Of a stretch of DNA of 64,000 nt, positions 1 to 64,000 are shown piece after piece. A model generated the notes under the pieces. It did not search any database, had not been told where the DNA came from, and saw only the letters and a program-made list of their open reading frames with translations. Position 1 is the first letter of the stretch, and every line of letters starts with the position of its first letter. The stretch lies in NCBI RefSeq assembly GCF_900113575.1, contig NZ_FOPV01000005.1:1-64000 (forward strand). Direction: 5' to 3'. This stretch comes from Nitrosospira sp. Nsp14 (GTDB taxonomy: Bacteria; Pseudomonadota; Gammaproteobacteria; Burkholderiales; Nitrosomonadaceae). Position numbers and translations under genes: made by a program.

Positions 1-59
1 CGGGATCTCTTCATCGCTTCAAACTCCTTCAATAAGGGAGCCAGATGCGACTTTACTCT

Positions 60-992
60 AATTTAGAACTGCCCTAGTTTTTGGGGATGACGTCAACTCC
101 GTAGGCATGCCGAACAAGGCGTTTTTCCTCGCGTCGCGGGCGAATTCAGCGGGTGTGGCCCCCCGCAATGCAGAATGGGGACGAGCCTCATTATAGTACT
201 GCCGCCACTCGTCAATCTTGCGTCTGGCATCGTCCGAAGACAAGAACCAATGGGCATTGAGGCGGTCCTGCCGCAACCGTCCGCTGAAGCTTTCCAACTT
301 GGCGTTATCCGTAGGCCTGCCGGAACGGCTGAAGTCGAGTTCAAAGCCAGGCTCATAGGCTAATTTGTCAATGACCTTGGAAATGAATTCGCCATCATCG
401 ATCCTTGATGGTGGCGGGCAGCCCGCTTGTTGCGATGCGGTTAGGCGTGTTCACGACATCCTCTCCTGCCCTTCTTCCCGATACAGCCGGTAAACACGCT
501 TGTGATTGTCTCTAAGGCCTTCCTGCTTGAGCAGGACATGCACGCGCCGGTAACCGTAGTGCGCCCGTGTAGCAGCGATTTCCCCATCCGCAGAGCAAAA
601 GTGATGAATCACGGGCGCACGATTGGTAGACATAAACGGTGCGTGATCGTCGCAGCAATGCACAGGTTTTCCTTAAGCCGGCACGGTAGCGGTTGCGCAA
701 TTCATCGATCAGGACGCGCTTGCGGGAAGGCTTCAGAGCTTTTTTGACAGCACATCCTGCAGCATGGTCTTGTCCAGGCTCAAGTCTGCGACTAGCCGCT
801 TGGCGTTCTCTTCCTCCAACTGCTTCAACCGCCTCCATCCCGAGGCCCGAGCCCGCCATACTTCTTCTTCAAAGTGTAGAAAGTTGCATCATTTATGCCC
901 ATCTTTCTGCGGACCTCTTCAGCGGGCGTCCTCAACTCGGCCTGCTACAGGGCAACCGCAATCTGCTGCTCGGTAAATTTGCTTCTCTTTAC
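60..992 (-). pseudogene. Decayed IS3-family transposase (orfA + orfB remnant)
   Basis: This is a remnant of an IS3-family element read on the minus strand. At about 992-850 an OrfA-like HTH start is visible (KRSKFTEQQIAVAL, then an in-frame stop, then a segment ending TFYTLKKKYGG). It continues in shifted frames to an OrfA end resembling LQDVLSKKL near 735-760. OrfB follows with the GYRRVHVLLKQEG and KRVYRLYREEGQ blocks (about 480-580). The C-terminal integrase block is at 60-390, with a DDGEFIS-like segment, GRPTDNAKLESFSGRL carrying the last catalytic Glu, and YNEARPHSALRG. The central part of the DDE domain is missing around 430-450, and there are several stops and frameshifts, so the element cannot encode an active enzyme. 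Family recognition is secure. The exact ends and terminal repeats were not resolved. Confidence 0.85.
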
Positions 993-1209
993 GTCATAAC
1001 TCCTTTCCCTAAAGGTCAAAATCATGCCGGAAATTCTACTTTTACACGGGACGGGTTCAATTGGGGTAGAGTCACGACCTTCTCTTCGTACCGGGCAAGT
1101 TACGAAGCTAAGGTGGCGGATTCGCCTACGCTACCGGGAGTAATACTCTAGACTATGCGGCATTGCATTAACTAGGACGTGTTAATAAAACCGCCCCGTG
1201 GAATTTCTG

Positions 1210-2328
1210 ATGGCTTTCCGATACCTAATTTTTGTTGCAACCGCTACAGCGATCTTGATATACGGGATCATGGAACCAGAGCGCAACTGGGACATGGTCG
1301 CATACGTAGCTGCTGCTTATCAAAAAGATGGCTACAGAGGCGCAGACTTAACCCAGGAAACGTATGGGGAAATAAAGAAAGAGGTGAGTGAAAAACCATT
1401 TTTTTCGCAACTGACAACAGGGGAGTATCGAGAAACGGTTTTTAAAGACCCGTCCTCTTTGGAGCAGCAACTCCCATTCTATTCCCCCAGAGTTGTATAT
1501 ATAGAATTAATACGTCTGTTCAAGCACTTAGGCTTGAGTTACGCGCAAGCGACATACGTGATCAGCGCAATCTTCGCTTCGTTGTCAGTCGTGGTGCTAG
1601 GCTTAATTATTGCAGAAACATCAGTCTCGATAGCGATTCTCCCGGTTGTTGTCGCGCTAACCGGCTACTGGGAAATAGCGCAGCTTTCCACACCTGACGC
1701 GATGGCCTGCTTCTTTTCGCTGCTGGGAATATATAGCTTAATTAGAAAAGGAAAGCTGGTGTTTTTTGTTGCGGCGATCCTTCCTTTGATCAGGACGGAT
1801 TTCATATTGCTTTCGGGGCTATTAATGATATTTACCTATCGCCAGGGGGACAGGTATATTTCATTATTTTCTCTTTTGTCTGCTGCTGCTATTTATATTT
1901 CCGTTAATAAGTTAGCTGGAAACTATGGATACCTGACGCTTTTTAACTTCACCTTTATCCGCCCATTTAACCCGTATCCTGAAAATATCGTTATTTCTCA
2001 TCAGGTGGGCGACTACTTAATCCCTTATGCACGATTGTTACGGAGCCTGATCTCGCATCCCCACGCCCTGGTCTACGCCGTAGCTCTTTACTTGTTCTGG
2101 CTAAACGGAGTTAAGGTTAAAGGGGATAAAGTACATTTTTACTGTTTATTTATCCTGCCGTTTGTTTTTAGTGCAGCCCATATGCTTCTATTCCCCTCAG
2201 ATCACTTCCGATTCTTCGTTTTTTCCGCTTCCTTAATCTTTGTCTGGAGTCTGGCGGTTATAGCGCAATTAAAAGCGCAAGACCGAGCAGCGAAGATACG
2301 TCATGAACAGAGTGCTTCCGTCCGCTAG
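1210..2328 (+). CDS. Polytopic membrane protein of unknown function
   Basis: A protein of about 372 residues with roughly eight to ten hydrophobic segments, so an inner-membrane protein. The layout is a short N-terminal membrane segment, a soluble loop of about 60 residues (WDMVAYVAAAYQKDGYRG region), then a run of membrane helices to the C-terminus. The topology, with a large first periplasmic loop, resembles GT-C type glycosyltransferases or EpsG-like proteins, but I see no signature motif and do not assign a function. The gene could begin at the GTG at 1198. The ATG at 1210 is preferred because GTGGA at 1198-1202 could serve as a ribosome site. Base composition is visibly more AT-rich than the following genes, which together with the flanking IS remnant suggests horizontal acquisition. 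Confidence 0.75.
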   Translation: MAFRYLIFVATATAILIYGIMEPERNWDMVAYVAAAYQKDGYRGADLTQETYGEIKKEVSEKPFFSQLTTGEYRETVFKDPSSLEQQLPFYSPRVVYIELIRLFKHLGLSYAQATYVISAIFASLSVVVLGLIIAETSVSIAILPVVVALTGYWEIAQLSTPDAMACFFSLLGIYSLIRKGKLVFFVAAILPLIRTDFILLSGLLMIFTYRQGDRYISLFSLLSAAAIYISVNKLAGNYGYLTLFNFTFIRPFNPYPENIVISHQVGDYLIPYARLLRSLISHPHALVYAVALYLFWLNGVKVKGDKVHFYCLFILPFVFSAAHMLLFPSDHFRFFVFSASLIFVWSLAVIAQLKAQDRAAKIRHEQSASVR

Positions 2329-2359
2329 TCTTAGACCGCTTGTCGCCTTCTTACCCCCT

Positions 2360-2396
2360 AGAACTAATAGTTCTGCCAACGGCATTAAATAATGCC
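2360..2396. repeat. Two adjacent short palindromes
   Basis: Just after the 1210-2328 gene there are two inverted repeats: AGAACTA-A-TAGTTCT (2360-2374) and GGCATTA-AA-TAATGCC (2381-2396). No T-run follows, so a standard intrinsic terminator is not evident. They may act as transcript-end hairpins or be chance palindromes. Confidence 0.4.
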
Positions 2397-2470
2397 GCCG
2401 AAGTAATAGAGTGTCTCAAACCGTTGGGGCTGCGGCCCAGCAGGCCACGTCCTAGGCTGGCGCCGCCGGG

Positions 2471-2650
2471 GCTGATCTCAACAGTTTTATCGGCACTAGC
2501 ATGGGTGATGCAGGCTGGGTGCTGATCGACGCAGGACATCAACGCCAAGGGGTGGATAATTGGGAACGTACACAATTCCGTCTCGGTTCATATCACGCTG
2601 TTCCCGCCGACACCTATTACCCAACCCGAGAATCCAATTCGAATTTGCAC
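2471..2650 (+). pseudogene. Decayed C-terminal piece of a HAF-repeat protein
   Basis: Translation gives ADLNSFIGTS-MGDAGWVLI, then after a frameshift DINAKGWIIGNVHNSVS. This matches the C-terminal part of the HAF-type remnant at 7430-7845 (DLNSLLDASVANAGWVL, GINDKGWIVGNAYNSIS). It is a short relic of a paralogue, interrupted by a frameshift near 2530 and running out at about 2650 in degenerate sequence that still reads PITQPEN where a PEP-CTERM motif would be. It lies directly upstream of an intact HAF gene, so the cluster has gained and lost copies. Confidence 0.7.
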
Positions 2651-2758
2651 TGGAGGAGACCCAGCTTCGCCTGCCTTGACTTCTCAAATCCATCATCTAT
2701 CTTGAGGAAATGGTTGCGCGGGTCCCGTCCCTTGGTACAAATCAAGTAGGTCTTCATC

Positions 2759-3895
2759 ATGAAAATTACCTATGGCTCTACATGTCGCCAATTCCTCCTC
2801 GGGGCGGCCCTGCTCGCCGGCTTCGGTTTTGTTGCTCATGCTTCCGCCCAAACACGTTCCTACCTAATCGATCTTCACGGGAGAACGGCGGCCGACCTCG
2901 GCACTTTGGGCGGAGCTACCAGCAGCGCTTACGGGATCAACGATACCGGACATATAGTAGGTCATTCGTCCATAGCCACAGGAGACATGCATGCTTTCAT
3001 CACCGGTCCGGATGGCGCAGGTGTAAGGGACCTCGGCACTTTAGGCGGAGCTAACAGCAGCGCTTATGGCATCAATGATACCGGACATGTGGCGGGCCAT
3101 TCGTATACCGGCAAAGGAGAAATGCGTGCTTTCATCACTGGATCCCATGGCCAGGGCATGAAGCCCCTGGCCACGATCGGTGGAGCTCAGAACTGGGCCA
3201 ACGCGATCAATGATGCCGGGCAGGTCGTGGGAGAATCAGCGGCCGCGAATGGCGCTTGGCATGCTTTCGTCACGGGGCCCCATGGTGCGGGTATGCGCGA
3301 CCTTGGCACTCTGGGCGGCAATTACAGCGCGGCCTGGGGCATCAACAACACGGGGCAGGTAGTGGGGTCTTCTGATCTGTCTGCGGATGGCTTTGTTCGT
3401 GCTTTCATTACTGGTCCTGATGGAGTGGGCATGAGGGGGCTGGGCACTCTCGGCGGCGAATCCAGTTGGGCTTGGGGCATCAACGATGCTGGCCAGGTGA
3501 TAGGCCACGCGGATACCAATGGCGCTAGTCATGCTTTCATTACTGGAGCCAATGGCATTGACATGAGAGACCTTGGCACCCTCGGCGGAGCTTCGAGCTG
3601 GGCCTTGGGTATCAACGATGCCGGGCAGGTGGTAGGATCATCCAGCGTCGACCCCACTGGCGCTGGACCTAATCATGCCTTCATCACTGGCCCCGATGGC
3701 ATGGGTATGAGAGACCTGAATTCGCTGGTGGACCTTCCGGACGGAGTTTTTCTAAATTCGGCTCAAGACATCAATAACGCCGGGCAAGTCATCGCCACAG
3801 CAATCCCGGAGCTTGAGTCGTACGCTCTGATGCTGGCTGGCTTGGTTCTAATTCAATTCAGGGTGCGCCGGAAGCCGCTCGGGGCGCAGATGTAG
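2759..3895 (+). CDS. HAF-repeat exported protein with degenerate PEP-CTERM tail
   Basis: 378 residues. An N-terminal signal peptide (hydrophobic core LLGAALLAGFGFVAHASA, cleavage near residue 31) is followed by SYLIDLHGRTAADLGTLGG and then about seven copies of the HAF repeat. Each repeat has the pattern HAFITGPxGxGMRDLGTLGG, a variable segment, GINDAGQVVG. HAF repeats are known from extracellular or surface proteins of environmental bacteria; their function is not established. The last 30 residues have the layout of a PEP-CTERM sorting signal (short motif, membrane helix, Arg-rich end), but the motif reads PELESY instead of PEPxxY. Recognition by an exosortase is therefore doubtful. The ATG at 2759 lies after a TCTTCATC leader shared with the other two HAF genes. 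Confidence 0.88.
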   Translation: MKITYGSTCRQFLLGAALLAGFGFVAHASAQTRSYLIDLHGRTAADLGTLGGATSSAYGINDTGHIVGHSSIATGDMHAFITGPDGAGVRDLGTLGGANSSAYGINDTGHVAGHSYTGKGEMRAFITGSHGQGMKPLATIGGAQNWANAINDAGQVVGESAAANGAWHAFVTGPHGAGMRDLGTLGGNYSAAWGINNTGQVVGSSDLSADGFVRAFITGPDGVGMRGLGTLGGESSWAWGINDAGQVIGHADTNGASHAFITGANGIDMRDLGTLGGASSWALGINDAGQVVGSSSVDPTGAGPNHAFITGPDGMGMRDLNSLVDLPDGVFLNSAQDINNAGQVIATAIPELESYALMLAGLVLIQFRVRRKPLGAQM

Positions 3896-4353
3896 ATGGA
3901 TGCAGGGCGACGTCGAGATTTTTCGCTTTTTCGCTTGCCGCTCTTCTCAGGTTAGGGGTTGCTTTGGCCTCGGATTAACTGGACCGACCGATCGGAGCCC
4001 GCAATGGTTAACTGCCCTGAGGTGGAGTCACATGACCGTTCGCTCTTCTTTTTAGTTTGCTGTGCCTCTTCAGTGCGGAATAGCTTCCTCCTGGCGCGCT
4101 TCTTACGCGAGGAAGATCACAAGTCGCCAAGCCACCTTGCTTAACTGCCGCTACAAGTGAAGTCGGTACCGAATACCACAGAAGAAACCTGACACAGCCG
4201 ATCGATATTTTTCCCGTTCTTACTTTGAGCCAAACCAAGCAATTGTGCGTCGGGCACTACAAAAGGTAATGCCACGACGAGCGACAATCCGGGAGGCGGT
4301 CCGGTAAATTTTTCGCCATTGACGAAAACTCGAAACCCTTTGAAAAGGCTGAT
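3896..4353. other. Gap without a recognisable gene
   Basis: About 460 bases between the HAF gene and the phosphoesterase gene. Small ORFs exist on both strands, but none shows a family motif or a good ribosome site. No T-rich hairpin was identified. The region should contain the promoter of the phosphoesterase gene, but I cannot place it. Confidence 0.5.
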
Positions 4354-6003
4354 ATGAGCAAGTTGCATTGTTTTCCGATATTGTTTGTATTGACGCTCGC
4401 GATAGCGGCATTCATTTCGGCCCCCGTCGGGGCAGAAGCCTGGAAGTTCGGCGTGATGGCCGATACCCAGTGGCAAGCGAATCTTGACGGGAAAAATCCT
4501 GAAACGGTCGCAGTCGGGATCATCAACCAGCTCAACAAGAAGTTTATCGCCGAGAAGGTCAAGTTTGTCATCCAGGTCGGAGATTTAGCTGAGGAAGAGA
4601 CAAACACCCTCAACGGTCGGCCCTCGGAGCGCACCATGGACACCCGGGCCCTGGCTGCCGAGCCCCTCTATAACGCCGCCATCGATTTCTATCCGCTAAG
4701 GGGTAATCACGATGCATCGCAGACCGCCGCGCTGGAGTTGCCAAAGTTCTTCCCGCAAACCCTCGGCAGCGGCAGCTCTGTTTTCAACGCCCTCAATTTC
4801 AGCAGCCCGATCTTCTACGGCGACGCAAATCCCTACAAGCTGGAGGGATTAACCTATTCGTTCGATTACGACAACGCACGCTTCATTCTCATCGACCAGT
4901 TTACGCGAGCCGATGGAACCAGTTACCTGGGAAGCGTCCACACTAACACAATCGATCAGGTGGACTGGATCGACAATCGGCTTTCAACCAAACCAGCCGG
5001 CAGTCACGCCTTTGTCTTCAGCCACAAAAACCTGATTGGCCAGTACCACGGCGGCGATCTTTTCGGGACCCAACCCGCCGATAATAGCCACGGGAACGTG
5101 GCCGCGCGAAATGCCTTCTACGCAAGTATGAAGGAGAACGACGCCCGCTATTTCTTCGGCGGCCATGACCATATGCACCACCGCTCCTTGGTGACCAGCC
5201 CCGACGGTCAAGCGTCGGTCACGCAAATCATCAGCACGTCGGATGGGTACAAATTCCATATTCCGAACAGTACTTCCTTTGACCTGGCGTTCAACGTGCC
5301 CGCTTTCGGTGGTCGCCGGGAAATCCCTTTAGCGCAGGAACTGTTCACCATCGGCTACTATATTGTCACCGTCGACGGCCCACGAGTGACTGTGGATCAC
5401 TATTCCTCTCCCAACGGCTGTTCGGGAGACTGCGAACTCAAGGTCACACCCGCGCTCAACTTCTCGAAGCGCGAGACCTTCGGCTATAGTCTGAACGGCC
5501 GGCAGTTTGTGGTGGATCAGGGTGAATCCTACACTGTGGTTCGCGACAGTTTTCGCAATACAACGGCCAGGGTCCTTGCCGGAACCAACGAAAGCGCGGC
5601 GAAGGTCTATGACGGCCGTCCAGTTTCCAAAGCTGTCAATACCGGCTGGGCTCCCCGCGACGACGAGGACGTTAGTCTTGCTAGCAACATCCTCACCCTC
5701 TGGGGTATGGCGGAACAACTGGGAAGCGAAAAAACGGATGTCTACGTACTCTCGCTGTCTTTTGACCGCACCGGGGTGCATCCCTCGGACCTGCTACTCG
5801 GCCACTTCGGGCTCGCCAGCAGGGATGCCGACGGCAATTGGAGAAATGCGGTGGATGCGAATTTTGGCGGAGGCAAGAGGTTTGTACTGGGTCCGTGGAA
5901 ACCCGGCTTCAAACTGGGCACCTACGGCATCGATCTCCGCACCCATACCGCCTGGGCGGTGATAAACCATGTGGGTGATTTTGCTGTCTCACAAGATTTT
6001 TAG
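4354..6003 (+). CDS. Secreted calcineurin-like metallophosphoesterase
   Basis: 549 residues with a signal peptide (hydrophobic core FPILFVLTLAIAAFISAPVGA, cleavage after about residue 28). The N-terminal half carries the metallophosphatase signatures in order: D37 in ADTQW, GD at 76-77 (QVGDLAE), GNHD at 117-120, the SHKN block at 223-226 and GGHDHMHH at 269-276. These residues bind the two catalytic metal ions. The enzyme should therefore hydrolyse phosphate mono- or diesters outside the cytoplasm; the substrate cannot be told. The C-terminal 200 residues look like a beta-rich accessory domain. There is no PEP-CTERM tail and no lipobox. It sits between two HAF/PEP-CTERM genes but has its own gaps on both sides, so operon membership is not supported. 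Confidence 0.9.
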   Translation: MSKLHCFPILFVLTLAIAAFISAPVGAEAWKFGVMADTQWQANLDGKNPETVAVGIINQLNKKFIAEKVKFVIQVGDLAEEETNTLNGRPSERTMDTRALAAEPLYNAAIDFYPLRGNHDASQTAALELPKFFPQTLGSGSSVFNALNFSSPIFYGDANPYKLEGLTYSFDYDNARFILIDQFTRADGTSYLGSVHTNTIDQVDWIDNRLSTKPAGSHAFVFSHKNLIGQYHGGDLFGTQPADNSHGNVAARNAFYASMKENDARYFFGGHDHMHHRSLVTSPDGQASVTQIISTSDGYKFHIPNSTSFDLAFNVPAFGGRREIPLAQELFTIGYYIVTVDGPRVTVDHYSSPNGCSGDCELKVTPALNFSKRETFGYSLNGRQFVVDQGESYTVVRDSFRNTTARVLAGTNESAAKVYDGRPVSKAVNTGWAPRDDEDVSLASNILTLWGMAEQLGSEKTDVYVLSLSFDRTGVHPSDLLLGHFGLASRDADGNWRNAVDANFGGGKRFVLGPWKPGFKLGTYGIDLRTHTAWAVINHVGDFAVSQDF

Positions 6004-6293
6004 CCTTGTACGCCCGGAGGCCGCCGGGACTCAGGAACAGTCATCCCGGATATTACGCTCGCCCTGCGGCGCGGTGTGCGTCTCTATAAGATCTAATCGT
6101 GTAGCGTGCGCGGAGATAACTACTACTCGGCAAATGTACCAGCGGGCACGCTCATTATCGATTCCGAATTCACCCCGAGCTAATGGTGGAGATAATTCAA
6201 CAACGTTAAGGTTCGTCGGAGTGGCAATGTAAGGCCAAGTATATGGGCGAGGGTCGCAGAATTCCTTTTGAGAAGACTAAAAAGGCTTTCATC

Positions 6294-7406
6294 ATGAAAA
6301 CCACTCATTGCTCTACATCTCGCAGGTTCTTCCTCGGCGCTGCCCTGTTCGCCGGCGCCGGTTTTGTTACTCAAGCCGCCGCTCAAGCCCAGGAACGGTC
6401 GTACCTCATTGATCTTAAAAGCAAGACGTTGACTGAGTTACGAAGTCCTGATGGAGGCCAGGCTCATGCTACTGCGATGAACGATGCCGGGCAGGTGGTG
6501 GGTTTTTCCTATACGCCCGCAGGCGACAAGAGCGCGTTCATCACCGGCTCCGATGGCGCGGGTGTGAGGAAGATTGACTCTTTGGACGGCAGCAGTTGGG
6601 CCAATGACATCAACTCTGCGGGGCAGGTAACGGGTGGCTCGGGAAGCGGTGCTTTTATTACCGGCGCCAATGGTGCCGGCATCAGTATCCTTAGCTATTT
6701 TTATGAGGCTCATGCCATCAACGATGCGGGGCATGTAGTGAGCGAGACTTCCGTTCCTAATTCCAAGTATTCCGTCGCGGTTATCGCTGGTCCCGGTATC
6801 ATCGGCCCGGATGGCCCGGATGGTCCGGGCATCAGAGAATTTGGCTCCTTGGGGGGCAGCAGCTATGCCAGGGACATCAACAATACCGGGCAGGTGGTGG
6901 GATACTCGTCTCCAGCGCCCGACGACTCCTTTCCCACCGGTTTTATAACGGGGCCGGAGGGCTATGGCATGAAGGATATTGGATTCGGCAGAGTCGCCGA
7001 AGGCATCAATAATGCCGGGCAGGTGGTGGGCGTTACCATAGGGGGGACTCCCTTTATGACCGGTCCGGAGGGGTCGGGGGAGAGAATTTTTGATAATCCC
7101 GGACCAGGCGAGTTCTGGGGCTGGGCTAACGAAATCAACGATGCCGGGCAGGCAGTCGGAAGTTTCTATACTTCGGGGGACTACCATGCTTTCGTGACAG
7201 GCCCCGAGGGCAAGGGCACGACGGACCTTAATTCGCTGCTTGAGTTGCCCAGCGGAATGATCCTAAGGGAAGCAGTAGATATCAATAATGCGGGACAGCT
7301 CATCGCGATAGCGACAGTTGTCCCAGAGCCGCAATCCTATGTAATGCTTTTAACCGGGCTGGGTCTAATTGGATTTATGGTCCGGTTGAGACGCGTACTC
7401 ATTTAG
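6294..7406 (+). CDS. HAF-repeat exported protein with PEP-CTERM tail
   Basis: 370 residues from the ATG at 6294. That start matches the paralogues, each of which has a TTCATC or TTTCATC element immediately before the ATG and begins MK. The signal peptide (FFLGAALFAGAGFVTQAAA) is followed by SYLIDLKSKTLTELRSPDGG and degenerate HAF repeats that keep the INDAGQVVG core (AMNDAGQVVG, INNTGQVVG, INNAGQVVG, INDAGQAVG). The tail has a normal sorting signal: VPEPQSY, a membrane helix of about 17 residues (VMLLTGLGLIGFMV) and an Arg-rich end. PEP-CTERM proteins are cut and sorted to the envelope by exosortase (EpsH/XrtA), which is not in this window. The repeats are more diverged than in the 2759 and 20483 paralogues. 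Confidence 0.88.
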   Translation: MKTTHCSTSRRFFLGAALFAGAGFVTQAAAQAQERSYLIDLKSKTLTELRSPDGGQAHATAMNDAGQVVGFSYTPAGDKSAFITGSDGAGVRKIDSLDGSSWANDINSAGQVTGGSGSGAFITGANGAGISILSYFYEAHAINDAGHVVSETSVPNSKYSVAVIAGPGIIGPDGPDGPGIREFGSLGGSSYARDINNTGQVVGYSSPAPDDSFPTGFITGPEGYGMKDIGFGRVAEGINNAGQVVGVTIGGTPFMTGPEGSGERIFDNPGPGEFWGWANEINDAGQAVGSFYTSGDYHAFVTGPEGKGTTDLNSLLELPSGMILREAVDINNAGQLIAIATVVPEPQSYVMLLTGLGLIGFMVRLRRVLI

Positions 7407-7429
7407 CGGCCTTCTACCCTTCCGTTTGA

Positions 7430-7845
7430 TGCTTCACGCCCGCCCAGGAATCTTCAACCCTTTGGAATGGCTCCAAGGCGACCGACCTGGGCACGCTTCC
7501 GGGTGGGAGTGACAGCTTGGTCGGTGGTATCAACGAAGCCGGCCTAGCGGTAGGGGGAGGCAATTATTCTCCCGGCGGCGCTTCGTGGCACGCCGTCCTG
7601 TGGGATGGCACTAGGCTGCCGGACCTTAATAGTTTGCTGGATGCCAGCGTTGCGAATGCGGGTTGGGTACTGACTGGAGCAAATGGCATAAACGATAAGG
7701 GGTGGATTGTTGGAAATGCATACAATTCCATATCACATGTAGAGCATGCTTTCCTGATGACCCCCGTCCCGGAACCCGAAACATACGCCTTATTGCTGCC
7801 CGGTTAGGACTGCTGGGCTTTATGACACGGCGTCGCAAGGGCTAA
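7430..7845 (+). pseudogene. N-terminally truncated, frameshifted HAF/PEP-CTERM gene
   Basis: The reading frame is open from 7430 and shows WNGSKATDLGTLPGG, GGINEAGLAVGGGN, LPDLNSLLDASVANAGWVL and GINDKGWIVGNAYNS, ending in the sorting motif VPEPETYALLLPG at about 7768-7804. A stop at 7805 cuts the membrane helix. In the next frame the expected remainder, LGLLGFMTRRRKG then a stop (7843-7845), is intact, so a single-base indel near 7803 broke a normal PEP-CTERM tail. No signal peptide or start codon precedes the fragment. The PEP-CTERM part is very close to that of the 20483 gene. It may still be translated from internal starts, but a functional exported product is unlikely. Confidence 0.8.
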
Positions 7846-7929
7846 TTAAGGCTAGGCTGGGAGCGACTGCGTCTGCTTTCGGATTTTTGCTTTAACGGTA
7901 GATGATTTGCGTGCTAAAAGATCGGATGA

Positions 7930-8257
7930 AAGAGAGGGCTGCATCTCATCCTCCCTTTCCCGGGCAGCAGGCCCCCGTTCCAGACGCGAAATAGCGCGTC
8001 CTGTTTGACCACTTTACAATCGTTGCGCAATACCACAGTATTGTCGCGCTCCTCGCTGACACGCTTCAGCTCTGCCTTCAGACGACGAATCGTTCCCTGT
8101 CTTCACCCTCGGGCAAACTGTAGCGTTTGAGCCATGCGTACAGCGTATGCTGGGAAACGCCAATCCTGCTGGCCACCTCTGCCACCGGATGGCCCCTTTC
8201 GGTAATCTGCTTCACCGTATCAATCTTGAAGTCTTCCGGATAACGCTTGCTGCTCAT
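7930..8257 (-). pseudogene. IS3-family OrfA fragment
   Basis: On the minus strand from the ATG at 8255-8257 the translation reads SSKRYPEDFKIDTVKQITE, then GHPVAEVASRIGVSQHTLYAWLKRY. This is a typical IS3-family OrfA helix-turn-helix. After a frameshift near 8100, RRLKAELKRVSEERD follows and the sequence then degenerates. The match to OrfA is clear; orfB is absent. It differs from the OrfA at 8633-8896, so two different IS3 elements are joined here. The sequence around 8280-8310 is likely the junction. Confidence 0.75.
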
Positions 8258-8303
8258 GACTTCTCCTTCATGCCTTAGTTAAGGCTTCGGAGTGTCTACA
8301 GGT

Positions 8304-8639
8304 TCAGGGGCAATTCACTCTTTCTGTCAGACCGATCCGTTTGCGACTGCGTTTTCGCACTGCTAATCCCGCATTGCGGTACAGCCGGTAGACCCGCTTG
8401 ACATTGACGCACAAGCCTTCGCGCCTGAGCAGAATGTGGATACGTCGATAGCCAAAGCGCTGCCTTTGTCCGGCAAGCGAAACAATACGCTCATGTAATT
8501 GCCTGGATGTGTCAGGCCGAGCGCGATAGCGAAATACGGAAGTGGAAATATTCATCAGCCCACAAGCCCTGCGTTCAGAGAACTGTCGTTTTGTCTTCAG
8601 AGCCACAACTGCTTCCCGCCGTGCTTGTGGGCTTACCAC
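8304..8639 (-). pseudogene. Truncated IS3-family transposase OrfB (N-terminal part)
   Basis: 111 residues overlapping the end of orfA by 7 bases, the usual IS3 arrangement for programmed -1 frameshifting. It contains the HTH_21-like region with QRQRFGYRRIHILLRREG and VNVKRVYRLYRNAGL, but stops before the DDE integrase core. The sequence left of about 8304 belongs to another IS3 remnant, which suggests that insertion or recombination removed the catalytic domain. The element is not able to transpose by itself. Confidence 0.85.
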
Positions 8640-8896
8640 TTCCGTGAAACGACATCTTTCAATGCCGCATTGTCGAGTAGTGCATCAGCCAGCGGTCGCT
8701 TGAGCTTGCTGTTCTCCTCTTCCAAGGCCTTAAGCCGTTTGGCATCCGATACCGTCATTCCACCAAACTTGGCACGCCAAGTGTAAAACGACGAATCGGA
8801 AAAACCATGCTTGCGGCACAACTCCACCACAGGCATGCCCGCATCCGCTTCCTTCAAGAATCCAATAATCTGCTCCTCGCTAAATCGCTTCTTCAT
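8633..8896 (-). CDS. IS3-family transposase OrfA
   Basis: 87 residues, complete, with KRFSEEQIIGFLKEADAG at the start, then VVELCRKHGFSDSSFYTWRA forming the DNA-binding helix-turn-helix, and a leucine-rich coiled-coil end. In IS3 elements OrfA binds the terminal repeats and is fused to OrfB by frameshifting. Here OrfB is truncated, so OrfA alone remains and could at most act as an inhibitor. The right end of the element probably lies at 8960, where the sequence read on the minus strand begins TGACCTGCCCCTTTCATTAG, a usual IS3-type terminus. Confidence 0.85.
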   Translation of the reverse strand: MKKRFSEEQIIGFLKEADAGMPVVELCRKHGFSDSSFYTWRAKFGGMTVSDAKRLKALEEENSKLKRPLADALLDNAALKDVVSRKW

Positions 8897-8930
8897 GGTC
8901 CGCTCCTCATCTTAGAATCGAACTCTACTA

Positions 8931-8960
8931 CGTCATGAAGCTAATGAAAGGGGCAGGTCA
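8931..8960 (-). repeat. Probable terminal inverted repeat of the IS3 remnant
   Basis: Read on the minus strand the segment starts TGACCTGCCCCTTTCATTAG, resembling IS3-family ends that begin with TGACCTGCCCC. It lies 35 bases before the orfA start. The matching left end has been lost with the truncation of orfB. Confidence 0.6.
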
Positions 8961-9018
8961 CCACAGCCCATAAATCATAATAAGTGTAGGCAGATATTAG
9001 GATAACCTCTTGATAACT

Positions 9019-9077
9019 CGGTGCGTGGAGCCGGAATCGAACCGGCATGGGCGGTTAAGCCCGAGGGATTTTAAGTC
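9019..9077 (-). pseudogene. 3' fragment of a tRNA-Leu(UAA) gene
   Basis: On the minus strand the segment holds an anticodon loop with TAA (GACTTAAAATCCC), a long variable arm with stem GGGC-TTAACC-GCCC, a perfect T arm (GCCGG-TTCGATT-CCGGC) and the acceptor 3' strand TCCACGC plus ACCG instead of ACCA. The 5' half (acceptor 5' strand GCGTGGA, D arm, anticodon 5' stem) is not present upstream; the anticodon stem no longer pairs. This is what remains when an element integrates into the 3' part of a tRNA gene and duplicates the attachment core. It is not a functional tRNA. Confidence 0.7.
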
Positions 9078-9368
9078 AACGCTTGCAGCGTTGCCCGATC
9101 AACGTAAGGGCGCAGAGCAAGAGGCAGAGCAGGGGCGCGGCGGAGGGGAGCAGGGAAGGAGACCAGGAGACGAAGCCGAAGGGAGGAGACCGGGCTGGGG
9201 CCAGGGCGCCGATACCGCTCCAGCGAAGCATGGATTCCGTTTTTTACCACGCCTTTCGGCTGCGCTCGCGCTCTATGTGGGTCAACGCACTGATGAGACG
9301 CGTTAAAAGGGTAAATATATAACCGTATTTTATATACATGCTTCGAATCTATTGAAAGGAGAGCGGCA

Positions 9369-9449
9369 ATGAATAGCATCGCATCCTGGATAGCGTACAT
9401 AGTGATACTGGTCGTCGGTTCGGGGTTATTAGGAATTGGTTGGGTCTAA
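9369..9449 (+). CDS. Small membrane protein (26 residues)
   Basis: A good ribosome site (AAAGGAGAGCGGC) precedes the ATG at 9369. The product starts MNSIASWIAYIVILVVGSG and ends GIGWV: one membrane helix and almost nothing else. A similar 24-residue gene is at 30822-30896 (MNSIIWWVGLIVVIIAV), so this belongs to the class of tiny single-helix proteins common in proteobacteria. Its function is unknown. The last codons and stop form the first unit of a 16-bp tandem array, so the 3' end of the gene has been multiplied. Confidence is limited by size. Confidence 0.6.
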   Translation: MNSIASWIAYIVILVVGSGLLGIGWV

Positions 9450-9549
9450 AGGGGGTTGGATCTAAAGGGGGTTGGATCTAAAGGGGGTTGGATCTAAAGG
9501 GGGTTGGATCTAAAGGGGGTTGGATCTAAAGGGGGTTGGGTCTAAAGGG
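9438..9549 (+). repeat. Tandem array, seven 16-bp units
   Basis: The unit GGTTGGATCTAAAGGG occurs seven times head to tail, beginning at 9438, 9454, 9470, 9486, 9502, 9518 and 9534. The first and last units have G instead of A in GGRTC; the five inner ones are identical. The array starts inside the stop region of the 9369-9449 gene and each unit carries its TAA. Perfect identity of inner units points to recent slippage or unequal exchange. Confidence 0.95.
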
Positions 9550-9598
9550 CTGCGTTGGGTTCGCAGGCCCCAGTAAATATTTGAGGAAGGAGATGACC

Positions 9599-9892
9599 AT
9601 GAATCAAGATACGACAGATGTTTCCCTCGTTAAGTGGGCACTCGGCGGTGCTGCGCTCGGCGCGCTTACGATGTTTCTTATGGATCCCGACCGCGGCAAC
9701 CGGCGCCGGGCATTGGCGAAGGACAAGGCGTACAGCATGGCAGTCCGGACACGCAAGCAGATCGATGCCAAGACACGCGATCTTGCCAACCGAGCAAAAG
9801 GCCTGCGGGCGGAGGCGAAGCACCTCGTGTCCGGGGATAGTTCCGGAAGTGACACCGCTGGCGATACGAATGCGAGCCCGAATGCGAAGTAA
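9599..9892 (+). CDS. YtxH-like small membrane-anchored protein
   Basis: 97 residues from ATG 9599, preceded by the ribosome site GAGGAAGGAG. A membrane helix at residues 11-27 (WALGGAALGALTMFLMD) is followed by DPDRGNRRRALAKDKA, a motif common in proteins that carry an N-terminal YtxH/glycine-zipper-like helix and often precede BON or stress genes. An amphipathic basic helix and a Ser/Asp/Asn-rich tail follow. It is probably an envelope-stress protein of the inner membrane. It begins 50 bases after the 16-bp array and may be cotranscribed with the small gene at 9369. Confidence 0.75.
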   Translation: MNQDTTDVSLVKWALGGAALGALTMFLMDPDRGNRRRALAKDKAYSMAVRTRKQIDAKTRDLANRAKGLRAEAKHLVSGDSSGSDTAGDTNASPNAK

Positions 9893-10340
9893 GGAGGAGC
9901 GACGGAAAACGGCGTGCGGAATGGGGATGACGTAGCCGGGGATGACATAACCCTATCCCGGCATTCCGCTAGACTATACGGCTACGGATTTGGGAGAGGA
10001 TTGGAAGGAGGGGGCGCGCATTCACCCATTGGTTCCCCCAGGTCCTTACGCTCAACTCCAGGGACAGGCCACTTCTGCTATCGACACGAGTGGAGATCGG
10101 GGGCCCGTGTTGGTGGATCCCCGATCTCGCGGAATAAAAAAGTTGGCTGGCTTGCCCGGGAAAGGCTGGCTGGCTGAAAGGCCACTGGCGTAGGAGAAAC
10201 CCAGTGGCAACGGATACGTGAATGCGTTTGGCTCGACCGATAGGGCAAGCCCCCTTACCCCCTTAACCGGGTTATTGGTTAAGGCAAATGCGGGTGACAT
10301 CTGCGGGGCCATGGTTTACCAAGGTGCAAGCCTGTTGCCT
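9893..10340. other. Gap without a recognisable gene
   Basis: About 450 bases with short overlapping ORFs on both strands, none with motifs or a convincing start. No tandem repeat or terminator was recognised. Confidence 0.5.
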
Positions 10341-10341
10341 G

Positions 10342-10378
10342 TATAATGTTAAACGATAATAAGAATGATTCGCATTAT
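10342..10378 (+). promoter_or_regulatory. TATAAT box with adjoining Fur-box-like palindrome
   Basis: TATAAT at 10342-10347 is followed by ATAATAAGAATGATTCGCATTAT at 10356-10378 (quoted in part: GATAATAAGAATGATTCG). Comparing that 23-mer with its own reverse complement gives 18 matches out of 22 non-central positions, and it fits the NAT-type triplets of Fur boxes (GATAATGATAATCATTATC). Iron-loaded Fur would repress here. No recognised gene follows on the plus strand, so the target may be lost, very small or an RNA. Confidence 0.55.
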
Positions 10379-10556
10379 ACATATCCTGCGTGATGAAGCA
10401 AGCGATTTCTTGATCTTCAAACGCTTTGGCTGATGCACAGCTTCCTTCATTTCCTTCAGCATGGCCGAATCAGGAAACATCCCCCTTTTTTTATGCCACG
10501 GGGTCAGGGCACGGTTTCAGCGCGGGAGGAGTTTAAATCGCGGTTGCGGCACAGCC

Positions 10557-10880
10557 TTACCGGGTCGTCCCTTTTATTTGTCCGTACACGATTTGCTCGA
10601 GTTCAGTGTTCGTGGTTTCAGCGGTGCAGCTTCCACCTTGCGCGCCGCGTAGGGTATCTTCTTTTACTTTACACACGCTTGCAGCCACGCGAGCCGGAAT
10701 CTCGACCGTGGTCGGAATCTGCCTGACTTCAACTCTGAGATCTTTGGCAAGATTGGCTGCAACGCCACTGAGATCAACCCTGACCAGCCCCGGACTGTGC
10801 TGCGCGAAGGCAATTGGCGACAAACTGAAAATAAGTGCTGAGCCGGCTGCCGCCAGCATGAATTTAACATTTTTCATTCT
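10557..10880 (-). CDS. Small exported protein of unknown function
   Basis: 107 residues from the ATG at 10878-10880, with ribosome site AAAGGAGTTAAG. A signal peptide (FMLAAAGSALIFSLSPIAFA, cleavage after AFA near residue 25) leads to a mature protein of about 80 residues with VRVDLSGVAANLAKDLRVEV, then PTTVEIPARVAASVC, a second Cys near the end and a C-terminal TELEQIVYGQIKG helix. The two cysteines could form a disulfide in the periplasm. I do not recognise the family. The Fur-like palindrome lies beyond its 3' end and cannot control it. Confidence 0.75.
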   Translation of the reverse strand, partial: RMKNVKFMLAAAGSALIFSLSPIAFAQHSPGLVRVDLSGVAANLAKDLRVEVRQIPTTVEIPARVAASVCKVKEDTLRGAQGGSCTAETTNTELEQIVYGQIKGTTR

Positions 10881-11149
10881 TAACTCCTTTATTGGATGAA
10901 CGGGGATGGCGGGACTGGCTGTCCTGCGCCGGGCATCCGGGTTGAGCGACCTTACAGACCGCGATGGCAAGGGAAAGTGTTCGAACAGACAGTTTTAGGG
11001 AAAACCCCCAGCCTGTTCCGTGCGCTGCCGCACGCTAGCGCTCGCCGCCGGGGGGAACCAGAGAGCAGGCATGCTGCTCTATATTCCGCAATTCCTCTAG
11101 GAACGATCATGAGCGGCATCAAGAGTCGGGGAGGGCGGTGGGGAGAGCA

Positions 11150-11953
11150 GTGATAAGCGATGAGCTTGACCACGCGCGGCGCAGGTGGCTGAAGACGCTT
11201 GCCGCCAGCGCTACGGCAGCGGTGCCAGTGGTGCTTAATGCGCGAGGCTCAACCATGGCAAGCGAGGTATTCACGGTGTACACATTCGGGGATTCCATCC
11301 TCGACTGTGCCCGGTACAACGAGTATGGGGTACACCCCGGCCAGCTGATCGTGCGGAATGATGATGGCCTGTTCCCTGATTTCAAAGGACGCGACTTGTC
11401 GTCATCCGCTCCCGCGCGGCTCGACCACCGCGCCCAGGATCGGGCCACGGTAGATGACCTGCCGCGGCAGGGACGCGTGCTCGACCTGTCCGGTCCTGCA
11501 GTGGCACTGGTGACAATTGGCGGAAACGACCTTCTCACCGGTTTGGCCGCGGACCGGGGCGGCGGTATGGTGCGCTTCGAGCAGGCGCTTGACACCTTCC
11601 TGCGCACGCTGCCCGTGCGCCCGGTCCTGCTTGGGACAGTCTTCGATCCCACCTTTGGCGACGACTCCCGCAATTTTTTGAGTATTGATGCGCGCATTGC
11701 CCGGCCCAATCTGAACCGCATCAATGCCATTATCGCGGAGCTGGCTGCGCGACATGGCCAGCTCGTCGATGTGCATCGTCACTTTCTGGGCGGAGACCCA
11801 TCCTGGTTCACGCGCACGATCGAACCCAGCCTACGGGGCGCATCGGAAGTTCGCGCCGCATTTCTGCCTGCGGTGCTGAAGGCGCGCGAGGACCAGCCCG
11901 GCGCGGCACGGGCGGCACTTCCGACGAGGCGCCGTCGGTGGTGGATGTGGTGA
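11150..11953 (+). CDS. SGNH/GDSL-type hydrolase with Tat-like signal
   Basis: 267 residues from the GTG at 11150, which follows GGGGAGAGCA. The N-terminus ARRRWLKTLAASATAAVPVV has the form of a twin-arginine signal. Block I reads YTFGDSILD, giving the nucleophilic Ser, and block III reads VTIGGNDLL. The usual block V Asp-x-x-His is less clear; VDVHRHFLGGDPSWFTRTIE is the candidate. Such enzymes are esterases or lipases acting on acyl or acetyl esters, here probably outside the cytoplasm. The C-terminal RRRRWWMW is unusual and strongly basic and aromatic. The gene is followed after 67 bases by a small gene on the same strand. Confidence 0.8.
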   Translation: MISDELDHARRRWLKTLAASATAAVPVVLNARGSTMASEVFTVYTFGDSILDCARYNEYGVHPGQLIVRNDDGLFPDFKGRDLSSSAPARLDHRAQDRATVDDLPRQGRVLDLSGPAVALVTIGGNDLLTGLAADRGGGMVRFEQALDTFLRTLPVRPVLLGTVFDPTFGDDSRNFLSIDARIARPNLNRINAIIAELAARHGQLVDVHRHFLGGDPSWFTRTIEPSLRGASEVRAAFLPAVLKAREDQPGAARAALPTRRRRWWMW

Positions 11954-12020
11954 GTGGTCCATTCGTCGCAAATAGACCCCGGCGTCCTCGGCGCGACGAC
12001 AGGAGATATGGGGGTCGGGC

Positions 12021-12245
12021 ATGAGCATACGCGTGGAGTGCTACAGCGGCTATCGCGGCGAACTGGAGCCATCAGCGTTCTGGCTGGGCGAGCGCCGGCT
12101 CGCGGTGCGCGCGCTGACCGACCGTTGGTACGCGCGGCAGCAGCGCTGGTTCAGAGTCGAGGCCGATGATGGAAGCATGTACGTCCTGCGGCATGATGAG
12201 TCAAGCGGAAATTGGGAAATTGCCGCATACCGCCGCGATGCCTGA
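12021..12245 (+). CDS. Conserved small hypothetical protein
   Basis: 74 residues. It starts MSIRVECYSGYRGELEPSAF, continues with RALTDRWYARQQRWFRVEAD and ends with VLRHDESSGNWEIAAY. I recognise this as a widespread, uncharacterised cytoplasmic family with the pattern ECYSGYRGxxxPxxFWLG and a closing HDExxxxWEL. No signal peptide or membrane segment. GGGGTC just before the ATG is a weak ribosome site. It may be cotranscribed with the SGNH hydrolase upstream. Confidence 0.75.
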   Translation: MSIRVECYSGYRGELEPSAFWLGERRLAVRALTDRWYARQQRWFRVEADDGSMYVLRHDESSGNWEIAAYRRDA

Positions 12246-12398
12246 CCTCAATGTGATCCGGCGATCTGACAGGACTTTATGGGATGCCATGCTCACGCAC
12301 CGTCGGAACGGCGGATAATTGAGCCGGCGGCGCTGCCGCAATGCCACGATGCCGCGTTCATGCAAAAAACTCGGGACCATTACCGGGCCATTCAGGGC

Positions 12399-13160
12399 TC
12401 AGTTCCGGGGAGCAGAGCCGGTTGACGATGCGGTAATGGTGGCGGAGCGGTAATAGATTTCGCTGGTATCCTCAAACCCCGAATCAATCCCAAACAACAA
12501 CCACAAGGTTCCGGTTGCGTCGCTCCTGGCCATGAGGGGCGTGGCACTGGTCAGCGTTTTCCACTCGAATCGCGGCTGGTTGCACTCGGTGTTGGTTCCG
12601 GCGATGTTCCCCAGTACGACAGCATTTTTTCCTCCCCGGGCCTGGTTACCTTTATCGATGTTCATCCGATATTCAGTGTCGATGGCCACCGTGAGAGGCT
12701 CAACGGGCGTGGCCCCCGCCTTCAGAAACACTGACTCGCCCGGAGCCCCTCCGACGCCGACGCAGCCGGCGGGGGCATCGGTAAGAAACGTGACGCTAAA
12801 GGTAAGCAGGTAGTCCTGGTTGGGGGCGAATCCGGTGAATTTCTTCTTTATATAGATGAAAAGATCGTCGCTCCGGTTAGTGCCGGCGGTGTAGAGGCCA
12901 TAGCCGCCGAATAGGTCGGGGAGCCGGCGAGGCTTGACGACTACATCGGTGGGTTGCGTGTCGGACGTATAGTCTGAATGCCCGCCGAGCCAGTCATTGG
13001 CGGTTTTATTGAAATTTTCGCTGATTTCCGGTGGTTTCGCGTCCGGACCTCGCATTCCATCACGCCCTTCCGGACCACCCTGTCCCATCGGTCGACCGGC
13101 ACAACCGCCCAGAAGAACCGGCGCAAAAGCAATAAAGATCAACATCTTTGTTATACGCAT
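12399..13160 (-). CDS. Putative lipoprotein of unknown function
   Basis: 253 residues from the ATG at 13158-13160, with ribosome site AAAAGGAGTCC. A lipobox LLGGC puts the modified Cys near residue 20. The mature part starts with a Gly/Pro-rich linker (GRPMGQGGPEGRDGMRGPD) followed by a beta-rich domain with FNKTANDWLGGHSDYT, LPDLFGGYGLYTAGTNRSDD, then CVGVGGAPGESVFLKAG, a second Cys in NTECNQPRFEW and TGTLWLLFGIDSGFEDTSE. The layout resembles lectin or carbohydrate-binding beta-sandwich domains, but I see no assigned family. The protein is expected to be anchored in the outer or inner membrane facing the periplasm. Confidence 0.8.
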   Translation of the reverse strand: MRITKMLIFIAFAPVLLGGCAGRPMGQGGPEGRDGMRGPDAKPPEISENFNKTANDWLGGHSDYTSDTQPTDVVVKPRRLPDLFGGYGLYTAGTNRSDDLFIYIKKKFTGFAPNQDYLLTFSVTFLTDAPAGCVGVGGAPGESVFLKAGATPVEPLTVAIDTEYRMNIDKGNQARGGKNAVVLGNIAGTNTECNQPRFEWKTLTSATPLMARSDATGTLWLLFGIDSGFEDTSEIYYRSATITASSTGSAPRN

Positions 13161-13544
13161 GTGAGCGGACTCCTTTTCTGGATCAGAATGACCACGCCTC
13201 ACACCCTTCCATATCTCCCATGCTGCATACGTACTTTGTACTTTCGGGGAGCGCAAGAAAGATAACCGGGAGCAGGCGAACGGATGGATATGATCTTCAG
13301 TGTAGCAAAAGGGAACAGGCGTGCAACCATGAAAGCGCACCAGGGCCAGTGAGCTCGTCCCAACGTTTCCACCCAATTCAATACCCCAGCTCTCCACATC
13401 CTGCTCATCCTGCCTTGACAGCTTTGGATGCATGGCCTACGGTGAAAACGAACCTTCGATGAACTGCCAATGATCCTTGCCAAACTGTTCGCCGGACAAG
13501 GTCTTTGGCGCTCCCACCTTTTGTGGTTTCATAGGAGAGCAGGC

Positions 13545-14579
13545 ATGAAAACAAAAGATGACACCATGACTTCCCGGCGCCAGTTTGTCAGTGGCGTGAC
13601 TGCGGGTCTGGCTGCGGCGCTGACTACCCCCGCACTTGCCCAGCAGGGAGCCGCGGCTTCCAGCTCAAGAGCGGATACGCCGGGCCGGCGCGGGCAATCC
13701 AGCAAACAGGACCCCACTACCCAATACCGGCGTCCTCCCTTTCCCCCGCAGCAGCAGGACCCTCCGGGGCTTGCCGGCAAAATGGACCCCCGTCCGGATC
13801 ATGGCGAAACGAGCTACCGGGGGTCCGGTAAGCTGGTCGGCAGGAAAGCCCTTGTGACCGGGGGCGATTCCGGCATCGGCCGGGCCGCGGTTATCGCCTT
13901 TGCGCGGGAAGGCGCCGACGTTGCGATCAACTATCTGCCCGTAGAAGAGCCTGACGCGCGGGAGGTGGTCGAGCTGGTCCGGGCGGAAGGGCGCAAGGCG
14001 GTTGCCATCCCCGGCGATATCCGGGACGAGCGCTTCTGCGTCAAACTGGTGGCCGACGCGGTGCGGGAACTGGGCGGGCTGGATATCCTGGTCAACAACG
14101 CGGCGACGCAGGTAGCCCAGCATTCAATCGAGGAACTGACGACCGAACAGTTCGACTCCACGTTCAAAACCAACGTGTACGCAATGTTCTGGATCACCAA
14201 GGCGGCCATGCCGCACCTTGAACCCGGCTCGGCGATCATCAACACGTCGTCCGTGCAGGCTTACGATCCATCCCCTGGACTGCTGGATTATGCGCAGACG
14301 AAAGCGTGCATGGTGATCTTCACCAAGTCGCTGGCCAAGCAGGTCGCAAGGCGGGGCATTCGGGTAAATGCGGTGGCGCCGGGGCCGTTCTGGACGCCTC
14401 TGCAACCCACCGGCGGTCAACCTGCCGAAAAACTAATAGACTTCGGGGAACACACGCCTATGGGGCGCCCTGGCCAGCCCGCCGAACTGGGTGCTCTCTA
14501 TGTGTACCTTGCATCGCAGGATGCGAGTTATGCGACAGGACAAGTGTACGGAGCGTCAGGCGGAGAGGGGAATCCCTAG
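13545..14579 (+). CDS. Tat-exported short-chain dehydrogenase/reductase (YghA-like)
   Basis: 344 residues from ATG 13545 (ribosome site GGAGAGCAGGC). The N-terminus [20 protein letters not shown] is a twin-arginine signal ending PALAQ, unusual for the mainly cytoplasmic SDR family. After a Pro/Gln-rich linker ([15 protein letters not shown]) the SDR fold begins: cofactor motif TGGDSGIG at 105-112, NNAA at 184-187, catalytic Ser at 235-236 and YAQTK with Tyr249 and Lys253. The C-terminal half matches the YghA group, which reduces aldehydes or keto compounds with NAD(P)H. Export with a folded bound cofactor would explain the Tat signal. A later ATG at 13566 is possible. Confidence 0.9.
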
Positions 14580-14743
14580 CGTGTTGTCCGGAGGTCGCTT
14601 CCTTAACCAGCAGGGAATTACGTATGTCGACTGTCAAGGGCTGTCGAAGCCGGTTGAGGCTGATTTGACGTGGATTTCGGGTATCCATCCCATCTTCATA
14701 TACGTCATAATTTGACATCATATTAATCGACGGAGCACGAGTC

Positions 14744-15244
14744 ATGCAAAGCATTCAGAGGATTACGCCGTGTTTGTGGTTCGATCGTCAGGCGGAGGAG
14801 GCGGCTGGGTTTTATACCGGTATTTTCCGGAATTCAAAGATCCTGAACATCTCCTACTATGGAGAGGCAGGCCAGGATGTCCACGGGCAGGCGCCGGGAA
14901 TCGTGATGACCGTCGCTTTCGAGCTCGATGGGTATAAATTCACCGCCCTTAATGGCGGGCCCCACTTTAAGTTCAACGAAGCGATCTCATTCCAGATCAA
15001 TTGCGACGATCAGGAAGAGGTGGATTTTTACTGGGAGAAGCTGGGCGAGGGCGGTGACGAGAAAGCGCGGCAATGCGGCTGGTTAAAGGACAAGTATGGC
15101 GTTTCCTGGCAGGTGGTCCCCGTTGTTCTGATGGAAATGCTGAACGACTCCGATAAGCAGAAATCCCAAAAGGTAATGAAAGCGATGTTGCAAATGAAGA
15201 AAATCGACATCGCCGAACTGCATCGAGCCGCAGTCGCGGAATAG
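14744..15244 (+). CDS. VOC-superfamily (PhnB-like) protein
   Basis: 166 residues. The start MQSIQRITPCLWFDRQAEEA, then FYTGIFRNSKI, and the block GPHFKFNEAISFQINCDDQE followed by WLKDKYGVSWQVVP are characteristic of PhnB-like members of the glyoxalase/bleomycin-resistance superfamily (formerly described as 3-demethylubiquinone-9 methyltransferase domain). The fold consists of paired beta-alpha-beta-beta-beta units. The biochemical role of this group is not settled. It is cytoplasmic, with no signal peptide. It lies alone between two gaps. Confidence 0.88.
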   Translation: MQSIQRITPCLWFDRQAEEAAGFYTGIFRNSKILNISYYGEAGQDVHGQAPGIVMTVAFELDGYKFTALNGGPHFKFNEAISFQINCDDQEEVDFYWEKLGEGGDEKARQCGWLKDKYGVSWQVVPVVLMEMLNDSDKQKSQKVMKAMLQMKKIDIAELHRAAVAE

Positions 15245-15483
15245 CTCAATTTCATCATGAAATCAATCGTAGGGGATAGCCTCCCTAGTCGGGGGCTACG
15301 GGCAATTCTGCAATAAATGGAACGCTGTTGAAAAGGTAATACACTCTATTTATCAGGCATGCTGTCTTTATGATGCTTCCCGGTATGTTCGCTATGCCAC
15401 CGACCATGGTGCCCTTCCGAATCATCCTGTTCCCATGCAATTGCACGTTCGTTTCTTCCTAATTTTCGACAAGGAGAATAATC

Positions 15484-16239
15484 ATGCCCAGAATTGAGGG
15501 AACAAATGGTGGCGATAACTTGATAGGCACGAGCGTTGATGACTCGATTTACGCTCTTGGTGACGCTGACTTTTTCGAAGCGGGCGCAGGCAACGACCAT
15601 GTGGACCTCGGCGATGGCGATGACCTTGGCTCTGCTGGACCAGGTAACGATTATGTAGACGCCGGGAATGGCAACGACTTCGTAGACGGCTTGGACGGCA
15701 GCGACATACTGCGCGGCGGCGAGGGAAATGATTCACTCTTCGGGGGTTACCAAGTGAACTACACTGGTATCGTCGATAAACTCTACGGAGACGCTGGTAA
15801 CGATTATTTAGTCACGTCTGACGGTAATGATTATCTAAACGGGGGAACCGGGCAGGATACGCTTAATGCAGGATCGGGAAACGATTCCCTCTACGGCGAA
15901 GCTGGTAACGATGCTCTGCTTGGGGGAGGCGGGAATGATTATCTAAACGGCGGGATGGGGCAGGATTCAGTTTATGGAGGAGCGGGAAGGGATACGTTCG
16001 ATTTCGATTCTGCAAAAGAAAGCAAAACCCAGACACCGGACATCATAAGGGATTTTAGCGGTTCCCAAAGAGGAGAGGGCGATGTCATAGACCTTGCGGC
16101 CCTTAACATTACAAGCGTCGCGAGCCTCTCATATACTAATAGTGTGTTGGCCGCGAATGCGTCGGGCGGCAACCATATTGAAATATTTCTGGAAGGAAAT
16201 CCCCCGTTGAACCTTTCAGTGGACGTAATATTGCAATGA
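15484..16239 (+). CDS. RTX calcium-binding repeat protein
   Basis: 251 residues made mostly of RTX nonapeptides of the type GGxGNDxLx, for example LRGGEGNDSLFGG, LYGDAGNDYL, LNGGTGQDTL, LYGEAGNDALLGGGGNDYLN and VYGGAGRDTFDF. These fold into a calcium-binding beta-roll. The C-terminal part (SKTQTPDIIRDFSGSQRGEG, DVIDLAALNITS) is the type I secretion-associated end found after RTX arrays. There is no N-terminal signal, consistent with ABC (type I) export. No enzymatic domain is present. A weak ribosome site (AAGGAGAATA) precedes the ATG. A broken RTX gene is found at 53210-53642. Confidence 0.9.
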   Translation: MPRIEGTNGGDNLIGTSVDDSIYALGDADFFEAGAGNDHVDLGDGDDLGSAGPGNDYVDAGNGNDFVDGLDGSDILRGGEGNDSLFGGYQVNYTGIVDKLYGDAGNDYLVTSDGNDYLNGGTGQDTLNAGSGNDSLYGEAGNDALLGGGGNDYLNGGMGQDSVYGGAGRDTFDFDSAKESKTQTPDIIRDFSGSQRGEGDVIDLAALNITSVASLSYTNSVLAANASGGNHIEIFLEGNPPLNLSVDVILQ

Positions 16240-16249
16240 ACCGGTAGTG

Positions 16250-16284
16250 CTCTGCCAGTGGTTTTTCATACGCCATTGGTAGAG
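16250..16284 (+). terminator. Hairpin after the RTX gene
   Basis: CTCTGCCAGTGG (16250-16261) pairs with CCATTGGTAGAG (16273-16284) with two G-T pairs, eleven bases after the RTX stop codon. Only a short, interrupted T-run follows (TGATTCTTTCG), so this is a weak or partial terminator. Confidence 0.5.
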
Positions 16285-16512
16285 TGATTCTTTCGTAATG
16301 CAGCAAGCAGGGCGCAATTATCCGGCAGCTTCACGGGTTGATCTGCCGGGCGTGCCAGATCCTGTTTTATGATTTAGCGCCGTAATTTTATCTTTCCAGG
16401 CTTCCCTTCCGTCGATCTCGAACTGAAACTGATACAGGTCACAAATAAGCGCGTCGATGCATAAGCTGGCAACAGCCACAAATCGAGTATTTTTGACCCT
16501 GGTTCTAGCAGC

Positions 16513-16929
16513 CTATTGGCATGCCTTCAGCTTTTCCACGAGATGAGGTACCGCTTCGCTGCGAAGCTGAAGGGTCAGTCGTGATCCTGCTGTATCGCGA
16601 AAAACAAGCAGATAGTCTTCTTCAGTGAGTGAATGACACATTTCCAAGTCTTCAAGAGGCGTAGGGTATTGTTGAACAATGTTATTGCTATCTGACATCT
16701 TACCCAATTGATTCTCAAGCTCTACCACTTGCCTGCTTAGTCCTTCACAATTCCTTTGAATGCGCATCGCAGCGTTCTGAGCCGTACCGGCAAGTTCTTG
16801 CAATTTAGTAATTTTTTTCTGAACCTCAGGGTTGGGCTGCATTTCAATGATTTGTCGTAGTGCGACGATTTCCCGCGCAATGACATGTATATCGTCAAAG
16901 TTAATGCTCAGCTTGGTTTTTGGATCCAT
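16513..16929 (-). CDS. Coiled-coil protein of unknown function
   Basis: 138 residues from the ATG at 16927-16929, preceded by GGGGAGAAAATA. The N-terminal part (NFDDIHVIAREIVALRQIIE to about residue 80) is predicted as long helices with heptad-like leucines; the C-terminal part (LTEEDYLLVFRDTAGSRLTL, LRSEAVPHLVEKL) looks like a small beta-alpha unit. No membrane segment. I recognise no family. It is convergent with the RTX gene. Confidence 0.7.
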   Translation of the reverse strand: MDPKTKLSINFDDIHVIAREIVALRQIIEMQPNPEVQKKITKLQELAGTAQNAAMRIQRNCEGLSRQVVELENQLGKMSDSNNIVQQYPTPLEDLEMCHSLTEEDYLLVFRDTAGSRLTLQLRSEAVPHLVEKLKACQ

Positions 16930-17737
16930 TATTTTCTCCCCATAAGCGTGTAAACACTACGCATTTTTTAAGTATTAAAGCAAAGTGAATAGTTGCAATA
17001 ATGGATACTGTGATTGGCGGAGATTCAATCTCCACCGCATAGTCAACTCGGCAGACTCCCTTTGTCCCGGGTGGCTCGATCTATCATTTGCCCTTGCGGT
17101 CCATTAGATAACGGAGAGGGATTTCCGAATAGCTGTAAATTCTTACAGGTAGAAAAGTCCCAGTCAGTTTCTCGAAACGGGAGAAGATGCGTGGAAAGGC
17201 CGTTTCAAACATACAATGGTCCTTAAGGGTCGTGGTTCTAAAGAACCACTTAAATTCAACATAGATCACGCGATAAACGAATACAAGGCAGCTTGCACAT
17301 GCCGAATTGCCTTAAAAAAGAAACCGAAGGAGTGCGTCTGGAGGATGCGTTGCCGCGAGCTATGGCTACGGGTAACCGAACGCGAACAAAGGGAGGGCTA
17401 TCGACCTATGCATCGCTGCAGGTAAGGCCCTCCGCGATGATGCAAGCAGCGCGGCCCCACCGCGGGAGAACTACGGCGCACGTTGTCGAACTCACCGCAG
17501 GTAGAGCGGCGGTCCCGGGCAGAATTCTTCCCCAAAAAATTTAATCCTGCTGGGCTTGCTCTCCCATTTCCCGATTACTAAGCTGATTCATCCCGCCTGA
17601 AATGGCATACCGCATGTGCCACGGTAAAGACGCATGCGCCAAAGGCGCATGTGCGTGGGAATGGTATGCGGATGTTTGGCCGCGTATATTTGAATTGATC
17701 GGGCCGCGTACTTTTGCGGTTGACGGGGAGGTACATC
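16930..17737. other. Long gap with palindromes, no recognisable gene
   Basis: About 800 bases. Several short ORFs exist on both strands without motifs. Two palindromes stand out: GTGGTTCT-AA-AGAACCAC at 17232-17249, and a nested one at about 17605-17670 centred on ATGCGCC-AAA-GGCGCAT. The promoter of the following large gene should be in the last part. Confidence 0.5.
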
Positions 17738-20305
17738 ATGACCGAAGACTTTACGGGGCTGCCTGTGGGCACCCGGCTCGATGATCAGCTGCCTGGCATA
17801 ACGTTCTTGAAATATGGCGGGATCATTGGTGGAATCGTGGTCGACACGCCGAGCGGGCATGTCGCAAGCTTCAACGACGCGCCGGGCTGCGAGTTTTGCG
17901 GCAGTGGGGCGAGGATCACATTTTCCGCGTTACAGCGCAGCGTAAGTCTGCATGTTGGCCTGTTGCCGGTTACAGGGGTCACTGTCCAGCAGGACTTGCG
18001 CCTGACGGGACTGGACGCTGGCGGCATGACGGTAGCGACGGCAATCGCGAACGTGACGGCGGGGGCGGGCTTTGACAGGACCCTCGATCTTGCCATCGCC
18101 GAGCCTCGAATCGCCACGGTGGTGCTCGAGGCGGTCAACGATCCGGCACTGCTGGCCGCTATTGCCGTGCGCGACATTACTTTCGAGGAGACAACCGCCG
18201 GACAGGCCGATTTCTTTCTTACAGGTCCTTTGGGTGAGACGCTGGTCCAGGGGGGTGCGGCGGCCGATATTCCCGTCACCATCATGCGTATCGGCGGATC
18301 GAGCGGCGCTATCGCGTTTACGTTCAGCCAGCTGCCGGCAGGCGTAACCGGAAGCGTCGATCCCAATCCCTCGCTCGGCACGGGCATCACCCTGCGTGTG
18401 CAAGCGGATGCCAGTTCGATGCCGGAAACGCGGCTGGTCGTCCTTACCGGAACGCCCGCCCCCAGCGCCGGGCCGGCGCCGCGTAGCCTTGCGATGGTTA
18501 TCGCGACGGCGCCGAAGCTGCGCATATTCGGCTCTGCCGATATCGACTTTGCCGGTTGCAACCCGCAAGGCGCGCGTGGCAGCGTCACGCGTGACTATTG
18601 GGTGATCCGCGACCCGAGCGTAACAGGTCCGATAGCTGTCTCGCTTGAAGGGCTGCCGACAGATGTCACGGGAACGGTCGATCCGCAGACGCTCTCGTTT
18701 CCCGGCAGCGCGATCGGCGAGCGCGTCACGGTCAATCTGAGCACGATAGCAGGACCGACGGTACCCGACACCGCGGCTACGCTGCACCTGGTCGGAAGCG
18801 GAATTGATCTGCCGTTTTCGGTCCTTGTTCACGGCAGCTGCCCCCAGCAGAACCGCAACTTCGTCATTCGCGGGCAGTTCGGCTATCTCAACGCCAACAG
18901 CGTGGAGCCGAGCGTGGGTTTCCAACCGTTGAAAGGGGCGCAAGTGGAGTTTTTCCGCTACCGTTCGGACTGGTACGACGACAAGGTGGGCGAGACCTAC
19001 ACGGATGAACAGGGGCTCTTTACCCTAGATCTCTACGCCTCCATCGACGGGGATTATTACGCGCGCCTGCGACTGTTCAGCCCCGAGGTGGAGGTCGAGG
19101 ATGCGGATAACTCCAGTGTCTGGTCGATCGACACTGCGCATCAGTCAAACAGCGGCGGTCTCATCGAGGTTGGAACCATTCAGATTTCCCGCGACGGTGG
19201 CGAGGGGACGCCGCGGGCCGCGGTGTGGCAGGGCTTCCGCAATGCCGCGCGCGAGTTTCCGGACAAATTTGGCGAAGCCGTTCCCGGCGGATTTTTTAAT
19301 GTCCAGATCTGGCGAGGCCATCTCACGCCGCTGACATGGTATGACGAAGTCCATTGGGCCCACGGTTATCGCACGGGCGAGAACGGGAATCCATACAGGG
19401 CAACTACGCACGAGTTCGCCCATGTCTTCAGGGACGTGCTGGATGGTCCCGAATCGCATTGGCATGGCGACGACCTCCTCTATGTGTATGGCCGCGGGCA
19501 TGGCTCATGCATCGCCCCGGTGACAGGCTCAGCCAATGCGGGGTTCGCATTCCATGAAGGATGGGCGGAATTCTGGTCGAACGATACGACGTGCTGTCCC
19601 GGAGATGAAAGCAACCAGGACATCGAAGGCACTGTCGCGCACGATCTGGAGAACCTTGCGGGCAAGCTTCCCGGGAATGTTTCAGATCAGCGGAAAGGCA
19701 TGCTGAGCGTGTTGCAGCGCGGCCCCAACCTGATCCATTCGGATGAAGAGTTCCGGCGCGAGTATGCGTTGCAGTTCCCCGGTATTCCGGTGGGGAATAT
19801 CAGCGACGGCTGTTCGGGGGTCGAGAACAAGCAGGCATATTTTGAACTGGACCCTGCCTGGCAGCGAAAAAACCTCGTGGTGGCGATCGAGGCAAGGCAG
19901 AAGGCGATAGCGGCCTTCAAGGAACAGCAGCGCTATAGTACGGGATTGAGAACCTTCATGCTGAGGGCGGCGATCGAGGAAACCAGCGTCGTCATTCAAC
20001 GCATGAACGAACAACTGGTCGAGCTTGACCGCGGCGGGCCTCCCGAGCGTTATCTGAAGCAAGCGCCCTTCCAGCGCCTGCGGCGCGCGGAATTCCTGAG
20101 CCTGCGCAGGGCTATCCAGGTGCGCGCGCTGCGAGATGCTTGCGGGTCGGTCCCCTCGGAACAACGCCGCGAGATTGAACGCCGGATTCGCCTGTTGGAG
20201 GAGAGCCGCATCGAGGATGCAGCGCTTGAGACGCTGCTGCCGTTGCGCGCCGTGGCCGGGGATGACGCTAGCCACCCCGTTCGAGAGGGCGGACAAATAG
20301 CTTAA
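17738..20305 (+). CDS. Large gluzincin-like putative metalloprotease
   Basis: 855 residues from the ATG at 17738, with ribosome site GGGGAGGTA. Three parts are visible. Residues 1 to about 370 are beta-rich, with DFTGLPVGTRLDDQLPGITF at the start and Ig-like segments repeating the style FSQLPAGVTGSVDPNP and LEGLPTDVTGTVDPQT. Residues 380-500 look like a carboxypeptidase-regulatory-like domain (GAQVEFFRYRSDWYDDKVGE, TDEQGLFTLDL). Next comes the candidate catalytic part, with HEFAH at 558-562 (HExxH zinc site) and HEGWAEFW at 606-613, which would supply the third Glu ligand as in gluzincins. The last 140 residues form an Arg/Glu-rich helix or coiled coil. No signal peptide is seen. The family is not recognised; protease activity is an inference from the motifs. 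Confidence 0.75.
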   Translation: MTEDFTGLPVGTRLDDQLPGITFLKYGGIIGGIVVDTPSGHVASFNDAPGCEFCGSGARITFSALQRSVSLHVGLLPVTGVTVQQDLRLTGLDAGGMTVATAIANVTAGAGFDRTLDLAIAEPRIATVVLEAVNDPALLAAIAVRDITFEETTAGQADFFLTGPLGETLVQGGAAADIPVTIMRIGGSSGAIAFTFSQLPAGVTGSVDPNPSLGTGITLRVQADASSMPETRLVVLTGTPAPSAGPAPRSLAMVIATAPKLRIFGSADIDFAGCNPQGARGSVTRDYWVIRDPSVTGPIAVSLEGLPTDVTGTVDPQTLSFPGSAIGERVTVNLSTIAGPTVPDTAATLHLVGSGIDLPFSVLVHGSCPQQNRNFVIRGQFGYLNANSVEPSVGFQPLKGAQVEFFRYRSDWYDDKVGETYTDEQGLFTLDLYASIDGDYYARLRLFSPEVEVEDADNSSVWSIDTAHQSNSGGLIEVGTIQISRDGGEGTPRAAVWQGFRNAAREFPDKFGEAVPGGFFNVQIWRGHLTPLTWYDEVHWAHGYRTGENGNPYRATTHEFAHVFRDVLDGPESHWHGDDLLYVYGRGHGSCIAPVTGSANAGFAFHEGWAEFWSNDTTCCPGDESNQDIEGTVAHDLENLAGKLPGNVSDQRKGMLSVLQRGPNLIHSDEEFRREYALQFPGIPVGNISDGCSGVENKQAYFELDPAWQRKNLVVAIEARQKAIAAFKEQQRYSTGLRTFMLRAAIEETSVVIQRMNEQLVELDRGGPPERYLKQAPFQRLRRAEFLSLRRAIQVRALRDACGSVPSEQRREIERRIRLLEESRIEDAALETLLPLRAVAGDDASHPVREGGQIA

Positions 20306-20482
20306 AGGGCCATAGCGGGGCCATAGCGGAGGTATGACTATTGGGTCTACCCCTTATTGAGGCAATTCGCGCGCCCCTTTCGCCTTGACAATTCAAATCC
20401 TTTATCTACATTTGAAGCATGAGCATTGCTATTGAGAGGTTGGCAGTCCCTTTCTTTTGTTGAAAACCGAAGAGGATTCATC

Positions 20483-21679
20483 ATGAAGGTCATCCGTGGC
20501 TTCAAAGTCCCTGGCTTTATCCTCGCTGCGGCATTTTCTGCTGGTCTGGGTTTCGGCACCAGCGCCTTCGCCCAAGTACAACATTCATATCTCATCGACC
20601 TCAACAGCAAGACGGCAACCGATCTTGGCACTTTGGGCGGTACTGGCATCTATGATTACGCTTATGCTACCGGAATCAACGACGCCGGGCGGGTGGTGGG
20701 CCGTTCCTCCACGGGCCCAGGTGGTCAGCGCGCCTTTATCACCGGCCCCAATGGCGTGGGCATGACCGATCTCGGGAGCCTCGATGGATTTGAAAGCTCC
20801 GCCTCTGGCATCAACGCTGCCGGCCAGGTGGTGTTGAATTCTTCGGGATTATTTGGCCCGCTGCAATCACCTGGCGGACATGCTTTTATCACCGGCCCTA
20901 ATGGCGTGGGCTCGACCAATCTCGGTACGCTTGGGGGAGTGAACAGTTACGCTGTCGGCATCAACCGCACCGGACAGGTGGTGGGAGCCGCCGATCTACC
21001 TGTAGGTTTAGGTGAACCTCCCCCTCCCAAAGGCAACTATGCTACTCATGTTTTCATCACCGGTCCCAATGGAGTAGGCATGACGGGCCTTGCCCATTTG
21101 GGTGACGTAAAATTCGGGGGCGTCCAACCTGCGGGCATTAACGCTGCCGGACAGGTGGCGGGAACTGGTGGAGACTTTCTGCATCGGCATGCCGTCATTA
21201 CAGGCCCCAATGGCATGGGCATGACCGATCTCGGTACGCTGGGGGGGAAAAACAGTTTCGCTTCCGGAATCAACGACACCGGGCAGGTGGTGGGGCGGTC
21301 CATCACGGCCGCAGGTTCTTATCACGCTTTTATCACCGGTCCCAATGGTGTGGGCATGACCGATCTCGGAACGCTGGGCGGAGGTTACAGTGAGGCCTCT
21401 GGCATCAACGACGCCGGGCAGGTGGTGGGGTACTCCAGGGCGGCCGCAGGTTCTTATCATGCTTTCATGACCGGCCCTAATGGCGTCGGTATGTCAGACC
21501 TTAATACGTTAGTGCATATGCCGGATGGGGTTGTGCTAACCAATGCAACCGGAATCAATAACGTGGGACAGATTATTGCCGTGACTACCCCTGTCCCTGA
21601 ACCCGAAACCTACGCCCTGCTGCTGGCCGGCCTGGGTTTGATAGGGGGGGTCATGGCGCACCGCCGCAAGGCTGCCTGA
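20483..21679 (+). CDS. HAF-repeat exported protein with canonical PEP-CTERM tail
   Basis: 398 residues from ATG 20483 (ribosome site GAAGAGGA). Signal peptide with core LAAAFSAGLGFGTSAFA, then SYLIDLNSKTATDLGTLGG, the same opening as the other two intact HAF proteins. About eight HAF repeats follow, with highly uniform copies HAFITGPNGVGMTDLGTLGG and GINDAGQVVG. The tail is a textbook PEP-CTERM signal: VPEPETYALLLAGLGLIGGV and HRRKAA. The DNA copies of the repeats are also close to each other, so recombination between repeats is likely. The protein should be exported and processed by an exosortase encoded elsewhere. Its role is unknown; surface or matrix association is the usual proposal. Confidence 0.9.
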   Translation: MKVIRGFKVPGFILAAAFSAGLGFGTSAFAQVQHSYLIDLNSKTATDLGTLGGTGIYDYAYATGINDAGRVVGRSSTGPGGQRAFITGPNGVGMTDLGSLDGFESSASGINAAGQVVLNSSGLFGPLQSPGGHAFITGPNGVGSTNLGTLGGVNSYAVGINRTGQVVGAADLPVGLGEPPPPKGNYATHVFITGPNGVGMTGLAHLGDVKFGGVQPAGINAAGQVAGTGGDFLHRHAVITGPNGMGMTDLGTLGGKNSFASGINDTGQVVGRSITAAGSYHAFITGPNGVGMTDLGTLGGGYSEASGINDAGQVVGYSRAAAGSYHAFMTGPNGVGMSDLNTLVHMPDGVVLTNATGINNVGQIIAVTTPVPEPETYALLLAGLGLIGGVMAHRRKAA

Positions 21680-21849
21680 ACAACTCGACCGGACTCCTTA
21701 AAACCCTCTTGCCAGCTAAATGAGGTAATAATGCCGCCCGGCATATTGTTGCACAATGGCTTCCTTTTGCTACACTAAAACGACTATGCCGGGGTAGCGG
21801 CGTTTCTATCATAAGCTTTCTGGCTTTCAGGTATCCCCGATCTTTTGCT

Positions 21850-22077
21850 GAGCAACAGCCAGCTCATAGGATTTTTGCAGGTTCATCCATAAATTGGGGC
21901 CGGGACCGAAGAATACGCCAGGCGCATGGCGATATCATGCCGCGCTGCTCGTTGATCATTTCATAAAGACGGTTTTTAGGTACCCCGATTCGCACGTCAG
22001 GGCAGCAGCGGTCACGCCTATGGCTTCCAGCCCGTCGGCCAGGATTTCTCCCGGATGGGTTCTGCCAGGTTCTTCAT
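21850..22077 (-). pseudogene. Broken HigA-type antitoxin gene
   Basis: On the minus strand from ATG 22075-22077 the reading starts MKNLAEP, then after a frameshift PGEILADGLEAIGVTAAAL, and after another IGVPKNRLYEMINEQRGM followed by a degenerate end. These are hallmark segments of the XRE-family HigA antitoxin (HPGEIL and the recognition helix region). At least two frameshifts and a small deletion at the HPGE site inactivate it. The start overlaps the stop of the higB fragment by the ATGA arrangement typical of the operon. Confidence 0.8.
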
Positions 22078-22205
22078 ATCTTGCTCCCTAAGTGATAGTC
22101 CACGATCTTGACGTTTTCTGCCCCCTCGTTCCAGGTAAAGCAGATGCGCCATTGCATATTGACGCGGATACTGTACTGTCCGGCCCTATTCCCGGGCAGT
22201 ACGGC
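22074..22205 (-). pseudogene. Truncated HigB-type toxin gene (C-terminal part)
   Basis: The minus strand reads LPGNRAGQYSIRVNMQWRIC, then FTWNEGAENVKIVDYHLGSK and a stop overlapping the higA start. This is the C-terminal RNase half of the HigB/RelE family, with the conserved QYSIRVN and WRICFxW segments and the closing VDYH. The N-terminal half is missing or unrecognisable, so no active toxin should be made. Confidence 0.8.
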
Positions 22206-22215
22206 AGCGAATTTT

Positions 22216-22614
22216 CTAGAATACGGCCGCCTCGGCAGTACCGATCAGTGTGACGAGTGAATAAAATGCCTGCTGCCCGGGCCCTGGACCGGCAATTGTG
22301 GTTGGATGAGTGGCCGTAATTCCGGCGACCTCCACATCTATCGGCACGTTATGGTCAGTCACAGTAATCGCAGGCAAAACCAGGGTAAAGGTCACCACTT
22401 CCAAATCCGGAATTTGACTGAGTGTTACAGTTACCAACTGCCCAAGTAGCGTATTTTCAACTGTCAGTTCTTCGTTGGCGAAGCTTCGGTTCAGCTGGTC
22501 GTCACGATAGACGAGACTCGAACCAGTGAGGGTACCAGTCCCGTACTCTACGTTTATGGAATCGCCACTGAGGCTGAATAGATTGGCTGGGATACCTTCA
22601 GAACGTCCTTGCAT
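22216..22614 (-). CDS. Orphan protein, paralogue of 31023-31355
   Basis: 132 residues, no signal peptide. The C-terminal 75 residues align with the protein at 31023-31355: LGQLVTVTL with IGTLVTVTI, FTLVLPAITV with FRILLPRINI, VAGITATHPTTI with TIGITTLHRFSI, GQQAFYSLVTLIGTA with GQRDFFTVTRLSGSA, and both end VF or VFF. The pattern is an all-beta domain of alternating hydrophobic strands. I recognise no named family. The start at ATG 22612-22614 has only a weak ribosome site (TAAGGG). It lies beside the higBA relic and opposite a plus-strand gene. Confidence 0.7.
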   Translation of the reverse strand: MQGRSEGIPANLFSLSGDSINVEYGTGTLTGSSLVYRDDQLNRSFANEELTVENTLLGQLVTVTLSQIPDLEVVTFTLVLPAITVTDHNVPIDVEVAGITATHPTTIAGPGPGQQAFYSLVTLIGTAEAAVF

Positions 22615-22882
22615 GACAAATACCCTTATGAAGTTAGTCGATCAAATGTGCCCGGTGAGGAAACGACCGCCATCGCGACGTGCCATACCTGCCAGGGCCG
22701 CACGATGCGAGCTGCCTCTGTGTAGCGACACTGCCGGGTTAATCCGGGCCAGTCCATTTTTCATTTCAGGTTGCTCCGGGACAGATGCCACTGAGGCAAA
22801 AGTATTCTGCGGCTCGCAGGTCGTCCGTTCGATGTCGCACCCAGCGGACCGACGTCCCTGTTCGGGAGACTGACAGGAACTC

Positions 22883-23371
22883 ATGACCAGACAACGCACG
22901 CCGTCTTACCTCAATTTCGATAAACACAGCTATCCCTGGAAACCCGATATCGACTATCGCAAGGAGCCGGAAACGTATCGCGTCGGTAAAGGCGAGCAGG
23001 GCGTATTGATCTGCGAGCCCTATAAAAGCGAGTTGACGCCGCACTGGCGTTTCAAGACACCCGAACTGGCAAACCGGAGCAGCGCGGTGCTTTACCAAAT
23101 GTTCGAAGAGTATCTAAAAACGGGGGATTTCGTCGGCGCCGACATGGCCCGAAAATTCCTGCAGATGGGTTACACCCGCGCGAGGCGGTATGCCAATTAC
23201 AAAGGCGGGATCAAGTATGACAAAAACAACGCTTACGCTTTACGCGAAAGAGGTACCGGCGACCCGGAGAAAGCGGAAAGCGCAACGATTTTCCACCAGA
23301 AATGGAAGCAGGCCGAAGCGCATCCGGAATATGCCACTCGAAAAAAGGCATGGCGGGAGCAATATGGATGA
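22883..23371 (+). CDS. DUF4385-family protein
   Basis: 162 residues starting MTRQRTPSYLNFDKHSYPWK, with KGEQGVLICEPYKSELTPHW, FEEYLKTGDFVGADMARKFL, MGYTRARRYANYKGG and a C-terminal IFHQKWKQAEAHPEY. This composition matches the DUF4385 family, cytoplasmic proteins of unknown role found in many bacteria and some phage-linked loci. The complete family length is present. The ribosome site AGGAACT precedes the ATG at 22883. Confidence 0.85.
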   Translation: MTRQRTPSYLNFDKHSYPWKPDIDYRKEPETYRVGKGEQGVLICEPYKSELTPHWRFKTPELANRSSAVLYQMFEEYLKTGDFVGADMARKFLQMGYTRARRYANYKGGIKYDKNNAYALRERGTGDPEKAESATIFHQKWKQAEAHPEYATRKKAWREQYG

Positions 23372-23622
23372 AGCTTATCCAAGCTTCCGGAATATTTGCC
23401 GATCCCGGTGGCCGTACAGAATCAACAGGTCAATGCGCCTCCCGCATTCCAAATTTCAAATGGCGGGCTCTTTACTAAGGCGCCTCGCCACTTCAATGAC
23501 GTCTTTTCAGTGAATTTTTTTCCTTACATGGCGTTAAACTTCCACGGTCTCGCGTACCAGTAGATTGGTGCCGTGCGAGACTAATACTTCACATCAAAAT
23601 AAGGCAGAACCAAGGGGTAGTC

Positions 23623-24753
23623 ATGAACGAAGTTAGCGTATTTAAAAATCAAGAGCTTTCTTTACAGTTAAACGAAAAAACGCTTGCTGACCTGATTCTC
23701 AACTTTCTGGGGAAAAAAGAAAAATTAAATTATAGGGAAGGTTTGACATTCGTCTTGAGCCATAACGACATAGAGCAGTTTTATTATCTTCTCAATAAAA
23801 AAATCGAAAAAGAACAGAATATTCACATCGAACATTTTCTGGTCACGGTGTCCTACCATGATAATACGGAACGCGAAATCTCAGGTATAGAGGCACTAAA
23901 CAAATATCTAGAAACGCGAGATGTTTATCCTGAAAGCGTAACCCTTACCTGGAATATTGTCGTCAAGTATCCAAACGCCGAAACAATAGAAAATCAAGTG
24001 ATTGAGTTAACTTTTGTAACGACCGCCGAAAAGGAGTTAGGAAAAAAAGGTGACGAAGTAGATACCGATGGCGCTGTGATTTTATCCATTAGTCACACAA
24101 ATCAAGCCTGGGGGATTGAGGTTCTGAATTTACTAAAAGACAAAATTCGTCAAGTAGCCCTGTTAAGGCCTCAACGCTATTTACTCGCTCGCAAAATATA
24201 TTCTACATTCTATAGAAGGGAACGATTCAGTTTGTTTTTGACGACGATGATGATGATTGGTATGACCGCATCGATGTTTTTTGCAGAAGATAAGAAATCT
24301 GATCAGCCTTCACATTACAAGTTTTTAGAAGCTGTAAGTCAATCTGGACTAAGCTCCGAAGCAGCCGTCGCTATTATAGCGGTGGAAAAAATGCGACCCG
24401 AATATTTGGAAGCCACCGCTGATAAGTTAATTAAACACCCAGATTTAAAAGAGAGTTTGAGGACGATATCCCAAGTAAAAAATACTAAGGACTCATTAGC
24501 TAAACAAGTGTTATGGGGCTTTACGGCGCTAAATGCTTGTCTCTTCTTCTTTTACCCGTTCTACCTAAAAAAAGTAATGGCGCATTTTGGAGAACGAAGT
24601 CATATTCTTTTAACGAAAAGAGCGGGTTCAAATCGTATAAATGAATTAGCAGGGAAGAGCAAGGGAGAGTTTTACTCCCTAACATTTATAGCATTTTCCT
24701 TGGCAACAGGAATTGTTGGAAATTTTATTTATCAATTTCTTATCAGAAACTGA
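23623..24753 (+). CDS. AT-rich membrane protein of unknown function
   Basis: 376 residues, ribosome site AAGGGGTAG. The first 200 residues are soluble, rich in Lys, Glu and Asn, with WNIVVKYPNAETIENQVIEL. Membrane helices are predicted at about 205-225 (FLTTMMMIGMTASMFF), 298-318 (WGFTALNACLFFFYPFYL) and 350-372. A helical cytoplasmic or periplasmic segment with SSEAAVAIIAVEKMRPEY lies between the first two. The gene is much richer in A and T than its neighbours, which points to recent acquisition. A cytosolic sensor-like part plus a membrane part is also seen in some defence proteins, but no defence motif is visible and no function is assigned. Confidence 0.75.
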   Translation: MNEVSVFKNQELSLQLNEKTLADLILNFLGKKEKLNYREGLTFVLSHNDIEQFYYLLNKKIEKEQNIHIEHFLVTVSYHDNTEREISGIEALNKYLETRDVYPESVTLTWNIVVKYPNAETIENQVIELTFVTTAEKELGKKGDEVDTDGAVILSISHTNQAWGIEVLNLLKDKIRQVALLRPQRYLLARKIYSTFYRRERFSLFLTTMMMIGMTASMFFAEDKKSDQPSHYKFLEAVSQSGLSSEAAVAIIAVEKMRPEYLEATADKLIKHPDLKESLRTISQVKNTKDSLAKQVLWGFTALNACLFFFYPFYLKKVMAHFGERSHILLTKRAGSNRINELAGKSKGEFYSLTFIAFSLATGIVGNFIYQFLIRN

Positions 24754-24835
24754 TTAAGACGCGATAGCAAGTCGACTAGAGCATATTAACACTAAGAAAA
24801 GTTTCAACTCTGGCCCTCAGCGGTAACGGAGTAAT

Positions 24836-25672
24836 ATGTTTTACGAGTACCTAGAGCGATGGGGGTTAGAACCCGACGGCGACCCCATCATCACTCGCGG
24901 CAGCAGGCTTCTGCCGGTGCGCGCGGACGGGGCGCCGGCCATGCTCAAGGTAGCGATGGACGCCCAAGAGAAATTCGGTGGGTTGTTGTTGAGGTGGTGG
25001 GATGGGAAGGGGGCGGCGCGAGTGTTCGCGCACGATGGTGACGCATTGCTCCTGGAGAGGGCCGAGGGTCCTTCTTCGCTCGTTGAAATGGCTAAGGATA
25101 TGGCGCCCGGCGGCCGCGACGATGATGCCAGCAGGCTCATTTGCCAGGTAGTCGCTGAGCTGCATACACCGAGACCGGGAGGGCGTCCCCATCTGGATAC
25201 TGCGGATCTTGTTCCGCTTGCGCAATGGTTCAGGGAGTTGGAGCCTGCCGCAGCAAGGCATGGCGGAATTTTGACCGAGTGCGCCGCAGCCGCACATGAG
25301 CTGCTGGCGGCGCAGCAAGATATCGTGCCGTTGCATGGCGACATTCACCACGGCAATATCCTCGACTTCGGTCCTCGCGGATGGCTGGCTATCGATCCGA
25401 AGGGTTTGATCGGTGAACGCGGGTTCGACTACGCCAACCTGTTCTGCAATCCTGAGGCGGAAATTGCAGCAGCGCCAGGGCGGCTGGCTCGCCAGGTTGA
25501 CGTCGTCGCGGAGGCCGCAGGTCTCGAGCGGCGACGGCTATTGAAGTGGATTATGGCATACGCAGGGCTTTCCGCCGCCTGGTTTCTTGGTGATGGAGAA
25601 TGGGAGCCGGCAAAAACCCCTCTCGCGGTCGCCGAACTGGCGGCAGCAGAACTGGCGCGCACAGCGTCATGA
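24836..25672 (+). CDS. APH(6)-type aminoglycoside/hydroxyurea kinase family protein
   Basis: 278 residues, with GGAG five bases before the ATG. Kinase signatures: a lysine in AMLKVAMDAQEKFGG for ATP, the catalytic loop HGDIHHGNIL with H167, D169 and N174 and the metal-binding IDPKGLIGERGFDYANLF. The opening RGSRLLPVRADG and LLLERAEG match the family that phosphorylates streptomycin at the 6-hydroxyl (StrB-like) or hydroxyurea. Chromosomal members often have unknown natural substrates, so antibiotic resistance is not proven. The gene is GC-rich, in contrast to the AT-rich gene just upstream, so the two had different histories. Confidence 0.88.
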   Translation: MFYEYLERWGLEPDGDPIITRGSRLLPVRADGAPAMLKVAMDAQEKFGGLLLRWWDGKGAARVFAHDGDALLLERAEGPSSLVEMAKDMAPGGRDDDASRLICQVVAELHTPRPGGRPHLDTADLVPLAQWFRELEPAAARHGGILTECAAAAHELLAAQQDIVPLHGDIHHGNILDFGPRGWLAIDPKGLIGERGFDYANLFCNPEAEIAAAPGRLARQVDVVAEAAGLERRRLLKWIMAYAGLSAAWFLGDGEWEPAKTPLAVAELAAAELARTAS

Positions 25673-25811
25673 CTAAAAATTGCGCTCAGGCTGCAGTAGC
25701 GGTTTTTGCGAATCCTGATTCAATATTGGAAACTCAACGTTTGCCCGATGCGTCCACTATCGTTGGCTATCGTCGGCGCCCTAACATACGGAAATAGAGA
25801 AGAGCACGCCC

Positions 25812-26246
25812 ATGCCAAAAGTATACAACTCCATTATTGTGCCTGCTCCGGTCGACGAGGTATGGTCGAGGATACGTGATTTCCATGACTTTTCCTGGGC
25901 ACCCACCCTGGTTACTTCCTGTGAAAAAGTGGGTGAGGGTGATGGATCCACAGTAGGTGCACGGCGACTGTTGAACGGCATATTCCTGGATACGCTTATC
26001 GCCTATAGCGCAATCGACAGGCGGATGATGTACTCCCTTAATGACGGCCCGTCTCCGGTCTCATCCAGGGAGATCCACGATTATGTGGGCAACCTGCATC
26101 TGTTGCCGGTTACGGACGACAACATCACGTTTGCGGAATGGTCTGGAACGTGGGAATCGGACACAACGGATGCGGTCGAGTACATGAACGGCGTGTACCG
26201 TTCTCTTCTCCGTGACCTCGCAGCTGCATTTGGCGCCAAACGCTAG
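25812..26246 (+). CDS. SRPBCC-family (polyketide cyclase/START-like) protein
   Basis: 144 residues. It starts MPKVYNSIIVPAPVDEVWSR, with IRDFHDFSWAP, then TVGARRLLNGIFLDTLIAYS, and ends MNGVYRSLLRDLAAAFG. The opening strand, the DEVW(S/R) helix and the closing long helix are the signature of the SRPBCC hydrophobic-pocket fold. The ligand cannot be told. A ribosome site (GAGAAGAG) is located nine bases before the start. It is followed by about 300 bases with no gene. Confidence 0.85.
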   Translation: MPKVYNSIIVPAPVDEVWSRIRDFHDFSWAPTLVTSCEKVGEGDGSTVGARRLLNGIFLDTLIAYSAIDRRMMYSLNDGPSPVSSREIHDYVGNLHLLPVTDDNITFAEWSGTWESDTTDAVEYMNGVYRSLLRDLAAAFGAKR

Positions 26247-26543
26247 CAGCATCAAAGGCGCACCAAAGATTATGTGTTTCCCATACCCGTGAAGCTGGGG
26301 AAAAGCTGACCGAGTACGTGAAGGGTGTAGTTAACAGCGATCTACGCAGACTCCGCCTATCGCTTTATTGTGATGGTGGCGGGCTCACGGGAGAACGCGC
26401 GAAGTGATTCAGCAATATGTCGAACGAAAGGAAATCCGGGAACTTCGAATAGGAAGCAACGCAATCCCGAGTTGTTGTGTGCGCGTGCCAAGCGCGATGC
26501 TCTCGATGTAGCATCTATCCTTGCTTCTACAGGACGATTGCAG

Positions 26544-27290
26544 TCACGAAAGCGATCTTTGGGTTGCAACTGTCAGACGAGACTCCTCCGGTTCGGCTGT
26601 GGCAGGGTCCGCCGGAATGCCGGTTTCCTGTCCGTAGTACAGTACGCCCAGCTTGATGCGTTCGCGCCCCGTTGCGACGCGGTGGTTGTTGGTGTCACGC
26701 AACGAATAAGCACAGCCACAGTACTCCTGCTGGTAGAAATTCTCGCGCTTGCTGATCTCGATCATGCGTGCCGAACCGCCGCCCTTTCGCCAGTTGTAGT
26801 CCCAGTACAGCAGGCCCGGATAGCGTGCCGCGGCGCGGTGCCCGCTGTCGTTGATTTGTTGCATGTTCTTCCAGCGAGAGATGCCGAGCGAGCTAGTAAT
26901 GACCGGAAAGGCGTGTTCGTGCGCATACAGCGCGGTGCGCTCGAAGCGCATGTCGAAGCACATGGTGCAGCGGATGCCCCTCTCCGGTTCGTTTTCCATG
27001 CCCTTGGCGCGCGCGAACCAATTGTCGCGGTCGTAGTCTGCGTCGATAAAGGGCACGCCAAACTGTTCCGCAAAACGGATGTTCTCGTTCTTGCGCAGTT
27101 CGTATTCCTTCAGTGGATGGATGTTCGGGTTATAAAAGAAAATGGTGAAATCGATGCCGGAGGCGAGCATTGCTTCCATCACTTCGCCGCTGCATGGCGC
27201 GCAACAGGAATGCAGCAGCACTTTGTCGTGGCCATTTGGCAAGGGCAGCGGATTACGCTTGAAGTCTGGTTTGTGGTGCATGTCGTTCAC
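26544..27290 (-). CDS. queH: Epoxyqueuosine reductase QueH
   Basis: 248 residues. QueH reduces epoxyqueuosine to queuosine in tRNA, the last step of queuosine synthesis, as an alternative to cobalamin-dependent QueG. The family's metal and cluster cysteines are all present: HSCCAPCS (C29, C30, C33), CTMCFDMR (C108, C111) and [10 protein letters not shown] (C191, C193). The core also shows [16 protein letters not shown] and [19 protein letters not shown]-terminal extension after about residue 230 is Glu/Ala-rich. The start overlaps the metR stop by four bases, so the two genes are probably cotranscribed from the metR promoter. Confidence 0.95.
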
Positions 27291-28189
27291 CTTGGCTGAT
27301 TGCGATGCGCACGCGCCAGTTCGACGAAAGCGCGCAGGTAGTCAATATCGGCATCGCTATTGCGGATGCCCAGGAAAATCTGCTTGGTGATACCCTGTCG
27401 GCCCAGCTTAACTGGCGCGATGTCGAGCTTGTCGGCATATTCCTCGACCAGCCAGCGCGGCAGTGCGGCTACGCCGCGGCCGCTGGCGACCATTTGCAAC
27501 ATGATGTCAGTAGTCTCGATGGGTTTGTGCCGTTTCGGGCTGATACCGGCGGGCATCAGGAACTGCGTATAGATATCAAGACGGTCGATAGCGACAGGAT
27601 AGGTGATCAGCGTCTCATCGGCAAGCTGCTCTGCTTGTACGTAAGCCGCATGGCGCAGCGGATGCTGTGGGCCGACGCCCAGCACCTGCTCGTAGTCAAA
27701 CACGGGCTCGAAATGCAGGCCGGTCCTGTAGAGCGGGTCGGGTGTCACCAGGATGTCGATTTCATAGCCGAAGAGGGCGCCGAGGCCACCAAACTGAAAT
27801 TTTTGCTTGACATCCACATCCACTGCCGGCCAGGCGGCGAGGTAGGGCGACACGAGCTTGAGCAGCCATTGGTAGCAGGGGTGGCATTCCATACCGATAC
27901 GCAATGTGCCGCGTTCGCCCTGCGCAAACTGTACGAGGCGCTCCTCCGCATACAAGAGTTGTGGCACCAGTCGGTTGGCCACCGCAAGTAGATATTCTCC
28001 TGCCTGTGTGGAGCGCAGGCTACGGCCCTCGCGATGCCATATTGCCACGCCGAGCTGATCCTCCAGCTTGCGCACGGCATGGCTCAACGCCGATTGCGTG
28101 AGATGCAGTTTTTTTGCTGCGGCGGTCAACGAGCCGTGTTGCTCGACCGCGCGAACGATTTCAAGGTGGTCGCGTTCAAGAATGGCCAT
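27287..28189 (-). CDS. metR: LysR-type regulator, MetR-like
   Basis: 300 residues. N-terminal winged helix-turn-helix: [40 protein letters not shown]. The C-terminal effector domain includes [18 protein letters not shown] and [15 protein letters not shown]. MetR activates metE in response to homocysteine, and here the gene is divergent from metE with about 115 bases between them. That is the classical metR-metE arrangement. It shares its transcript with queH, a less usual partner. Assignment rests on both domain content and context. Confidence 0.9.
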
Positions 28190-28226
28190 GCCGTATCGTT
28201 ATGTATGAGTGAGGTTAATTGATGGA

Positions 28227-28262
28227 TGAAATAATACCATTTTTATTCATGAATTATGCGGC
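28227..28262. promoter_or_regulatory. Probable MetR-binding region in the metR-metE intergenic space
   Basis: The sequence around 28234-28258 holds an imperfect inverted repeat, ATGAAATAA-N8-TTATTCAT, followed by TTCATGAATTATG with a perfect TTCATGAA palindrome. MetR sites in other bacteria resemble TGAA-N5-TTCA. The position, between the two divergent starts, supports a regulator site; the exact operator is not established. Confidence 0.45.
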
Positions 28263-28303
28263 CTAGAATGGCGCTACTTTCCACTCGCTCAAGGCTAAAC
28301 ACC

Positions 28304-30598
28304 ATGACACTCACGCACAACCTCGGCTTTCCGCGCATTGGCGCCAAGCGCGAACTGAAATTCGCTCTCGAATCCTATTGGAAAGGGCAATCTTCTCGTG
28401 ACGAATTGAAGACATTGGGCGCCGAGCTTCGCCGCCGGCATTGGCAGGATCAGGCAGCGTTGGATCTCGTGCCGGTCGGCGACTTCGCCTTTTACGATCA
28501 GGTGTTGGACATGAGTTTCACGCTCAGCAACCTTCCGGAGCGCGTGCGCAGCTTTCACGGGGATGCGCTGGACAACTACTTCCGTGTGGCGCGTGGACGT
28601 TCGGCCGAGTCGGCCGATGAGCATGCCCACTGCTGCGGTGGTGTCGCAGCCGGCGAAATGACTAAATGGTTCGATACCAACTACCACTACATCGTCCCCG
28701 AGTTCAGCGCTACTACCGAGTTCAAGCTGGATCCCTCGCGTCTACTGGAGCAACTGGCGGAAGCCAAGGCGCAGGGCGTCAAGGCCAAGCCGGTGATCGT
28801 CGGTCCGGTTACTTATTTGTGGTTGGGCAAAGCCAAGGATGATTCTGACAAGCTGGCCCTGCTGGAGCGGCTACTGCCCGTCTATGCCGAACTGCTGGAG
28901 AGTCTGGCGGCCGCAGGCGCGGAATGGGTGCAGATCGACGAGCCTGTGCTTGTTACCGAGCTCGATGACGCTTGGGCGCACGCCTTCAACCTGGCGTACC
29001 GCCACCTCAAGTCTTGCCGCGTGAAGCTTTTGCTGGCCACCTACTTCGGCGCTCTGCAGGGGAACCTGCATCTGGCCGCCAACTTGCCCGTGGCTGGTCT
29101 GCACGTCGACACGATCAATGCGGGCAGCGAAGTGCGGAGCCTGCTCGATCTGCTGCCTTCCAATAAAGTCCTTTCGCTGGGCGTTATCAACGGTCGCAAC
29201 ATCTGGAAGACCGACTTGAACGCGGCGCTCGACTGGCTGCAGCCGCTGCACGAGCGCCTGGGCGAACGTCTGTGGATCGCACCGTCGTGCTCGCTGCTGC
29301 ACGTGCCGGTCGATCTGGATAGCGAGCAAAAGCTCGACGGCGAGATAAAGTCCTGGCTCGCTTTCGCGAAGCAGAAGCTCGATGAACTGAGCGTGCTCGC
29401 CACCGCCCTCAATCAGGGACGCGCCGCGGTACAAGCCGAGCTGGAAATCAACCGCGCCGCCATCGCAGCGCGTCGCAACTCGCCCCGGGTCAACAACCCC
29501 GCGGTCAAGGCGGCCATCGCCAAAATCGACGGCAAACTCGGCGAACGCAAGAGCCTCTATGCCCAACGCGCTGCCAAGCAGTCCGCGCGGCTGAAGCTGC
29601 CGAAATTCCCCACCACCACCATCGGCTCCTTCCCACAGACGGCGGAAATCCGCCAGGCACGCAGCCAGTTCAAGGCCGGCGAGATTAACGAGGCGGCTTA
29701 CAAGGCAGCCATGCAAGCGGAAATAGCCCGCAGTGTGCGCGAGCAGGAAGCACTGGGATTGGACGTGTTCGTGCACGGCGAGGCCGAGCGCAACGACATG
29801 GTCGAATACTTCGGCGAGCAGCTTGATGGTTACGCTTTCAGCCAGTTCGGCTGGGTGCAGTCCTACGGCTCTCGCTGTGTGAAGCCACCCATCCTGTTTG
29901 GCGACATCAGCCGCCCCAAGGCCATGACGATCGAGTGGATCAAGTACGCGCAATCCCTCACCGACAAACCCATGAAGGGCATGCTGACCGGCCCGGTCAC
30001 AATTCTGAACTGGTCGTTTGTGCGCGACGACCAGCCGCGCTCAGTGTCTTGCTACCAACTTGCGCTAGCGATGCGTGAGGAAGTGCTGGACCTGGAAAAA
30101 GCAGGCGTGCGCGTGATCCAGATCGATGAAGCCGCCCTGCGCGAAGGACTGCCGCTGCGAAAGTCGCAGTGGAAGGAGTACCTTGACTGGGCCGTCGAAT
30201 CGTTCCGCATCACTGCCAACGGCGTGGAAGACGAGACTCAGATCCACACCCACATGTGCTATTCGGAATTCAACGACATCATCGCGTCAATTGCCAACAT
30301 GGATGCCGATGTGATCACCATGGAAACCTCGCGTTCCGACATGGAGCTGCTAGACGTCTTCGACAACTTCAAATATCCAAACGAGATCGGCCCTGGTGTC
30401 TATGACATTCATTCGCCCAACATCCCAAGCGAGCAGCACATCGTCGAGCTGATGAAAAAAGCGGCCGAGCGCATTCCCCCCGAGCGCTTGTGGGTCAATC
30501 CGGACTGCGGCCTCAAGACCCGCCAATGGAATGAAGTGATTCCGGCGCTGACTAACCTCGTTGCAGCGGCAAAAACCTTGCGCGCCACGGTTGCCTGA
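28304..30598 (+). CDS. metE: Cobalamin-independent methionine synthase MetE
   Basis: 764 residues from the ATG at 28304 ([20 protein letters not shown]). MetE transfers a methyl group from 5-methyltetrahydropteroyl-triglutamate to homocysteine, making methionine without vitamin B12. The duplicated barrel is complete. Zinc ligands of the C-terminal half are visible: H650 and C652 in HTHMCYSEF and C735 in [11 protein letters not shown]. The TTIGSFPQT and [17 protein letters not shown] blocks are intact. An earlier in-frame ATG at 28256 would add an unlikely leader. Regulation by the divergent MetR is expected. Confidence 0.97.
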
Positions 30599-30821
30599 TC
30601 GTTTCACTCCTTGCGTCCGCGCCGAGAACAGCAGTCTTACCTTTCCTAGTCCACTGCTTCAGTCCGTGTACCGCCCGGTCCACGGACAACATTGGCGCGG
30701 TAGCCTTAGTCGATTCGGTGTTACTGACACTTCGTTGCTTCTACGGTTATGTCGCCCCTCTACTAACGGAAAAGGCCGCCAAGCGGCTGAACTCCGGCCT
30801 TATGAATTGAGGTTGGTTTTT
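30599..30821. other. Short gap after metE
   Basis: No gene seen. No clear terminator with a T-run was found after metE. Confidence 0.4.
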
Positions 30822-30896
30822 TTAACGCAATCCCAGGAAACTCAAAACGGCGATAATGACCACAATCAATCCGACCCACCAGATAATGCTGTTCAT
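30822..30896 (-). CDS. Small single-helix membrane protein (24 residues)
   Basis: The ATG at 30894-30896 follows TAAGGAGACGCC, a good ribosome site. The product starts MNSIIWWVGLIVVIIAVLSF and ends LGLR. It is one membrane helix with a short charged end. Such peptides of about 24-26 residues are widespread in proteobacteria; their role is unknown. The gene at 9369 is of the same class (both start MNSI, with a matching Trp in the first part). Confidence 0.6.
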   Translation of the reverse strand: MNSIIWWVGLIVVIIAVLSFLGLR

Positions 30897-31022
30897 GGCG
30901 TCTCCTTAATAGTAGTTATAGGTTGAAAATCGCTGAATCTTGAACAGCTTCAACACTACTCTTCCGCGCAGCAGTTTTCTGCGCGTCAGCGCACATAACG
31001 CTCATCAATAAGTCTCGAGGAC

Positions 31023-31355
31023 CTAGAAGAACACCCGCGAGGCGCTGCCACTCAGGCGCGTTACCGTAAAAAAATCGCGCTGTCCGCTCGCCGGAACGAT
31101 CGAGAACCGGTGGAGGGTTGTAATTCCAATTGTACGGACGGATACCATCTGTTCCCCCGGAATATTGATTCTGGGCAATAGAATTCTGAAGGTGGTGCCG
31201 CCTGTATCGACTGTCATCCGGATTGTGACGGTGACGAGCGTGCCGATTTCGTTATCGGCCTGACCGATCTCGGCGCCACTGAAATTGAGTGTCTGCTGCA
31301 GGTCCTGGTAGGTGAAATGCCGCTTGCCGTTTATGCCCATTGTCAAATAGACCAC
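31023..31355 (-). CDS. Orphan protein, paralogue of 22216-22614
   Basis: 110 residues. The start is MVYLTMGINGKRHFTYQDLQ; the later ATG at M6 is possible. The C-terminal 75 residues align with the 22216-22614 protein over their whole length, including GITTLHRFSIVPASGQRDFF, and both end in a hydrophobic -VF. The beta-rich domain has no known family. The N-terminal part differs, with QQTLNFSGAEIGQADNEIG here. The two paralogues are about 9 kb apart, on the same strand, each without an operon partner. Confidence 0.7.
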   Translation of the reverse strand: MVYLTMGINGKRHFTYQDLQQTLNFSGAEIGQADNEIGTLVTVTIRMTVDTGGTTFRILLPRINIPGEQMVSVRTIGITTLHRFSIVPASGQRDFFTVTRLSGSASRVFF

Positions 31356-31747
31356 GTGAAGACGTTTACCGCGCAGTTCGTAGGGGTTTGCCGCTGCGCC
31401 GATAACCGGGTTTGTTGCCGTGGGTCGCTTCTTTGTTTAAACCTTCGCAGCGCGGAGGGCGCTGCTTCCTTCATGCCCTTTTCATACCTTCTCTCCGTTT
31501 ATAGGCTGGCGACAGGAAATTACAAGGCAGCGCCGGTCAATACTTTAACGCGCGATTCGCACTTTGAAGAGGACCGGAGCACCAATCGGCATTGACGCGA
31601 CGTCATGTTTTTGGTTAAATCGGGGAGACAGAACAATCGTTCTGTGTCAGTTCATCAGATAGAACCATGCATGCGATGATCCTGGTAGCCCGGTAGGGGC
31701 CGTGATCCCGCTGCTTGAGCTGGCTATCGCGTGTACCCGGAGGGAAC
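31356..31747. other. Gap without a recognisable gene
   Basis: About 390 bases between divergent genes. No motif-bearing ORF. A short GC-rich hairpin, GCAGCGC...GCGCTGC near 31447-31465, is present without a T-run. Confidence 0.4.
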
Positions 31748-34255
31748 TTGAACAATTTGGTAGAGCTGGGTCGGGAGCGCGGCGCGGTGGCGGAGCAGGG
31801 GGCGGAGCTGGCCGACGTGAGCGGGCTGGTGCCCGCGCTCAAACGGCGCCATGCGCAGCGTATCACGGGTGAGCTCATGATTCCCGCACGCGCCGCACGT
31901 TTCGCGGAATTTCCAGATGGGCTTGACGCGCGGATTGCCGAGGGTTTGATCCAGCGCGGCATCAGGCAACTCTACAGCCATCAGCGCGAGGCGTGGGACC
32001 GCATCACGGCTGGCGAGCATGTTGTCGTCGTCACCCCGACAGCCTCCGGCAAGACGCTGTGCTACAACCTGCCGGTGATCCAGGCGGTGCTGCAACAGCG
32101 GTCCAAGGCTCTCTATCTTTTTCCCACCAAGGCGCTGGCCCAGGATCAGGTGGCGGAGCTGCTGGAACTCAACCTGGCGGGCAACCTCGGCATCCGTGCT
32201 TACACCTTCGATGGCGACACGCCGGGCGATGCGCGCAAGGCGGTGCGCACCCACGGGGATATCGTCATCTCCAATCCCGACATGCTGCACCAGGGCATCC
32301 TCCCGCACCATACGAAGTGGGCGCAGTTCTTCGAGAACCTGAAATTCGTGGTCATAGACGAGATGCATACCTACCGCGGGGTGTTCGGCTCGCACGTCGC
32401 CAACGTCATCCGGCGCCTGAATCGCATCTGCGGGTTCTATGGCGTCAGCCCCATCTATATTTTTTGCTCGGCGACGATCGCGAATCCGGGGGAACTGGCG
32501 AGCGGGCTGCTTGGCCAGCCCGTCGGGGTGATCGACCAGTCGGGCGCCCCGGCGGGGGAAAAGCACCTGCTGTTCTGGAACCCGCCCATGATCAACGCGG
32601 ATCTCGGTCTGCGCGCCTCGGCCCGCTCCCAAACCACCCGCATCGCCCGCAGCGCCATCAAAGCGGGGCTCAAGACCATCGTATTCGCCAATACCCGTCT
32701 GATGGTGGAAGTGCTGACCAAGTACCTGAAGGATGTGTTCGACAGCGACCCACGCCAGGCGCCGCGCATTGCTGCTTATCGCGGCGGCTACCTGCCCACG
32801 GCGCGGCGCGATACCGCAACGCGGCTGCGGGGAGGCGAGCTCGACTGCGTGGTGACGACCAACGCGCTGGAGCTGGGGGTGGATATCGGCGGCCTGGATG
32901 TGTGCCTGCTCAATGGCTTCCCCGGAACCATTGCAGGCACATGGCAGCGGCTCGGGCGGGCAGGGCGGCGCAATCGGCCCGCGATGGGTGTGCTGATCGC
33001 GACCAGCGACCCGCTCGATCAATACATCATCCGCAATCCGGAATTCTTCACGGCTGCCTCGCCCGAGCGCGGCTGCATCGATCCCGACCAGTTGTTGATC
33101 CTGATGGACCATATCCGTTGCGCAGCATTCGAGCTGGCGTTCCAGGACGGTGAACGCTTCGGCAGCGAGCCGCTGGCCGAGATGCTCGGCTATCTCGAAT
33201 CGCAAGGCGTGCTGCATCATGAAGGGCAGCGCTGGCACTGGATGGCGGACAGCTATCCCGCCAGCAGCGTGAGTCTGCGCTCGGTGGCGGACGGCAATTT
33301 CGTGGTGGTGGATGTGACTGGCGGCAAGCAGGACGTCATTGCCGAGGTCGATTATTCCAGCGCGGCATTGACGCTGTACGAGGGAGCGATCTACCTGATC
33401 CAGGCCAACCCGTGGCAGGTGGAGAAGCTGGACTGGGAAGGGCGCAAGGCCTTCGTCACCCGCACGCAGGCCGATTATTACACCGATGCGATCGACTACA
33501 CCAAACTCAAGATACTGGACTGCTTTGAAGAAGATAAGCCGTCAAAAGGGGCAAACGGGGCAAACGGGACGAACGGCATAGGCGCCGCAAACGAGGCGGG
33601 TGGGCTTTGCAGCCGCGGCGAGGTGCATCTGGTGCGCCGCGTTGCGGGCTACAAGAAGATACGCTACTACACGCACGAAAACGTCGGTTACGGCAAGGTG
33701 AACCTGCCGGATCACGAGATGCACACGACGGCGGTATGGTGGCAGGTCAATCCCGGCGTGCTGGAAGCTGCATTTCATGCCCGCTGGCAGGCGCTGGACG
33801 GGTTTCTCGGCGCCGCCTATGCATTGCATCACGTGGCGGCGTTGCTGACGCTATCGGAGCGGCATGACCTCGGGCGCGCCGTGGGCGATGGCGAAGGCAC
33901 TTGGTTTGCGAGCGTCGACCAGAATGGCCGCGGCAATCCCAGGAGCATCTCAGGCGAAACAGTCGAGATCAACGAGCGGCAATTCGTCCCCACCGTTTTC
34001 CTGTATGACAATTACGCGGGCGGCATCGGCCTTTCCGCGCCGCTGTTTGACCTGCGCCATGAAATCGTTTCGCGCACCATAGAACTGGTGCAGGACTGCG
34101 GCTGCCTGTCCGGTTGCCCCGCGTGCGTCGGCCCCATCCTCGCCTCGGACGAGAGCCGGGGTTACGCCCCCAAGCAGGCTGCCCTCACGGTGCTGAAACT
34201 GATATCGAATTCATGTGAGCGCCAAACCCAAACATTGGAGCCGGAGACGCCATGA
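31748..34255 (+). CDS. mrfA: DEAD/DEAH helicase with DUF1998 domain, MrfA (YprA)-like
   Basis: 835 residues if begun at the TTG at 31748 after GGAGGG; another TTG at 31715 is possible. Superfamily 2 helicase motifs are in order: PTASGKT with K102, DEMH beginning at D204, FCSATIANP, and the second RecA domain with VTTNALELGVDIGGLDVCLL and GRAGRRNRP. The C-terminal DUF1998-type region holds a four-cysteine cluster, CGC...CPAC, at C784, C786, C790 and C793, known to be important in MrfA. In Bacillus subtilis MrfA and MrfB remove mitomycin C adducts by a repair path independent of UvrABC. The stop overlaps the next gene by four bases. A Gly/Asn/Thr-rich insert sits near 33545-33600. Confidence 0.9.
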   Translation: MNNLVELGRERGAVAEQGAELADVSGLVPALKRRHAQRITGELMIPARAARFAEFPDGLDARIAEGLIQRGIRQLYSHQREAWDRITAGEHVVVVTPTASGKTLCYNLPVIQAVLQQRSKALYLFPTKALAQDQVAELLELNLAGNLGIRAYTFDGDTPGDARKAVRTHGDIVISNPDMLHQGILPHHTKWAQFFENLKFVVIDEMHTYRGVFGSHVANVIRRLNRICGFYGVSPIYIFCSATIANPGELASGLLGQPVGVIDQSGAPAGEKHLLFWNPPMINADLGLRASARSQTTRIARSAIKAGLKTIVFANTRLMVEVLTKYLKDVFDSDPRQAPRIAAYRGGYLPTARRDTATRLRGGELDCVVTTNALELGVDIGGLDVCLLNGFPGTIAGTWQRLGRAGRRNRPAMGVLIATSDPLDQYIIRNPEFFTAASPERGCIDPDQLLILMDHIRCAAFELAFQDGERFGSEPLAEMLGYLESQGVLHHEGQRWHWMADSYPASSVSLRSVADGNFVVVDVTGGKQDVIAEVDYSSAALTLYEGAIYLIQANPWQVEKLDWEGRKAFVTRTQADYYTDAIDYTKLKILDCFEEDKPSKGANGANGTNGIGAANEAGGLCSRGEVHLVRRVAGYKKIRYYTHENVGYGKVNLPDHEMHTTAVWWQVNPGVLEAAFHARWQALDGFLGAAYALHHVAALLTLSERHDLGRAVGDGEGTWFASVDQNGRGNPRSISGETVEINERQFVPTVFLYDNYAGGIGLSAPLFDLRHEIVSRTIELVQDCGCLSGCPACVGPILASDESRGYAPKQAALTVLKLISNSCERQTQTLEPETP

Positions 34256-35568
34256 GCCTGGCCCAGCGTCTCGCCCTGCTGAAAGGGAACAGGAATCCCA
34301 ACCCCAATGCCGACGGTACAGCGGACGGCAGAACAGACACCAACCGCGATGGGGCGGATGACGGCGGGATTCGGGCTGCGCCGTTACCGGAGCCGGCATC
34401 CGCTATTGTTCCGCTGGTTTCCCGCCTGAGGCGCCTTTACCTCGACGGCGGGAGCGACGGTTCGTCCTATACATCCCGGCGGGCAAAACGCAGCGACGCC
34501 GAGGTTGCCGCGCACCTGCGCGGTGACGTGATTGCGCCGGGCCTGATCCAGGTGATTCAGCATATTCCACTTGCAAGTTGGCATGGCAAGGTCGCATTTT
34601 CAGAGTTGGCGCAAGTGTCCCTCGCGGCGCTCGGCATGCCGGGTGAGGCCCTGCCGGATGGATTGCTGTTCCTGGATACCGAGACCACGGGCCTTGCCGG
34701 CGGCACCGGCACCTTGCCGTTCATGGTATGCCTTGCGCGTATCCAGGCGGAACAGTTGCAGCTCGGGCAATGGATACTGACCGGGTTCGCGGGGGAAGCA
34801 GCTTTGCTGGCGACGGTCTCCGGCTGGATCAGGCCCGCGGCTCACTTGGTTTCGTACAATGGCAAGAGTTTCGATGTGCCGCTGCTGGTTACCCGCTATC
34901 GGCTTGCCCGGCAAGCCGATCCGTTCGCGAACAAGGACAAGGCCCATATCGACCTGCTGCATCTTACACGCCGCGCCTGCGGGCACGGGTGGGAAGATTG
35001 CCGCTTGCAGACTGCGGAGCGGCGGCTGCTGGGGTTTATCCGGGAGGACGATTTCCCCAGTCACCTGATACCCCAGGCCTGGAGCGACTTTGTGCGCGGA
35101 GGAGGGGTGGAATCGTTGAACGCCATCGCGGAGCACAACCGTCATGACGTGCTGTCGCTCGGCGCGCTGCTGGCGACGATCGCCAGAATCTACGCCGAGC
35201 CTGGGCACGAAGCGGCCCATGCGCTCAAAATCGCGCAGAGCCATGCTGTTCGCGGCAATGCGCCGCATGCCATCGACCATCTCACCCGCGCCTGCCGCGA
35301 GCTGGACGAAGCGGCGCTTCTATTCCTGGCGAAGCTGCACCGGCAGCAGGGCCAGGACGAACAGGCGCTCGCCATCTGGCGCCAGCTCAGACAGAACAGC
35401 TGTGTTGCGGGGATTGAGGCCCTGGCCAAATACCAAGAACATGTCACACGTGAGTTCGAGGCTGCGCTGGAACTGGCGGAGGAATTGCTACGGTTGGACC
35501 CTGCCAGCCACATTCATGCAAAGCGGCGCGATCGGCTGTGCCAGCGGCTGGCGAGGCCGAAGGCATGA
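34252..35568 (+). CDS. mrfB: RNase H-like exonuclease with TPR-like tail, MrfB (YprB)-like
   Basis: 438 residues, start ATGA overlapping the helicase stop. After a flexible Asn/Asp/Gly-rich leader the exonuclease domain appears: FLDTETTGLAGGTGTLPF with D142 and E144, SYNGKSFDVPLL with N203 and D208, and HNRHDVLSLG with H295 and D299, giving a complete DEDD-type set. MrfB in B. subtilis is a DnaQ-like exonuclease acting with MrfA in repair of mitomycin damage. Residues 318-420 form helical repeats (HAVRGNAPHAIDHLTRACRE, LHRQQGQDEQALAIWRQL), as in YprB. Translational coupling strongly supports joint function. Confidence 0.9.
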   Translation: MSLAQRLALLKGNRNPNPNADGTADGRTDTNRDGADDGGIRAAPLPEPASAIVPLVSRLRRLYLDGGSDGSSYTSRRAKRSDAEVAAHLRGDVIAPGLIQVIQHIPLASWHGKVAFSELAQVSLAALGMPGEALPDGLLFLDTETTGLAGGTGTLPFMVCLARIQAEQLQLGQWILTGFAGEAALLATVSGWIRPAAHLVSYNGKSFDVPLLVTRYRLARQADPFANKDKAHIDLLHLTRRACGHGWEDCRLQTAERRLLGFIREDDFPSHLIPQAWSDFVRGGGVESLNAIAEHNRHDVLSLGALLATIARIYAEPGHEAAHALKIAQSHAVRGNAPHAIDHLTRACRELDEAALLFLAKLHRQQGQDEQALAIWRQLRQNSCVAGIEALAKYQEHVTREFEAALELAEELLRLDPASHIHAKRRDRLCQRLARPKA

Positions 35569-35825
35569 AGAATGTGTAATGGAGAGAACCGCGGGAGCAA
35601 AGGAGAAACCTGGGGGGAAACCCCGGGGGAAACGTCGGGGTCTGATGGCCTACCCCGACGCGGAAGCTATCTTGGCGATGAATCACTCCACTATCGACCT
35701 CGACCTTAATCGCGACCGATGCCGCAAAAGCATCCGGTCAATGTTCAAACCTGGTTACAGCGCTTGGCAGCAGCCAGTTGCCGATCAACCGGCATTGAGC
35801 ACGCGGGCGTCGCTATTTCCTCGCA

Positions 35826-36425
35826 CTATGGTTTTCTTGTGTAAATGATCTCCATCATCTTCATTTCCTTACCACCATGATGAGTCCCGAACATATCAAA
35901 CGTCTGGGTATTGTTATCGACAATCGTCCAGACGGCGCGATGGGTCATGTGTCCTCCGCCCGGCTCGGCATGTTTTCCCTTCAACGTGATGGTCTTGCCA
36001 TCGGCGCTCGCCGGACCTTCCATGATGAAGGTACCGGTACCCATGGTACTCATCCAGGACGTTACATAGTGCTTGAGAAGATTGTCGTAGCCGATTATCT
36101 CAAGTCCGGAGAAGGCCTGCCCCATCATCTGGCCGCTGTATTCCTGCTGAAGAAAACGGCCGTCCAGCAACATCTTCATTTCTGCGGAACCGGTGGATTC
36201 GACCGGCGGTTTACCGGGTTCCATCCATTCTTTCGTTTTGGTAGTCCAACTTCCGGCAAGGCTGGCTAACAGCTTATGGGGTTCGCCGGGCGTGGCCAGT
36301 TTCTTATAGAGTTCCATCTCGGCCTGCGGGTCCCTAGGTTGCGCCGCCTTGTCATCCTTCGCGTAAGCAACCGATGTCATCAGCACAACGTAGAGAGTAG
36401 CGAGGGTAAGTTGTATGGGTCGCAT
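35826..36425 (-). CDS. Exported DUF1579-family protein
   Basis: 199 residues from the ATG at 36423-36425, which follows the strong ribosome site AAAGGAGGAT. Signal peptide MRPIQLTLATLYVVLMTSVA with cleavage after YA. The mature part matches DUF1579: LLASLAGSWTTKTKEWMEPG, LLDGRFLQQEYSGQMMGQ, FSGLEIIGYDNLLKHYVTSW, MGTGTFIMEGPASADGKT and the end MKMMEIIYTRKP. The family is an all-beta domain of unknown function, often exported. It has no operon partner here. Confidence 0.88.
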   Translation of the reverse strand: MRPIQLTLATLYVVLMTSVAYAKDDKAAQPRDPQAEMELYKKLATPGEPHKLLASLAGSWTTKTKEWMEPGKPPVESTGSAEMKMLLDGRFLQQEYSGQMMGQAFSGLEIIGYDNLLKHYVTSWMSTMGTGTFIMEGPASADGKTITLKGKHAEPGGGHMTHRAVWTIVDNNTQTFDMFGTHHGGKEMKMMEIIYTRKP

Positions 36426-36539
36426 AGTATCCTCCTTTATAGAGTGAATCGGTTGATGGCACCAATTTCGCAATTTCCATACCGCCTTTGTCCACGTTTT
36501 TGTTACTTCCTGGGCGTAGCCGCTAGGGTAACGAGTACA

Positions 36540-36830
36540 TAGGGGAAAAAACTGCCGTTGGTATTATATTACTGTTATTTAAGAACATCTCTGTGCGGTC
36601 TCATGCAGAATAGCCCAGGATTAGTGAACTCCTCAGTCTCGCCTTACTTTAAGGGGTGATCCAGGAACTAACGTCGGCCGCCTTCGCTTGACCATTCCTG
36701 TGAGAATCCGTGCGTGTGAAGACCTAAATAGAACCGGACGCTGACCGATCAAGCCGTCCCGATTTCACAACCGTGTAGACCGCCAGCGAGACCGCAGCGC
36801 AGTCTCAGAAACTGATCGCCAATGACGTCG
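36540..36830. other. Gap with a short duplicated piece
   Basis: About 290 bases without a gene. Bases 36758-36792 (CCCGATTTCACAACCGTGTA...) resemble 36947-36981 inside the next gene (TCGATTTCACGACCGTGTAA...). This is a partial, diverged copy of the 3' part of the CorA-like gene, probably a relic of a duplication. Confidence 0.5.
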
Positions 36831-38495
36831 TTATGACTGCCGGGAGGCGCGCCGCTCTTTCTTCCAGATATCGAGAAAGAGTTTCAGCTTGTCTCGCTTG
36901 GTTAAGCGCTCATTGGCAAGCGTTTCGAGAAACTCTGCAAGTCGTTTCGATTTCACGACCGTGTAAACCGTCAATGCAACAGATGGAATGAATACCAGCA
37001 TGAAGTAGAGGAGCTTGGTGCCGAGCGGATTGTCGGCGGCAGCGATCACGTTCATTCCCAGAAAACCGGTGGTCACCGTACCGATCAGGCCGAACGTGGT
37101 TACCACAGTCAGCCGCACGACCGAATCCGTTTGTCGCCGCAACTGGTCTCTTTCCAGATAATCATTCATGTCCAGGATACGCACCCGAGTACGATTGTAA
37201 AGTTCGTCGGTACCGAGGTGCTTTCCCATCATGCTAAACAGATCGCGAGCCTGCGCCTGGTCAGACACTTCATGAAACCAATAACGATGGGTGAACCGCA
37301 AAAAAATCTCTGTTAGTTGCTTTATGTCGCGCCTGAAGGTTTGCACCGACTTGGGCTGGCGAATATCCATCTGGCTAAGCTCGGCAACGAGCCGGTTGGA
37401 GAGCATTAGCAAGGCGGCCTTGTGAAAATGCGTAATCAGAAAGAACAGAAAATACTGATGGCGGAACTGTCCCAACATGCCGCTTTCCGCCTCAGTGAAG
37501 AACGGTTCGGATGCTTCGCCTACCATCGTAAAATCATGGCCGTTGGAAATCAGGCGCACATTGTTGAAATCGTGCTCCCGTCCTTCTTCCCAATAGCGAT
37601 CGTAGCAATAGCGTCGCTCGAAATCCTCAAGGAACCGCTCTGAAAAGGGTAGCGTCTGCGCATTCCCTGGGCCCGTGACCAACCCGAATCTCACTAGATC
37701 ACCGCGGGTCAGCCGACTGGTTTCGTCCAAAGCGAGGTAACTCATCAACGGCATGCGTTGATATTCGATTTCCCGGTAACGAACGTTCCCCTCCCGCGGC
37801 GATTGATAAAGCACCAGAGGTTCCATAAGAAATTCCCAATGGGACGCGACGCACGGAGCCCGATGTTCGCTGACAAAGCGCAGATATCGCCCCTTGTTCT
37901 CATAGTCCGACACAGCAAGGACAGCACCACTATGAGAGAGCCACTCAACCCGCTCCGCACAGTGCCCGCCACGGCTGCTGGGCTCCCAGTGGGTGGGGTA
38001 AGTGCGCCCGAAGCGGTACAAGGTATCAAGCGCCTGCCGCAACGACAATTTTTCGCCGGCGATTTCCACCACCAGGATTGCAATGTCTATGTCATAAAAG
38101 AAATACAGGTCGATGTGCGCGACATCGAACGACATGGGCGCAGTATCGCCGGGAAGGGTAATTCGCACCTGCGCAATATCACTGCGGCGAAACACATGAA
38201 TTGGGGAACGTCCGGACTTTTCGTCGCTGCCCGTACCCTCGCCATATAAAAAACGCTGTACAAATGGCAGGAAGGTTACGAATTCCTTGTAGTGCCTTTC
38301 CTTGAATTCACCCGGGTCGCCGCCGAACTCGTCCACCACCTCATTCCAGACAGAATCAGCGCTTGTCGCATTCAGACATTCCCAATGGTTTTGTATCTGG
38401 GTTCCTTCATAACGCGGCAATAGCTGCACCGGCCAAAGGGCGATTTCCCTGAATTTTTCGACGCTTGCCAATTGAAGCGGTTCAGTGGGATTCAT
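36831..38495 (-). CDS. CorA-like divalent-cation transporter
   Basis: 554 residues, ribosome site AAGGATGAG. The large N-terminal cytoplasmic part (about 1-460) is acidic and mixed alpha/beta, followed by two membrane helices at about 462-485 and 494-514 and a basic tail. The end of the first helix carries the GMN signature (G480, M481, N482) that forms the selectivity filter of CorA-type Mg2+/Co2+ channels. The N-terminal domain is longer than in E. coli CorA (about 316 residues) and has an unusual sequence (SRGGHCAERVEWLSHSG, SHWEFLMEPLVLYQSPREG), so this is a divergent subfamily. Transport substrate is not certain. It is monocistronic. Confidence 0.82.
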   Translation of the reverse strand: MNPTEPLQLASVEKFREIALWPVQLLPRYEGTQIQNHWECLNATSADSVWNEVVDEFGGDPGEFKERHYKEFVTFLPFVQRFLYGEGTGSDEKSGRSPIHVFRRSDIAQVRITLPGDTAPMSFDVAHIDLYFFYDIDIAILVVEIAGEKLSLRQALDTLYRFGRTYPTHWEPSSRGGHCAERVEWLSHSGAVLAVSDYENKGRYLRFVSEHRAPCVASHWEFLMEPLVLYQSPREGNVRYREIEYQRMPLMSYLALDETSRLTRGDLVRFGLVTGPGNAQTLPFSERFLEDFERRYCYDRYWEEGREHDFNNVRLISNGHDFTMVGEASEPFFTEAESGMLGQFRHQYFLFFLITHFHKAALLMLSNRLVAELSQMDIRQPKSVQTFRRDIKQLTEIFLRFTHRYWFHEVSDQAQARDLFSMMGKHLGTDELYNRTRVRILDMNDYLERDQLRRQTDSVVRLTVVTTFGLIGTVTTGFLGMNVIAAADNPLGTKLLYFMLVFIPSVALTVYTVVKSKRLAEFLETLANERLTKRDKLKLFLDIWKKERRASRQS

Positions 38496-39482
38496 CTCAT
38501 CCTTGTGTGTTGAGAGAACTGGATCATTGCCATTAGCCTAGCATAGCAGGGGCCAGGCTATCCAAACCGCGGGCTTGGCATATACGGAATATATGGAATG
38601 ATGTTACGGTCCCAGCCGCCCTATCGAATCGCGATCCGGTCCAGCCGGTCATGCGCCGACGTACACAATCTAAAAGACAGCAAGATTGGCCATGGCATTA
38701 TCCGCGTCCGCCAACTCTATGCATGAGTTTGATGTTCATCAATGATGGTTCTTGAATTGTCCTATGGAGGCAGGGCAGGGATTCGTTCTTCTAGCAGGTC
38801 ACAAGCCCTTCGAATGGAATTAACGATGCCTGGAAGCAACATTTGAGGGCAAAAATGTCCTAATGGGCTGGTAACACGTCCTACCTTCCCATCTTCCCAC
38901 TTCAGACCTTGCGACCTTTAGGTCTTGAAACCTTCCGGAAAACGCTCTTATTTCAGGTTATCCCCCAGCGGTAATATTTCATTTAAAAGAGGACAGATCA
39001 GATTCTTTATTACTGCCAACCACATAGATCTAGTACTCATACGGGCAGACTATATGCCTCCCGCACTAATGGACTATGACGCGGTTCATAGCTGAGTCAT
39101 ACGGCTGTGTAATTATCGCCGCTGTTAAATATCCTGATTGATTATCTGGCCAGGTTCATAGGTCTCAGAAACCCGTTCCGCGGGCTTCCAAAGAAGACCC
39201 ATCTGCTGAAAAACAGTCTTTGCCGGTAGGGGGCAGGGGCTGAAACAATCAATAACAATAAACAAAAAGCCGACGTGCTGAAGTCGGGATTGCTGTCAGG
39301 AAGAAGTGAAGCGCGCCTATGCGCGGCCGTTCGAAAGGCATCGATAAGGTTGTGCGATCGTGGCGCAGGAGAGCGCCAAGAGTATCAGGTTTTTGATGTG
39401 GTTTCATTTGACATAAACGATGCTTTTATCCGGCTATTCGGAAGATATGTCAGAACGCTGTTTCCTATACTACGGAGGTTTT
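38496..39482. other. Long gap, no recognisable gene
   Basis: About 990 bases. An ORF at 39275-39700 has no motif and overlaps the next real gene in another frame. No repeats or terminators could be identified with confidence. The promoter of the following gene is expected near 39400, where TTGACA is present at 39408, but a matching -10 box is weak. Confidence 0.5.
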
Positions 39483-39773
39483 ATGAAAGCTTCATACAAG
39501 AAATTATTGATCGTCGGAATGCTTGGTTTTATGCCCATTATGGGAGTGCAGGCGCACGGAGTGCGGCCTTATTTTCCGCCAGCGGAAACAGAGCAGAGCG
39601 GAGAAGTAACCAAGAATCACGAATATGTCAAATTGGAAGAAACACGAAAGATTGCGCGGGATTCGACAAACGATGTTCAGGTCATTGCTCCGCATATTAG
39701 TGAGACATATGAAAGCAGCGTGAATTCAGACAGTTCCGGGGTGGGCGCGCCGTCATCTGGGAGCGTCTACTGA
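39483..39773 (+). CDS. Small exported protein, first of a same-strand set
   Basis: 96 residues from ATG 39483, with the ribosome site ACGGAGGT. Signal peptide KKLLIVGMLGFMPIMGVQA is followed by a mature chain that begins HGVRPYFPPAETEQ and continues with a hydrophilic, Ser/Glu-rich and likely disordered stretch ending SSGVGAPSSGSVY. An N-terminal His right after the signal peptidase site can act as a copper-binding amino-terminal group in some periplasmic proteins; that is an inference here. The gene is 187 bases upstream of the beta-propeller gene on the same strand, with the Sco gene further on. Confidence 0.65.
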   Translation: MKASYKKLLIVGMLGFMPIMGVQAHGVRPYFPPAETEQSGEVTKNHEYVKLEETRKIARDSTNDVQVIAPHISETYESSVNSDSSGVGAPSSGSVY

Positions 39774-39960
39774 TCTCGTCCGTTTTTGCGGTTCCGCTTC
39801 ATGGCGGAATCGACAAAATCCATCGAAAGATGGTGATTTTCAAGTCTGGTACGTCATAACTGTAGTAAGTATCTCGATCTGGTTTTCCTGAGCGCCTGAA
39901 AGATGATTTTCAGGCACTCGGGAATTTAATAAATAAAAATATCGTCAATAGGGAGTTAAA

Positions 39961-41319
39961 GTGATTGTAATGAAGCGATTTTTTAATCTGGTTTCGGTGG
40001 CTGCGATGGGCGCGGCCATGCTATCAGGCGGTGCTGTCAGCGCGAGCGGTAACGACCAATCGCCGTGGACACCCGTTCAGTCCCCGAATATCTACAATAA
40101 TTATCTGCAGCCCGTGGCGACCGCCATCGACTATCATACGCGGATGCTCTATCTCTTCAATTATGAAAATGACAAACTGATAACAATCGATCCGCAAAGC
40201 ATACCCGGGTGGCCGGGAAACGTTCCGTTACAGCATACTGTTGTCATGCCTGAGGGGAACCGCATCTATATAACGTCGGATAATACGGCGGAACATGCTT
40301 CCTACATCATTGCCCTCAACGTCAATCATATCGACTGGCATTCGGGCCTGGTTTCTCTGACAGTGGATTCGGTGTTGCCGGTCGATGTCCCGAATACGCC
40401 ATCGGAATTGCCGTTCGTACAGCCGGTCAATCCCGTCCAGGCGGTCCCCAACTGGGTAATTGGCAGGGGAACCCAGATTCATGGTCCCACGATATTGCCC
40501 TATTCCGATTATCTTTATTTCACGGAATTCACCTCGAACAGGGTGCGCGTGGTCAATCACAAGCTGAACCAACTGGCGAGCGTGGACCCCATTGTCATTC
40601 CCGGATACACCGAGCAGACACATGGCGTGAATTTCAACAAGTCGGGCACCGTTGGACTTGGCACAGGGTACTTTTTCGACAACAGCGTGATCGATGTATA
40701 TAAATCCAACCGGGAAACCGGCGCCCTGGAGACGGTCGGCCAGATCATGCTCGGAAATGAGAAAAAGCATGCCGCTTTCACCCACTTCGTGTACTGGCTG
40801 GATGAACGCTATGCGCTCACCGCTTCCATGCAGTTCGATAAGACTTCGCTGACCCCTTCAAGCACCAATCACATCATTCCGCCCAGCGTGTGGCTGATCG
40901 ATTCAGTGGCGGGAACGGCAAAAAAGATTCTCGACCATACCGATCAGGTCAATGGCAAAGGCGTGTTCCGCTCCGCCTCCGATCTGGCGGTGGTGAACGG
41001 CAAACTCTATATCGCGGAGGAAGATACGCTTGACCCCACCTTCGCCAATGACGGCTACATTTCCGTTTTTGACCTGTCCGACCGCGAAAAGCCGCGCTTC
41101 ATCAAAAGGCTCAAGCCGGGCTTCGAATTGCCGGCGGGATACACCGTTGCTCATACGATCAGCCCGACTCCGGATAACCGTTTCCTGATGGTGGCAAGCT
41201 GGGTATCGGGCTACGTGATAAAGATCGATACCGCGACCGATACGGTCACCAAGGCGTGGGGTCCGAGCGACGGTCTGGTGCAACCACATGGCATTTACGC
41301 CGCCGGTGGGCTGCGCTGA
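39961..41319 (+). CDS. Exported beta-propeller protein (YncE/PQQ-like)
   Basis: 452 residues from the GTG at 39961, which follows GGGAGTTAAA; the ATG at 39970 is an alternative. Signal peptide with core LVSVAAMGAAMLSGGAVSA. The mature protein has repeated beta-sheet blades: LYLFNYENDKLITIDPQSIP, RIYITSDNTAEHASYIIALN, LYFTEFTSNRVRVVNHKLNQ, LYIAEEDTLDPTFANDGYIS and MVASWVSGYVIKIDTATDTV. This is the pattern of a six- or seven-blade propeller of the YncE/selenium-binding or 40-residue YVTN type. His residues (IHGPTILPYSD, QTHGVNFN, AHTISPTP and QPHGIYA near the end) recur at inner-strand positions, which could make a metal site, as in propellers with a central cofactor. Confidence 0.75.
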   Translation: MIVMKRFFNLVSVAAMGAAMLSGGAVSASGNDQSPWTPVQSPNIYNNYLQPVATAIDYHTRMLYLFNYENDKLITIDPQSIPGWPGNVPLQHTVVMPEGNRIYITSDNTAEHASYIIALNVNHIDWHSGLVSLTVDSVLPVDVPNTPSELPFVQPVNPVQAVPNWVIGRGTQIHGPTILPYSDYLYFTEFTSNRVRVVNHKLNQLASVDPIVIPGYTEQTHGVNFNKSGTVGLGTGYFFDNSVIDVYKSNRETGALETVGQIMLGNEKKHAAFTHFVYWLDERYALTASMQFDKTSLTPSSTNHIIPPSVWLIDSVAGTAKKILDHTDQVNGKGVFRSASDLAVVNGKLYIAEEDTLDPTFANDGYISVFDLSDREKPRFIKRLKPGFELPAGYTVAHTISPTPDNRFLMVASWVSGYVIKIDTATDTVTKAWGPSDGLVQPHGIYAAGGLR

Positions 41320-41386
41320 GTTTTGGCAGGTTTTAGCCGGTCTTAGCTGTATTCATAGCTGGTCCACCTGGTTTTCCGCCATGACT

Positions 41387-41409
41387 CACCATGGATGCGA
41401 TCCATGGTG
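41387..41409. repeat. Perfect 10-bp inverted repeat
   Basis: CACCATGGAT-GCG-ATCCATGGTG lies between the propeller and sco genes. A second, alternative pairing is possible: GGTCCACC at 41361-41368 with GGTGGACC at 41406-41413. No T-run follows. It could be a processing or regulatory hairpin. Confidence 0.6.
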
Positions 41410-41467
41410 GACCGCTTCAAGTCTGAAAATAAAAGATTACCAGATTGATTCAGGAAGGATGAACTGA

Positions 41468-42064
41468 ATGAAGCAGAGGATCCTACGGAAACAGCGCTTT
41501 CTCGCCGCTGTGGCCATATTCTTTCTTTTTTGCCAAGCCAATGGCAGCGCGGCAACAATTGTCCTGCGCCGCCCGGTGTCTCTGCAAGCGGAAACGGTTA
41601 CTCATTTGCGGCAAGCACACGCTCTGGATGGCAGCCAGTGGCAACTCGTTGTTTTTGGATTTACGCATTGCAAGGATGTTTGTCCAGTTTCGCTCTCCAA
41701 TCTATCCATGCTGATGAAGGCGGCGACCAGGGAGCAAATCAAGCTGGATGGCACGTTCGTCACCGTGGACCCGGAGCGGGACACGAATGAGATTCTGGCC
41801 AAATACACCACAAACTTTGGGCCTGACATTTCATATTTACGCTTCGAAGGGGAAGAACTGGAGCGGTTCAAGGCGGCTTTCAGCGTGGAAACGATTTTCT
41901 ATACGAAGAATGCCGGCAACAAGAATAATTACCAGGTCGATCACAGCACTTCGGCATTCCTGATCGATCCTGAAGGGAAAATCAGGGTCATATTCGATGC
42001 GTTAAAAGATGCCGATAGCATGGCAAGGATATTCCGGGAAAACAAGGAATTGTTCAAGTCATGA
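41468..42064 (+). CDS. Sco1/SenC/PrrC family copper-binding thioredoxin-like protein
   Basis: 198 residues, ribosome site AGGAAGGATG. Signal anchor FLAAVAIFFLFCQANGSAA. The Sco signature is complete: CxxxC in FTHCKDVCPVSLSNL (C68 and C72) and the distal His in VDHSTSAFLIDPEGKI (H159), which together bind copper. The DPERDTNEILAKYT segment is also typical. Sco proteins deliver copper to CuA of cytochrome oxidase or act as periplasmic redox proteins. No oxidase subunit is adjacent; instead the gene is followed, with a four-base overlap, by an exported orphan, and preceded by the propeller. A role in a different cuproprotein is possible. Confidence 0.92.
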   Translation: MKQRILRKQRFLAAVAIFFLFCQANGSAATIVLRRPVSLQAETVTHLRQAHALDGSQWQLVVFGFTHCKDVCPVSLSNLSMLMKAATREQIKLDGTFVTVDPERDTNEILAKYTTNFGPDISYLRFEGEELERFKAAFSVETIFYTKNAGNKNNYQVDHSTSAFLIDPEGKIRVIFDALKDADSMARIFRENKELFKS

Positions 42065-42699
42065 AGTGGGCCAAATTACTCGTATTGCTGTGCTCTATGA
42101 TAGGGGGGCTATCCGTATCGGCCATGCAAGTGGAGCCGGATCCCCGGATGATCATATCGTCCATGGACAGGTCTGTTTCCCCCGAGCTCGATATCCTGCG
42201 GGTGACGGCAGATGTTTCCCCCGATAATCGCCTCGTGTTTGAGGTGAAGACGAGGGGAGAACGAATCGACGGAATCGATGGCGGGGGCGACGATTATTTG
42301 CTCCTGCAGATTTTGCACGAAAAGGCTTATGTTCTTTTTATCCCGGTGAGCAAGAAAAAAGGGGGTAGGGTATTGATATATGAGGGCAGCCTGCAAGCTG
42401 AAAGCCAAACGTTGCCAAAGGTGCTGACAGTATCCACGGAGCCCAGCCTGCAGGCGGGATCTGATGTCCGGCACATATTTCGTGGGGCGGAATTCACGGT
42501 GCCTGTCGACTGGATCGATTTTGGCGGCGATTTCAGCTTTGATGCCTACACCGTTAAAGCGAGCATACAGGGAAATACTTTGATCGTCGGCGACGTATAC
42601 GATCAGGCACGAAAAGGCCGTGCCGGGGAGAAGCGGTTTTCCGCCATTACTTTGTTGAATAAAATTTGCACGCCGCGCGGATTGCGATCAGCTCAGTGA
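42061..42699 (+). CDS. Exported orphan protein coupled to sco
   Basis: 212 residues, ATG overlapping the sco stop by four bases, so translational coupling is likely. Signal peptide MKWAKLLVLLCSMIGGLSVS, cleavage after SA near residue 22. The mature part is beta-rich: VSPELDILRVTADVSPDNRL, VFEVKTRGERIDGIDGGGDD, YLLLQILHEKAYVLFIPVSK, FRGAEFTVPVDWIDFGGDFS and KASIQGNTLIVGDVYDQARK. I recognise no family. It has a single Cys near the C-terminus (NKICTPRG). It is presumably a periplasmic partner of the Sco protein. Confidence 0.7.
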   Translation: MKWAKLLVLLCSMIGGLSVSAMQVEPDPRMIISSMDRSVSPELDILRVTADVSPDNRLVFEVKTRGERIDGIDGGGDDYLLLQILHEKAYVLFIPVSKKKGGRVLIYEGSLQAESQTLPKVLTVSTEPSLQAGSDVRHIFRGAEFTVPVDWIDFGGDFSFDAYTVKASIQGNTLIVGDVYDQARKGRAGEKRFSAITLLNKICTPRGLRSAQ

Positions 42700-43322
42700 T
42701 CGCTTAAAAAATGACCATTCTGATTTCCCCGCCGGTTTCAATCTTCTCGAATCCCCATCGGGAGACGCGTTTGAGCTAGTCATTCCCGCTTATAGTTCTT
42801 CCGCCTGCGCCACCTCAAAACGGTTCCGTTTCCCGGCCTGCGCCTTCGTTATTCCCGGATATTCGTTCGGTCTTAATGACTATTTGTTCTTTGTTATTAT
42901 CCCATATAATGACAACGTCATCATCTTGACATATTTTTATGAGATATTTATCGCGGTGTCTATCTCCTCTCCTTGATAGATGCCTTAGGCGTTTATCCGA
43001 TGGGTGACACGCCAGCCCGGTCCAGGGGGAACGAGTTCTGTACCGGGCTTCTTTTTTTCAGTAAGCATGCTGGTGCCCGCCTCAAGGGTCTTGCAGCCGG
43101 CCGATGGCAACGGGATGAACACGATGGTGATGGTTTCCCGCCTGACCTTTTGCCACGCTCGTCCAATCGCAGCAGCCTATGAACCGGCAGAGAAGGCAGC
43201 TACTGACTTTTATTTCGCTGATTCGGCCGCTTTGGCATACAAGCGTCATGTCGCAGGACTGTCAATGCGACAACCGTCGGAATTCAGCGGCTTTCTATCA
43301 TTAATGCTCAGGGAGACGACGA
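42700..43322. other. Long gap with a possible structured leader
   Basis: About 620 bases. A TTGACA at 42926-42931 could be a -35 box with a weak -10. Downstream, two consecutive hairpins occur before a T-run (see 42990-43058). No ORF with a motif was found; an ORF at 43004-43522 overlaps the porin gene in another frame. Confidence 0.5.
42990..43058 (+). terminator. Two hairpins with T-run: terminator or leader RNA
   Basis: First GGCGT...ACGCC (near 42988-43013), then AGCCCGGT (43014-43021) pairing with ACCGGGCT (43042-43049) and a run TCTTTTTTT. The second hairpin with its U-tract has the form of an intrinsic terminator with a 20-nt loop (CCAGGGGGAACGAGTTCTGT). The gap to the upstream gene (290 bases) suggests a leader or attenuator of the downstream barrel gene as an alternative. 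Confidence 0.5.
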
Positions 43323-44669
43323 ATGAGAAGTGCCATCAGGAAAATGCAGGATGTATCAGGAAAGCGGGCGAGAAAACACCTGGTAGTACAGTTCGATCCA
43401 AACAGGAAGGCCCGCAATTTTTACGTCAGGGCCGCAAGATTGGCGCTGGCGGCAGGTTTTCTGTCGTTCCTGCCGGAGGCGTTCGCGATGAACGGCCTGG
43501 GCCATCCGGAAATCAAACCTAAATGGGCTATCGATGACAGCCGGTGGATCACCCTCGGCGCCGGCTTTCGCGGCTCGGGCGTGTGGGTGGAGAACCCGTC
43601 GGCGGATAATTTCAAGACGCTTTTCAGCATCGACAATGCCCGTGTTTTTCTAAACGGGCAGATCCATAAATATATCAAATTTGAAAGCTACACCGATTGT
43701 ACTTTCTGCAATAACACCGATCCGGGAGACAATCCCAAGATGTCCTATACGGTCCTGGCGGCCATAGGAAAGGTGGAATTCAACCGGTATATCAATGTCT
43801 GGGGCGGACGCATGCAGATCCCCACAGAGCGGGGCGAGTTGGCCGGACCTTTTCACCAGGCGACCCATGACCCCTTCAAGACGCCATCTTTTCCGCAGGG
43901 TTTCAGCACAAAATTTGGCAGCGGCGGGGCAGGGCGTTATGGCCATGATGAAGGCGTCACTTTTTGGGGTAACCTCGAGCCAGGGTTTGTTCGCGGCACG
44001 CTCGGGTATGCTGGCGGTATCTATCGGGGACTCCAGTCATCTACGCCCATGCGCATGGGACCCAACCAGGAAAACAGCGTGTCTTTTGCCGGGCGCCTGA
44101 CGTATAACTTCCTTAATCCTGAAATCAATCCGGGCTTTTATACCCGCAGTACTTATTTCGGAAAGGCGGGGGATATTCTCGCAGCTGCAGTCGGCACGTC
44201 CTACCAAAAGGATGGCGCGGGATCATTCGCCCATCCCAGCGATTTCCTCGGTCTTGTCGGCGATATCCTGTTGGAAAAAGTTTTACCGCGAAATACGGGC
44301 GTAGTTACTGTCAATGGAGAATACAAAAAGTTCTACGCCAATTATTCCCCCCTGGCCTTTGCCAACCCGGATTGTTTTTGCATATTCGATGGGCAATCGT
44401 GGACGGTAACAGGACTTTATTTGATACCCGCCCACATAGGAATCGGACAACTCCAGCCGTACGGAAGGTTTACCAGTATTCAACCTGACCACAGCAGCAA
44501 ACGGGAGGAAGTCGAGGCGGGTGTAAACTATATTATCAATGGCTTTAATGCGCGTATTTCAGCCTACTACCAGCACGGAGATCTGCGGACCAAAGGTACC
44601 AATTATGCGCCTGATGTGGTGGGCGACAAGGTGGATGTTTTCAAACTGTCATTCCAGCTGCAAATGTGA
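43323..44669 (+). CDS. Outer-membrane beta-barrel (porin-like) protein
   Basis: 448 residues, ribosome site GGGAGACG. A long basic N-terminal region (about 37 residues) precedes the hydrophobic signal core RLALAAGFLSFLPEAFA, so the true start may be later or the signal is of the extended type. The mature chain alternates amphipathic strands and ends FKLSFQLQM, a normal barrel end with a terminal hydrophobic residue. TLGAGFRGSGVWVENPSADN, FESYTDCTFCNNTDPGDN, NVWGGRMQIPTERGELAGPF and PEINPGFYTRSTYFGKAG are notable. Two CxxC-like pairs (CTFC, CFC) are unusual for a porin and may bind metal. The barrel would be the outer-membrane partner of the upstream periplasmic proteins. Confidence 0.75.
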   Translation: MRSAIRKMQDVSGKRARKHLVVQFDPNRKARNFYVRAARLALAAGFLSFLPEAFAMNGLGHPEIKPKWAIDDSRWITLGAGFRGSGVWVENPSADNFKTLFSIDNARVFLNGQIHKYIKFESYTDCTFCNNTDPGDNPKMSYTVLAAIGKVEFNRYINVWGGRMQIPTERGELAGPFHQATHDPFKTPSFPQGFSTKFGSGGAGRYGHDEGVTFWGNLEPGFVRGTLGYAGGIYRGLQSSTPMRMGPNQENSVSFAGRLTYNFLNPEINPGFYTRSTYFGKAGDILAAAVGTSYQKDGAGSFAHPSDFLGLVGDILLEKVLPRNTGVVTVNGEYKKFYANYSPLAFANPDCFCIFDGQSWTVTGLYLIPAHIGIGQLQPYGRFTSIQPDHSSKREEVEAGVNYIINGFNARISAYYQHGDLRTKGTNYAPDVVGDKVDVFKLSFQLQM

Positions 44670-44815
44670 CCCGCTTGTTCGCTGCCTTGATGCCCAACCC
44701 CACGTCCGGTTCCAGGCACCGGACGAGGCCAGGTTAGGTAGGTTAGATATAGGTTTCGGCGGGTTTCGGCTACGCTAAATCCACTCCCGCAGTTCCTCGT
44801 TCAGCGCGAGTAACG

Positions 44816-45385
44816 TTATTCCTGATCTTCCGTGCCGGCTTGCGGCGGGGTTGGCGCTACCTGCTCCCAGCCGTCCGGACATTCCTTGACGTAGGGGTAG
44901 TAGCCCTCGGCAGAGCGACAGTAATGCCAGTAATTCCCTTGAGATCCGGTAGCAGGTTGGGCCGGTTGGGCCACGTCTTTTCGCTCGATGTATACCGCGG
45001 GTGGAACGAACCTGCCGGCTGCGGGCGGATAGCCGTAATACGCGGGCGGGTAGTAGGGCGGCATATAGCCGAACGCACCAAAGCCGAAACCCCAGGCCGG
45101 CCAGCCGCCATAATATGGATGGACATGATGGTGATGATGTTTTCCATGGTGTCCGTGCCCTCCCTTATGGCCGTGCCCATCCCCATCCTTATCCGGCTGC
45201 CCATCGCCGTCCTTGTCCTGATCGTTGTCGCCGTCCCCCGGCTCGTCCATTCCGCCGTCCTCAAACCCTCCATCATCGGAGCCGCCATCATCTCCGCCAT
45301 CCTGGGCTAACGCGGGGACCGTCGAGTTTAATCCCAGCAGCGCGGCCACCAAGCATGCGAGACATAACCGTTTGAGTTTTTCCAC
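44816..45385 (-). CDS. Exported His/Asp/Gly-rich protein with Trp-Cys C-terminal domain
   Basis: 189 residues, signal peptide core LCLACLVAALLGLNSTVPAL. The mature part opens with an Asp/Gly run (DGGDDGGSDDGGFEDGG) and DNDQDKDGDGQPDKDGDG, similar to calcium-binding loops, then a His/Gly run (GHGHKGGHGHHGKHHHHH) that should bind copper, nickel or zinc. A Pro/Tyr/Gly-rich linker follows, then the C-terminal unit YWHYCRSAEGYYPYVKECPD, GWEQVAPTPP, found in many uncharacterised exported proteobacterial proteins. Two Cys may form a disulfide. It is convergent with the barrel gene. A metal-buffering role is suggested, not proven. Confidence 0.8.
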   Translation of the reverse strand: MEKLKRLCLACLVAALLGLNSTVPALAQDGGDDGGSDDGGFEDGGMDEPGDGDNDQDKDGDGQPDKDGDGHGHKGGHGHHGKHHHHHVHPYYGGWPAWGFGFGAFGYMPPYYPPAYYGYPPAAGRFVPPAVYIERKDVAQPAQPATGSQGNYWHYCRSAEGYYPYVKECPDGWEQVAPTPPQAGTEDQE

Positions 45386-46054
45386 AGGAACTCCCGTTTT
45401 CAGGCACGCGAAATCGAACCAAAACCGGAACTATTTTCCCAAGCCATGCAAATCGCAACGTCAATCCGAATGTCTCGATATAACCGTATTTAAATCAATG
45501 AACGCATATCGACACGTTCAGATGACATGTTCCGGCGGTTGCTATGACAGGCAGGGGTTGGAAAAATTCGCTAGCCGGAAAGTGACGGGAAGTGACAGTA
45601 CATCACGGGCACGGTGGCGCCTGATGGTGGAATAGCGGAAAGCGGAATAATGAATGGCGCCGCGCTTGCTTCCCCGTTCCGTGTGTCCCATTACCCCATT
45701 ACCCCCATTACCCCCATTACCCCCGTTACCGAAGCGGGACGCAAACATGAATGGATTTCTGCGACTCGCTGTACTCGACGTACGGGTGCCTGACGGGGCT
45801 TGGCGAGGGGCGCTAACAGGACGATCGCGACTGCCTATGCGGTTGGCTTTGGCTGCTATGGCTCTCAGGTCTGGATATCTGTGGCCTTGGCAACAGACCA
45901 TCGGCTCCGGGTTGTGCCATCGTCTACTGTAGAGGGTATGAGAAACGACCGATTTCAGCTACGCCGTTGGTTCGAAGAAATGGGGGAGCAAGGAATCCCG
46001 ATTAAATGATGTCGACGGGAATGACGACTAACTTTTAGCGGAAGGGTGGTTAAA
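45386..46054. other. Long gap with a 9-bp tandem repeat
   Basis: About 670 bases. At 45688-45730 there are five units of CCATTACCC (the first junction one base shorter, the last unit CCGTTACC). Short ORFs on both strands have no motif. The last 50 bases hold the ribosome site for the next gene. Confidence 0.6.
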
Positions 46055-46480
46055 ATGACTATGCCAGGATTTACGGCGGAAGCATCGTTATATGAAAGCA
46101 GGCGCCGCTATCGGCGCTATAGCGGCCCGAATGGCGCCGGCCAGATTGGCTATCACGCACTGGTTGCGCCTCAGGCGTGCGGAGCGTTCAAGTCTCTGGC
46201 GTGTAACGGCTTGATCCTGGGGTGCGTAGGCTGCACTGCGTTCTTTCCAAACGTACCTGCCATGGTGGGCTGTTTTGCGGCCTGCCTGGGCGGGTTCTAT
46301 GGATATTGCCGCGATTGCATAGACGTACTTGACGTCCCCGAGAACGGCGGTGGTGGTGGCGGTGGGGGCGGCGGGGGCGGAAGCCCTGCCGGCGGCACCT
46401 GCTTTCCCAACAAATGCTGTGAGTGGGGTGACAACGGCGAATGCACGCTTTGCATTCCAAGGAATGCTGCGTGCCCCTGA
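46055..46480 (+). CDS. Cys-rich small protein with GFTAEASLY leader, RiPP-precursor-like
   Basis: 141 residues from ATG 46055 (ribosome site GGAAGGGTGG). The N-terminus MTMPGFTAEASLYESRRRYR matches a recurring opening (GFTAEASLY) in short Cys-rich proteins of soil proteobacteria. A hydrophobic Cys-rich core follows, with Cys in ACGAFKSLACNGLILGCVGC, FFPNVPAMVGCFAACLGGFY and GYCRDCIDVL. Then a run of twelve Gly (about 46345-46380) forms a linker, and a second Cys cluster closes the protein: CFPNKCCEWGDNGECTLCIP, RNAACP. There is no standard signal peptide. The design, leader, Cys-rich core and Gly linker, resembles ribosomally made peptide precursors or halocin C8-like bacteriocins. No maturation enzyme is adjacent. 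Confidence 0.65.
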   Translation: MTMPGFTAEASLYESRRRYRRYSGPNGAGQIGYHALVAPQACGAFKSLACNGLILGCVGCTAFFPNVPAMVGCFAACLGGFYGYCRDCIDVLDVPENGGGGGGGGGGGGSPAGGTCFPNKCCEWGDNGECTLCIPRNAACP

Positions 46481-46547
46481 CGCCTGACGTCTGAACGCAA
46501 TCCTACGAAGGGAATCGCTAGCTGGGGCGCCGAATGGCGTCTCCCGT

Positions 46548-49394
46548 TCAGCGCACTATGCGCCTTGCCAGTTTGCTCAGCTCGCGCAGCCAGAGTACCG
46601 AACTGGCGGCAAGCGTGCACAACATCCAATCGCCGAGGCTCAAGCTAACGGTCGAAAATGCCTTTTGCAGAAAGGGCAGATAAACGACGGCCATCTGCAA
46701 CAGAACTGATAGGGCGATGGAGGCCCACAGCCATTTATTGGAAAACAGGCCGGTGAAAGCGCTCTGCTCATCCGAACGCGCATTGATCACGTTGAAGAGG
46801 GACGCCAGCACAATCGTCGTGAACGCCATGGTCTGGGCGTAACGCATGCTGCCGGAACCTTCTATGAGCCCGCCCGGCAGGGATGCGTCCAGCACCACCA
46901 GCGTGCTCGCAGCCATGATAAAGCCGACGTAAACAATACCCCACCACATTTGCGGCGTAATCACTCCTTCGCCTTTTGCACGCGGTGGTTTGCGCATCAC
47001 GCCGGCATCCGGCGGATCGACGCCAAGCGCGAGCGCGGGCGCGCCATCCGTTACCAGATTGATCCATAGGAGCTGGGTTGCAAGCAACGGAAGCACGATG
47101 AGTTGCTCTTCGGCTTTAAGGCCGATGATATCCGCCAGAACCACGCCGAAGAACATGGCCAGCACTTCACCGATGTTGGATGAGAGCAGGTAGCGCAGGA
47201 ACTTGCGGATGTTGGCGAAAATGGCGCGTCCTTCTTCCACGGCCGCGATGATGGACGCGTAGTTGTCATCGGCCAACACCATGTCGGCGGCTTCCTTGGA
47301 CACGTCAGTACCCGTGATACCCATCGCTACGCCAATGTCCGCGGTCTTCAGGGCAGGCGCGTCGTTTACCCCGTCCCCTGTCATCGCTACCACCTCGTCG
47401 CCGCGCTGCAAAGCCCTGACGATGCGCAGTTTGTGTTCCGGGCTGACGCGGGCGTACACCGATACTTCCTTGACGGTCTGGTCCAGCGTCTCGTCCGACA
47501 TCTTCTCCAGCTCGGCGCCGGTTACTGCCCGCGCCTTCAGGTGACCGGTGATACCGAGCTGGGTGGCGATAACGGCCGCGGTGATGGGATGGTCGCCGGT
47601 GATCATGATGGTGCGTATGCCCGCCATCTTCGCGCGCGTGACCGCTTCTTTCGCCTCTTCGCGCGCGGGGTCGATCATGCCAATCAAGCCCGCGAAAACG
47701 AGATCCTGCTCAAGACTCTCATCCACTTCTTTGATTTCGAGCGCATCCGCAGGCAGCGAGCGGAAGGCCACGCCCAGCGAGCGCAGCGCCTCGCTCGCAA
47801 GTTCCTCATTCTGCTTCAATATGGCGGTGCGTCGCGGGTCGGTCAGGGGCTTTGTCTCTTCTCCCACCAGCTCGAATGTGCAGCACTCGAGCAACAAGTC
47901 GGGTGCGCCTTTGGTGAAGACAAGCAGCCGCTCATGCAGCTGAGCATCGGCATCGGTATGAATCGTCGTCATCAGCTTGCGCTGGGAGGAGAAGGGAATT
48001 TCTCCGACGCGCTCGAAGCGCGCGTCCAGCGCTTCCTTTTCCAGTCCTGCCTTGCGCGCGGCAACGAGAAGCGCTCCTTCGGTAGGGTCGCCCTTTACTG
48101 TCCAATTTCCCTCGTGCTCTTGCAGGACGGCATTGCTGGCTCGGTCGCCCACTGCGAGCGCGCGTTCCAATTCGATTCGCAAGGCGCCGTCTATCTTCGT
48201 TTGGCGATCCGCGGGGTTTTCCGTATTTGCGGCATCTTCCTCGCGCCGTACTTCGCCTTGCGGCGCGTAGCCCGACCCGCCGAACGCCACCCTGCCGCTC
48301 GCCGTGACCACCGCGAGCACCGTCATCTCATTCCGCGTGAGGGTGCCGGTTTTATCCGAAGCAACCAACGTGGCGGAGCCCAGTGTTTCCACCGCCGGAA
48401 GACGCCGCACGATCGCGTTCCTGCGCGCCATCCGCTGCACGCCGAGGGACAAGACGGCGGTGACGACCGCCGGCAGTCCCTCCGGTATCGCCGCGACCGC
48501 CAGGGCCACACCCAGGATGAGCGCGTCCACGATAGCGGCAAAACCGCTTACATGCTCCACAAGAATAATCGTTGCGATCATGACAACAGCGATGACAACG
48601 ACGATGATTCCCAGCAGTTTGCCTACATGCGCAAGCTCCTTCTGAAGGGAAGTCGCCTCTTGCGGCGTTTCTTCGAGCATGCCGGCGATATGGCCCATCT
48701 GGGTGTGCATTCCCGTTGCCACCACCACTGCCCGGCCTCGGCCAAAAGTCGCCGCCGTGCCGCTGAACAGCATGTTGCGCTGGTCGCCCAGTTCGACTTC
48801 TTCTGGAATTGTCTCGGTATATTTCGATACCGGCGTGCTCTCGCCCGTAAGGGCGGCCTCCGCCGTTTCCAGCGCCACCGAATGAATCAGCCGCGCGTCG
48901 GCGGGAATGGTATCGCCTTCCTCGATAAGGATGATATCGCCGGGCACGAGTCGAGCTGCGGGCAGGGTCTGGTGTTCGCCACTGCGCACAACGCTGGCCT
49001 GTGCCGCCGACATTTGCCGCAAGGCCGCCACCGCTTCCTCTGCCTTCGATTCCTGGATATAGCCCATGAGGGCGTTAAGAAGCACCACGGCAAAAATGGC
49101 GATGGCCTCATAGGGCAGGGCCGCGTCGCGCTCATACAACCACAGTCCGGCTGAGATGGCAGTGGCGATAAGCAGCAGGACCACCAGCACATTCTGGAAC
49201 TGGGCGAGAAACTTTCTCCATCCGGGGACAGGCTGTTTCGCCTTCAGCTCATTTGTGCCGTACTTATCCAGCCGCGCCCGTGCTTCGCTCTCGCTCAAGC
49301 CATGCCTGGAATCCGACGCGAACGCCGCCAATACCTCATCGGGAGATTGCTGATAAGGATTCTTCTGCTGGTGCCGGGGGCCTGGATCAATCAT
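46548..49394 (-). CDS. Cation-transporting P-type ATPase (Ca2+-type, P2)
   Basis: 948 residues. The domain order is complete: N-terminal cation ATPase region (EVLAAFASDSRHGLSESEAR), TGES at 183-186, PEGLP at 304-308, the phosphorylation site DKTGTLT with D347, the ATP site KGAPDLLLECC, MTGDGVNDAPAL in the hinge, and six C-terminal helices. The PEGLP motif and overall length match SERCA/PMR1-like P2A pumps of bacteria, which export Ca2+ or related ions. Some bacterial members transport Mn2+ or Na+ instead. It is followed on the same strand, in transcription order, by no close gene; the DUF4142 gene lies upstream with a 56-base gap and could be cotranscribed. Confidence 0.95.
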   Translation of the reverse strand: MIDPGPRHQQKNPYQQSPDEVLAAFASDSRHGLSESEARARLDKYGTNELKAKQPVPGWRKFLAQFQNVLVVLLLIATAISAGLWLYERDAALPYEAIAIFAVVLLNALMGYIQESKAEEAVAALRQMSAAQASVVRSGEHQTLPAARLVPGDIILIEEGDTIPADARLIHSVALETAEAALTGESTPVSKYTETIPEEVELGDQRNMLFSGTAATFGRGRAVVVATGMHTQMGHIAGMLEETPQEATSLQKELAHVGKLLGIIVVVIAVVMIATIILVEHVSGFAAIVDALILGVALAVAAIPEGLPAVVTAVLSLGVQRMARRNAIVRRLPAVETLGSATLVASDKTGTLTRNEMTVLAVVTASGRVAFGGSGYAPQGEVRREEDAANTENPADRQTKIDGALRIELERALAVGDRASNAVLQEHEGNWTVKGDPTEGALLVAARKAGLEKEALDARFERVGEIPFSSQRKLMTTIHTDADAQLHERLLVFTKGAPDLLLECCTFELVGEETKPLTDPRRTAILKQNEELASEALRSLGVAFRSLPADALEIKEVDESLEQDLVFAGLIGMIDPAREEAKEAVTRAKMAGIRTIMITGDHPITAAVIATQLGITGHLKARAVTGAELEKMSDETLDQTVKEVSVYARVSPEHKLRIVRALQRGDEVVAMTGDGVNDAPALKTADIGVAMGITGTDVSKEAADMVLADDNYASIIAAVEEGRAIFANIRKFLRYLLSSNIGEVLAMFFGVVLADIIGLKAEEQLIVLPLLATQLLWINLVTDGAPALALGVDPPDAGVMRKPPRAKGEGVITPQMWWGIVYVGFIMAASTLVVLDASLPGGLIEGSGSMRYAQTMAFTTIVLASLFNVINARSDEQSAFTGLFSNKWLWASIALSVLLQMAVVYLPFLQKAFSTVSLSLGDWMLCTLAASSVLWLRELSKLARRIVR

Positions 49395-49450
49395 GACTTG
49401 AGTCCAGGAATCGCTGATCGGAGAATCGGCGAGCCTGTTCCGGGTTGCCG

Positions 49451-49969
49451 TTATTTGTTCAGGGAGTCCTGAATCTGCTGGGCATACTCAAGATGATCAG
49501 ATAACGGCGCGAACATTTTGTACAACAGCGCCTTCAATTCTTCACTCTTAGCGCTGGGCATCAGCCTGTTGTCTATCGTGTCCAGCACATGCTGGTAGAG
49601 AACGACATTCCGCTCGATGTATGCCTGGTCGAATTCGATCCCCTGCATTGCCGCGAGACTGGTAAAGCCCATTTCGCCATCGGTCCGCAGCTCCTGGTTG
49701 ATCATGCTGTCTCGCAGCGCCAGTTGAAGCTTGTCGACCAGTTCGGCAGCTTCTTTATTCAGGCTTTCGTGGCCGCGTATCTTTCGCTGTGCGTATTCCC
49801 TGACTGCCGCGTTGGAAGATTTTGAGTCCGCGAGCAGGCCGGTCTCGATGGCAACCCGGTGCGCGGTAATCACGACGTTGGCGATTTGCGCATCGTCCAA
49901 CTCACGGATTTCGGCAAACGCAAACACGGGAGCGATCAGTCCAGCGGCTACAACGGATAGATTCTTCAT
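49451..49969 (-). CDS. Exported DUF4142-family protein
   Basis: 172 residues, signal peptide MKNLSVVAAGLIAPVFAFA. The mature part is all-helical and matches DUF4142: LDDAQIANVVITAHRVAIET, ADSKSSNAAVREYAQRKIRG, HESLNKEAAELVDKL, FDQAYIERNVVLYQHVLDTI and MFAPLSDHLEYAQQIQDSL. These are four-helix-bundle, ferritin-like periplasmic proteins of unknown role, frequently linked to stress loci. The Asp/His/Glu set for metal binding is only partly present. The gene lies just upstream of the P-type ATPase on the same strand. Confidence 0.88.
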   Translation of the reverse strand: MKNLSVVAAGLIAPVFAFAEIRELDDAQIANVVITAHRVAIETGLLADSKSSNAAVREYAQRKIRGHESLNKEAAELVDKLQLALRDSMINQELRTDGEMGFTSLAAMQGIEFDQAYIERNVVLYQHVLDTIDNRLMPSAKSEELKALLYKMFAPLSDHLEYAQQIQDSLNK

Positions 49970-50045
49970 GGATTCCCCATAATGAGAGTTTGTGGATAAA
50001 TCGGCGGCTGCATTCGACCCCCAAGTCAGCCGCTTGATCAGTGAG

Positions 50046-50420
50046 TCAGCGCATGTCCCGGTTCAGTTGTTGCTGCTTTTCAGCGCTGGCCGGCAGGGTG
50101 ATCACGATCCTGGGCGGGCTGAGAACTTGCACCCTGGCTCCGGCCGCGGTTAGCGGCTCGATCAGCGACGACATTTCCTCCAGGCCTTTAACGCTTGCGA
50201 TCTCCGCCAGGAGTTGGGGACTGCCTGAGGCGCGGATGTCTTCAACCCGGCCGGGCGCATCGTCACCATGCAGCAGCGAAAACAAGGAATGATTATAGTT
50301 TGACGGGAGCGTAATCTCTATCTCCAGCGCATCGTCAAGCAGTGCCGGTATGGACTCGATCGTTTCGTGCCCGTGCCAGGGTAATGAGACCAGCGGTTTT
50401 TTTTCCATCTTCTTTTCCAT
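50046..50420 (-). CDS. Hypothetical cytoplasmic protein
   Basis: 124 residues from ATG 50418-50420 (a second ATG at M5 is possible). No signal peptide. Sequence includes LVSLPWHGHETIESIPALLD, DALEIEITLPSNYNHSLFSL, VEDIRASGSPQLLAEIASVK and a beta-rich end ARVQVLSPPRIVITLPAS. The last 60 residues look like a small alpha/beta unit. I recognise no family. It is on the same strand as the DUF4142 and ATPase genes and may be part of their transcript. Confidence 0.65.
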   Translation of the reverse strand: MEKKMEKKPLVSLPWHGHETIESIPALLDDALEIEITLPSNYNHSLFSLLHGDDAPGRVEDIRASGSPQLLAEIASVKGLEEMSSLIEPLTAAGARVQVLSPPRIVITLPASAEKQQQLNRDMR

Positions 50421-50523
50421 CTTTGCCCTCGGTTGTCATCAGCGGGAGTGCCGGGCAGAAAAACCGGCACCGGCCTTGCGCCTGTTATATACCAGCGTAA
50501 TAAATAAACGCCCTTTACCCTTT

Positions 50524-50586
50524 ACCGGCCACCGGCCACCGGCCACCGGCCACCGGCCACCGGCCACCGGCCACCGGCCACCGGCC
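50524..50586 (+). repeat. Tandem array, nine 7-bp units
   Basis: ACCGGCC repeated nine times without mismatch (50524-50586), followed by GGTA. It lies upstream of the 50046-50420 gene start, between divergent genes, in no reading frame used by a recognised gene. Each unit holds GGCC and CCGG, so the array is almost self-complementary. Expect length variation between strains. Confidence 0.95.
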
Positions 50587-51000
50587 GGTAAATCAGTATG
50601 CACGGTCGCTGCATCTGGTTTCGGTTCGTTTTAGCACAGAATAAGCACTACGCGAGCATTATGTGGCCCTCGCCCAGCAAGCATCAAAGCCTTCCGGATG
50701 CTTTGCCTTCATGAATGACATTAACGCTGCTATTGCAGTAATGCTCTTGCAGCCTCGCCAACATCTATCTTACGTCTGATTATAAACCTGCAGCGACATG
50801 AGTATCTCTTCCCCATCAGGAGCGGACATCATTCCAAGGCCCCGCGTCTGCGTTGGCGCCCAAGCTTGACCATGGGATCATTATGGTCATTTTTATTGCT
50901 AAGGGTTTCACCTAGCATAAAACCAAGGTTTCCCCAATATACTCGTGGCATTGACCGGGTTAGGATGCAGCTACTTTCTCCTCTTTGGTTCGCCGCTACC
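50587..51000. other. Gap without a recognisable gene
   Basis: About 410 bases between the 7-bp array and the next gene. Nothing with a motif was found. Confidence 0.4.
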
Positions 51001-51423
51001 ATGAAAACAAAATCCGGGAACTATTTGGCAGCATTCATAATAGCTCTGTTGGCCTTGCTGAATCCTTTCGCGACGGCGGCGCAGTCGCTTGACACTCCCG
51101 AGATTCACGCGGCAGCCGCGAATGCAACCAGCCAAAGTGATCACGAGGACGTCGCAAAGCAGTATGAAGATGCCGCTGCGCAGATGCAGGCAAAAGCAGC
51201 AGAAAAAAAAGAGCTGTTGGAGCATTACGAAGATAAAAGCTACCTTTATGGCAGGCGCGCACAAGACCTGCAATCCCATACTCACGCCTTGATCCGCAAT
51301 TACGAAAAGGCCGTCGCTGAAAATATGCGCGCGGCGGCGTTCCATCGTCAGATGGCGTCACAGCTCAATGAAAATCACGCCGCGTCCGCTCCGCGAACGC
51401 CCGACGCGGTGAGCGGGCTTTAG
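51001..51423 (+). CDS. Exported helical protein of unknown function
   Basis: 140 residues from ATG 51001; the upstream in-frame ATG at 50965 is possible and no strong ribosome site helps to decide. Signal peptide with core LAAFIIALLALLNPFATAA. The mature part is helical with HEDVAKQYEDAAAQMQAKAA, EKKELLEHYEDKSYLYGRRA and MRAAAFHRQMASQLNENHA. The repeat of ALA/GLN-rich helices suggests a coiled coil in the periplasm. No named family was recognised. Confidence 0.7.
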   Translation: MKTKSGNYLAAFIIALLALLNPFATAAQSLDTPEIHAAAANATSQSDHEDVAKQYEDAAAQMQAKAAEKKELLEHYEDKSYLYGRRAQDLQSHTHALIRNYEKAVAENMRAAAFHRQMASQLNENHAASAPRTPDAVSGL

Positions 51424-51536
51424 AGGTGGCTATAGCGGTGCGAGGCGTCATGGGGGAAAAACAACCTGCATCCTTGCCTCTGCGGCCCTCCCGGATTTTG
51501 CCGCCAGTATCCTTGGCGCAGCGTTCTCCTTATGGG

Positions 51537-52874
51537 TTAGAACGGAAGCGTAGCATCCACTGAGAACAGGAATTGGTCCTTCCTGCCGTCAAATGGCCGG
51601 AACGCCATATCGATGCCGTCTGCCCGGTCATAACGAATGTTCGGTCGAATGTTTACTTTCTGTACTGGCTTCCAGCCAATTCCCATTCTTTTGGCGGGTT
51701 TCCAGTTCATGCCCAGGGTGACTGCGTAATAGTCCGCGGGTGCGCTGATAAAGGGAATGTTGCCCGCATAGCTGACGCCTTTATTATTCATGGCGGATAG
51801 TATGCGATAGGGCGAAAAAACGCGCCACCCGTTCCGATCGTGAAACCGCTCAGCCCGGATGCCCACGGACAGATCATGGAGAAGGTCGTAGGTCAGGTGC
51901 GTATTGATGCTGTACCATGCGGCATTCTTGATTCCGTCCGGCAGATTGATGTTCGCCGCCCAGCCGTTGGTATGGTGCAGGACCACATGGGTCCTCGGTG
52001 TGATCCGATGCTGCAGGACAACGCTGTACATCATCCACGGTTCACCTATCGCAGTCTCTCCGTAGGTTCCACCGAGAGTAGCCGAGGTTCTTTTATCGTC
52101 GCTGCTCCATAGGACGCCGGCCAGGCCACCCCAATTGTCCAGCTGTTTATCAAAGACGCCATCCCAGCCGCCGGTTGCGCTGCCTGTGGTTGCCGCACCC
52201 AAAACGGACCAATTCTGGTTGACAGTGTAATTCCCGAGCAATCCCACGTGCGTGAACGGCTCGCCGCTGTTAAGAATATAACCGCGCGTATAAAAGAAGT
52301 TATCGGGGGCGGGCACTGTTTCATACCCAAGCGGGGTATAAAAATGCCCGGCCTTGATATTAAGACCATTGCCGATCGGCACGTAAGCCTCAAAATAGGC
52401 CTGCGGAAGGGCAATACCGTAGGTGCGGGTCGATTTACAGCATATATTAAGATCCCAGTTGCCTCTGTCAGCCGGCGCACCGGTATTCTCGTCGAACGCG
52501 GAAATGCCAAAAGCCTGAGCGTAGATGGCGTCCGTCCCAAACAAAAAATCGACGCGGGCGCCAAAGTCCCATTCTTTGCCTTCCGATGTTACCGGACGCT
52601 GTAAAAATAAATTCAACTGGTTCAGCTGAAACCGGTTGGCTCTGTCCGCGAAAGTAACCGTCCCATTGAATCCATCCGATGGGTTATTTGCGTTATAGGT
52701 AATGCCGCCGTTGATCCAGCCACCAAATTCCAACCCGTTTTCCTTGAACAGATTTGTCAGGTTATTGGCATGTACATCCTTTAGGCCAAAGACGATAACC
52801 AACAGGAGGATGCCGATGCCGGCGAATGTTGCTTGGTTTTTATTTTTTGACATAGCGACCATTGATGTAATCAT
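51537..52874 (-). CDS. Outer-membrane porin, BBP2/OmpL-like
   Basis: 445 residues; later starts at ATG 52862 or 52853 are possible. Signal core TFAGIGILLLVIVFGLKDVH, cleavage after HA. The mature part matches the beta-barrel porin-2 family: FGGWINGGITYNANNPSDGF, ANRFQLNQLNLFLQRPV, DFGARVDFLFGTDAIY, PQAYFEAYVPIGNGLNIKAG, HFYTPLGYETVPAPDNFFYT and the final strand FLFSVDATLPF with terminal Phe. It should form a channel in the outer membrane. It is a different family from the barrel at 43323. Confidence 0.88.
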   Translation of the reverse strand: MITSMVAMSKNKNQATFAGIGILLLVIVFGLKDVHANNLTNLFKENGLEFGGWINGGITYNANNPSDGFNGTVTFADRANRFQLNQLNLFLQRPVTSEGKEWDFGARVDFLFGTDAIYAQAFGISAFDENTGAPADRGNWDLNICCKSTRTYGIALPQAYFEAYVPIGNGLNIKAGHFYTPLGYETVPAPDNFFYTRGYILNSGEPFTHVGLLGNYTVNQNWSVLGAATTGSATGGWDGVFDKQLDNWGGLAGVLWSSDDKRTSATLGGTYGETAIGEPWMMYSVVLQHRITPRTHVVLHHTNGWAANINLPDGIKNAAWYSINTHLTYDLLHDLSVGIRAERFHDRNGWRVFSPYRILSAMNNKGVSYAGNIPFISAPADYYAVTLGMNWKPAKRMGIGWKPVQKVNIRPNIRYDRADGIDMAFRPFDGRKDQFLFSVDATLPF

Positions 52875-53209
52875 TCTTTAAGGGCGCAACACGACGTCGT
52901 ATAAGAATCCGTCGGCAACGCGATCGGGTTTTTATCAGTCGTTGAAGCGGGTTCGGCTTGGCTTTCGAATCGGCCTGTGTGAATCATGCCCTAGCATTGC
53001 ACAAAAAAAAACGCTGATCGCGGCAGGGTTTTTTAGGACTGGGGGACGCCGATTCGGGTTATGTTTCGCCCAGGATCTGCAAAGAGCCCTCAACGCACAG
53101 CCATCAATCCCTCAGAAAAGACGGTATTCCTTTGGCTGGTAGTGCCTGCCATCGGCGCGGGCAGCGCACCTTGCGGAGAGCAAGGGCGTCACTATCAGTA
53201 AAAGTGTCG
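52875..53209. other. Gap leading into a broken RTX gene
   Basis: About 335 bases, no gene with a motif. It may hold degenerate upstream parts of the RTX relic. Confidence 0.4.
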
Positions 53210-53642
53210 AACTTTATCCTACGTGCCGTCGAGCCAGCGCCCCCGCTCACGACAACGATTACCTTTACGGCGGCGGGGGCAACGACGTTCTCAAAGGCGG
53301 CAATGGCAATGATTATGTCGATGGCGGGCACCGGGAAAGATATCTTCGATTACAACTGGGTGGGCGAAAGCCCGGCGCCGGAACCGCTTCGGTACAACAC
53401 CAGTATGACATCATCTTGGATTTCAACCGCTTGGAAGGGATAAGCTCGACCTCTCCGGCATCAATGCGAATGCCTACGTGCCTGATAACCAGGCGTTCAG
53501 TTCGAGCCAGCTTTCATACAACGCCGGGATCGGCGTCTTCATTGCCCACGTTCATGACGGCGGAGACCTGCAAATACAGTTCGTGGCGACTGGGGCATTC
53601 ATCCCGACTCTGGACGTCATCCCGGAAAAGCGCGAAGCGTAG
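53210..53642 (+). pseudogene. Frameshifted RTX calcium-binding protein gene
   Basis: The first frame reads DNDYLYGGGGNDVLKGGNGN, DYVDGG; after a shift GTGKDIFDYNWVGESPAPE; after another, DIILDFNRLEG, then DKLDLSGINANAYVPDNQAF, SSSQLSYNAGIGVFIAHVHD, GGDLQIQFVATGAFIPTLDV and a stop at 53640-53642. These pieces form the last RTX repeats and the type I secretion-associated C-terminal domain seen in the intact protein at 15484-16239. At least two single-base shifts break it; the N-terminus is missing. Confidence 0.85.
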
Positions 53643-53662
53643 CCCGCAGGCATGTTCTCGCG

Positions 53663-54520
53663 CTACTGGCCATCGCCGGTCCTGGCGCTCGCCTGCTCCA
53701 GTTCGTCGATGGCCCGGTCGAGTGCGTCGGTGTCATCGCCGCTTTCGATCCGGACCTCGTTGAGCGGCTCGAAGTAGACATTGGCGATATTCTCGCTGGT
53801 GATGACAAGCAGCGGCTTCGTCTGCAGGCTTTCGCCACGGATATCCAGCGGGGTGGAGGTGTCGGAATGCAGGGTGCCGCTGCCGGTTATCTCGATCGTC
53901 GAGGTCCGGGCGGCGTGCAGAACCACATAGCTGATGGTGCCGTCGGCCTTGGCGAAAAAATCCTGAAGAATGCCGTCATAAAAGATGACGTTGTTCAGGT
54001 TTTGCGTGCGCGAGAGGACGTGCGCGCGCACCAGTTCTGCCCCCTTCTTTTTTCTTCCCCGCTCCAGCATGAACAGGTAGCGATGACGGGTAAACCCGCT
54101 GAGATATCCGTTTTCGATTAGTTTGCCGGCGGCGAACCCGAGCAAGCCGGTGATGGCGCCAGTGGCGGCGAAATAAACGAGAATCCAGCCTGCATAACTG
54201 TCGAGCATGCTGCGGAATGTTCGCGGCGGGGTGCCCGGCAGCGTGAAGGCCTCAATGCGCAGCAAGGCGGCAAACTCGTCGAAATCCACGCACGGCATGG
54301 CGGGCAGCGCCCCTGACCCGGCACAAAGGCGGGTATTGATTACAAAGTAGGCACAGGCGTGAACCAGGAAGCTGATGACCACGACGCCTGCCAGTTGCGC
54401 CAGCGGGCTTGCGGGCGACACTTCGCGCGTGACCTGGTTGGGAGAGTAGAGTCCCCAGAAAAAAGCGAATCCGGGAAGCAGCAGGACAACAATGACGACC
54501 GTTGCCCACGCGATGGACAT
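53663..54520 (-). CDS. Membrane protein of unknown function with Ser/Ile-rich cytoplasmic domain
   Basis: 285 residues, with N-terminal helix VVIVVLLLPGFAFFWGLYSP, a second (LAGVVVISFLVHACAYFVI) and a third (GWILVYFAATGAITGLLGFA). After that a soluble domain with RHRYLFMLERGRKKKGAELV, LNNVIFYDGILQDFFAKADG, TISYVVLHAARTSTIEI and LLVITSENIANVYFEPLNEV. The arrangement, three helices then a small beta-barrel-like (SH3/DUF-type) domain, is seen in uncharacterised inner-membrane proteins that sit in toxin or defence loci, but this is no more than a similarity. The stop is 20 bases from the RTX relic. The small gene at 54545 is immediately upstream on the same strand. Confidence 0.7.
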   Translation of the reverse strand: MSIAWATVVIVVLLLPGFAFFWGLYSPNQVTREVSPASPLAQLAGVVVISFLVHACAYFVINTRLCAGSGALPAMPCVDFDEFAALLRIEAFTLPGTPPRTFRSMLDSYAGWILVYFAATGAITGLLGFAAGKLIENGYLSGFTRHRYLFMLERGRKKKGAELVRAHVLSRTQNLNNVIFYDGILQDFFAKADGTISYVVLHAARTSTIEITGSGTLHSDTSTPLDIRGESLQTKPLLVITSENIANVYFEPLNEVRIESGDDTDALDRAIDELEQASARTGDGQ

Positions 54521-54544
54521 GGATGGTTGGGGTTGGAGTAGGGT

Positions 54545-54751
54545 TTAAGCGGGTGCTGCCTGGGACATCGAAGGCGCGGCGGACGTTGTTTGACTGTTGC
54601 GCAATGCTTCAATTTCCTTGATGGCGGTTCTCAGATCGACGGAAGATCTATGCGGATTGGAAAGTACCTTGAGCACGATTTGCGAGTTGCCGCCCGCGAG
54701 GCGCACCAGCTTGTCATACAGGACCCGGTCTTTATCCTTAAGAACTCGCAT
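54545..54751 (-). CDS. Small hypothetical protein
   Basis: 68 residues from the ATG at 54749-54751, no clear ribosome site. MRVLKDKDRVLYDKLVRLAG, GNSQIVLKVLSNPHRSSVDL and RTAIKEIEALRNS form helices, followed by a Ser/Ala/Pro tail. Soluble, basic N-terminus. It ends 24 bases before the start of the membrane protein on the same strand, so the two may form an operon. Confidence 0.55.
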   Translation of the reverse strand: MRVLKDKDRVLYDKLVRLAGGNSQIVLKVLSNPHRSSVDLRTAIKEIEALRNSQTTSAAPSMSQAAPA

Positions 54752-54939
54752 TGTTGCCGCCCGCTCCGACTATTCCGTTAAATGATGTTTGAATTAGTAG
54801 CACAATAACATGGAGATGTCAAGGTTTATGCGGGGGTTGGCGGATTATGCGGCCTTGATCTGCCCTGCGGAGTTCCGACGGAATAGGCCGAATGCACGAA
54901 GGCGCTCCTCGCTTCGCGCTACCGGCTCATCGCCCCTTT

Positions 54940-55373
54940 CGCTACGGAGGGCGCTATGGTGGGCGGCGGCGTTACGTCTGCCGCAAGGGAAGTGTTGCTG
55001 GGCTATCCCGATCCTTCTGGTTACCAAGGCTAGATTATCGTAACGCCCGGGTCCAAGGGCGACCTAGGGTACCCGATCACCAGCCTTCTCTTTGGCTATC
55101 CACTGGATTTATACAGTGCGATTATATGGGGAAACCTTCTTCGGTAAAGAGCCGCTCGGCACCTGGGAGAGGCTGCTTGGGATCATTCCGATTATCGGGA
55201 CTGTACACAAGGTCGATAAGGGATTGGATGCTGCAAAGTTACTAGGAGTGAATCCATTCAAGGGCAAAACGTCTAAGGATGTTTCTGAAATGCTTCAGAA
55301 GAAGGGTTATGCTCTAAAGAGACCGGACCCCACTCTGGGTCGAGGTACATATGTAAATCCAAAGACAGGTTGA
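54940..55373 (+). pseudogene. Decayed C-terminal part of a polymorphic toxin (pre-toxin TG type)
   Basis: Scattered frames translate to GAMVGGGVTSAAREVLLGYP, then a stop, GSKGDLGYPITSLLFGYPLD, LYSA, and in a shifted frame YGETFFGKEPLGTWERLLGI, IPIIGTVHKVDKGLDAAKLL, DVSEMLQKKGYALKRPDPTL and GRGTYVNPKTG before a stop. The block GKEPLxxWERLLGIIPIIG is the pre-toxin TG motif that precedes toxin domains in filamentous-haemagglutinin/Rhs type proteins. The end resembles a nuclease toxin start (GYVNPKTG) cut short. Two stops or shifts and the missing N-terminus make it a relic. No immunity gene was recognised. Confidence 0.7.
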
Positions 55374-55580
55374 GGTTGGAATCTTGCGCTGAGGCTTCCA
55401 CGCGTTTCTCATTTTCAGCGGGCACAATGGACGACAGATACATAGTTACTATAATCTGAGGATATTGCGGTCCGCAGCTAGAAGGGGGATAGCTCCCGGC
55501 TGGAACGCATCACCTCTATGGATATGGTGGGGAAAATTGAGGGACGTCACTTGCACAGACCGTCCCAAAGGAGAGCTAAA

Positions 55581-56249
55581 ATGGAGAACCGAAAAATCGT
55601 ATCTCGCAGCGAATGGCTGGAAGCCCATGCTGCGCTGCTGAGCAAGGAAAAGGAACTCACGCGGGCGCATGACAGGCTCGCCGCCGAACGCCGCCGCGCG
55701 CCCATGATGAAGGTTGAAAAGACCTATGAATTCGACGGACCGGATGGCAAGACCGATCTTCCCGGCCTGTTCGGCGGGCGGAAGCAACTCATCGTCTATC
55801 ATCACATGCTCAAGCCGGCCGATCCCGCGCCTTGCGTGGGGTGCGGCATGGTCGGTGACCAGATTCCGCATCTGGCGCATCTTCACGCGCGCGACACCGC
55901 GCTGGTCTTCGTCTCTCGCGCGCCGGTGAACGAGATCGAGGCGTTCCGGAGACGCATGGGCTGGCAGATGCCGTGGTTCTCGACCATGGACGATTTCAAC
56001 GCGGATTTCGACGTGCCTCGCTATTTTGGCCTCAATGTCTTCTATCGTGACGGTGGCAATATCTACCGCACATATTTCACCACGGGACGCGGGGTTGAGA
56101 CGCTTGGGACCGTCTGGACGTTTCTCGATCTCACGCCGCTCGGCCGGCAGGAAACCTGGGAAGACTCACCAGAAGGAACGCCGCAGACGGAGCCATATAA
56201 CTGGTGGCGGCTGCACGATGAATACGGGAAACGGCAACCGAATTCGTAA
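55581..56249 (+). CDS. DUF899-family thioredoxin-like protein
   Basis: 222 residues from ATG 55581, ribosome site AAAGGAGAGC. Matches DUF899: VSRSEWLEAHAALLSKEKEL, THAHDRLAAERRR-type region, YEFDGPDGKTDLPGLFGGRK, QLIVYHHMLKPADPAPCVGC, DTALVFVSRAPVNEIEAFRR, MGWQMPWFSTMDDFNADFDV and the closing W-rich end TEPYNWWRLHDEY. The fold is thioredoxin-like with a CVGC pair. Its activity has not been established; some members bind metals or arsenic. Monocistronic. Confidence 0.9.
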   Translation: MENRKIVSRSEWLEAHAALLSKEKELTRAHDRLAAERRRAPMMKVEKTYEFDGPDGKTDLPGLFGGRKQLIVYHHMLKPADPAPCVGCGMVGDQIPHLAHLHARDTALVFVSRAPVNEIEAFRRRMGWQMPWFSTMDDFNADFDVPRYFGLNVFYRDGGNIYRTYFTTGRGVETLGTVWTFLDLTPLGRQETWEDSPEGTPQTEPYNWWRLHDEYGKRQPNS

Positions 56250-56474
56250 GTGTAGCAACTAGGGTTGTAAGCCCAAGCGGGTGGAATCTTTAACCGGATG
56301 AGGCGAAGTATAATTTATCGAATCAGGACCTTCAGCCTGCCTCTGCGCACTGAATCATTCAGCCCTGTATGTCGATAGAGCGTCTGGAGTGCCACTTAAT
56401 TCCTTTCAGAGCTCTGTTGTCATTTATTGTAATAATTCCAATAATATCAATCTGATAGACATTATTATTCAACC

Positions 56475-56590
56475 TGATTCTAGCTTACGACCCAGAGCCG
56501 TAGCAATATTCACCAGCGTCTACGGAGTTGCGATAACGTCCGCGTAGCAGATCATTGATACGTGGTGGGGTGATCCCGCAATGAGTTGCA
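56475..56590 (-). pseudogene. XRE-type antitoxin fragment
   Basis: The minus strand reads GITPPRINDLLRGRYRNS and, after a shift, TLVNIATALGRKLESG and a stop. This is the recognition helix and C-terminal end of an XRE-family antitoxin (pattern GITQPRISDLLRGK...TLVNMAAALG). The start and toxin partner are missing. About 25 bases of frameshift sequence separate the two halves. Confidence 0.65.
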
Positions 56591-56629
56591 GTCCCAGTTT
56601 ACTTCCAATCGTAGGCCTTGATGCAGGTT

Positions 56630-57007
56630 CTACTCGTCGCCCATTGCCCTGACCTGGGCGCGGAGGTTCTCTATCTCGTCCAGGAGCTGCAGGGCGAGGG
56701 CGGCGCCGGCGAGGTTGACGCCGAGATCGCTTTGCAGACGCATGGCGGTCCTTGCGCGGCGTATCTGCGCGCCGGAGAAGCGCCAATGCTGGGGTTCGTT
56801 TTCTTCGGTGGCGATATCCGGCGTAACCAGGCCTTCGTCCACCAACTCGATGATATAACCGGTCTGCACTGCGCAGACATGGCTGAGTTCGGTCAGCGTC
56901 AGAACGCTCTGCTCGTCGAGAATGATCCCCCTTAGCACGTCTGACTGGTTCGCAGAGCCGGATGATGGCCCGGCAGACATGTCGTTCCGTCCGTTTTCGC
57001 CGTTCAT
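56630..57007 (-). CDS. cbpM: Chaperone modulatory protein CbpM
   Basis: 125 residues. CbpM is a MerR-like HTH protein that binds CbpA and inhibits its co-chaperone action. The sequence has [80 protein letters not shown] and the closing [10 protein letters not shown], all as expected for the family. A 20-residue N-terminal extension is hydrophilic. The start ATGA overlaps the cbpA stop by four bases, the standard cbpAM arrangement. Confidence 0.93.
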
Positions 57008-57987
57008 AAACTCACTCCCAGTTTGGCCCTCGGGTTAAATGATTTAAACTGCTCCGCCATCTTGCGGTAAAGCGTCTGGTCCGTCTCATCATCGGCGGGA
57101 GGCGTTACGATTTGCAGCACGACAAAAAAATCACCGGGCGTTTTGCCGGGTATGCCGCGCCCTTTCAACCTGAGCTTGCGTCCTGTTGTTGAACCAGCAG
57201 TAACCTTGAGTTCTACGATGCCGCCCGGCGTGGGCGTTTTTACCGTCGCGCCCAGCGCGGCCTCCCACGGCGCGACCGGAAGATCAAGGTAGACGTCGGC
57301 ATTCTCTACACGATAGTGCGGGTGAGGGCGAAATTCAATTTCCAGATAGAGGTCTCCCGGCTTGCCCTGCCCGTGACCGGGCGCTCCCTGGCCGGCAAGG
57401 CGAATATACTGTCCGGCCCGAATGCCCTTGGGAATGGCGACATTCAGCCTGTGTTCGCGCGTCGATACACGCCCCTGGGCATCCAGCTGGGGAACTTGCA
57501 GCGTAATGGAACGGGTGCCGCCCTGATATGCTTCTTCAAGGTCGATCATCACTTTGGCATAATGATCCTGGCCTGGCGCATGAAACGCGCCGGCGCGTCC
57601 GCCATGACGGTCTTGCGTGCCTTGTCTTCCTTGGGCCGCGCCAAAGCCATGGCCGAACAGCGATTCGAAAAAATCGCTGTGCTGGGAGGCGTCGGCGCCG
57701 GCAAACCCGCGTTCCGAAAACTCGAACCCTGCGTTCCAATCCGGGGGCGGGCGGAATTCCTGGTTTGCCTTCCAGTCACTGCCGAGCCGATCGTACGCCA
57801 CACGTTTTTCGGGGTCCTTGAGCACTTCATAAGCCTCACCCAGTTCCTTGAAGCGGACCTCGGCCTGGGGTTCCTTGCTGACGTCGGGATGATACTTGCG
57901 CGCCAGTTTTCGGTAGGCCCGCTTGATGTCGTCCTGGGACGCATCCCGCGGCACACCCATGATTTTGTAATAATCCTTGAATTCCAT
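57004..57987 (-). CDS. cbpA: DnaJ-class co-chaperone CbpA
   Basis: 327 residues. J domain at 1-70: [36 protein letters not shown] with the essential HPD. A Gly/Phe-rich linker follows ([12 protein letters not shown]), then the C-terminal substrate-binding domains with [40 protein letters not shown] and [20 protein letters not shown]. No zinc fingers, which separates it from DnaJ. CbpA stimulates DnaK and is modulated by CbpM downstream. Length and order are normal for the family. Confidence 0.95.
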
Positions 57988-58241
57988 CGATGATTCGCAA
58001 TAAAAAACACAACCGTTCGGATTTCATTCAAGCATAGCTGTAACTCTCCTCTGTTACAAACAGATTCCAGAGCATGCCTTTTCTCATCGGGAATGCAAGC
58101 CTGCTCAGACTGCCCTGACCCTGGTAGCGGCAATTCATTGCAGCGGCAGCATTCGTACCGGCGGATCGCGAGGCCGTTCCTTTATAGCCGAGAGCAGCCC
58201 CATGTATACTTGCCCGGCTGCTCTCGTTATCGGCTGGCCCG

Positions 58242-58670
58242 TTACTGAGCGTACACAAAGGAAGGCAATTTCTTCAGCGCCTCCTTTGTGGCTCCCGGAA
58301 GTATCGCCTTTGGGGCAATCTGGGTGAATTGGCGCACCGGTATCGCAACCCGGTGTTTGCCTACGCCGAGAAAGCCCCCAACCTCCACAATCGCCACCGT
58401 CAACTTGCCGTCGGTGCTCACGATCAGATCGTCGATTTCCCCGATCTTATCGCCGGACTCATTATGAACTTTGGTACCGATCAGCTTGGAAGCCCGCCAG
58501 CCGGTAGCAACAAGCTCGGTCTCAACTACGGTGACACCCAGAGGTACCCTTCCCGCGGGGACCGGCGGTACTACAGCGCCCTTGTCATCGCTTTGGGCAG
58601 AGGCCGTCCCAATCAATGCCAGGCTGCAAAGTACAGAAATAATGATGCTTCTTCCGAGGATTAAGTTCAT
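58242..58670 (-). CDS. Exported PRC-barrel domain protein
   Basis: 142 residues, ribosome site AAAAGGAGTT. Signal peptide IIISVLCSLALIGTASAQ. The mature part has a PRC-barrel: GWRASKLIGTKVHNESGDKI, GEIDDLIVSTDGKLTVAIVE, VGGFLGVGKHRVAIPVRQFT and PGATKEALKKLPSFVYAQ. PRC-barrel proteins are small beta-barrels that bind other proteins or RNA; the exported ones are common in stress gene sets. It is a close paralogue of 60725-61216, with the same domain order (ASKLIG, HNE, GKIxx, GFLGxGKHRVAIP, PGATKxALK). The two probably arose by duplication. Confidence 0.9.
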   Translation of the reverse strand: MNLILGRSIIISVLCSLALIGTASAQSDDKGAVVPPVPAGRVPLGVTVVETELVATGWRASKLIGTKVHNESGDKIGEIDDLIVSTDGKLTVAIVEVGGFLGVGKHRVAIPVRQFTQIAPKAILPGATKEALKKLPSFVYAQ

Positions 58671-58814
58671 GATTTAACTCCTTTTAAGGTTCACTTTTCA
58701 ACGTTCACTTACCACAATAGCACGCCAGCTTGGGCTAGCCGCGCCGCCTACCCGGGGCCCCCCGGTTCGCAGGAGTTTCATAGCGAGCCGGAGCGCCTCC
58801 CGAATACGTCTAAC

Positions 58815-59315
58815 TTATGCTGCTGCCCGTAGTACATTCAAAAGGGAAGCTTCATCCCAACCGCCCTCATAACGCTCCCCATTGATGAAAAACGTCGGGG
58901 TCCCCGCCACCCCACTGCGCACCCCGCCCATGAAGTCGCGTTTAACACGCTCGCGGAATCGCCCTGATGCCAGATCCTCGTTCAAGCGCTCCATGTCGAG
59001 ACCAAGTCCTTGCGCAAGCGCTGCTATCAACTCAGGACTCAGCGCTGGCTGATTTTCGTAGAGCGCGTCATGCATTTCCCAGAACTTGCCTTGGGCGCCA
59101 GCAGCTTCAGCCGCTTCGGCAGCAAGCTGGGCCTGCGGATGAACCTGGGTGAGCGGGAAATTTCGGAATACGAAGCGGAGGCGGGGGCCAAGCTGATCCT
59201 GGACCAGCCTGACATTCACATGCGCGACTGCGCAGTACGGGCACTGATAATCGCCATATTCGACCAACGTAAGCAGCGCGGTCTCAGGACCTTGCATATG
59301 ATCATTCGGACCCAC
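58815..59315 (-). CDS. DsbA-like thioredoxin-fold oxidoreductase
   Basis: 166 residues beginning at GTG 59313-59315 (MGPNDHMQGPETALLTLVEY). The CPYC active site occurs in YGDYQCPYCAVAHVNVRL, followed by LRFVFRNFPLTQVHPQAQLA, the helical insert and GVAGTPTFFINGERYEGGWD with the cis-Pro. Members of this group (DsbA/FrnE or NhaA-fused type) often occur fused behind a redoxin or start with VPVGPNDHIQGP. The reading frame is open a little further upstream but without a standard start; the beginning overlaps the redoxin ORF in another frame. No signal peptide is seen in this form, so it is likely cytoplasmic or translated from a shifted upstream start. Confidence 0.82.
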   Translation of the reverse strand: MGPNDHMQGPETALLTLVEYGDYQCPYCAVAHVNVRLVQDQLGPRLRFVFRNFPLTQVHPQAQLAAEAAEAAGAQGKFWEMHDALYENQPALSPELIAALAQGLGLDMERLNEDLASGRFRERVKRDFMGGVRSGVAGTPTFFINGERYEGGWDEASLLNVLRAAA

Positions 59316-59803
59316 GGGAACGAGCAGGCTAATGATGCACCTCCAGAAAGTGATTCAAGGGCGCGCAAAACGCCGTCCGCGCCCGGGTTAACGCCAATCG
59401 GCGAGACGTGGCTCCAATGGACCACACCATCGGGCTTGATGACGAACAGGGCACGCTCGCTTACGCCTTCCTTGCTTCGGTAGACACCATACTGGCGTGC
59501 AACTTCGCCCTTGGGTTCGAAATCGGCCAGGAGCGTCATTCGGTAGCCACGGTCTTTGGCGAACGCGTTATGGCACCACGCGCCATCCACGGAAATCCCC
59601 AGCAGCGAGGCGTCGAATTTGGCAAACTCATCGCGAAGCTCGTTGAACAGCGCGAGTTCGTCGCCGCACACCGGGCTCCAGTCGGCCGGGTAGAAAATCA
59701 GTACAACAGGCCGTCCGCGAAATTCGGAGAGCGCGACCCGCTGGTCGGGCGTACTGGGTAATGAGAATTCGGGAGCGGTTGTGCCCGCCGCTAGTGCTTC
59801 CAT
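59216..59803 (-). CDS. AhpC/TSA-type redoxin (peroxiredoxin-like)
   Basis: 195 residues from ATG 59801-59803 with GGAGGG 10 bases upstream; a TTG at 59839 would lengthen it by 12. The fold reads TTAPEFSLPSTPDQRVALSE, FRGRPVVLIFYPADWSPVCG with the peroxidatic Cys, DELALFNELRDEFAKFDASL, LGISVDGAWCHNAFAKDRGY and VYRSKEGVSERALFVIKPDG, GVVHWSHVSPIGVNPGADGV. The last 35 residues (LACSFPWVRMIICKVLRPRC and on) run through the DsbA gene in a wrong frame, so the ORF probably ends by frameshift; the domain itself ends near 59350. In related genomes the two domains are often one protein. It would reduce peroxides. Confidence 0.82.
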   Translation of the reverse strand: MEALAAGTTAPEFSLPSTPDQRVALSEFRGRPVVLIFYPADWSPVCGDELALFNELRDEFAKFDASLLGISVDGAWCHNAFAKDRGYRMTLLADFEPKGEVARQYGVYRSKEGVSERALFVIKPDGVVHWSHVSPIGVNPGADGVLRALESLSGGASLACSFPWVRMIICKVLRPRCLRWSNMAIISARTAQSRM

Positions 59804-59923
59804 AAGATTTTGCCCTCCAAAATTATTTAGATCGAACAAGAAACGAAGGAGGGGCCAGCGCCGCTCACACGCCGATACCTGCCTCCTGCCTCATGCTTGC
59901 CTTGCCAGGCACCCGTCGCTAAG

Positions 59924-60577
59924 CTATGGATTTATGGTGATCTCATTGATCACTCTTGTTACGCCCGGCGCCAACCATGCAACTCTTTCCGCTTCGTTGC
60001 GTTCAGCCCAGGACCGGACGCTTCCGCGCAGGGTGACCTCGCTGCCATTTGAAATTACGATGATGTTCTTCGCATCGACTTCCGCATTCCGCTTGAATGC
60101 ATCTTCAATCTTGCGCTTGATGTCGCTGGGCTCGGCCTTCGGCTGCAGACTGATCAGATTGGTGACGCGAGTCACCCCCCGGAGCTGCTGAATCGCGTGT
60201 TCAGCTTTCTTTCGCTCCCAGTCCCATTCCGCAGTACCTTCGAGCGTGACCCACCCATCTTTGACAATAACCTTGATGCGCTCCGCTGAACCCGGCACCT
60301 CCCGCGTAAGCGCCGCCACGGCGTCTCGCGCGATCTCGGGGTCTGGTCTCATGCCGCTGGTGGGCAATCGCACCTCGATATCATTTGCCACGGCTCTAAC
60401 GCCGGGAACGCGTTTGGCGTCGATTTCCGCTTGAGGTTTGTGAAGGTAGCTTCGAACAAAGCCGGATAAGGTAACAACGCCATCCTTGACCGCCACAGCG
60501 ATATCAGTCGCGTCGATTTCGCGATCCCACTTGAGTTCCCACTCCACGTCCTGTTTGATTTCACTATCAGATCTCAC
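59924..60577 (-). CDS. Triple BON-domain protein
   Basis: 217 residues from the GTG at 60575-60577 with GGGAGGCAAC upstream. Three BON domains follow each other: [80 protein letters not shown]; and [43 protein letters not shown] domains bind phospholipids and occur in osmotic-stress proteins such as OsmY. No signal peptide, so it may be cytoplasmic or membrane-associated. Only the spacing between domains differs slightly from the usual three-BON family. Confidence 0.93.
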
Positions 60578-60724
60578 GTTGCCTCCCGGATAAAAACATG
60601 TAAGAAAGTGTGGATCTCGGTAACGCTGGTTAAAATTTCAAACGGACAACAACGGGCTCCATCAGTCCGGACGGACGATCGTAGCGCTTCGTTATTGAAA
60701 ATGTGTTTGAACTGGCGGGATGAG

Positions 60725-61216
60725 TCATGGAGCCGGAACGTAAGCGCCGTACTCAAACTTTGGCATGTTTTTCAATGCGGTCTTCGTTGCTCCGGGGAGG
60801 ATCGCCTTTGGCGCGAGGCGTTCGAACTGGCGTATGGGAATGGCGACCCGGTGTTTGGCAAGGCCGAGGAAGGTTCCTACCTCGATAACTGCCACCGACA
60901 GGTCTCCCTTGGGAGTGGTAATCACGTCCTCGATTTTGCCGATTTTTTCATCGAACTCGTTGTGTACGGTTAGGCCGATCAGCTTGGAGGCGCGCCAACC
61001 CGTGGCAACGAGATCAGCCTCGATTACCTCGATACCAAGGATGACCTTGCCGGCCACCGCGGGAGGCATCAACGCCTTCTCTTCTTTCGTTTTGGATTCC
61101 GAGCCCTTATCCTTTTCTGCAGGCTTGTCCTTTTGCTGCTGGGCCATCGCGCCCCCCATCAATGCAACGCTGCAAGCAGCGCATATGACGAACGTTTTTA
61201 CGGGTTTCCAGTTCAT
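60725..61216 (-). CDS. Exported PRC-barrel domain protein (paralogue)
   Basis: 163 residues, ribosome site TAGGAGCAA. Signal peptide KTFVICAACSVALMGGAMAQ followed by a Lys/Glu-rich linker (KDKPAEKDKGSESKTKEEKA) that the paralogue at 58242-58670 lacks. The barrel is the same: VIEADLVATGWRASKLIGLT, VHNEFDEKIGKIEDVITTPK, GDLSVAVIEVGTFLGLAKHR and PGATKTALKNMPKFEYGAY. The two proteins agree at most positions of the barrel, so they are recent duplicates and can be expected to act in the same compartment. Confidence 0.9.
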   Translation of the reverse strand: MNWKPVKTFVICAACSVALMGGAMAQQQKDKPAEKDKGSESKTKEEKALMPPAVAGKVILGIEVIEADLVATGWRASKLIGLTVHNEFDEKIGKIEDVITTPKGDLSVAVIEVGTFLGLAKHRVAIPIRQFERLAPKAILPGATKTALKNMPKFEYGAYVPAP

Positions 61217-61423
61217 GGTTTGCTCCTATTGAAGTTCGTTCCTGAAATGCACCAGCATGGCTGGCAGCGCTGACGGTTGACGCCCCAACCTTATATACGT
61301 GTCTCATACCGAACCGAGCGTCTTCCCAATAGAGTTCCCTTTTGCGGTGTTCCCTTTATCCCTTTATGCTTTGCCGGTGCCGATAGCGCTCTGGCAACCC
61401 CGGTGAGACTCCGGCAACCAAGC

Positions 61424-61993
61424 TTACGCGGGAAGAGTGCTGGGCGGTGTGCCGTGACCCTCGGCCCAGCCTCGCGCGCGCCAAGCCAGCGCAAGCAGCA
61501 GCACGCCTGAAAAAATGGCGTAGATGCTGATCAGCCACACCAGGGCCAGTGCTCCGGCACCGGGGAAGAAAAACACAAATACCCCGAAGGCGACAGAAAC
61601 GATGCCATTGAGAAATAATAACGCTTCACCCTCGATGACCTTGCGCAAGCGAATGGCCATGATGATATCGACCAATCCGCTCGCCAGGGCAGTCGCGCCA
61701 ATCAAAAGCACCAGGAATACCGCTGTGAGGTTTGGATAAATTATCGCAACCGCACCTGCGGCCACCGTCATCAGGCCAAGGAGCAGCAGCAACCACCAAT
61801 CGCTGTTGGTGTGCCGGTTTTTTATCGCAGCGCTGGCTGATGCAAATCCGCCGATAAACGCATAAGCCGCGAACAGGGCCATCAGCCAAAGCAGGGTAAG
61901 CCCGGGCCAGATCGCCGCGAGGATGCCGAACAGCAGGGAAACGGCGCCGCGCCACGCCAATCCCTTCCACGAGTCGGAAAGCAAGTTTTGCAT
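61424..61993 (-). CDS. HdeD-family (DUF308) membrane protein
   Basis: 189 residues from ATG 61991-61993, with GGAGGTG upstream. Six membrane helices: WRGAVSLLFGILAAIWPGLT, LLWLMALFAAYAFIGGFASA, WWLLLLLGLMTVAAGAVAII, YPNLTAVFLVLLIGATALAS, LFLNGIVSVAFGVFVFFFPG and ALVWLISIYAIFSGVLLLAL. The WPGLTLLWL and GxAAIxxP-type repeats identify DUF308/HdeD, named for acid-stress protein HdeD of E. coli. It is a small inner-membrane protein of unknown mechanism. The longer reading frame upstream (to 62386) is not used. Confidence 0.92.
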   Translation of the reverse strand: MQNLLSDSWKGLAWRGAVSLLFGILAAIWPGLTLLWLMALFAAYAFIGGFASASAAIKNRHTNSDWWLLLLLGLMTVAAGAVAIIYPNLTAVFLVLLIGATALASGLVDIIMAIRLRKVIEGEALLFLNGIVSVAFGVFVFFFPGAGALALVWLISIYAIFSGVLLLALAWRARGWAEGHGTPPSTLPA

Positions 61994-62273
61994 GATGACA
62001 CCTCCGGTTGTTGATAGTACGAGCGGCGAATGGTGGCGATTCAGGGGAGGCGATTGCCGTTCGGTACCGAACATAGCCAAATTCCCCGTCTCTCTCGCCG
62101 TACAGGGGGTATGGCAGCGTATGGGCGCGTATTTGCCGAGGCGCTTAAGCGAGTGGGTGGCGAGTGCTGGCGATGTTTTTTTTGGCAATATTTTTTTTTG
62201 ATGTTTTTTGTTAGCATCATTCCTGTCACATAATGATTGAGCAGATCGATTAATGAGCAGAGCGAGTACCCTA
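61994..62273. other. Intergenic region, AT-rich near 62170-62230
   Basis: 280 bases between divergent genes, with a T-rich stretch at about 62170-62220. No gene seen; divergent promoters are expected. Confidence 0.4.
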
Positions 62274-62645
62274 ATGTCCAATTCACGCAACAAACCATCT
62301 TCAAAATCAGGACCGCGCAAGGAAACCGGCATGCTGACTGAGCGCGTCGAGCTCCCAGGCCCGGATTCCGAGCAGAAACCCCTCAATCCCGCAGTGTCGG
62401 CGGAGGAGACGCTCCTGCCGCACGAGCGCGATCAGACCACGAAATCCGTGGGCACGAGCCAGCCGAACGAAAACGAGATGTCTCGTGCCGTGATCGGGCA
62501 GGCGGCGGAAAACACCCGGCATGGACTGAAAGATACCGATCGCCGCGGCATCCCCTCTGATATTGTCAAATCCGATGTACCCGGGTCCGGACCAAGTTCG
62601 AATGTGCCGGAGCAGGCGCGAAAAAAGGAAAAACCGAAACCTTGA
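62274..62645 (+). CDS. Hydrophilic, likely disordered protein
   Basis: 123 residues from ATG 62274 (an earlier ATG at 62253 exists). No hydrophobic segment. Charged and Pro/Ser-rich: RNKPSSKSGPRKETGMLTER, SAEETLLPHERDQTTKSVGT, AENTRHGLKDTDRRGIPSDI. A similar block, LLPHERDxxT and a following DTDRxGxPSD, recurs in short stress-region proteins of betaproteobacteria. The role is unknown; desiccation-type disordered protein is a possibility. Ribosome site is weak. Confidence 0.6.
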   Translation: MSNSRNKPSSKSGPRKETGMLTERVELPGPDSEQKPLNPAVSAEETLLPHERDQTTKSVGTSQPNENEMSRAVIGQAAENTRHGLKDTDRRGIPSDIVKSDVPGSGPSSNVPEQARKKEKPKP

Positions 62646-62762
62646 TACGCGGGAGCCGATCATACGTGTCTTGCTGACTCGGGCAGATCGTGGAGAACAC
62701 GAACAGCTACGGCCAGATCCATGCCACCGCCCATGACTCAATTAATCGCGGAGAATGATCCC

Positions 62763-63287
62763 ATGCAACCGTTGAAAATAGCTCAAATGATGCTTCGCAC
62801 TTTAATTCCGGCGATTATCGCCGCCGCTTCGATGATAGCGGCTCCAAGCTTTGCCCAGGAGGCTGCGTCCACGGCCGAATCCCCCGCTGTAAGCCCTTCG
62901 CTCCCGGCGATTCAGTTGCAGGGCCAAACGGAATTCGTAACCGGGGGAGTCGGACAGGATGAATCCGAGGCCATGAAGAAGGAAGGGCGCGCTTGGCCAC
63001 TGATGCTTGAGTTTGCCCAGACCAGCGACGGGCGCGCCCAGTACCTCAGCGATGTACAGGTCACCATTAAGGACAAGTCTGGAAATACCGTCCTGGATGC
63101 GACCGCGGAGGGACCTTATATGTTGATCAGGCTTGCTCCGGGCAGATACTCCCTGGATGCGATTTATGAATCCGTGACGCTGCATCGTCATCTGAAGCTG
63201 GAAAAAGGCCAGAACAGAAAGGTGGTCCTCGTATGGCCGAGCCAGCTCAGGGAAGGACAAGGACAAGGACAAAGGAACCCAGAGTAA
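62763..63287 (+). CDS. Exported protein with carboxypeptidase-regulatory-like domain
   Basis: 174 residues from ATG 62763 (GGAG nine bases before it); the ORF opens at 62721. Signal peptide with core LIPAIIAAASMIAAPSFA and cleavage after AQ. A mature beta-sandwich follows: FVTGGVGQDESEAMKKEGRA, WPLMLEFAQTSDGRAQYLSD, VQVTIKDKSGNTVLDATAEG, PYMLIRLAPGRYSLDAIYES and VTLHRHLKLEKGQNRKVVL. The pattern (VxVxIKDxxGNxVLDxxxxGPYMLxxLxPGxYxLxAxY) is the carboxypeptidase-regulatory-like/PEGA fold. A Gln/Gly-rich tail closes it. It should be periplasmic or envelope-associated; partner unknown. Confidence 0.75.
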   Translation: MQPLKIAQMMLRTLIPAIIAAASMIAAPSFAQEAASTAESPAVSPSLPAIQLQGQTEFVTGGVGQDESEAMKKEGRAWPLMLEFAQTSDGRAQYLSDVQVTIKDKSGNTVLDATAEGPYMLIRLAPGRYSLDAIYESVTLHRHLKLEKGQNRKVVLVWPSQLREGQGQGQRNPE

Positions 63288-63804
63288 TCGGTGGGGGGGC
63301 AGGCACGCTCCCGGTCCTCCGCCGATGATCAGGCAGCCATGTCAATCATTGTCGGCATTCGTTCGCGGCGAGAAGTGTTGCCCTGGTGTGGTTGATCTTT
63401 TCAGTGGGTCTTGAAACCGAGCGTGTGAAATGACCGCGGAATGGGTGCCGGCATGGAAACCCGTGGAGACCGAAGCATATGCCCGCTGCTTGCGGGGGTT
63501 CCGTACGCCACGGCACATAACACATGGAGGAAAGGGGCGCCCGTACGTGACCCTTGGTAATTGTCCGTCTCTTCGGATGGATCAGGAATCAAAAGCGCGC
63601 CGGAGCATTCATGGGAGATAGGGGCAGATTGCCGCAGGTTGACGTAGATAAGACGCAGATGAAATTAGGGCAAGCTAGGAATGTACGATTCCGCACGGAA
63701 TGAGAAGGAAAAAGACCCCATTCTTGTTGTATTTGCCTATGTGTGGCAAATCCGCCTCGTAGTTTCAATCCATCTATCCATCTGTCAAAAAGGAAAAGAA
63801 TCCC
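63288..63804. other. Gap without a recognisable gene
   Basis: About 515 bases. Short ORFs show no motif. Nothing else was recognised except a ribosome site (AAAAGGAAAAG) for the next gene. Confidence 0.5.
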
Positions 63805-64000
63805 ATGGATCCCGTTAATGACTCTGATAATCGTTCGACCGTGAGCGGCCCTTCCCGCCCAGAAGGAGCCCCAGCAAACGAGTTTACCGCCAAGCAGGCC
63901 GCGACGCAGGAACTCACCGCGGCCATGCCATACAATGCTAATAAGGCACTTGAGTACGGAGAAGTTTCTGCTGCGCCGGAAAAAGGGCAGGCAATGGAGC
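63805..64000 (+). CDS. Hydrophilic hypothetical protein, truncated at the window end
   Basis: The ATG at 63805 follows AAGGAAAAG. The visible 65 residues read MDPVNDSDNRSTVSGPSRPE, GAPANEFTAKQAATQELTAA and MPYNANKALEYGEVSAAPEK; the gene continues beyond 64000. No signal peptide and no family recognised. Its composition is like the disordered protein at 62274. Confidence 0.6.
   Translation, partial: MDPVNDSDNRSTVSGPSRPEGAPANEFTAKQAATQELTAAMPYNANKALEYGEVSAAPEKGQAME

Follow-up and report, generated by a model that had tools for sequence, protein, structure and literature searches.

Five plus-strand open reading frames (ORFs) on a Nitrosospira sp. Nsp14 contig raise the question of whether they form a joint periplasmic system and, if so, what this system does. 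Nitrification is driven by ammonia oxidisers, which also release nitrogen oxides, and the copper enzymes of their periplasm have a central part in this. The initial annotation of the window, i.e., the whole 64,000-nucleotide stretch of DNA that was analysed, had proposed a copper or electron-transfer system crossing the outer membrane. The gene set is real as claimed, with all five ORFs recovered at the annotated positions of the plus strand (ORF list), and each product carries a signal-peptide-like N-terminal stretch as judged by eye, in agreement with the proposed export of all five; the leader of the last one, an outer-membrane barrel, is unusually long (about 54 residues, by eye). Intergenic gaps were, in gene order, 187 bp, 148 bp, −4 bp, and 623 bp, so that only the third and fourth genes look translationally coupled. 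ORFs were called by script in a greedy, mechanical manner, and four of the five proteins had no match in PHROGs. Promoter-like sites numbered 8 vs. 6.4 (sd 2.7) in shuffles, and terminator-like sites 9 vs. 7.2 (sd 2.5).

Whether the genes travel together in other genomes was the test to which the initial annotation had put itself, and three of them, encoding a beta-propeller, a Sco protein, and an orphan, do so; the conserved unit is these three genes (in the following, the cassette). The propeller was found in 34 of 100 Nitrosomonadaceae genomes, and hosts of the cassette were Nitrosospira, Nitrosomonas, and three bins labelled Myxococcota. The order propeller–Sco–orphan was kept in 31 of the 34 loci L054–L087, in L059 with the barrel placed between propeller and Sco; two of the three deviating loci stop at a contig edge. 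Sco adjoined the propeller or stood one gene off in 32 of these 34 loci, and a full-length orphan was present in 30 of the 34 propeller genomes vs. none of the remaining 66 Nitrosomonadaceae genomes (counted by hand). In a genome with a contig matching N. europaea ATCC 25978 (G081), the orphan profile recovered the cassette copy only. Genes flanking the cassette were common to close relatives only. Six gammaproteobacterial relatives (L088–L093) and the divergent L094 keep the entire ring of six His and one Asp described below, with no homologue of the cassette Sco or orphan in the surrounding stretch examined, and Nitrosospira NpAV has kept propeller and barrel with no Sco adjoining and the orphan nowhere in the genome; the ring is therefore not strictly dependent on the cassette Sco. 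A sample of 398 Pseudomonadota genomes had propeller matches in 4 (Nsp14, G003, and two marginal partial matches), so that the family appears to be rare in Pseudomonadota, and a plasmid collection contained no propeller match.

The propeller gene (positions 39961 to 41319, plus strand; 452 aa, GTG start, alternative ATG at 39970) encodes a periplasmic protein that was predicted to form seven blades according to the strand list of the model (mean pLDDT 82). No Pfam match was obtained at E ≤ 1, and the score against the YVTN-repeat model TIGR02276 was 27.2 bits (cut-off 27.85). The best matches in Foldseek were generic propellers (query TM 0.25–0.57, E 3e-10 to 8e-9, among the 50 matches listed). 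In sequence searches of the PDB, one propeller profile hit four chains at E ≤ 1 (best 3e-4) and another hit eight chains at E ≤ 10 (best 0.0018), these being generic YncE/YVTN propellers and others. The recurring inner-strand His residues noted in the initial annotation were confirmed by model and alignment, as six His are invariant and each starts the inner strand of a different blade. With the codon at 39973 as residue 1, the ring consists of H88, H170, H217, H271, D337, H394, and H439, the Asp being supplied by the seventh blade, so that in the predicted model every blade contributes a single residue, located where its inner strand begins or directly beside that point. All seven residues were invariant in 43 of 43 propellers with identities down to 42%, and no further His or Cys was invariant among these. 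The six invariant His all fell within 35 inner-strand-start positions out of 404 (chance 2.8e-7, with the windows chosen after inspection of the model). The seven ring residues would face the central channel and may hold a transition-metal site. The propeller of the window contains zero Cys and hence no CxxCH.

Sco (SCO1/SenC; positions 41468 to 42064, plus strand, 198 aa), a putative dedicated copper chaperone or thiol reductase, matched PF02630 with 110.2 bits (cut-off 22.8). Its CxxxC and His were correctly described as intact (C68, C72, and H159); among 34 aligned cassette Sco rows, both Cys were present in 34 and the His in 33, the one exception being a shortened row. A separate Sco gene, distinct from the cassette Sco, lies near COX1 on contig C25. 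The exported orphan (positions 42061 to 42699, plus strand, 212 aa) overlaps the Sco stop with its start by 4 bases and was predicted as a beta-sandwich with a C-terminal helix (pLDDT 85). The model had no match among PDB folds at E ≤ 0.001; immunoglobulin-type folds were the only matches (E ≥ 0.012, among the 50 matches listed) and were counted as no match. In an alignment of 28 orphan sequences, Met22 near the mature N-terminus and Cys203 within an LLNKxC motif were invariant, Cys203 being the sole invariant Cys of the mature protein.

The barrel (positions 43323 to 44669, plus strand, 448 aa) is an optional part and was identified by similarity, context, and clade as an outer-membrane porin, a cassette-linked paralogue of a family here named urease-linked porins. 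It is 55–84% identical to urease-linked porins of Nitrosomonadaceae (among the matches listed) and similar to barrels located upstream of ureD-ureA-ureB-ureC; urease genes following related barrels were confirmed with Pfam in L109 (UreD, gamma, beta, alpha) and L116 (UreD). Urease was present in 59 of 63 barrel genomes, and the Nsp14 genome itself had no urease match. Although a member of this family, the window barrel forms one clade with five other cassette-linked copies, separate from the remainder (support 100/96); in this tree, all non-cassette barrels are labelled “urease,” including an extra copy in L113 and the one in L120, which have no urease genes directly downstream. The cassette-linked clade was found in 6 of 12 propeller-bearing Nitrosospira genomes. 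Nitrosomonas cassettes often have their own special copy of another, general porin family, which has no detectable sequence relation to the first, and the cassette copies of each family form a clade of their own. The analysis also indicates that one family of porins in Nitrosomonadaceae is tied to urease. ExtI, a porin of a selenite/tellurite operon, and an ExtI-type conduit were rejected as identities, the score against NF040900 (porin_ExtI) being 31.6 bits at a cut-off of 150. The CTFC (126/129) and CFC (351/353) pairs reported for the barrel do exist; as a sign of metal or redox function they are not supported, since they are also kept in three non-cassette, urease-linked barrels used for comparison.

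The first gene (positions 39483 to 39773, plus strand; 96 aa from that start) encodes a small exported protein that contains the motif VKLEETRKI once and is an optional, lineage-restricted part. Family searches gave no match at E ≤ 1. Of the 23 Nitrosospira genomes, 3 had a clear copy, the homologues in G044 and G036 each lying upstream of a propeller, and G014 had a marginal match (E 0.009); the version of NpAV contains three motif copies. The His proposed to begin its mature part is found in Nsp14 with the cleavage site set by eye, but it is absent in both relatives.

In nitrous oxide reductase NosZ, the copper ligands of the propeller (CuZ) are blade His residues, and NosZ rows contain PHG, IHG, and PLHT motifs resembling those of the cassette propeller by eye; NosZ pairs with NosL, whereas the cassette propeller has Sco instead. 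NosZ membership was rejected based on the absence of a nos_propeller Pfam match (E ≤ 1), the absence of PF18793 from the Nsp14 genome, and an hhalign probability of 0.8%. YncE/YVTN propellers, cytochrome cd1, and NirN (among the 50 Foldseek matches listed) share the general fold, but in the cassette family six His and one Asp are invariant, and the window copy has no CxxCH. We read the plan of the cassette as resembling that of mtoX-SCO1/senC-mauG with an unrelated propeller; for the latter, PMC5739008 describes a copper propeller enzyme with a Sco neighbour, the periplasmic propeller-family gene being followed by Sco and a further maturation gene. The third cassette gene is the beta-sandwich orphan instead of MauG, and no di-haem peroxidase-like ORF was called up to 6 kb from the propellers (L054–L093 and window); tblastn with one CCP_MauG-type protein matched only L188, L175, and remnants in L125. 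The ligands proposed for MtoX in that source (conserved His89, 90, 140, and 412) are unlike the six His and Asp. Membership in SBP56/methanethiol oxidase was rejected, with no PF05694 match at E ≤ 1; hhalign probabilities were 1.8% with five rows, of which one was an ORF in the wrong frame, and 3.8% with two further rows. The sNOR cluster norSY-senC-orf1 of ammonia oxidisers (PMC4940428) likewise has an unnamed orf after a Sco-type gene, but the cassette has no oxidase subunit I nearby. Absence of an oxidase had been noted at the outset and holds, with the two COX1 matches of the genome on contigs C25 and C29 and the window on C18. Membership in sNOR was not supported, as COX1 of the Nsp14 genome used in tblastn found no haem-copper oxidase subunit beside Sco in the window or L054–L094, a search that a diverged NorY could escape. 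No description of the cassette was found in the literature searched, which covered little subscription literature.

We give a probability of roughly one half to the reading that the cassette encodes a periplasmic metalloenzyme system with its own Sco. The metal of the propeller enzyme would probably be copper, as suggested by Sco. The cassette Sco would deliver Cu(I) to the propeller site or keep thiols reduced for it, and the orphan, made together with Sco, might aid assembly or dock a partner via its C-terminal Cys. The loaded propeller could then be a soluble oxidoreductase whose substrate is a small solute, at a guess a nitrogen or sulfur compound, that would enter via the porin, i.e., often a dedicated urease-linked copy in Nitrosospira and often a dedicated general-porin copy in Nitrosomonas. 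No electron-transfer partner gene lies within the cassette. A fuller version is more tentative and rather doubtful as a whole, namely an undescribed copper propeller enzyme family unrelated to NosZ and SBP56, with one ligand per blade, whose cassette of own Sco, new assembly factor, and custom porin would let some ammonia oxidisers additionally oxidise or reduce a small compound of nitrogen or sulfur in the periplasm. If true, this would bring to three the propeller families that have a copper-delivery gene of their own, and the patchy extra metalloenzyme would be a directly testable strain-level trait.

A propeller enzyme without copper, lactonase- or hydrolase-like and either metal-free or using Zn, Ca, or Fe, is an unlikely though conceivable alternative, in which Sco would act on thiols and disulfides only, e.g., on the orphan Cys. 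Sco-like proteins can serve as thiol reductases, C203 of the orphan is invariant, lactonase-type propellers were among the 50 Foldseek matches listed, and the gammaproteobacterial relatives lack an adjacent homologue of the cassette Sco; against this, the propeller of the window offers Sco no Cys, and in terms of general chemistry six His suit a transition metal better than Ca. We regard it as improbable that the propeller instead stores or carries metal and, together with Sco, supplies copper to ammonia monooxygenase or nitrite reductase, the porin serving to admit copper. The six-His ring could hold copper, Sco is present, and Nitrosomonadales have a high share of copper-related proteins according to PMC6769254. 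However, 66 of the 100 Nitrosomonadaceae genomes lack the propeller, so that ammonia oxidation can run its copper enzymes without it; relatives of the propeller are also found in gammaproteobacteria and the bins labelled Myxococcota, and the porins beside the cassette fall among the urease-linked and the general ones.

It is very improbable that the genes form an electron conduit or a copper redox chain across the outer membrane, as initially proposed. Linkage to an outer-membrane barrel does recur, and to this extent the outer-membrane part of the proposal stands, but the barrel belongs to the urease-linked porins, the linked Nitrosomonas porin is from a different family, and 7 of 22 Nitrosomonas-type loci have neither family alongside. 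No multi-haem protein was found among the ORFs called up to 6 kb from the propellers, CxxCH matches being DnaJ, a DUF2024-type protein, and two single-motif ORFs. A chance neighbourhood of unrelated genes has next to no likelihood for the set as a whole. Gaps of 148–623 bp between most genes and the absence of small protein and barrel beside many cassettes would fit it, and it is a possible account of the small first protein; for the propeller–Sco–orphan triad it is refuted by the co-occurrence of propeller and orphan and by the proximity of Sco across two genera and the three bins labelled Myxococcota.

Copper control, which the initial annotation had wanted checked, was not supported, as no copper operator was recognised and the sole common operator candidate is a palindrome, TGTGAG-N4-CTCACA, that from its sequence looks like a CRP/FNR-type operator. 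The palindrome was found (≤ 2 of 12 mismatches) upstream of the propeller in 13 of 36 non-gamma loci, these 13 being of Nitrosomonas type, and was missing from the window (best site 4 of 12 mismatches). A porin, whole or partial, lay beside 12 of these 13 propeller loci, and L060, L080, and L082 had the porin with no palindrome. Elsewhere, the palindrome occurred in 22 of 26 genomes, with 99 matches vs. 7 in the reversed control (each palindrome being counted on both strands), many of them within genes or far from them, and others, e.g., near FecR-TPR genes (two checked with Pfam) and near genes for CHASE2 and a di-haem peroxidase.

The five same-strand open reading frames of the initial annotation and the features it ascribed to them were borne out by ORF calls and family searches: a small exported protein (39483–39773, +), a propeller (39961–41319, +), a Sco protein (41468–42064, +), an exported orphan (42061–42699, +), and an outer-membrane porin, here called the barrel (43323–44669, +). 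At E ≤ 1, Pfam matched Sco alone among the five proteins (PF02630, 110.2 bits). The propeller, Sco, and orphan genes are read here as a cassette that encodes a periplasmic metalloenzyme together with a dedicated Sco and assembly factor (probability about 0.5).

Of 100 Nitrosomonadaceae genomes drawn, 36 gave a propeller match at E ≤ 0.001, which was long (E < 1e-100) in 34 and a fragment in two (G072 and G082). The orphan profile matched 33/100 genomes and was full length in 30 of the 34 propeller genomes (overlap counted by hand); it ended at the contig end in G086, was present as a 56-residue piece only in G064, and was absent from G002, which carries a divergent (43%) propeller, and from G044 (Nitrosospira NpAV). 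Propeller-free G094 contained two 20-residue orphan pieces (E 6e-4). The named collection comprised 41 propeller loci, and triad linkage was scored in 34 of them (L054–L087). A Sco homologue was present at 32 of these (exceptions: NpAV and L081, the latter at a contig end) and an orphan homologue at 31 (exceptions: NpAV, L060, and L081, the latter two at contig ends). Homology searches of the fetched stretches found neither gene at six gammaproteobacterial loci or at the divergent locus L094. The full triad occurred in three bins labelled Myxococcota, a label that should therefore be treated with care. Among the loci listed, flanking genes were common only to small sets of close relatives (L058/L059/L078, L063/L064, L067/L068, L070/L072, and, on one side only, L055/L056) and otherwise differed, and two propellers per genome were found in G003, G026, and G077. 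Patchy presence, differing flanks, and double copies fit a mobile or frequently lost gene set.

The closest named rows in the propeller tree were Nitrosospira sp. NpAV and 56-18, and a YVTN repeat match (TIGR02276) fell slightly below its cut-off. By its strand list, the AlphaFold model (21 rows; pLDDT 82.1, pTM 0.83) has seven blades, with the last strand closing the ring. Six of the 14 His residues in the window propeller are invariant (H88, H170, H217, H271, H394, and H439, the codon at 39973 being residue 1) and lie −1 to +2 from the inner-strand starts of blades 2, 3, 4, 5, 7, and 1, respectively; blade 6 has an invariant D337 at +3. These seven residues were kept in 43/43 propellers (L054–L094 and the window, with both L078 copies and the gammaproteobacterial and Myxococcota rows counted), and every other His or Cys was variable. 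The chance of all six His falling within the 35 inner-strand-start positions among 404 residues was 2.8e-7, for positional windows set post hoc. The conserved side chains presumably point inward. That they form the seven-residue ring of a new copper propeller family is a bolder proposal that we consider less likely than not. Among the matches listed, Foldseek returned generic propellers only, including NirN, YVTN surface protein, amine dehydrogenase, cytochrome cd1, and hydrazine synthase.

The ligand residues are preserved in the cassette Sco. Since a second Sco match of this genome lies on a contig that also bears a COX1 gene (C25), the window Sco may be free for a client other than the oxidase; a third, weak match on C15 is, by eye, a TlpA-like protein. 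The orphan start codon lies within the Sco stop. The orphan model (pLDDT 85) combines a beta-sandwich with a C-terminal helix, and a fold search gave no significant PDB match for it. Among the residues that never vary in the orphan are Met22, close to the probable mature N-terminus, and Cys203, within an LLNKxC motif. The mtoX-SCO1-mauG system is close to the cassette in plan, but the propellers are unrelated.

The initial annotation had proposed a copper or electron-transfer system crossing the outer membrane. Electron transfer across that membrane has low odds in our reading. The barrel matched the ExtI porin far below cut-off, and its CTFC and CFC pairs, taken earlier as a metal or redox sign, were present in 7/7 inspected barrels, three of them non-cassette copies. 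The N-terminal His of the small first protein is not conserved, the first mature residue being His, Gly, or Gln (by eye) in the three homologues, which share K-x-EETR-x-I; besides this genome, clear homologues were found only in NpAV (G044) and 56-18 (G036) among 23 Nitrosospira genomes, with a marginal match in G014 (E 0.009). Of copper control there was no sign here. The shared upstream element is a palindrome, TGTGAG-N4-CTCACA (≤ 2/12 mismatches), which looks CRP/FNR-type and was found neither in the window nor at any Nitrosospira locus. It lies 121–277 bp upstream of the called propeller start in 13 of 36 non-gammaproteobacterial propeller genes, all Nitrosomonas-type (L063, L064, L067, L068, L070–L073, L075–L077, L079, and L087). 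The exact form TGTGN7TCACA occurred at 14 plus-strand sites in 545 kb (L054–L087 and the window), 13 of them upstream of propellers, in 11 loci. The palindrome also occurs elsewhere in the same genomes, for instance close to FecR-TPR, CHASE2, and di-haem peroxidase genes.

A porin of the Porin_4 family adjoins the cassette at 12 of 22 Nitrosomonas loci, divergent from the propeller at ten and after the orphan at two (L079 and L080); pieces or cut copies were found at three further loci (L071, L076, and L082), and it was absent at seven. A porin, whole or partial, accompanies 12 of the 13 palindrome-bearing propellers and occurs without the palindrome at L060, L080, and L082. Where present, the palindrome is mostly placed between divergent porin and propeller. 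No sequence relation between this Porin_4 porin and the barrel was detectable (hhalign probability 0.2%), and the use of two porin families in a like manner suggests that solute entry is important for the cassette system. The Porin_4 family was found in 88/100 genomes overall; its 16 cassette-type copies group separately, and 12 of them are cassette-adjacent and four lie elsewhere. Two of these four are in propeller-free genomes (G062 and G097), which counts against a strict porin–propeller link. In G062, the porin (L125:7704-8891) adjoins pieces of a CCP_MauG-type di-haem peroxidase gene (L125:6812-7537).

At five of the six gammaproteobacterial loci (L088–L091 and L093), gene clustering, with Pfam checks in L088, L089, L091, and L093, placed the propeller among AurF-type, Fe-S flavin reductase, glutamine-amidotransferase, MOSC, and MarR genes, with a DUF2024 gene in four. 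Flavohaemoglobin was Pfam-confirmed in L088 and L093 and recognised by eye in L089 and L090; L092 had none of these genes. The neighbourhood at the other loci hints weakly at nitrogen oxides or N-oxygenated compounds. The AurF-type gene is of the N-oxygenase type.

The barrel was present in 63/100 genomes and urease in 62/100 (counted by hand), both in 59 and neither in 34. Barrels without urease were found in this genome, NpAV, G008, and G090 (broken copy), and urease without barrel in G020, G053, and G058. All 14 fetched non-cassette barrel stretches (L109–L122) contained a urease alpha gene, and in 13 (exception L120) a ureD-type gene was the next called same-strand gene after a barrel; UreD and urease gamma, beta, and alpha were Pfam-confirmed in L109 and UreD in L116, with the remaining assignments made through clustering. 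This outer-membrane porin is thus a candidate urea porin of Nitrosomonadaceae. The urease-operon barrel has a long leader and two conserved Cys pairs and is placed before the operon. In a 21-row tree, a branch with 100/96 support separates the six cassette-linked barrels from the other rows. Among the 12 Nitrosospira genomes whose propeller is full length (divergent G002 excluded), six have the barrel next to it (G000, G022, G026, G036, G044, and G050). Its place varies: it follows the orphan, separates the propeller from Sco (L059), or is convergent (NpAV). It was found at none of the 22 Nitrosomonas-type loci. In this genome and NpAV, the sole barrel is the cassette-linked copy, and neither has a urease match.

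Convergent with the window barrel lies a gene (44816–45385, −) for an exported-looking Asp/Gly- and His-rich protein, for which no match near other propellers was found at E ≤ 1e-4; it contains runs such as GHHGKHHHHHVH. The small exported protein of NpAV (L054:7273-7674) carries three EH(M/I/V)KLEETRKIKGDLTYGGQ-type units.
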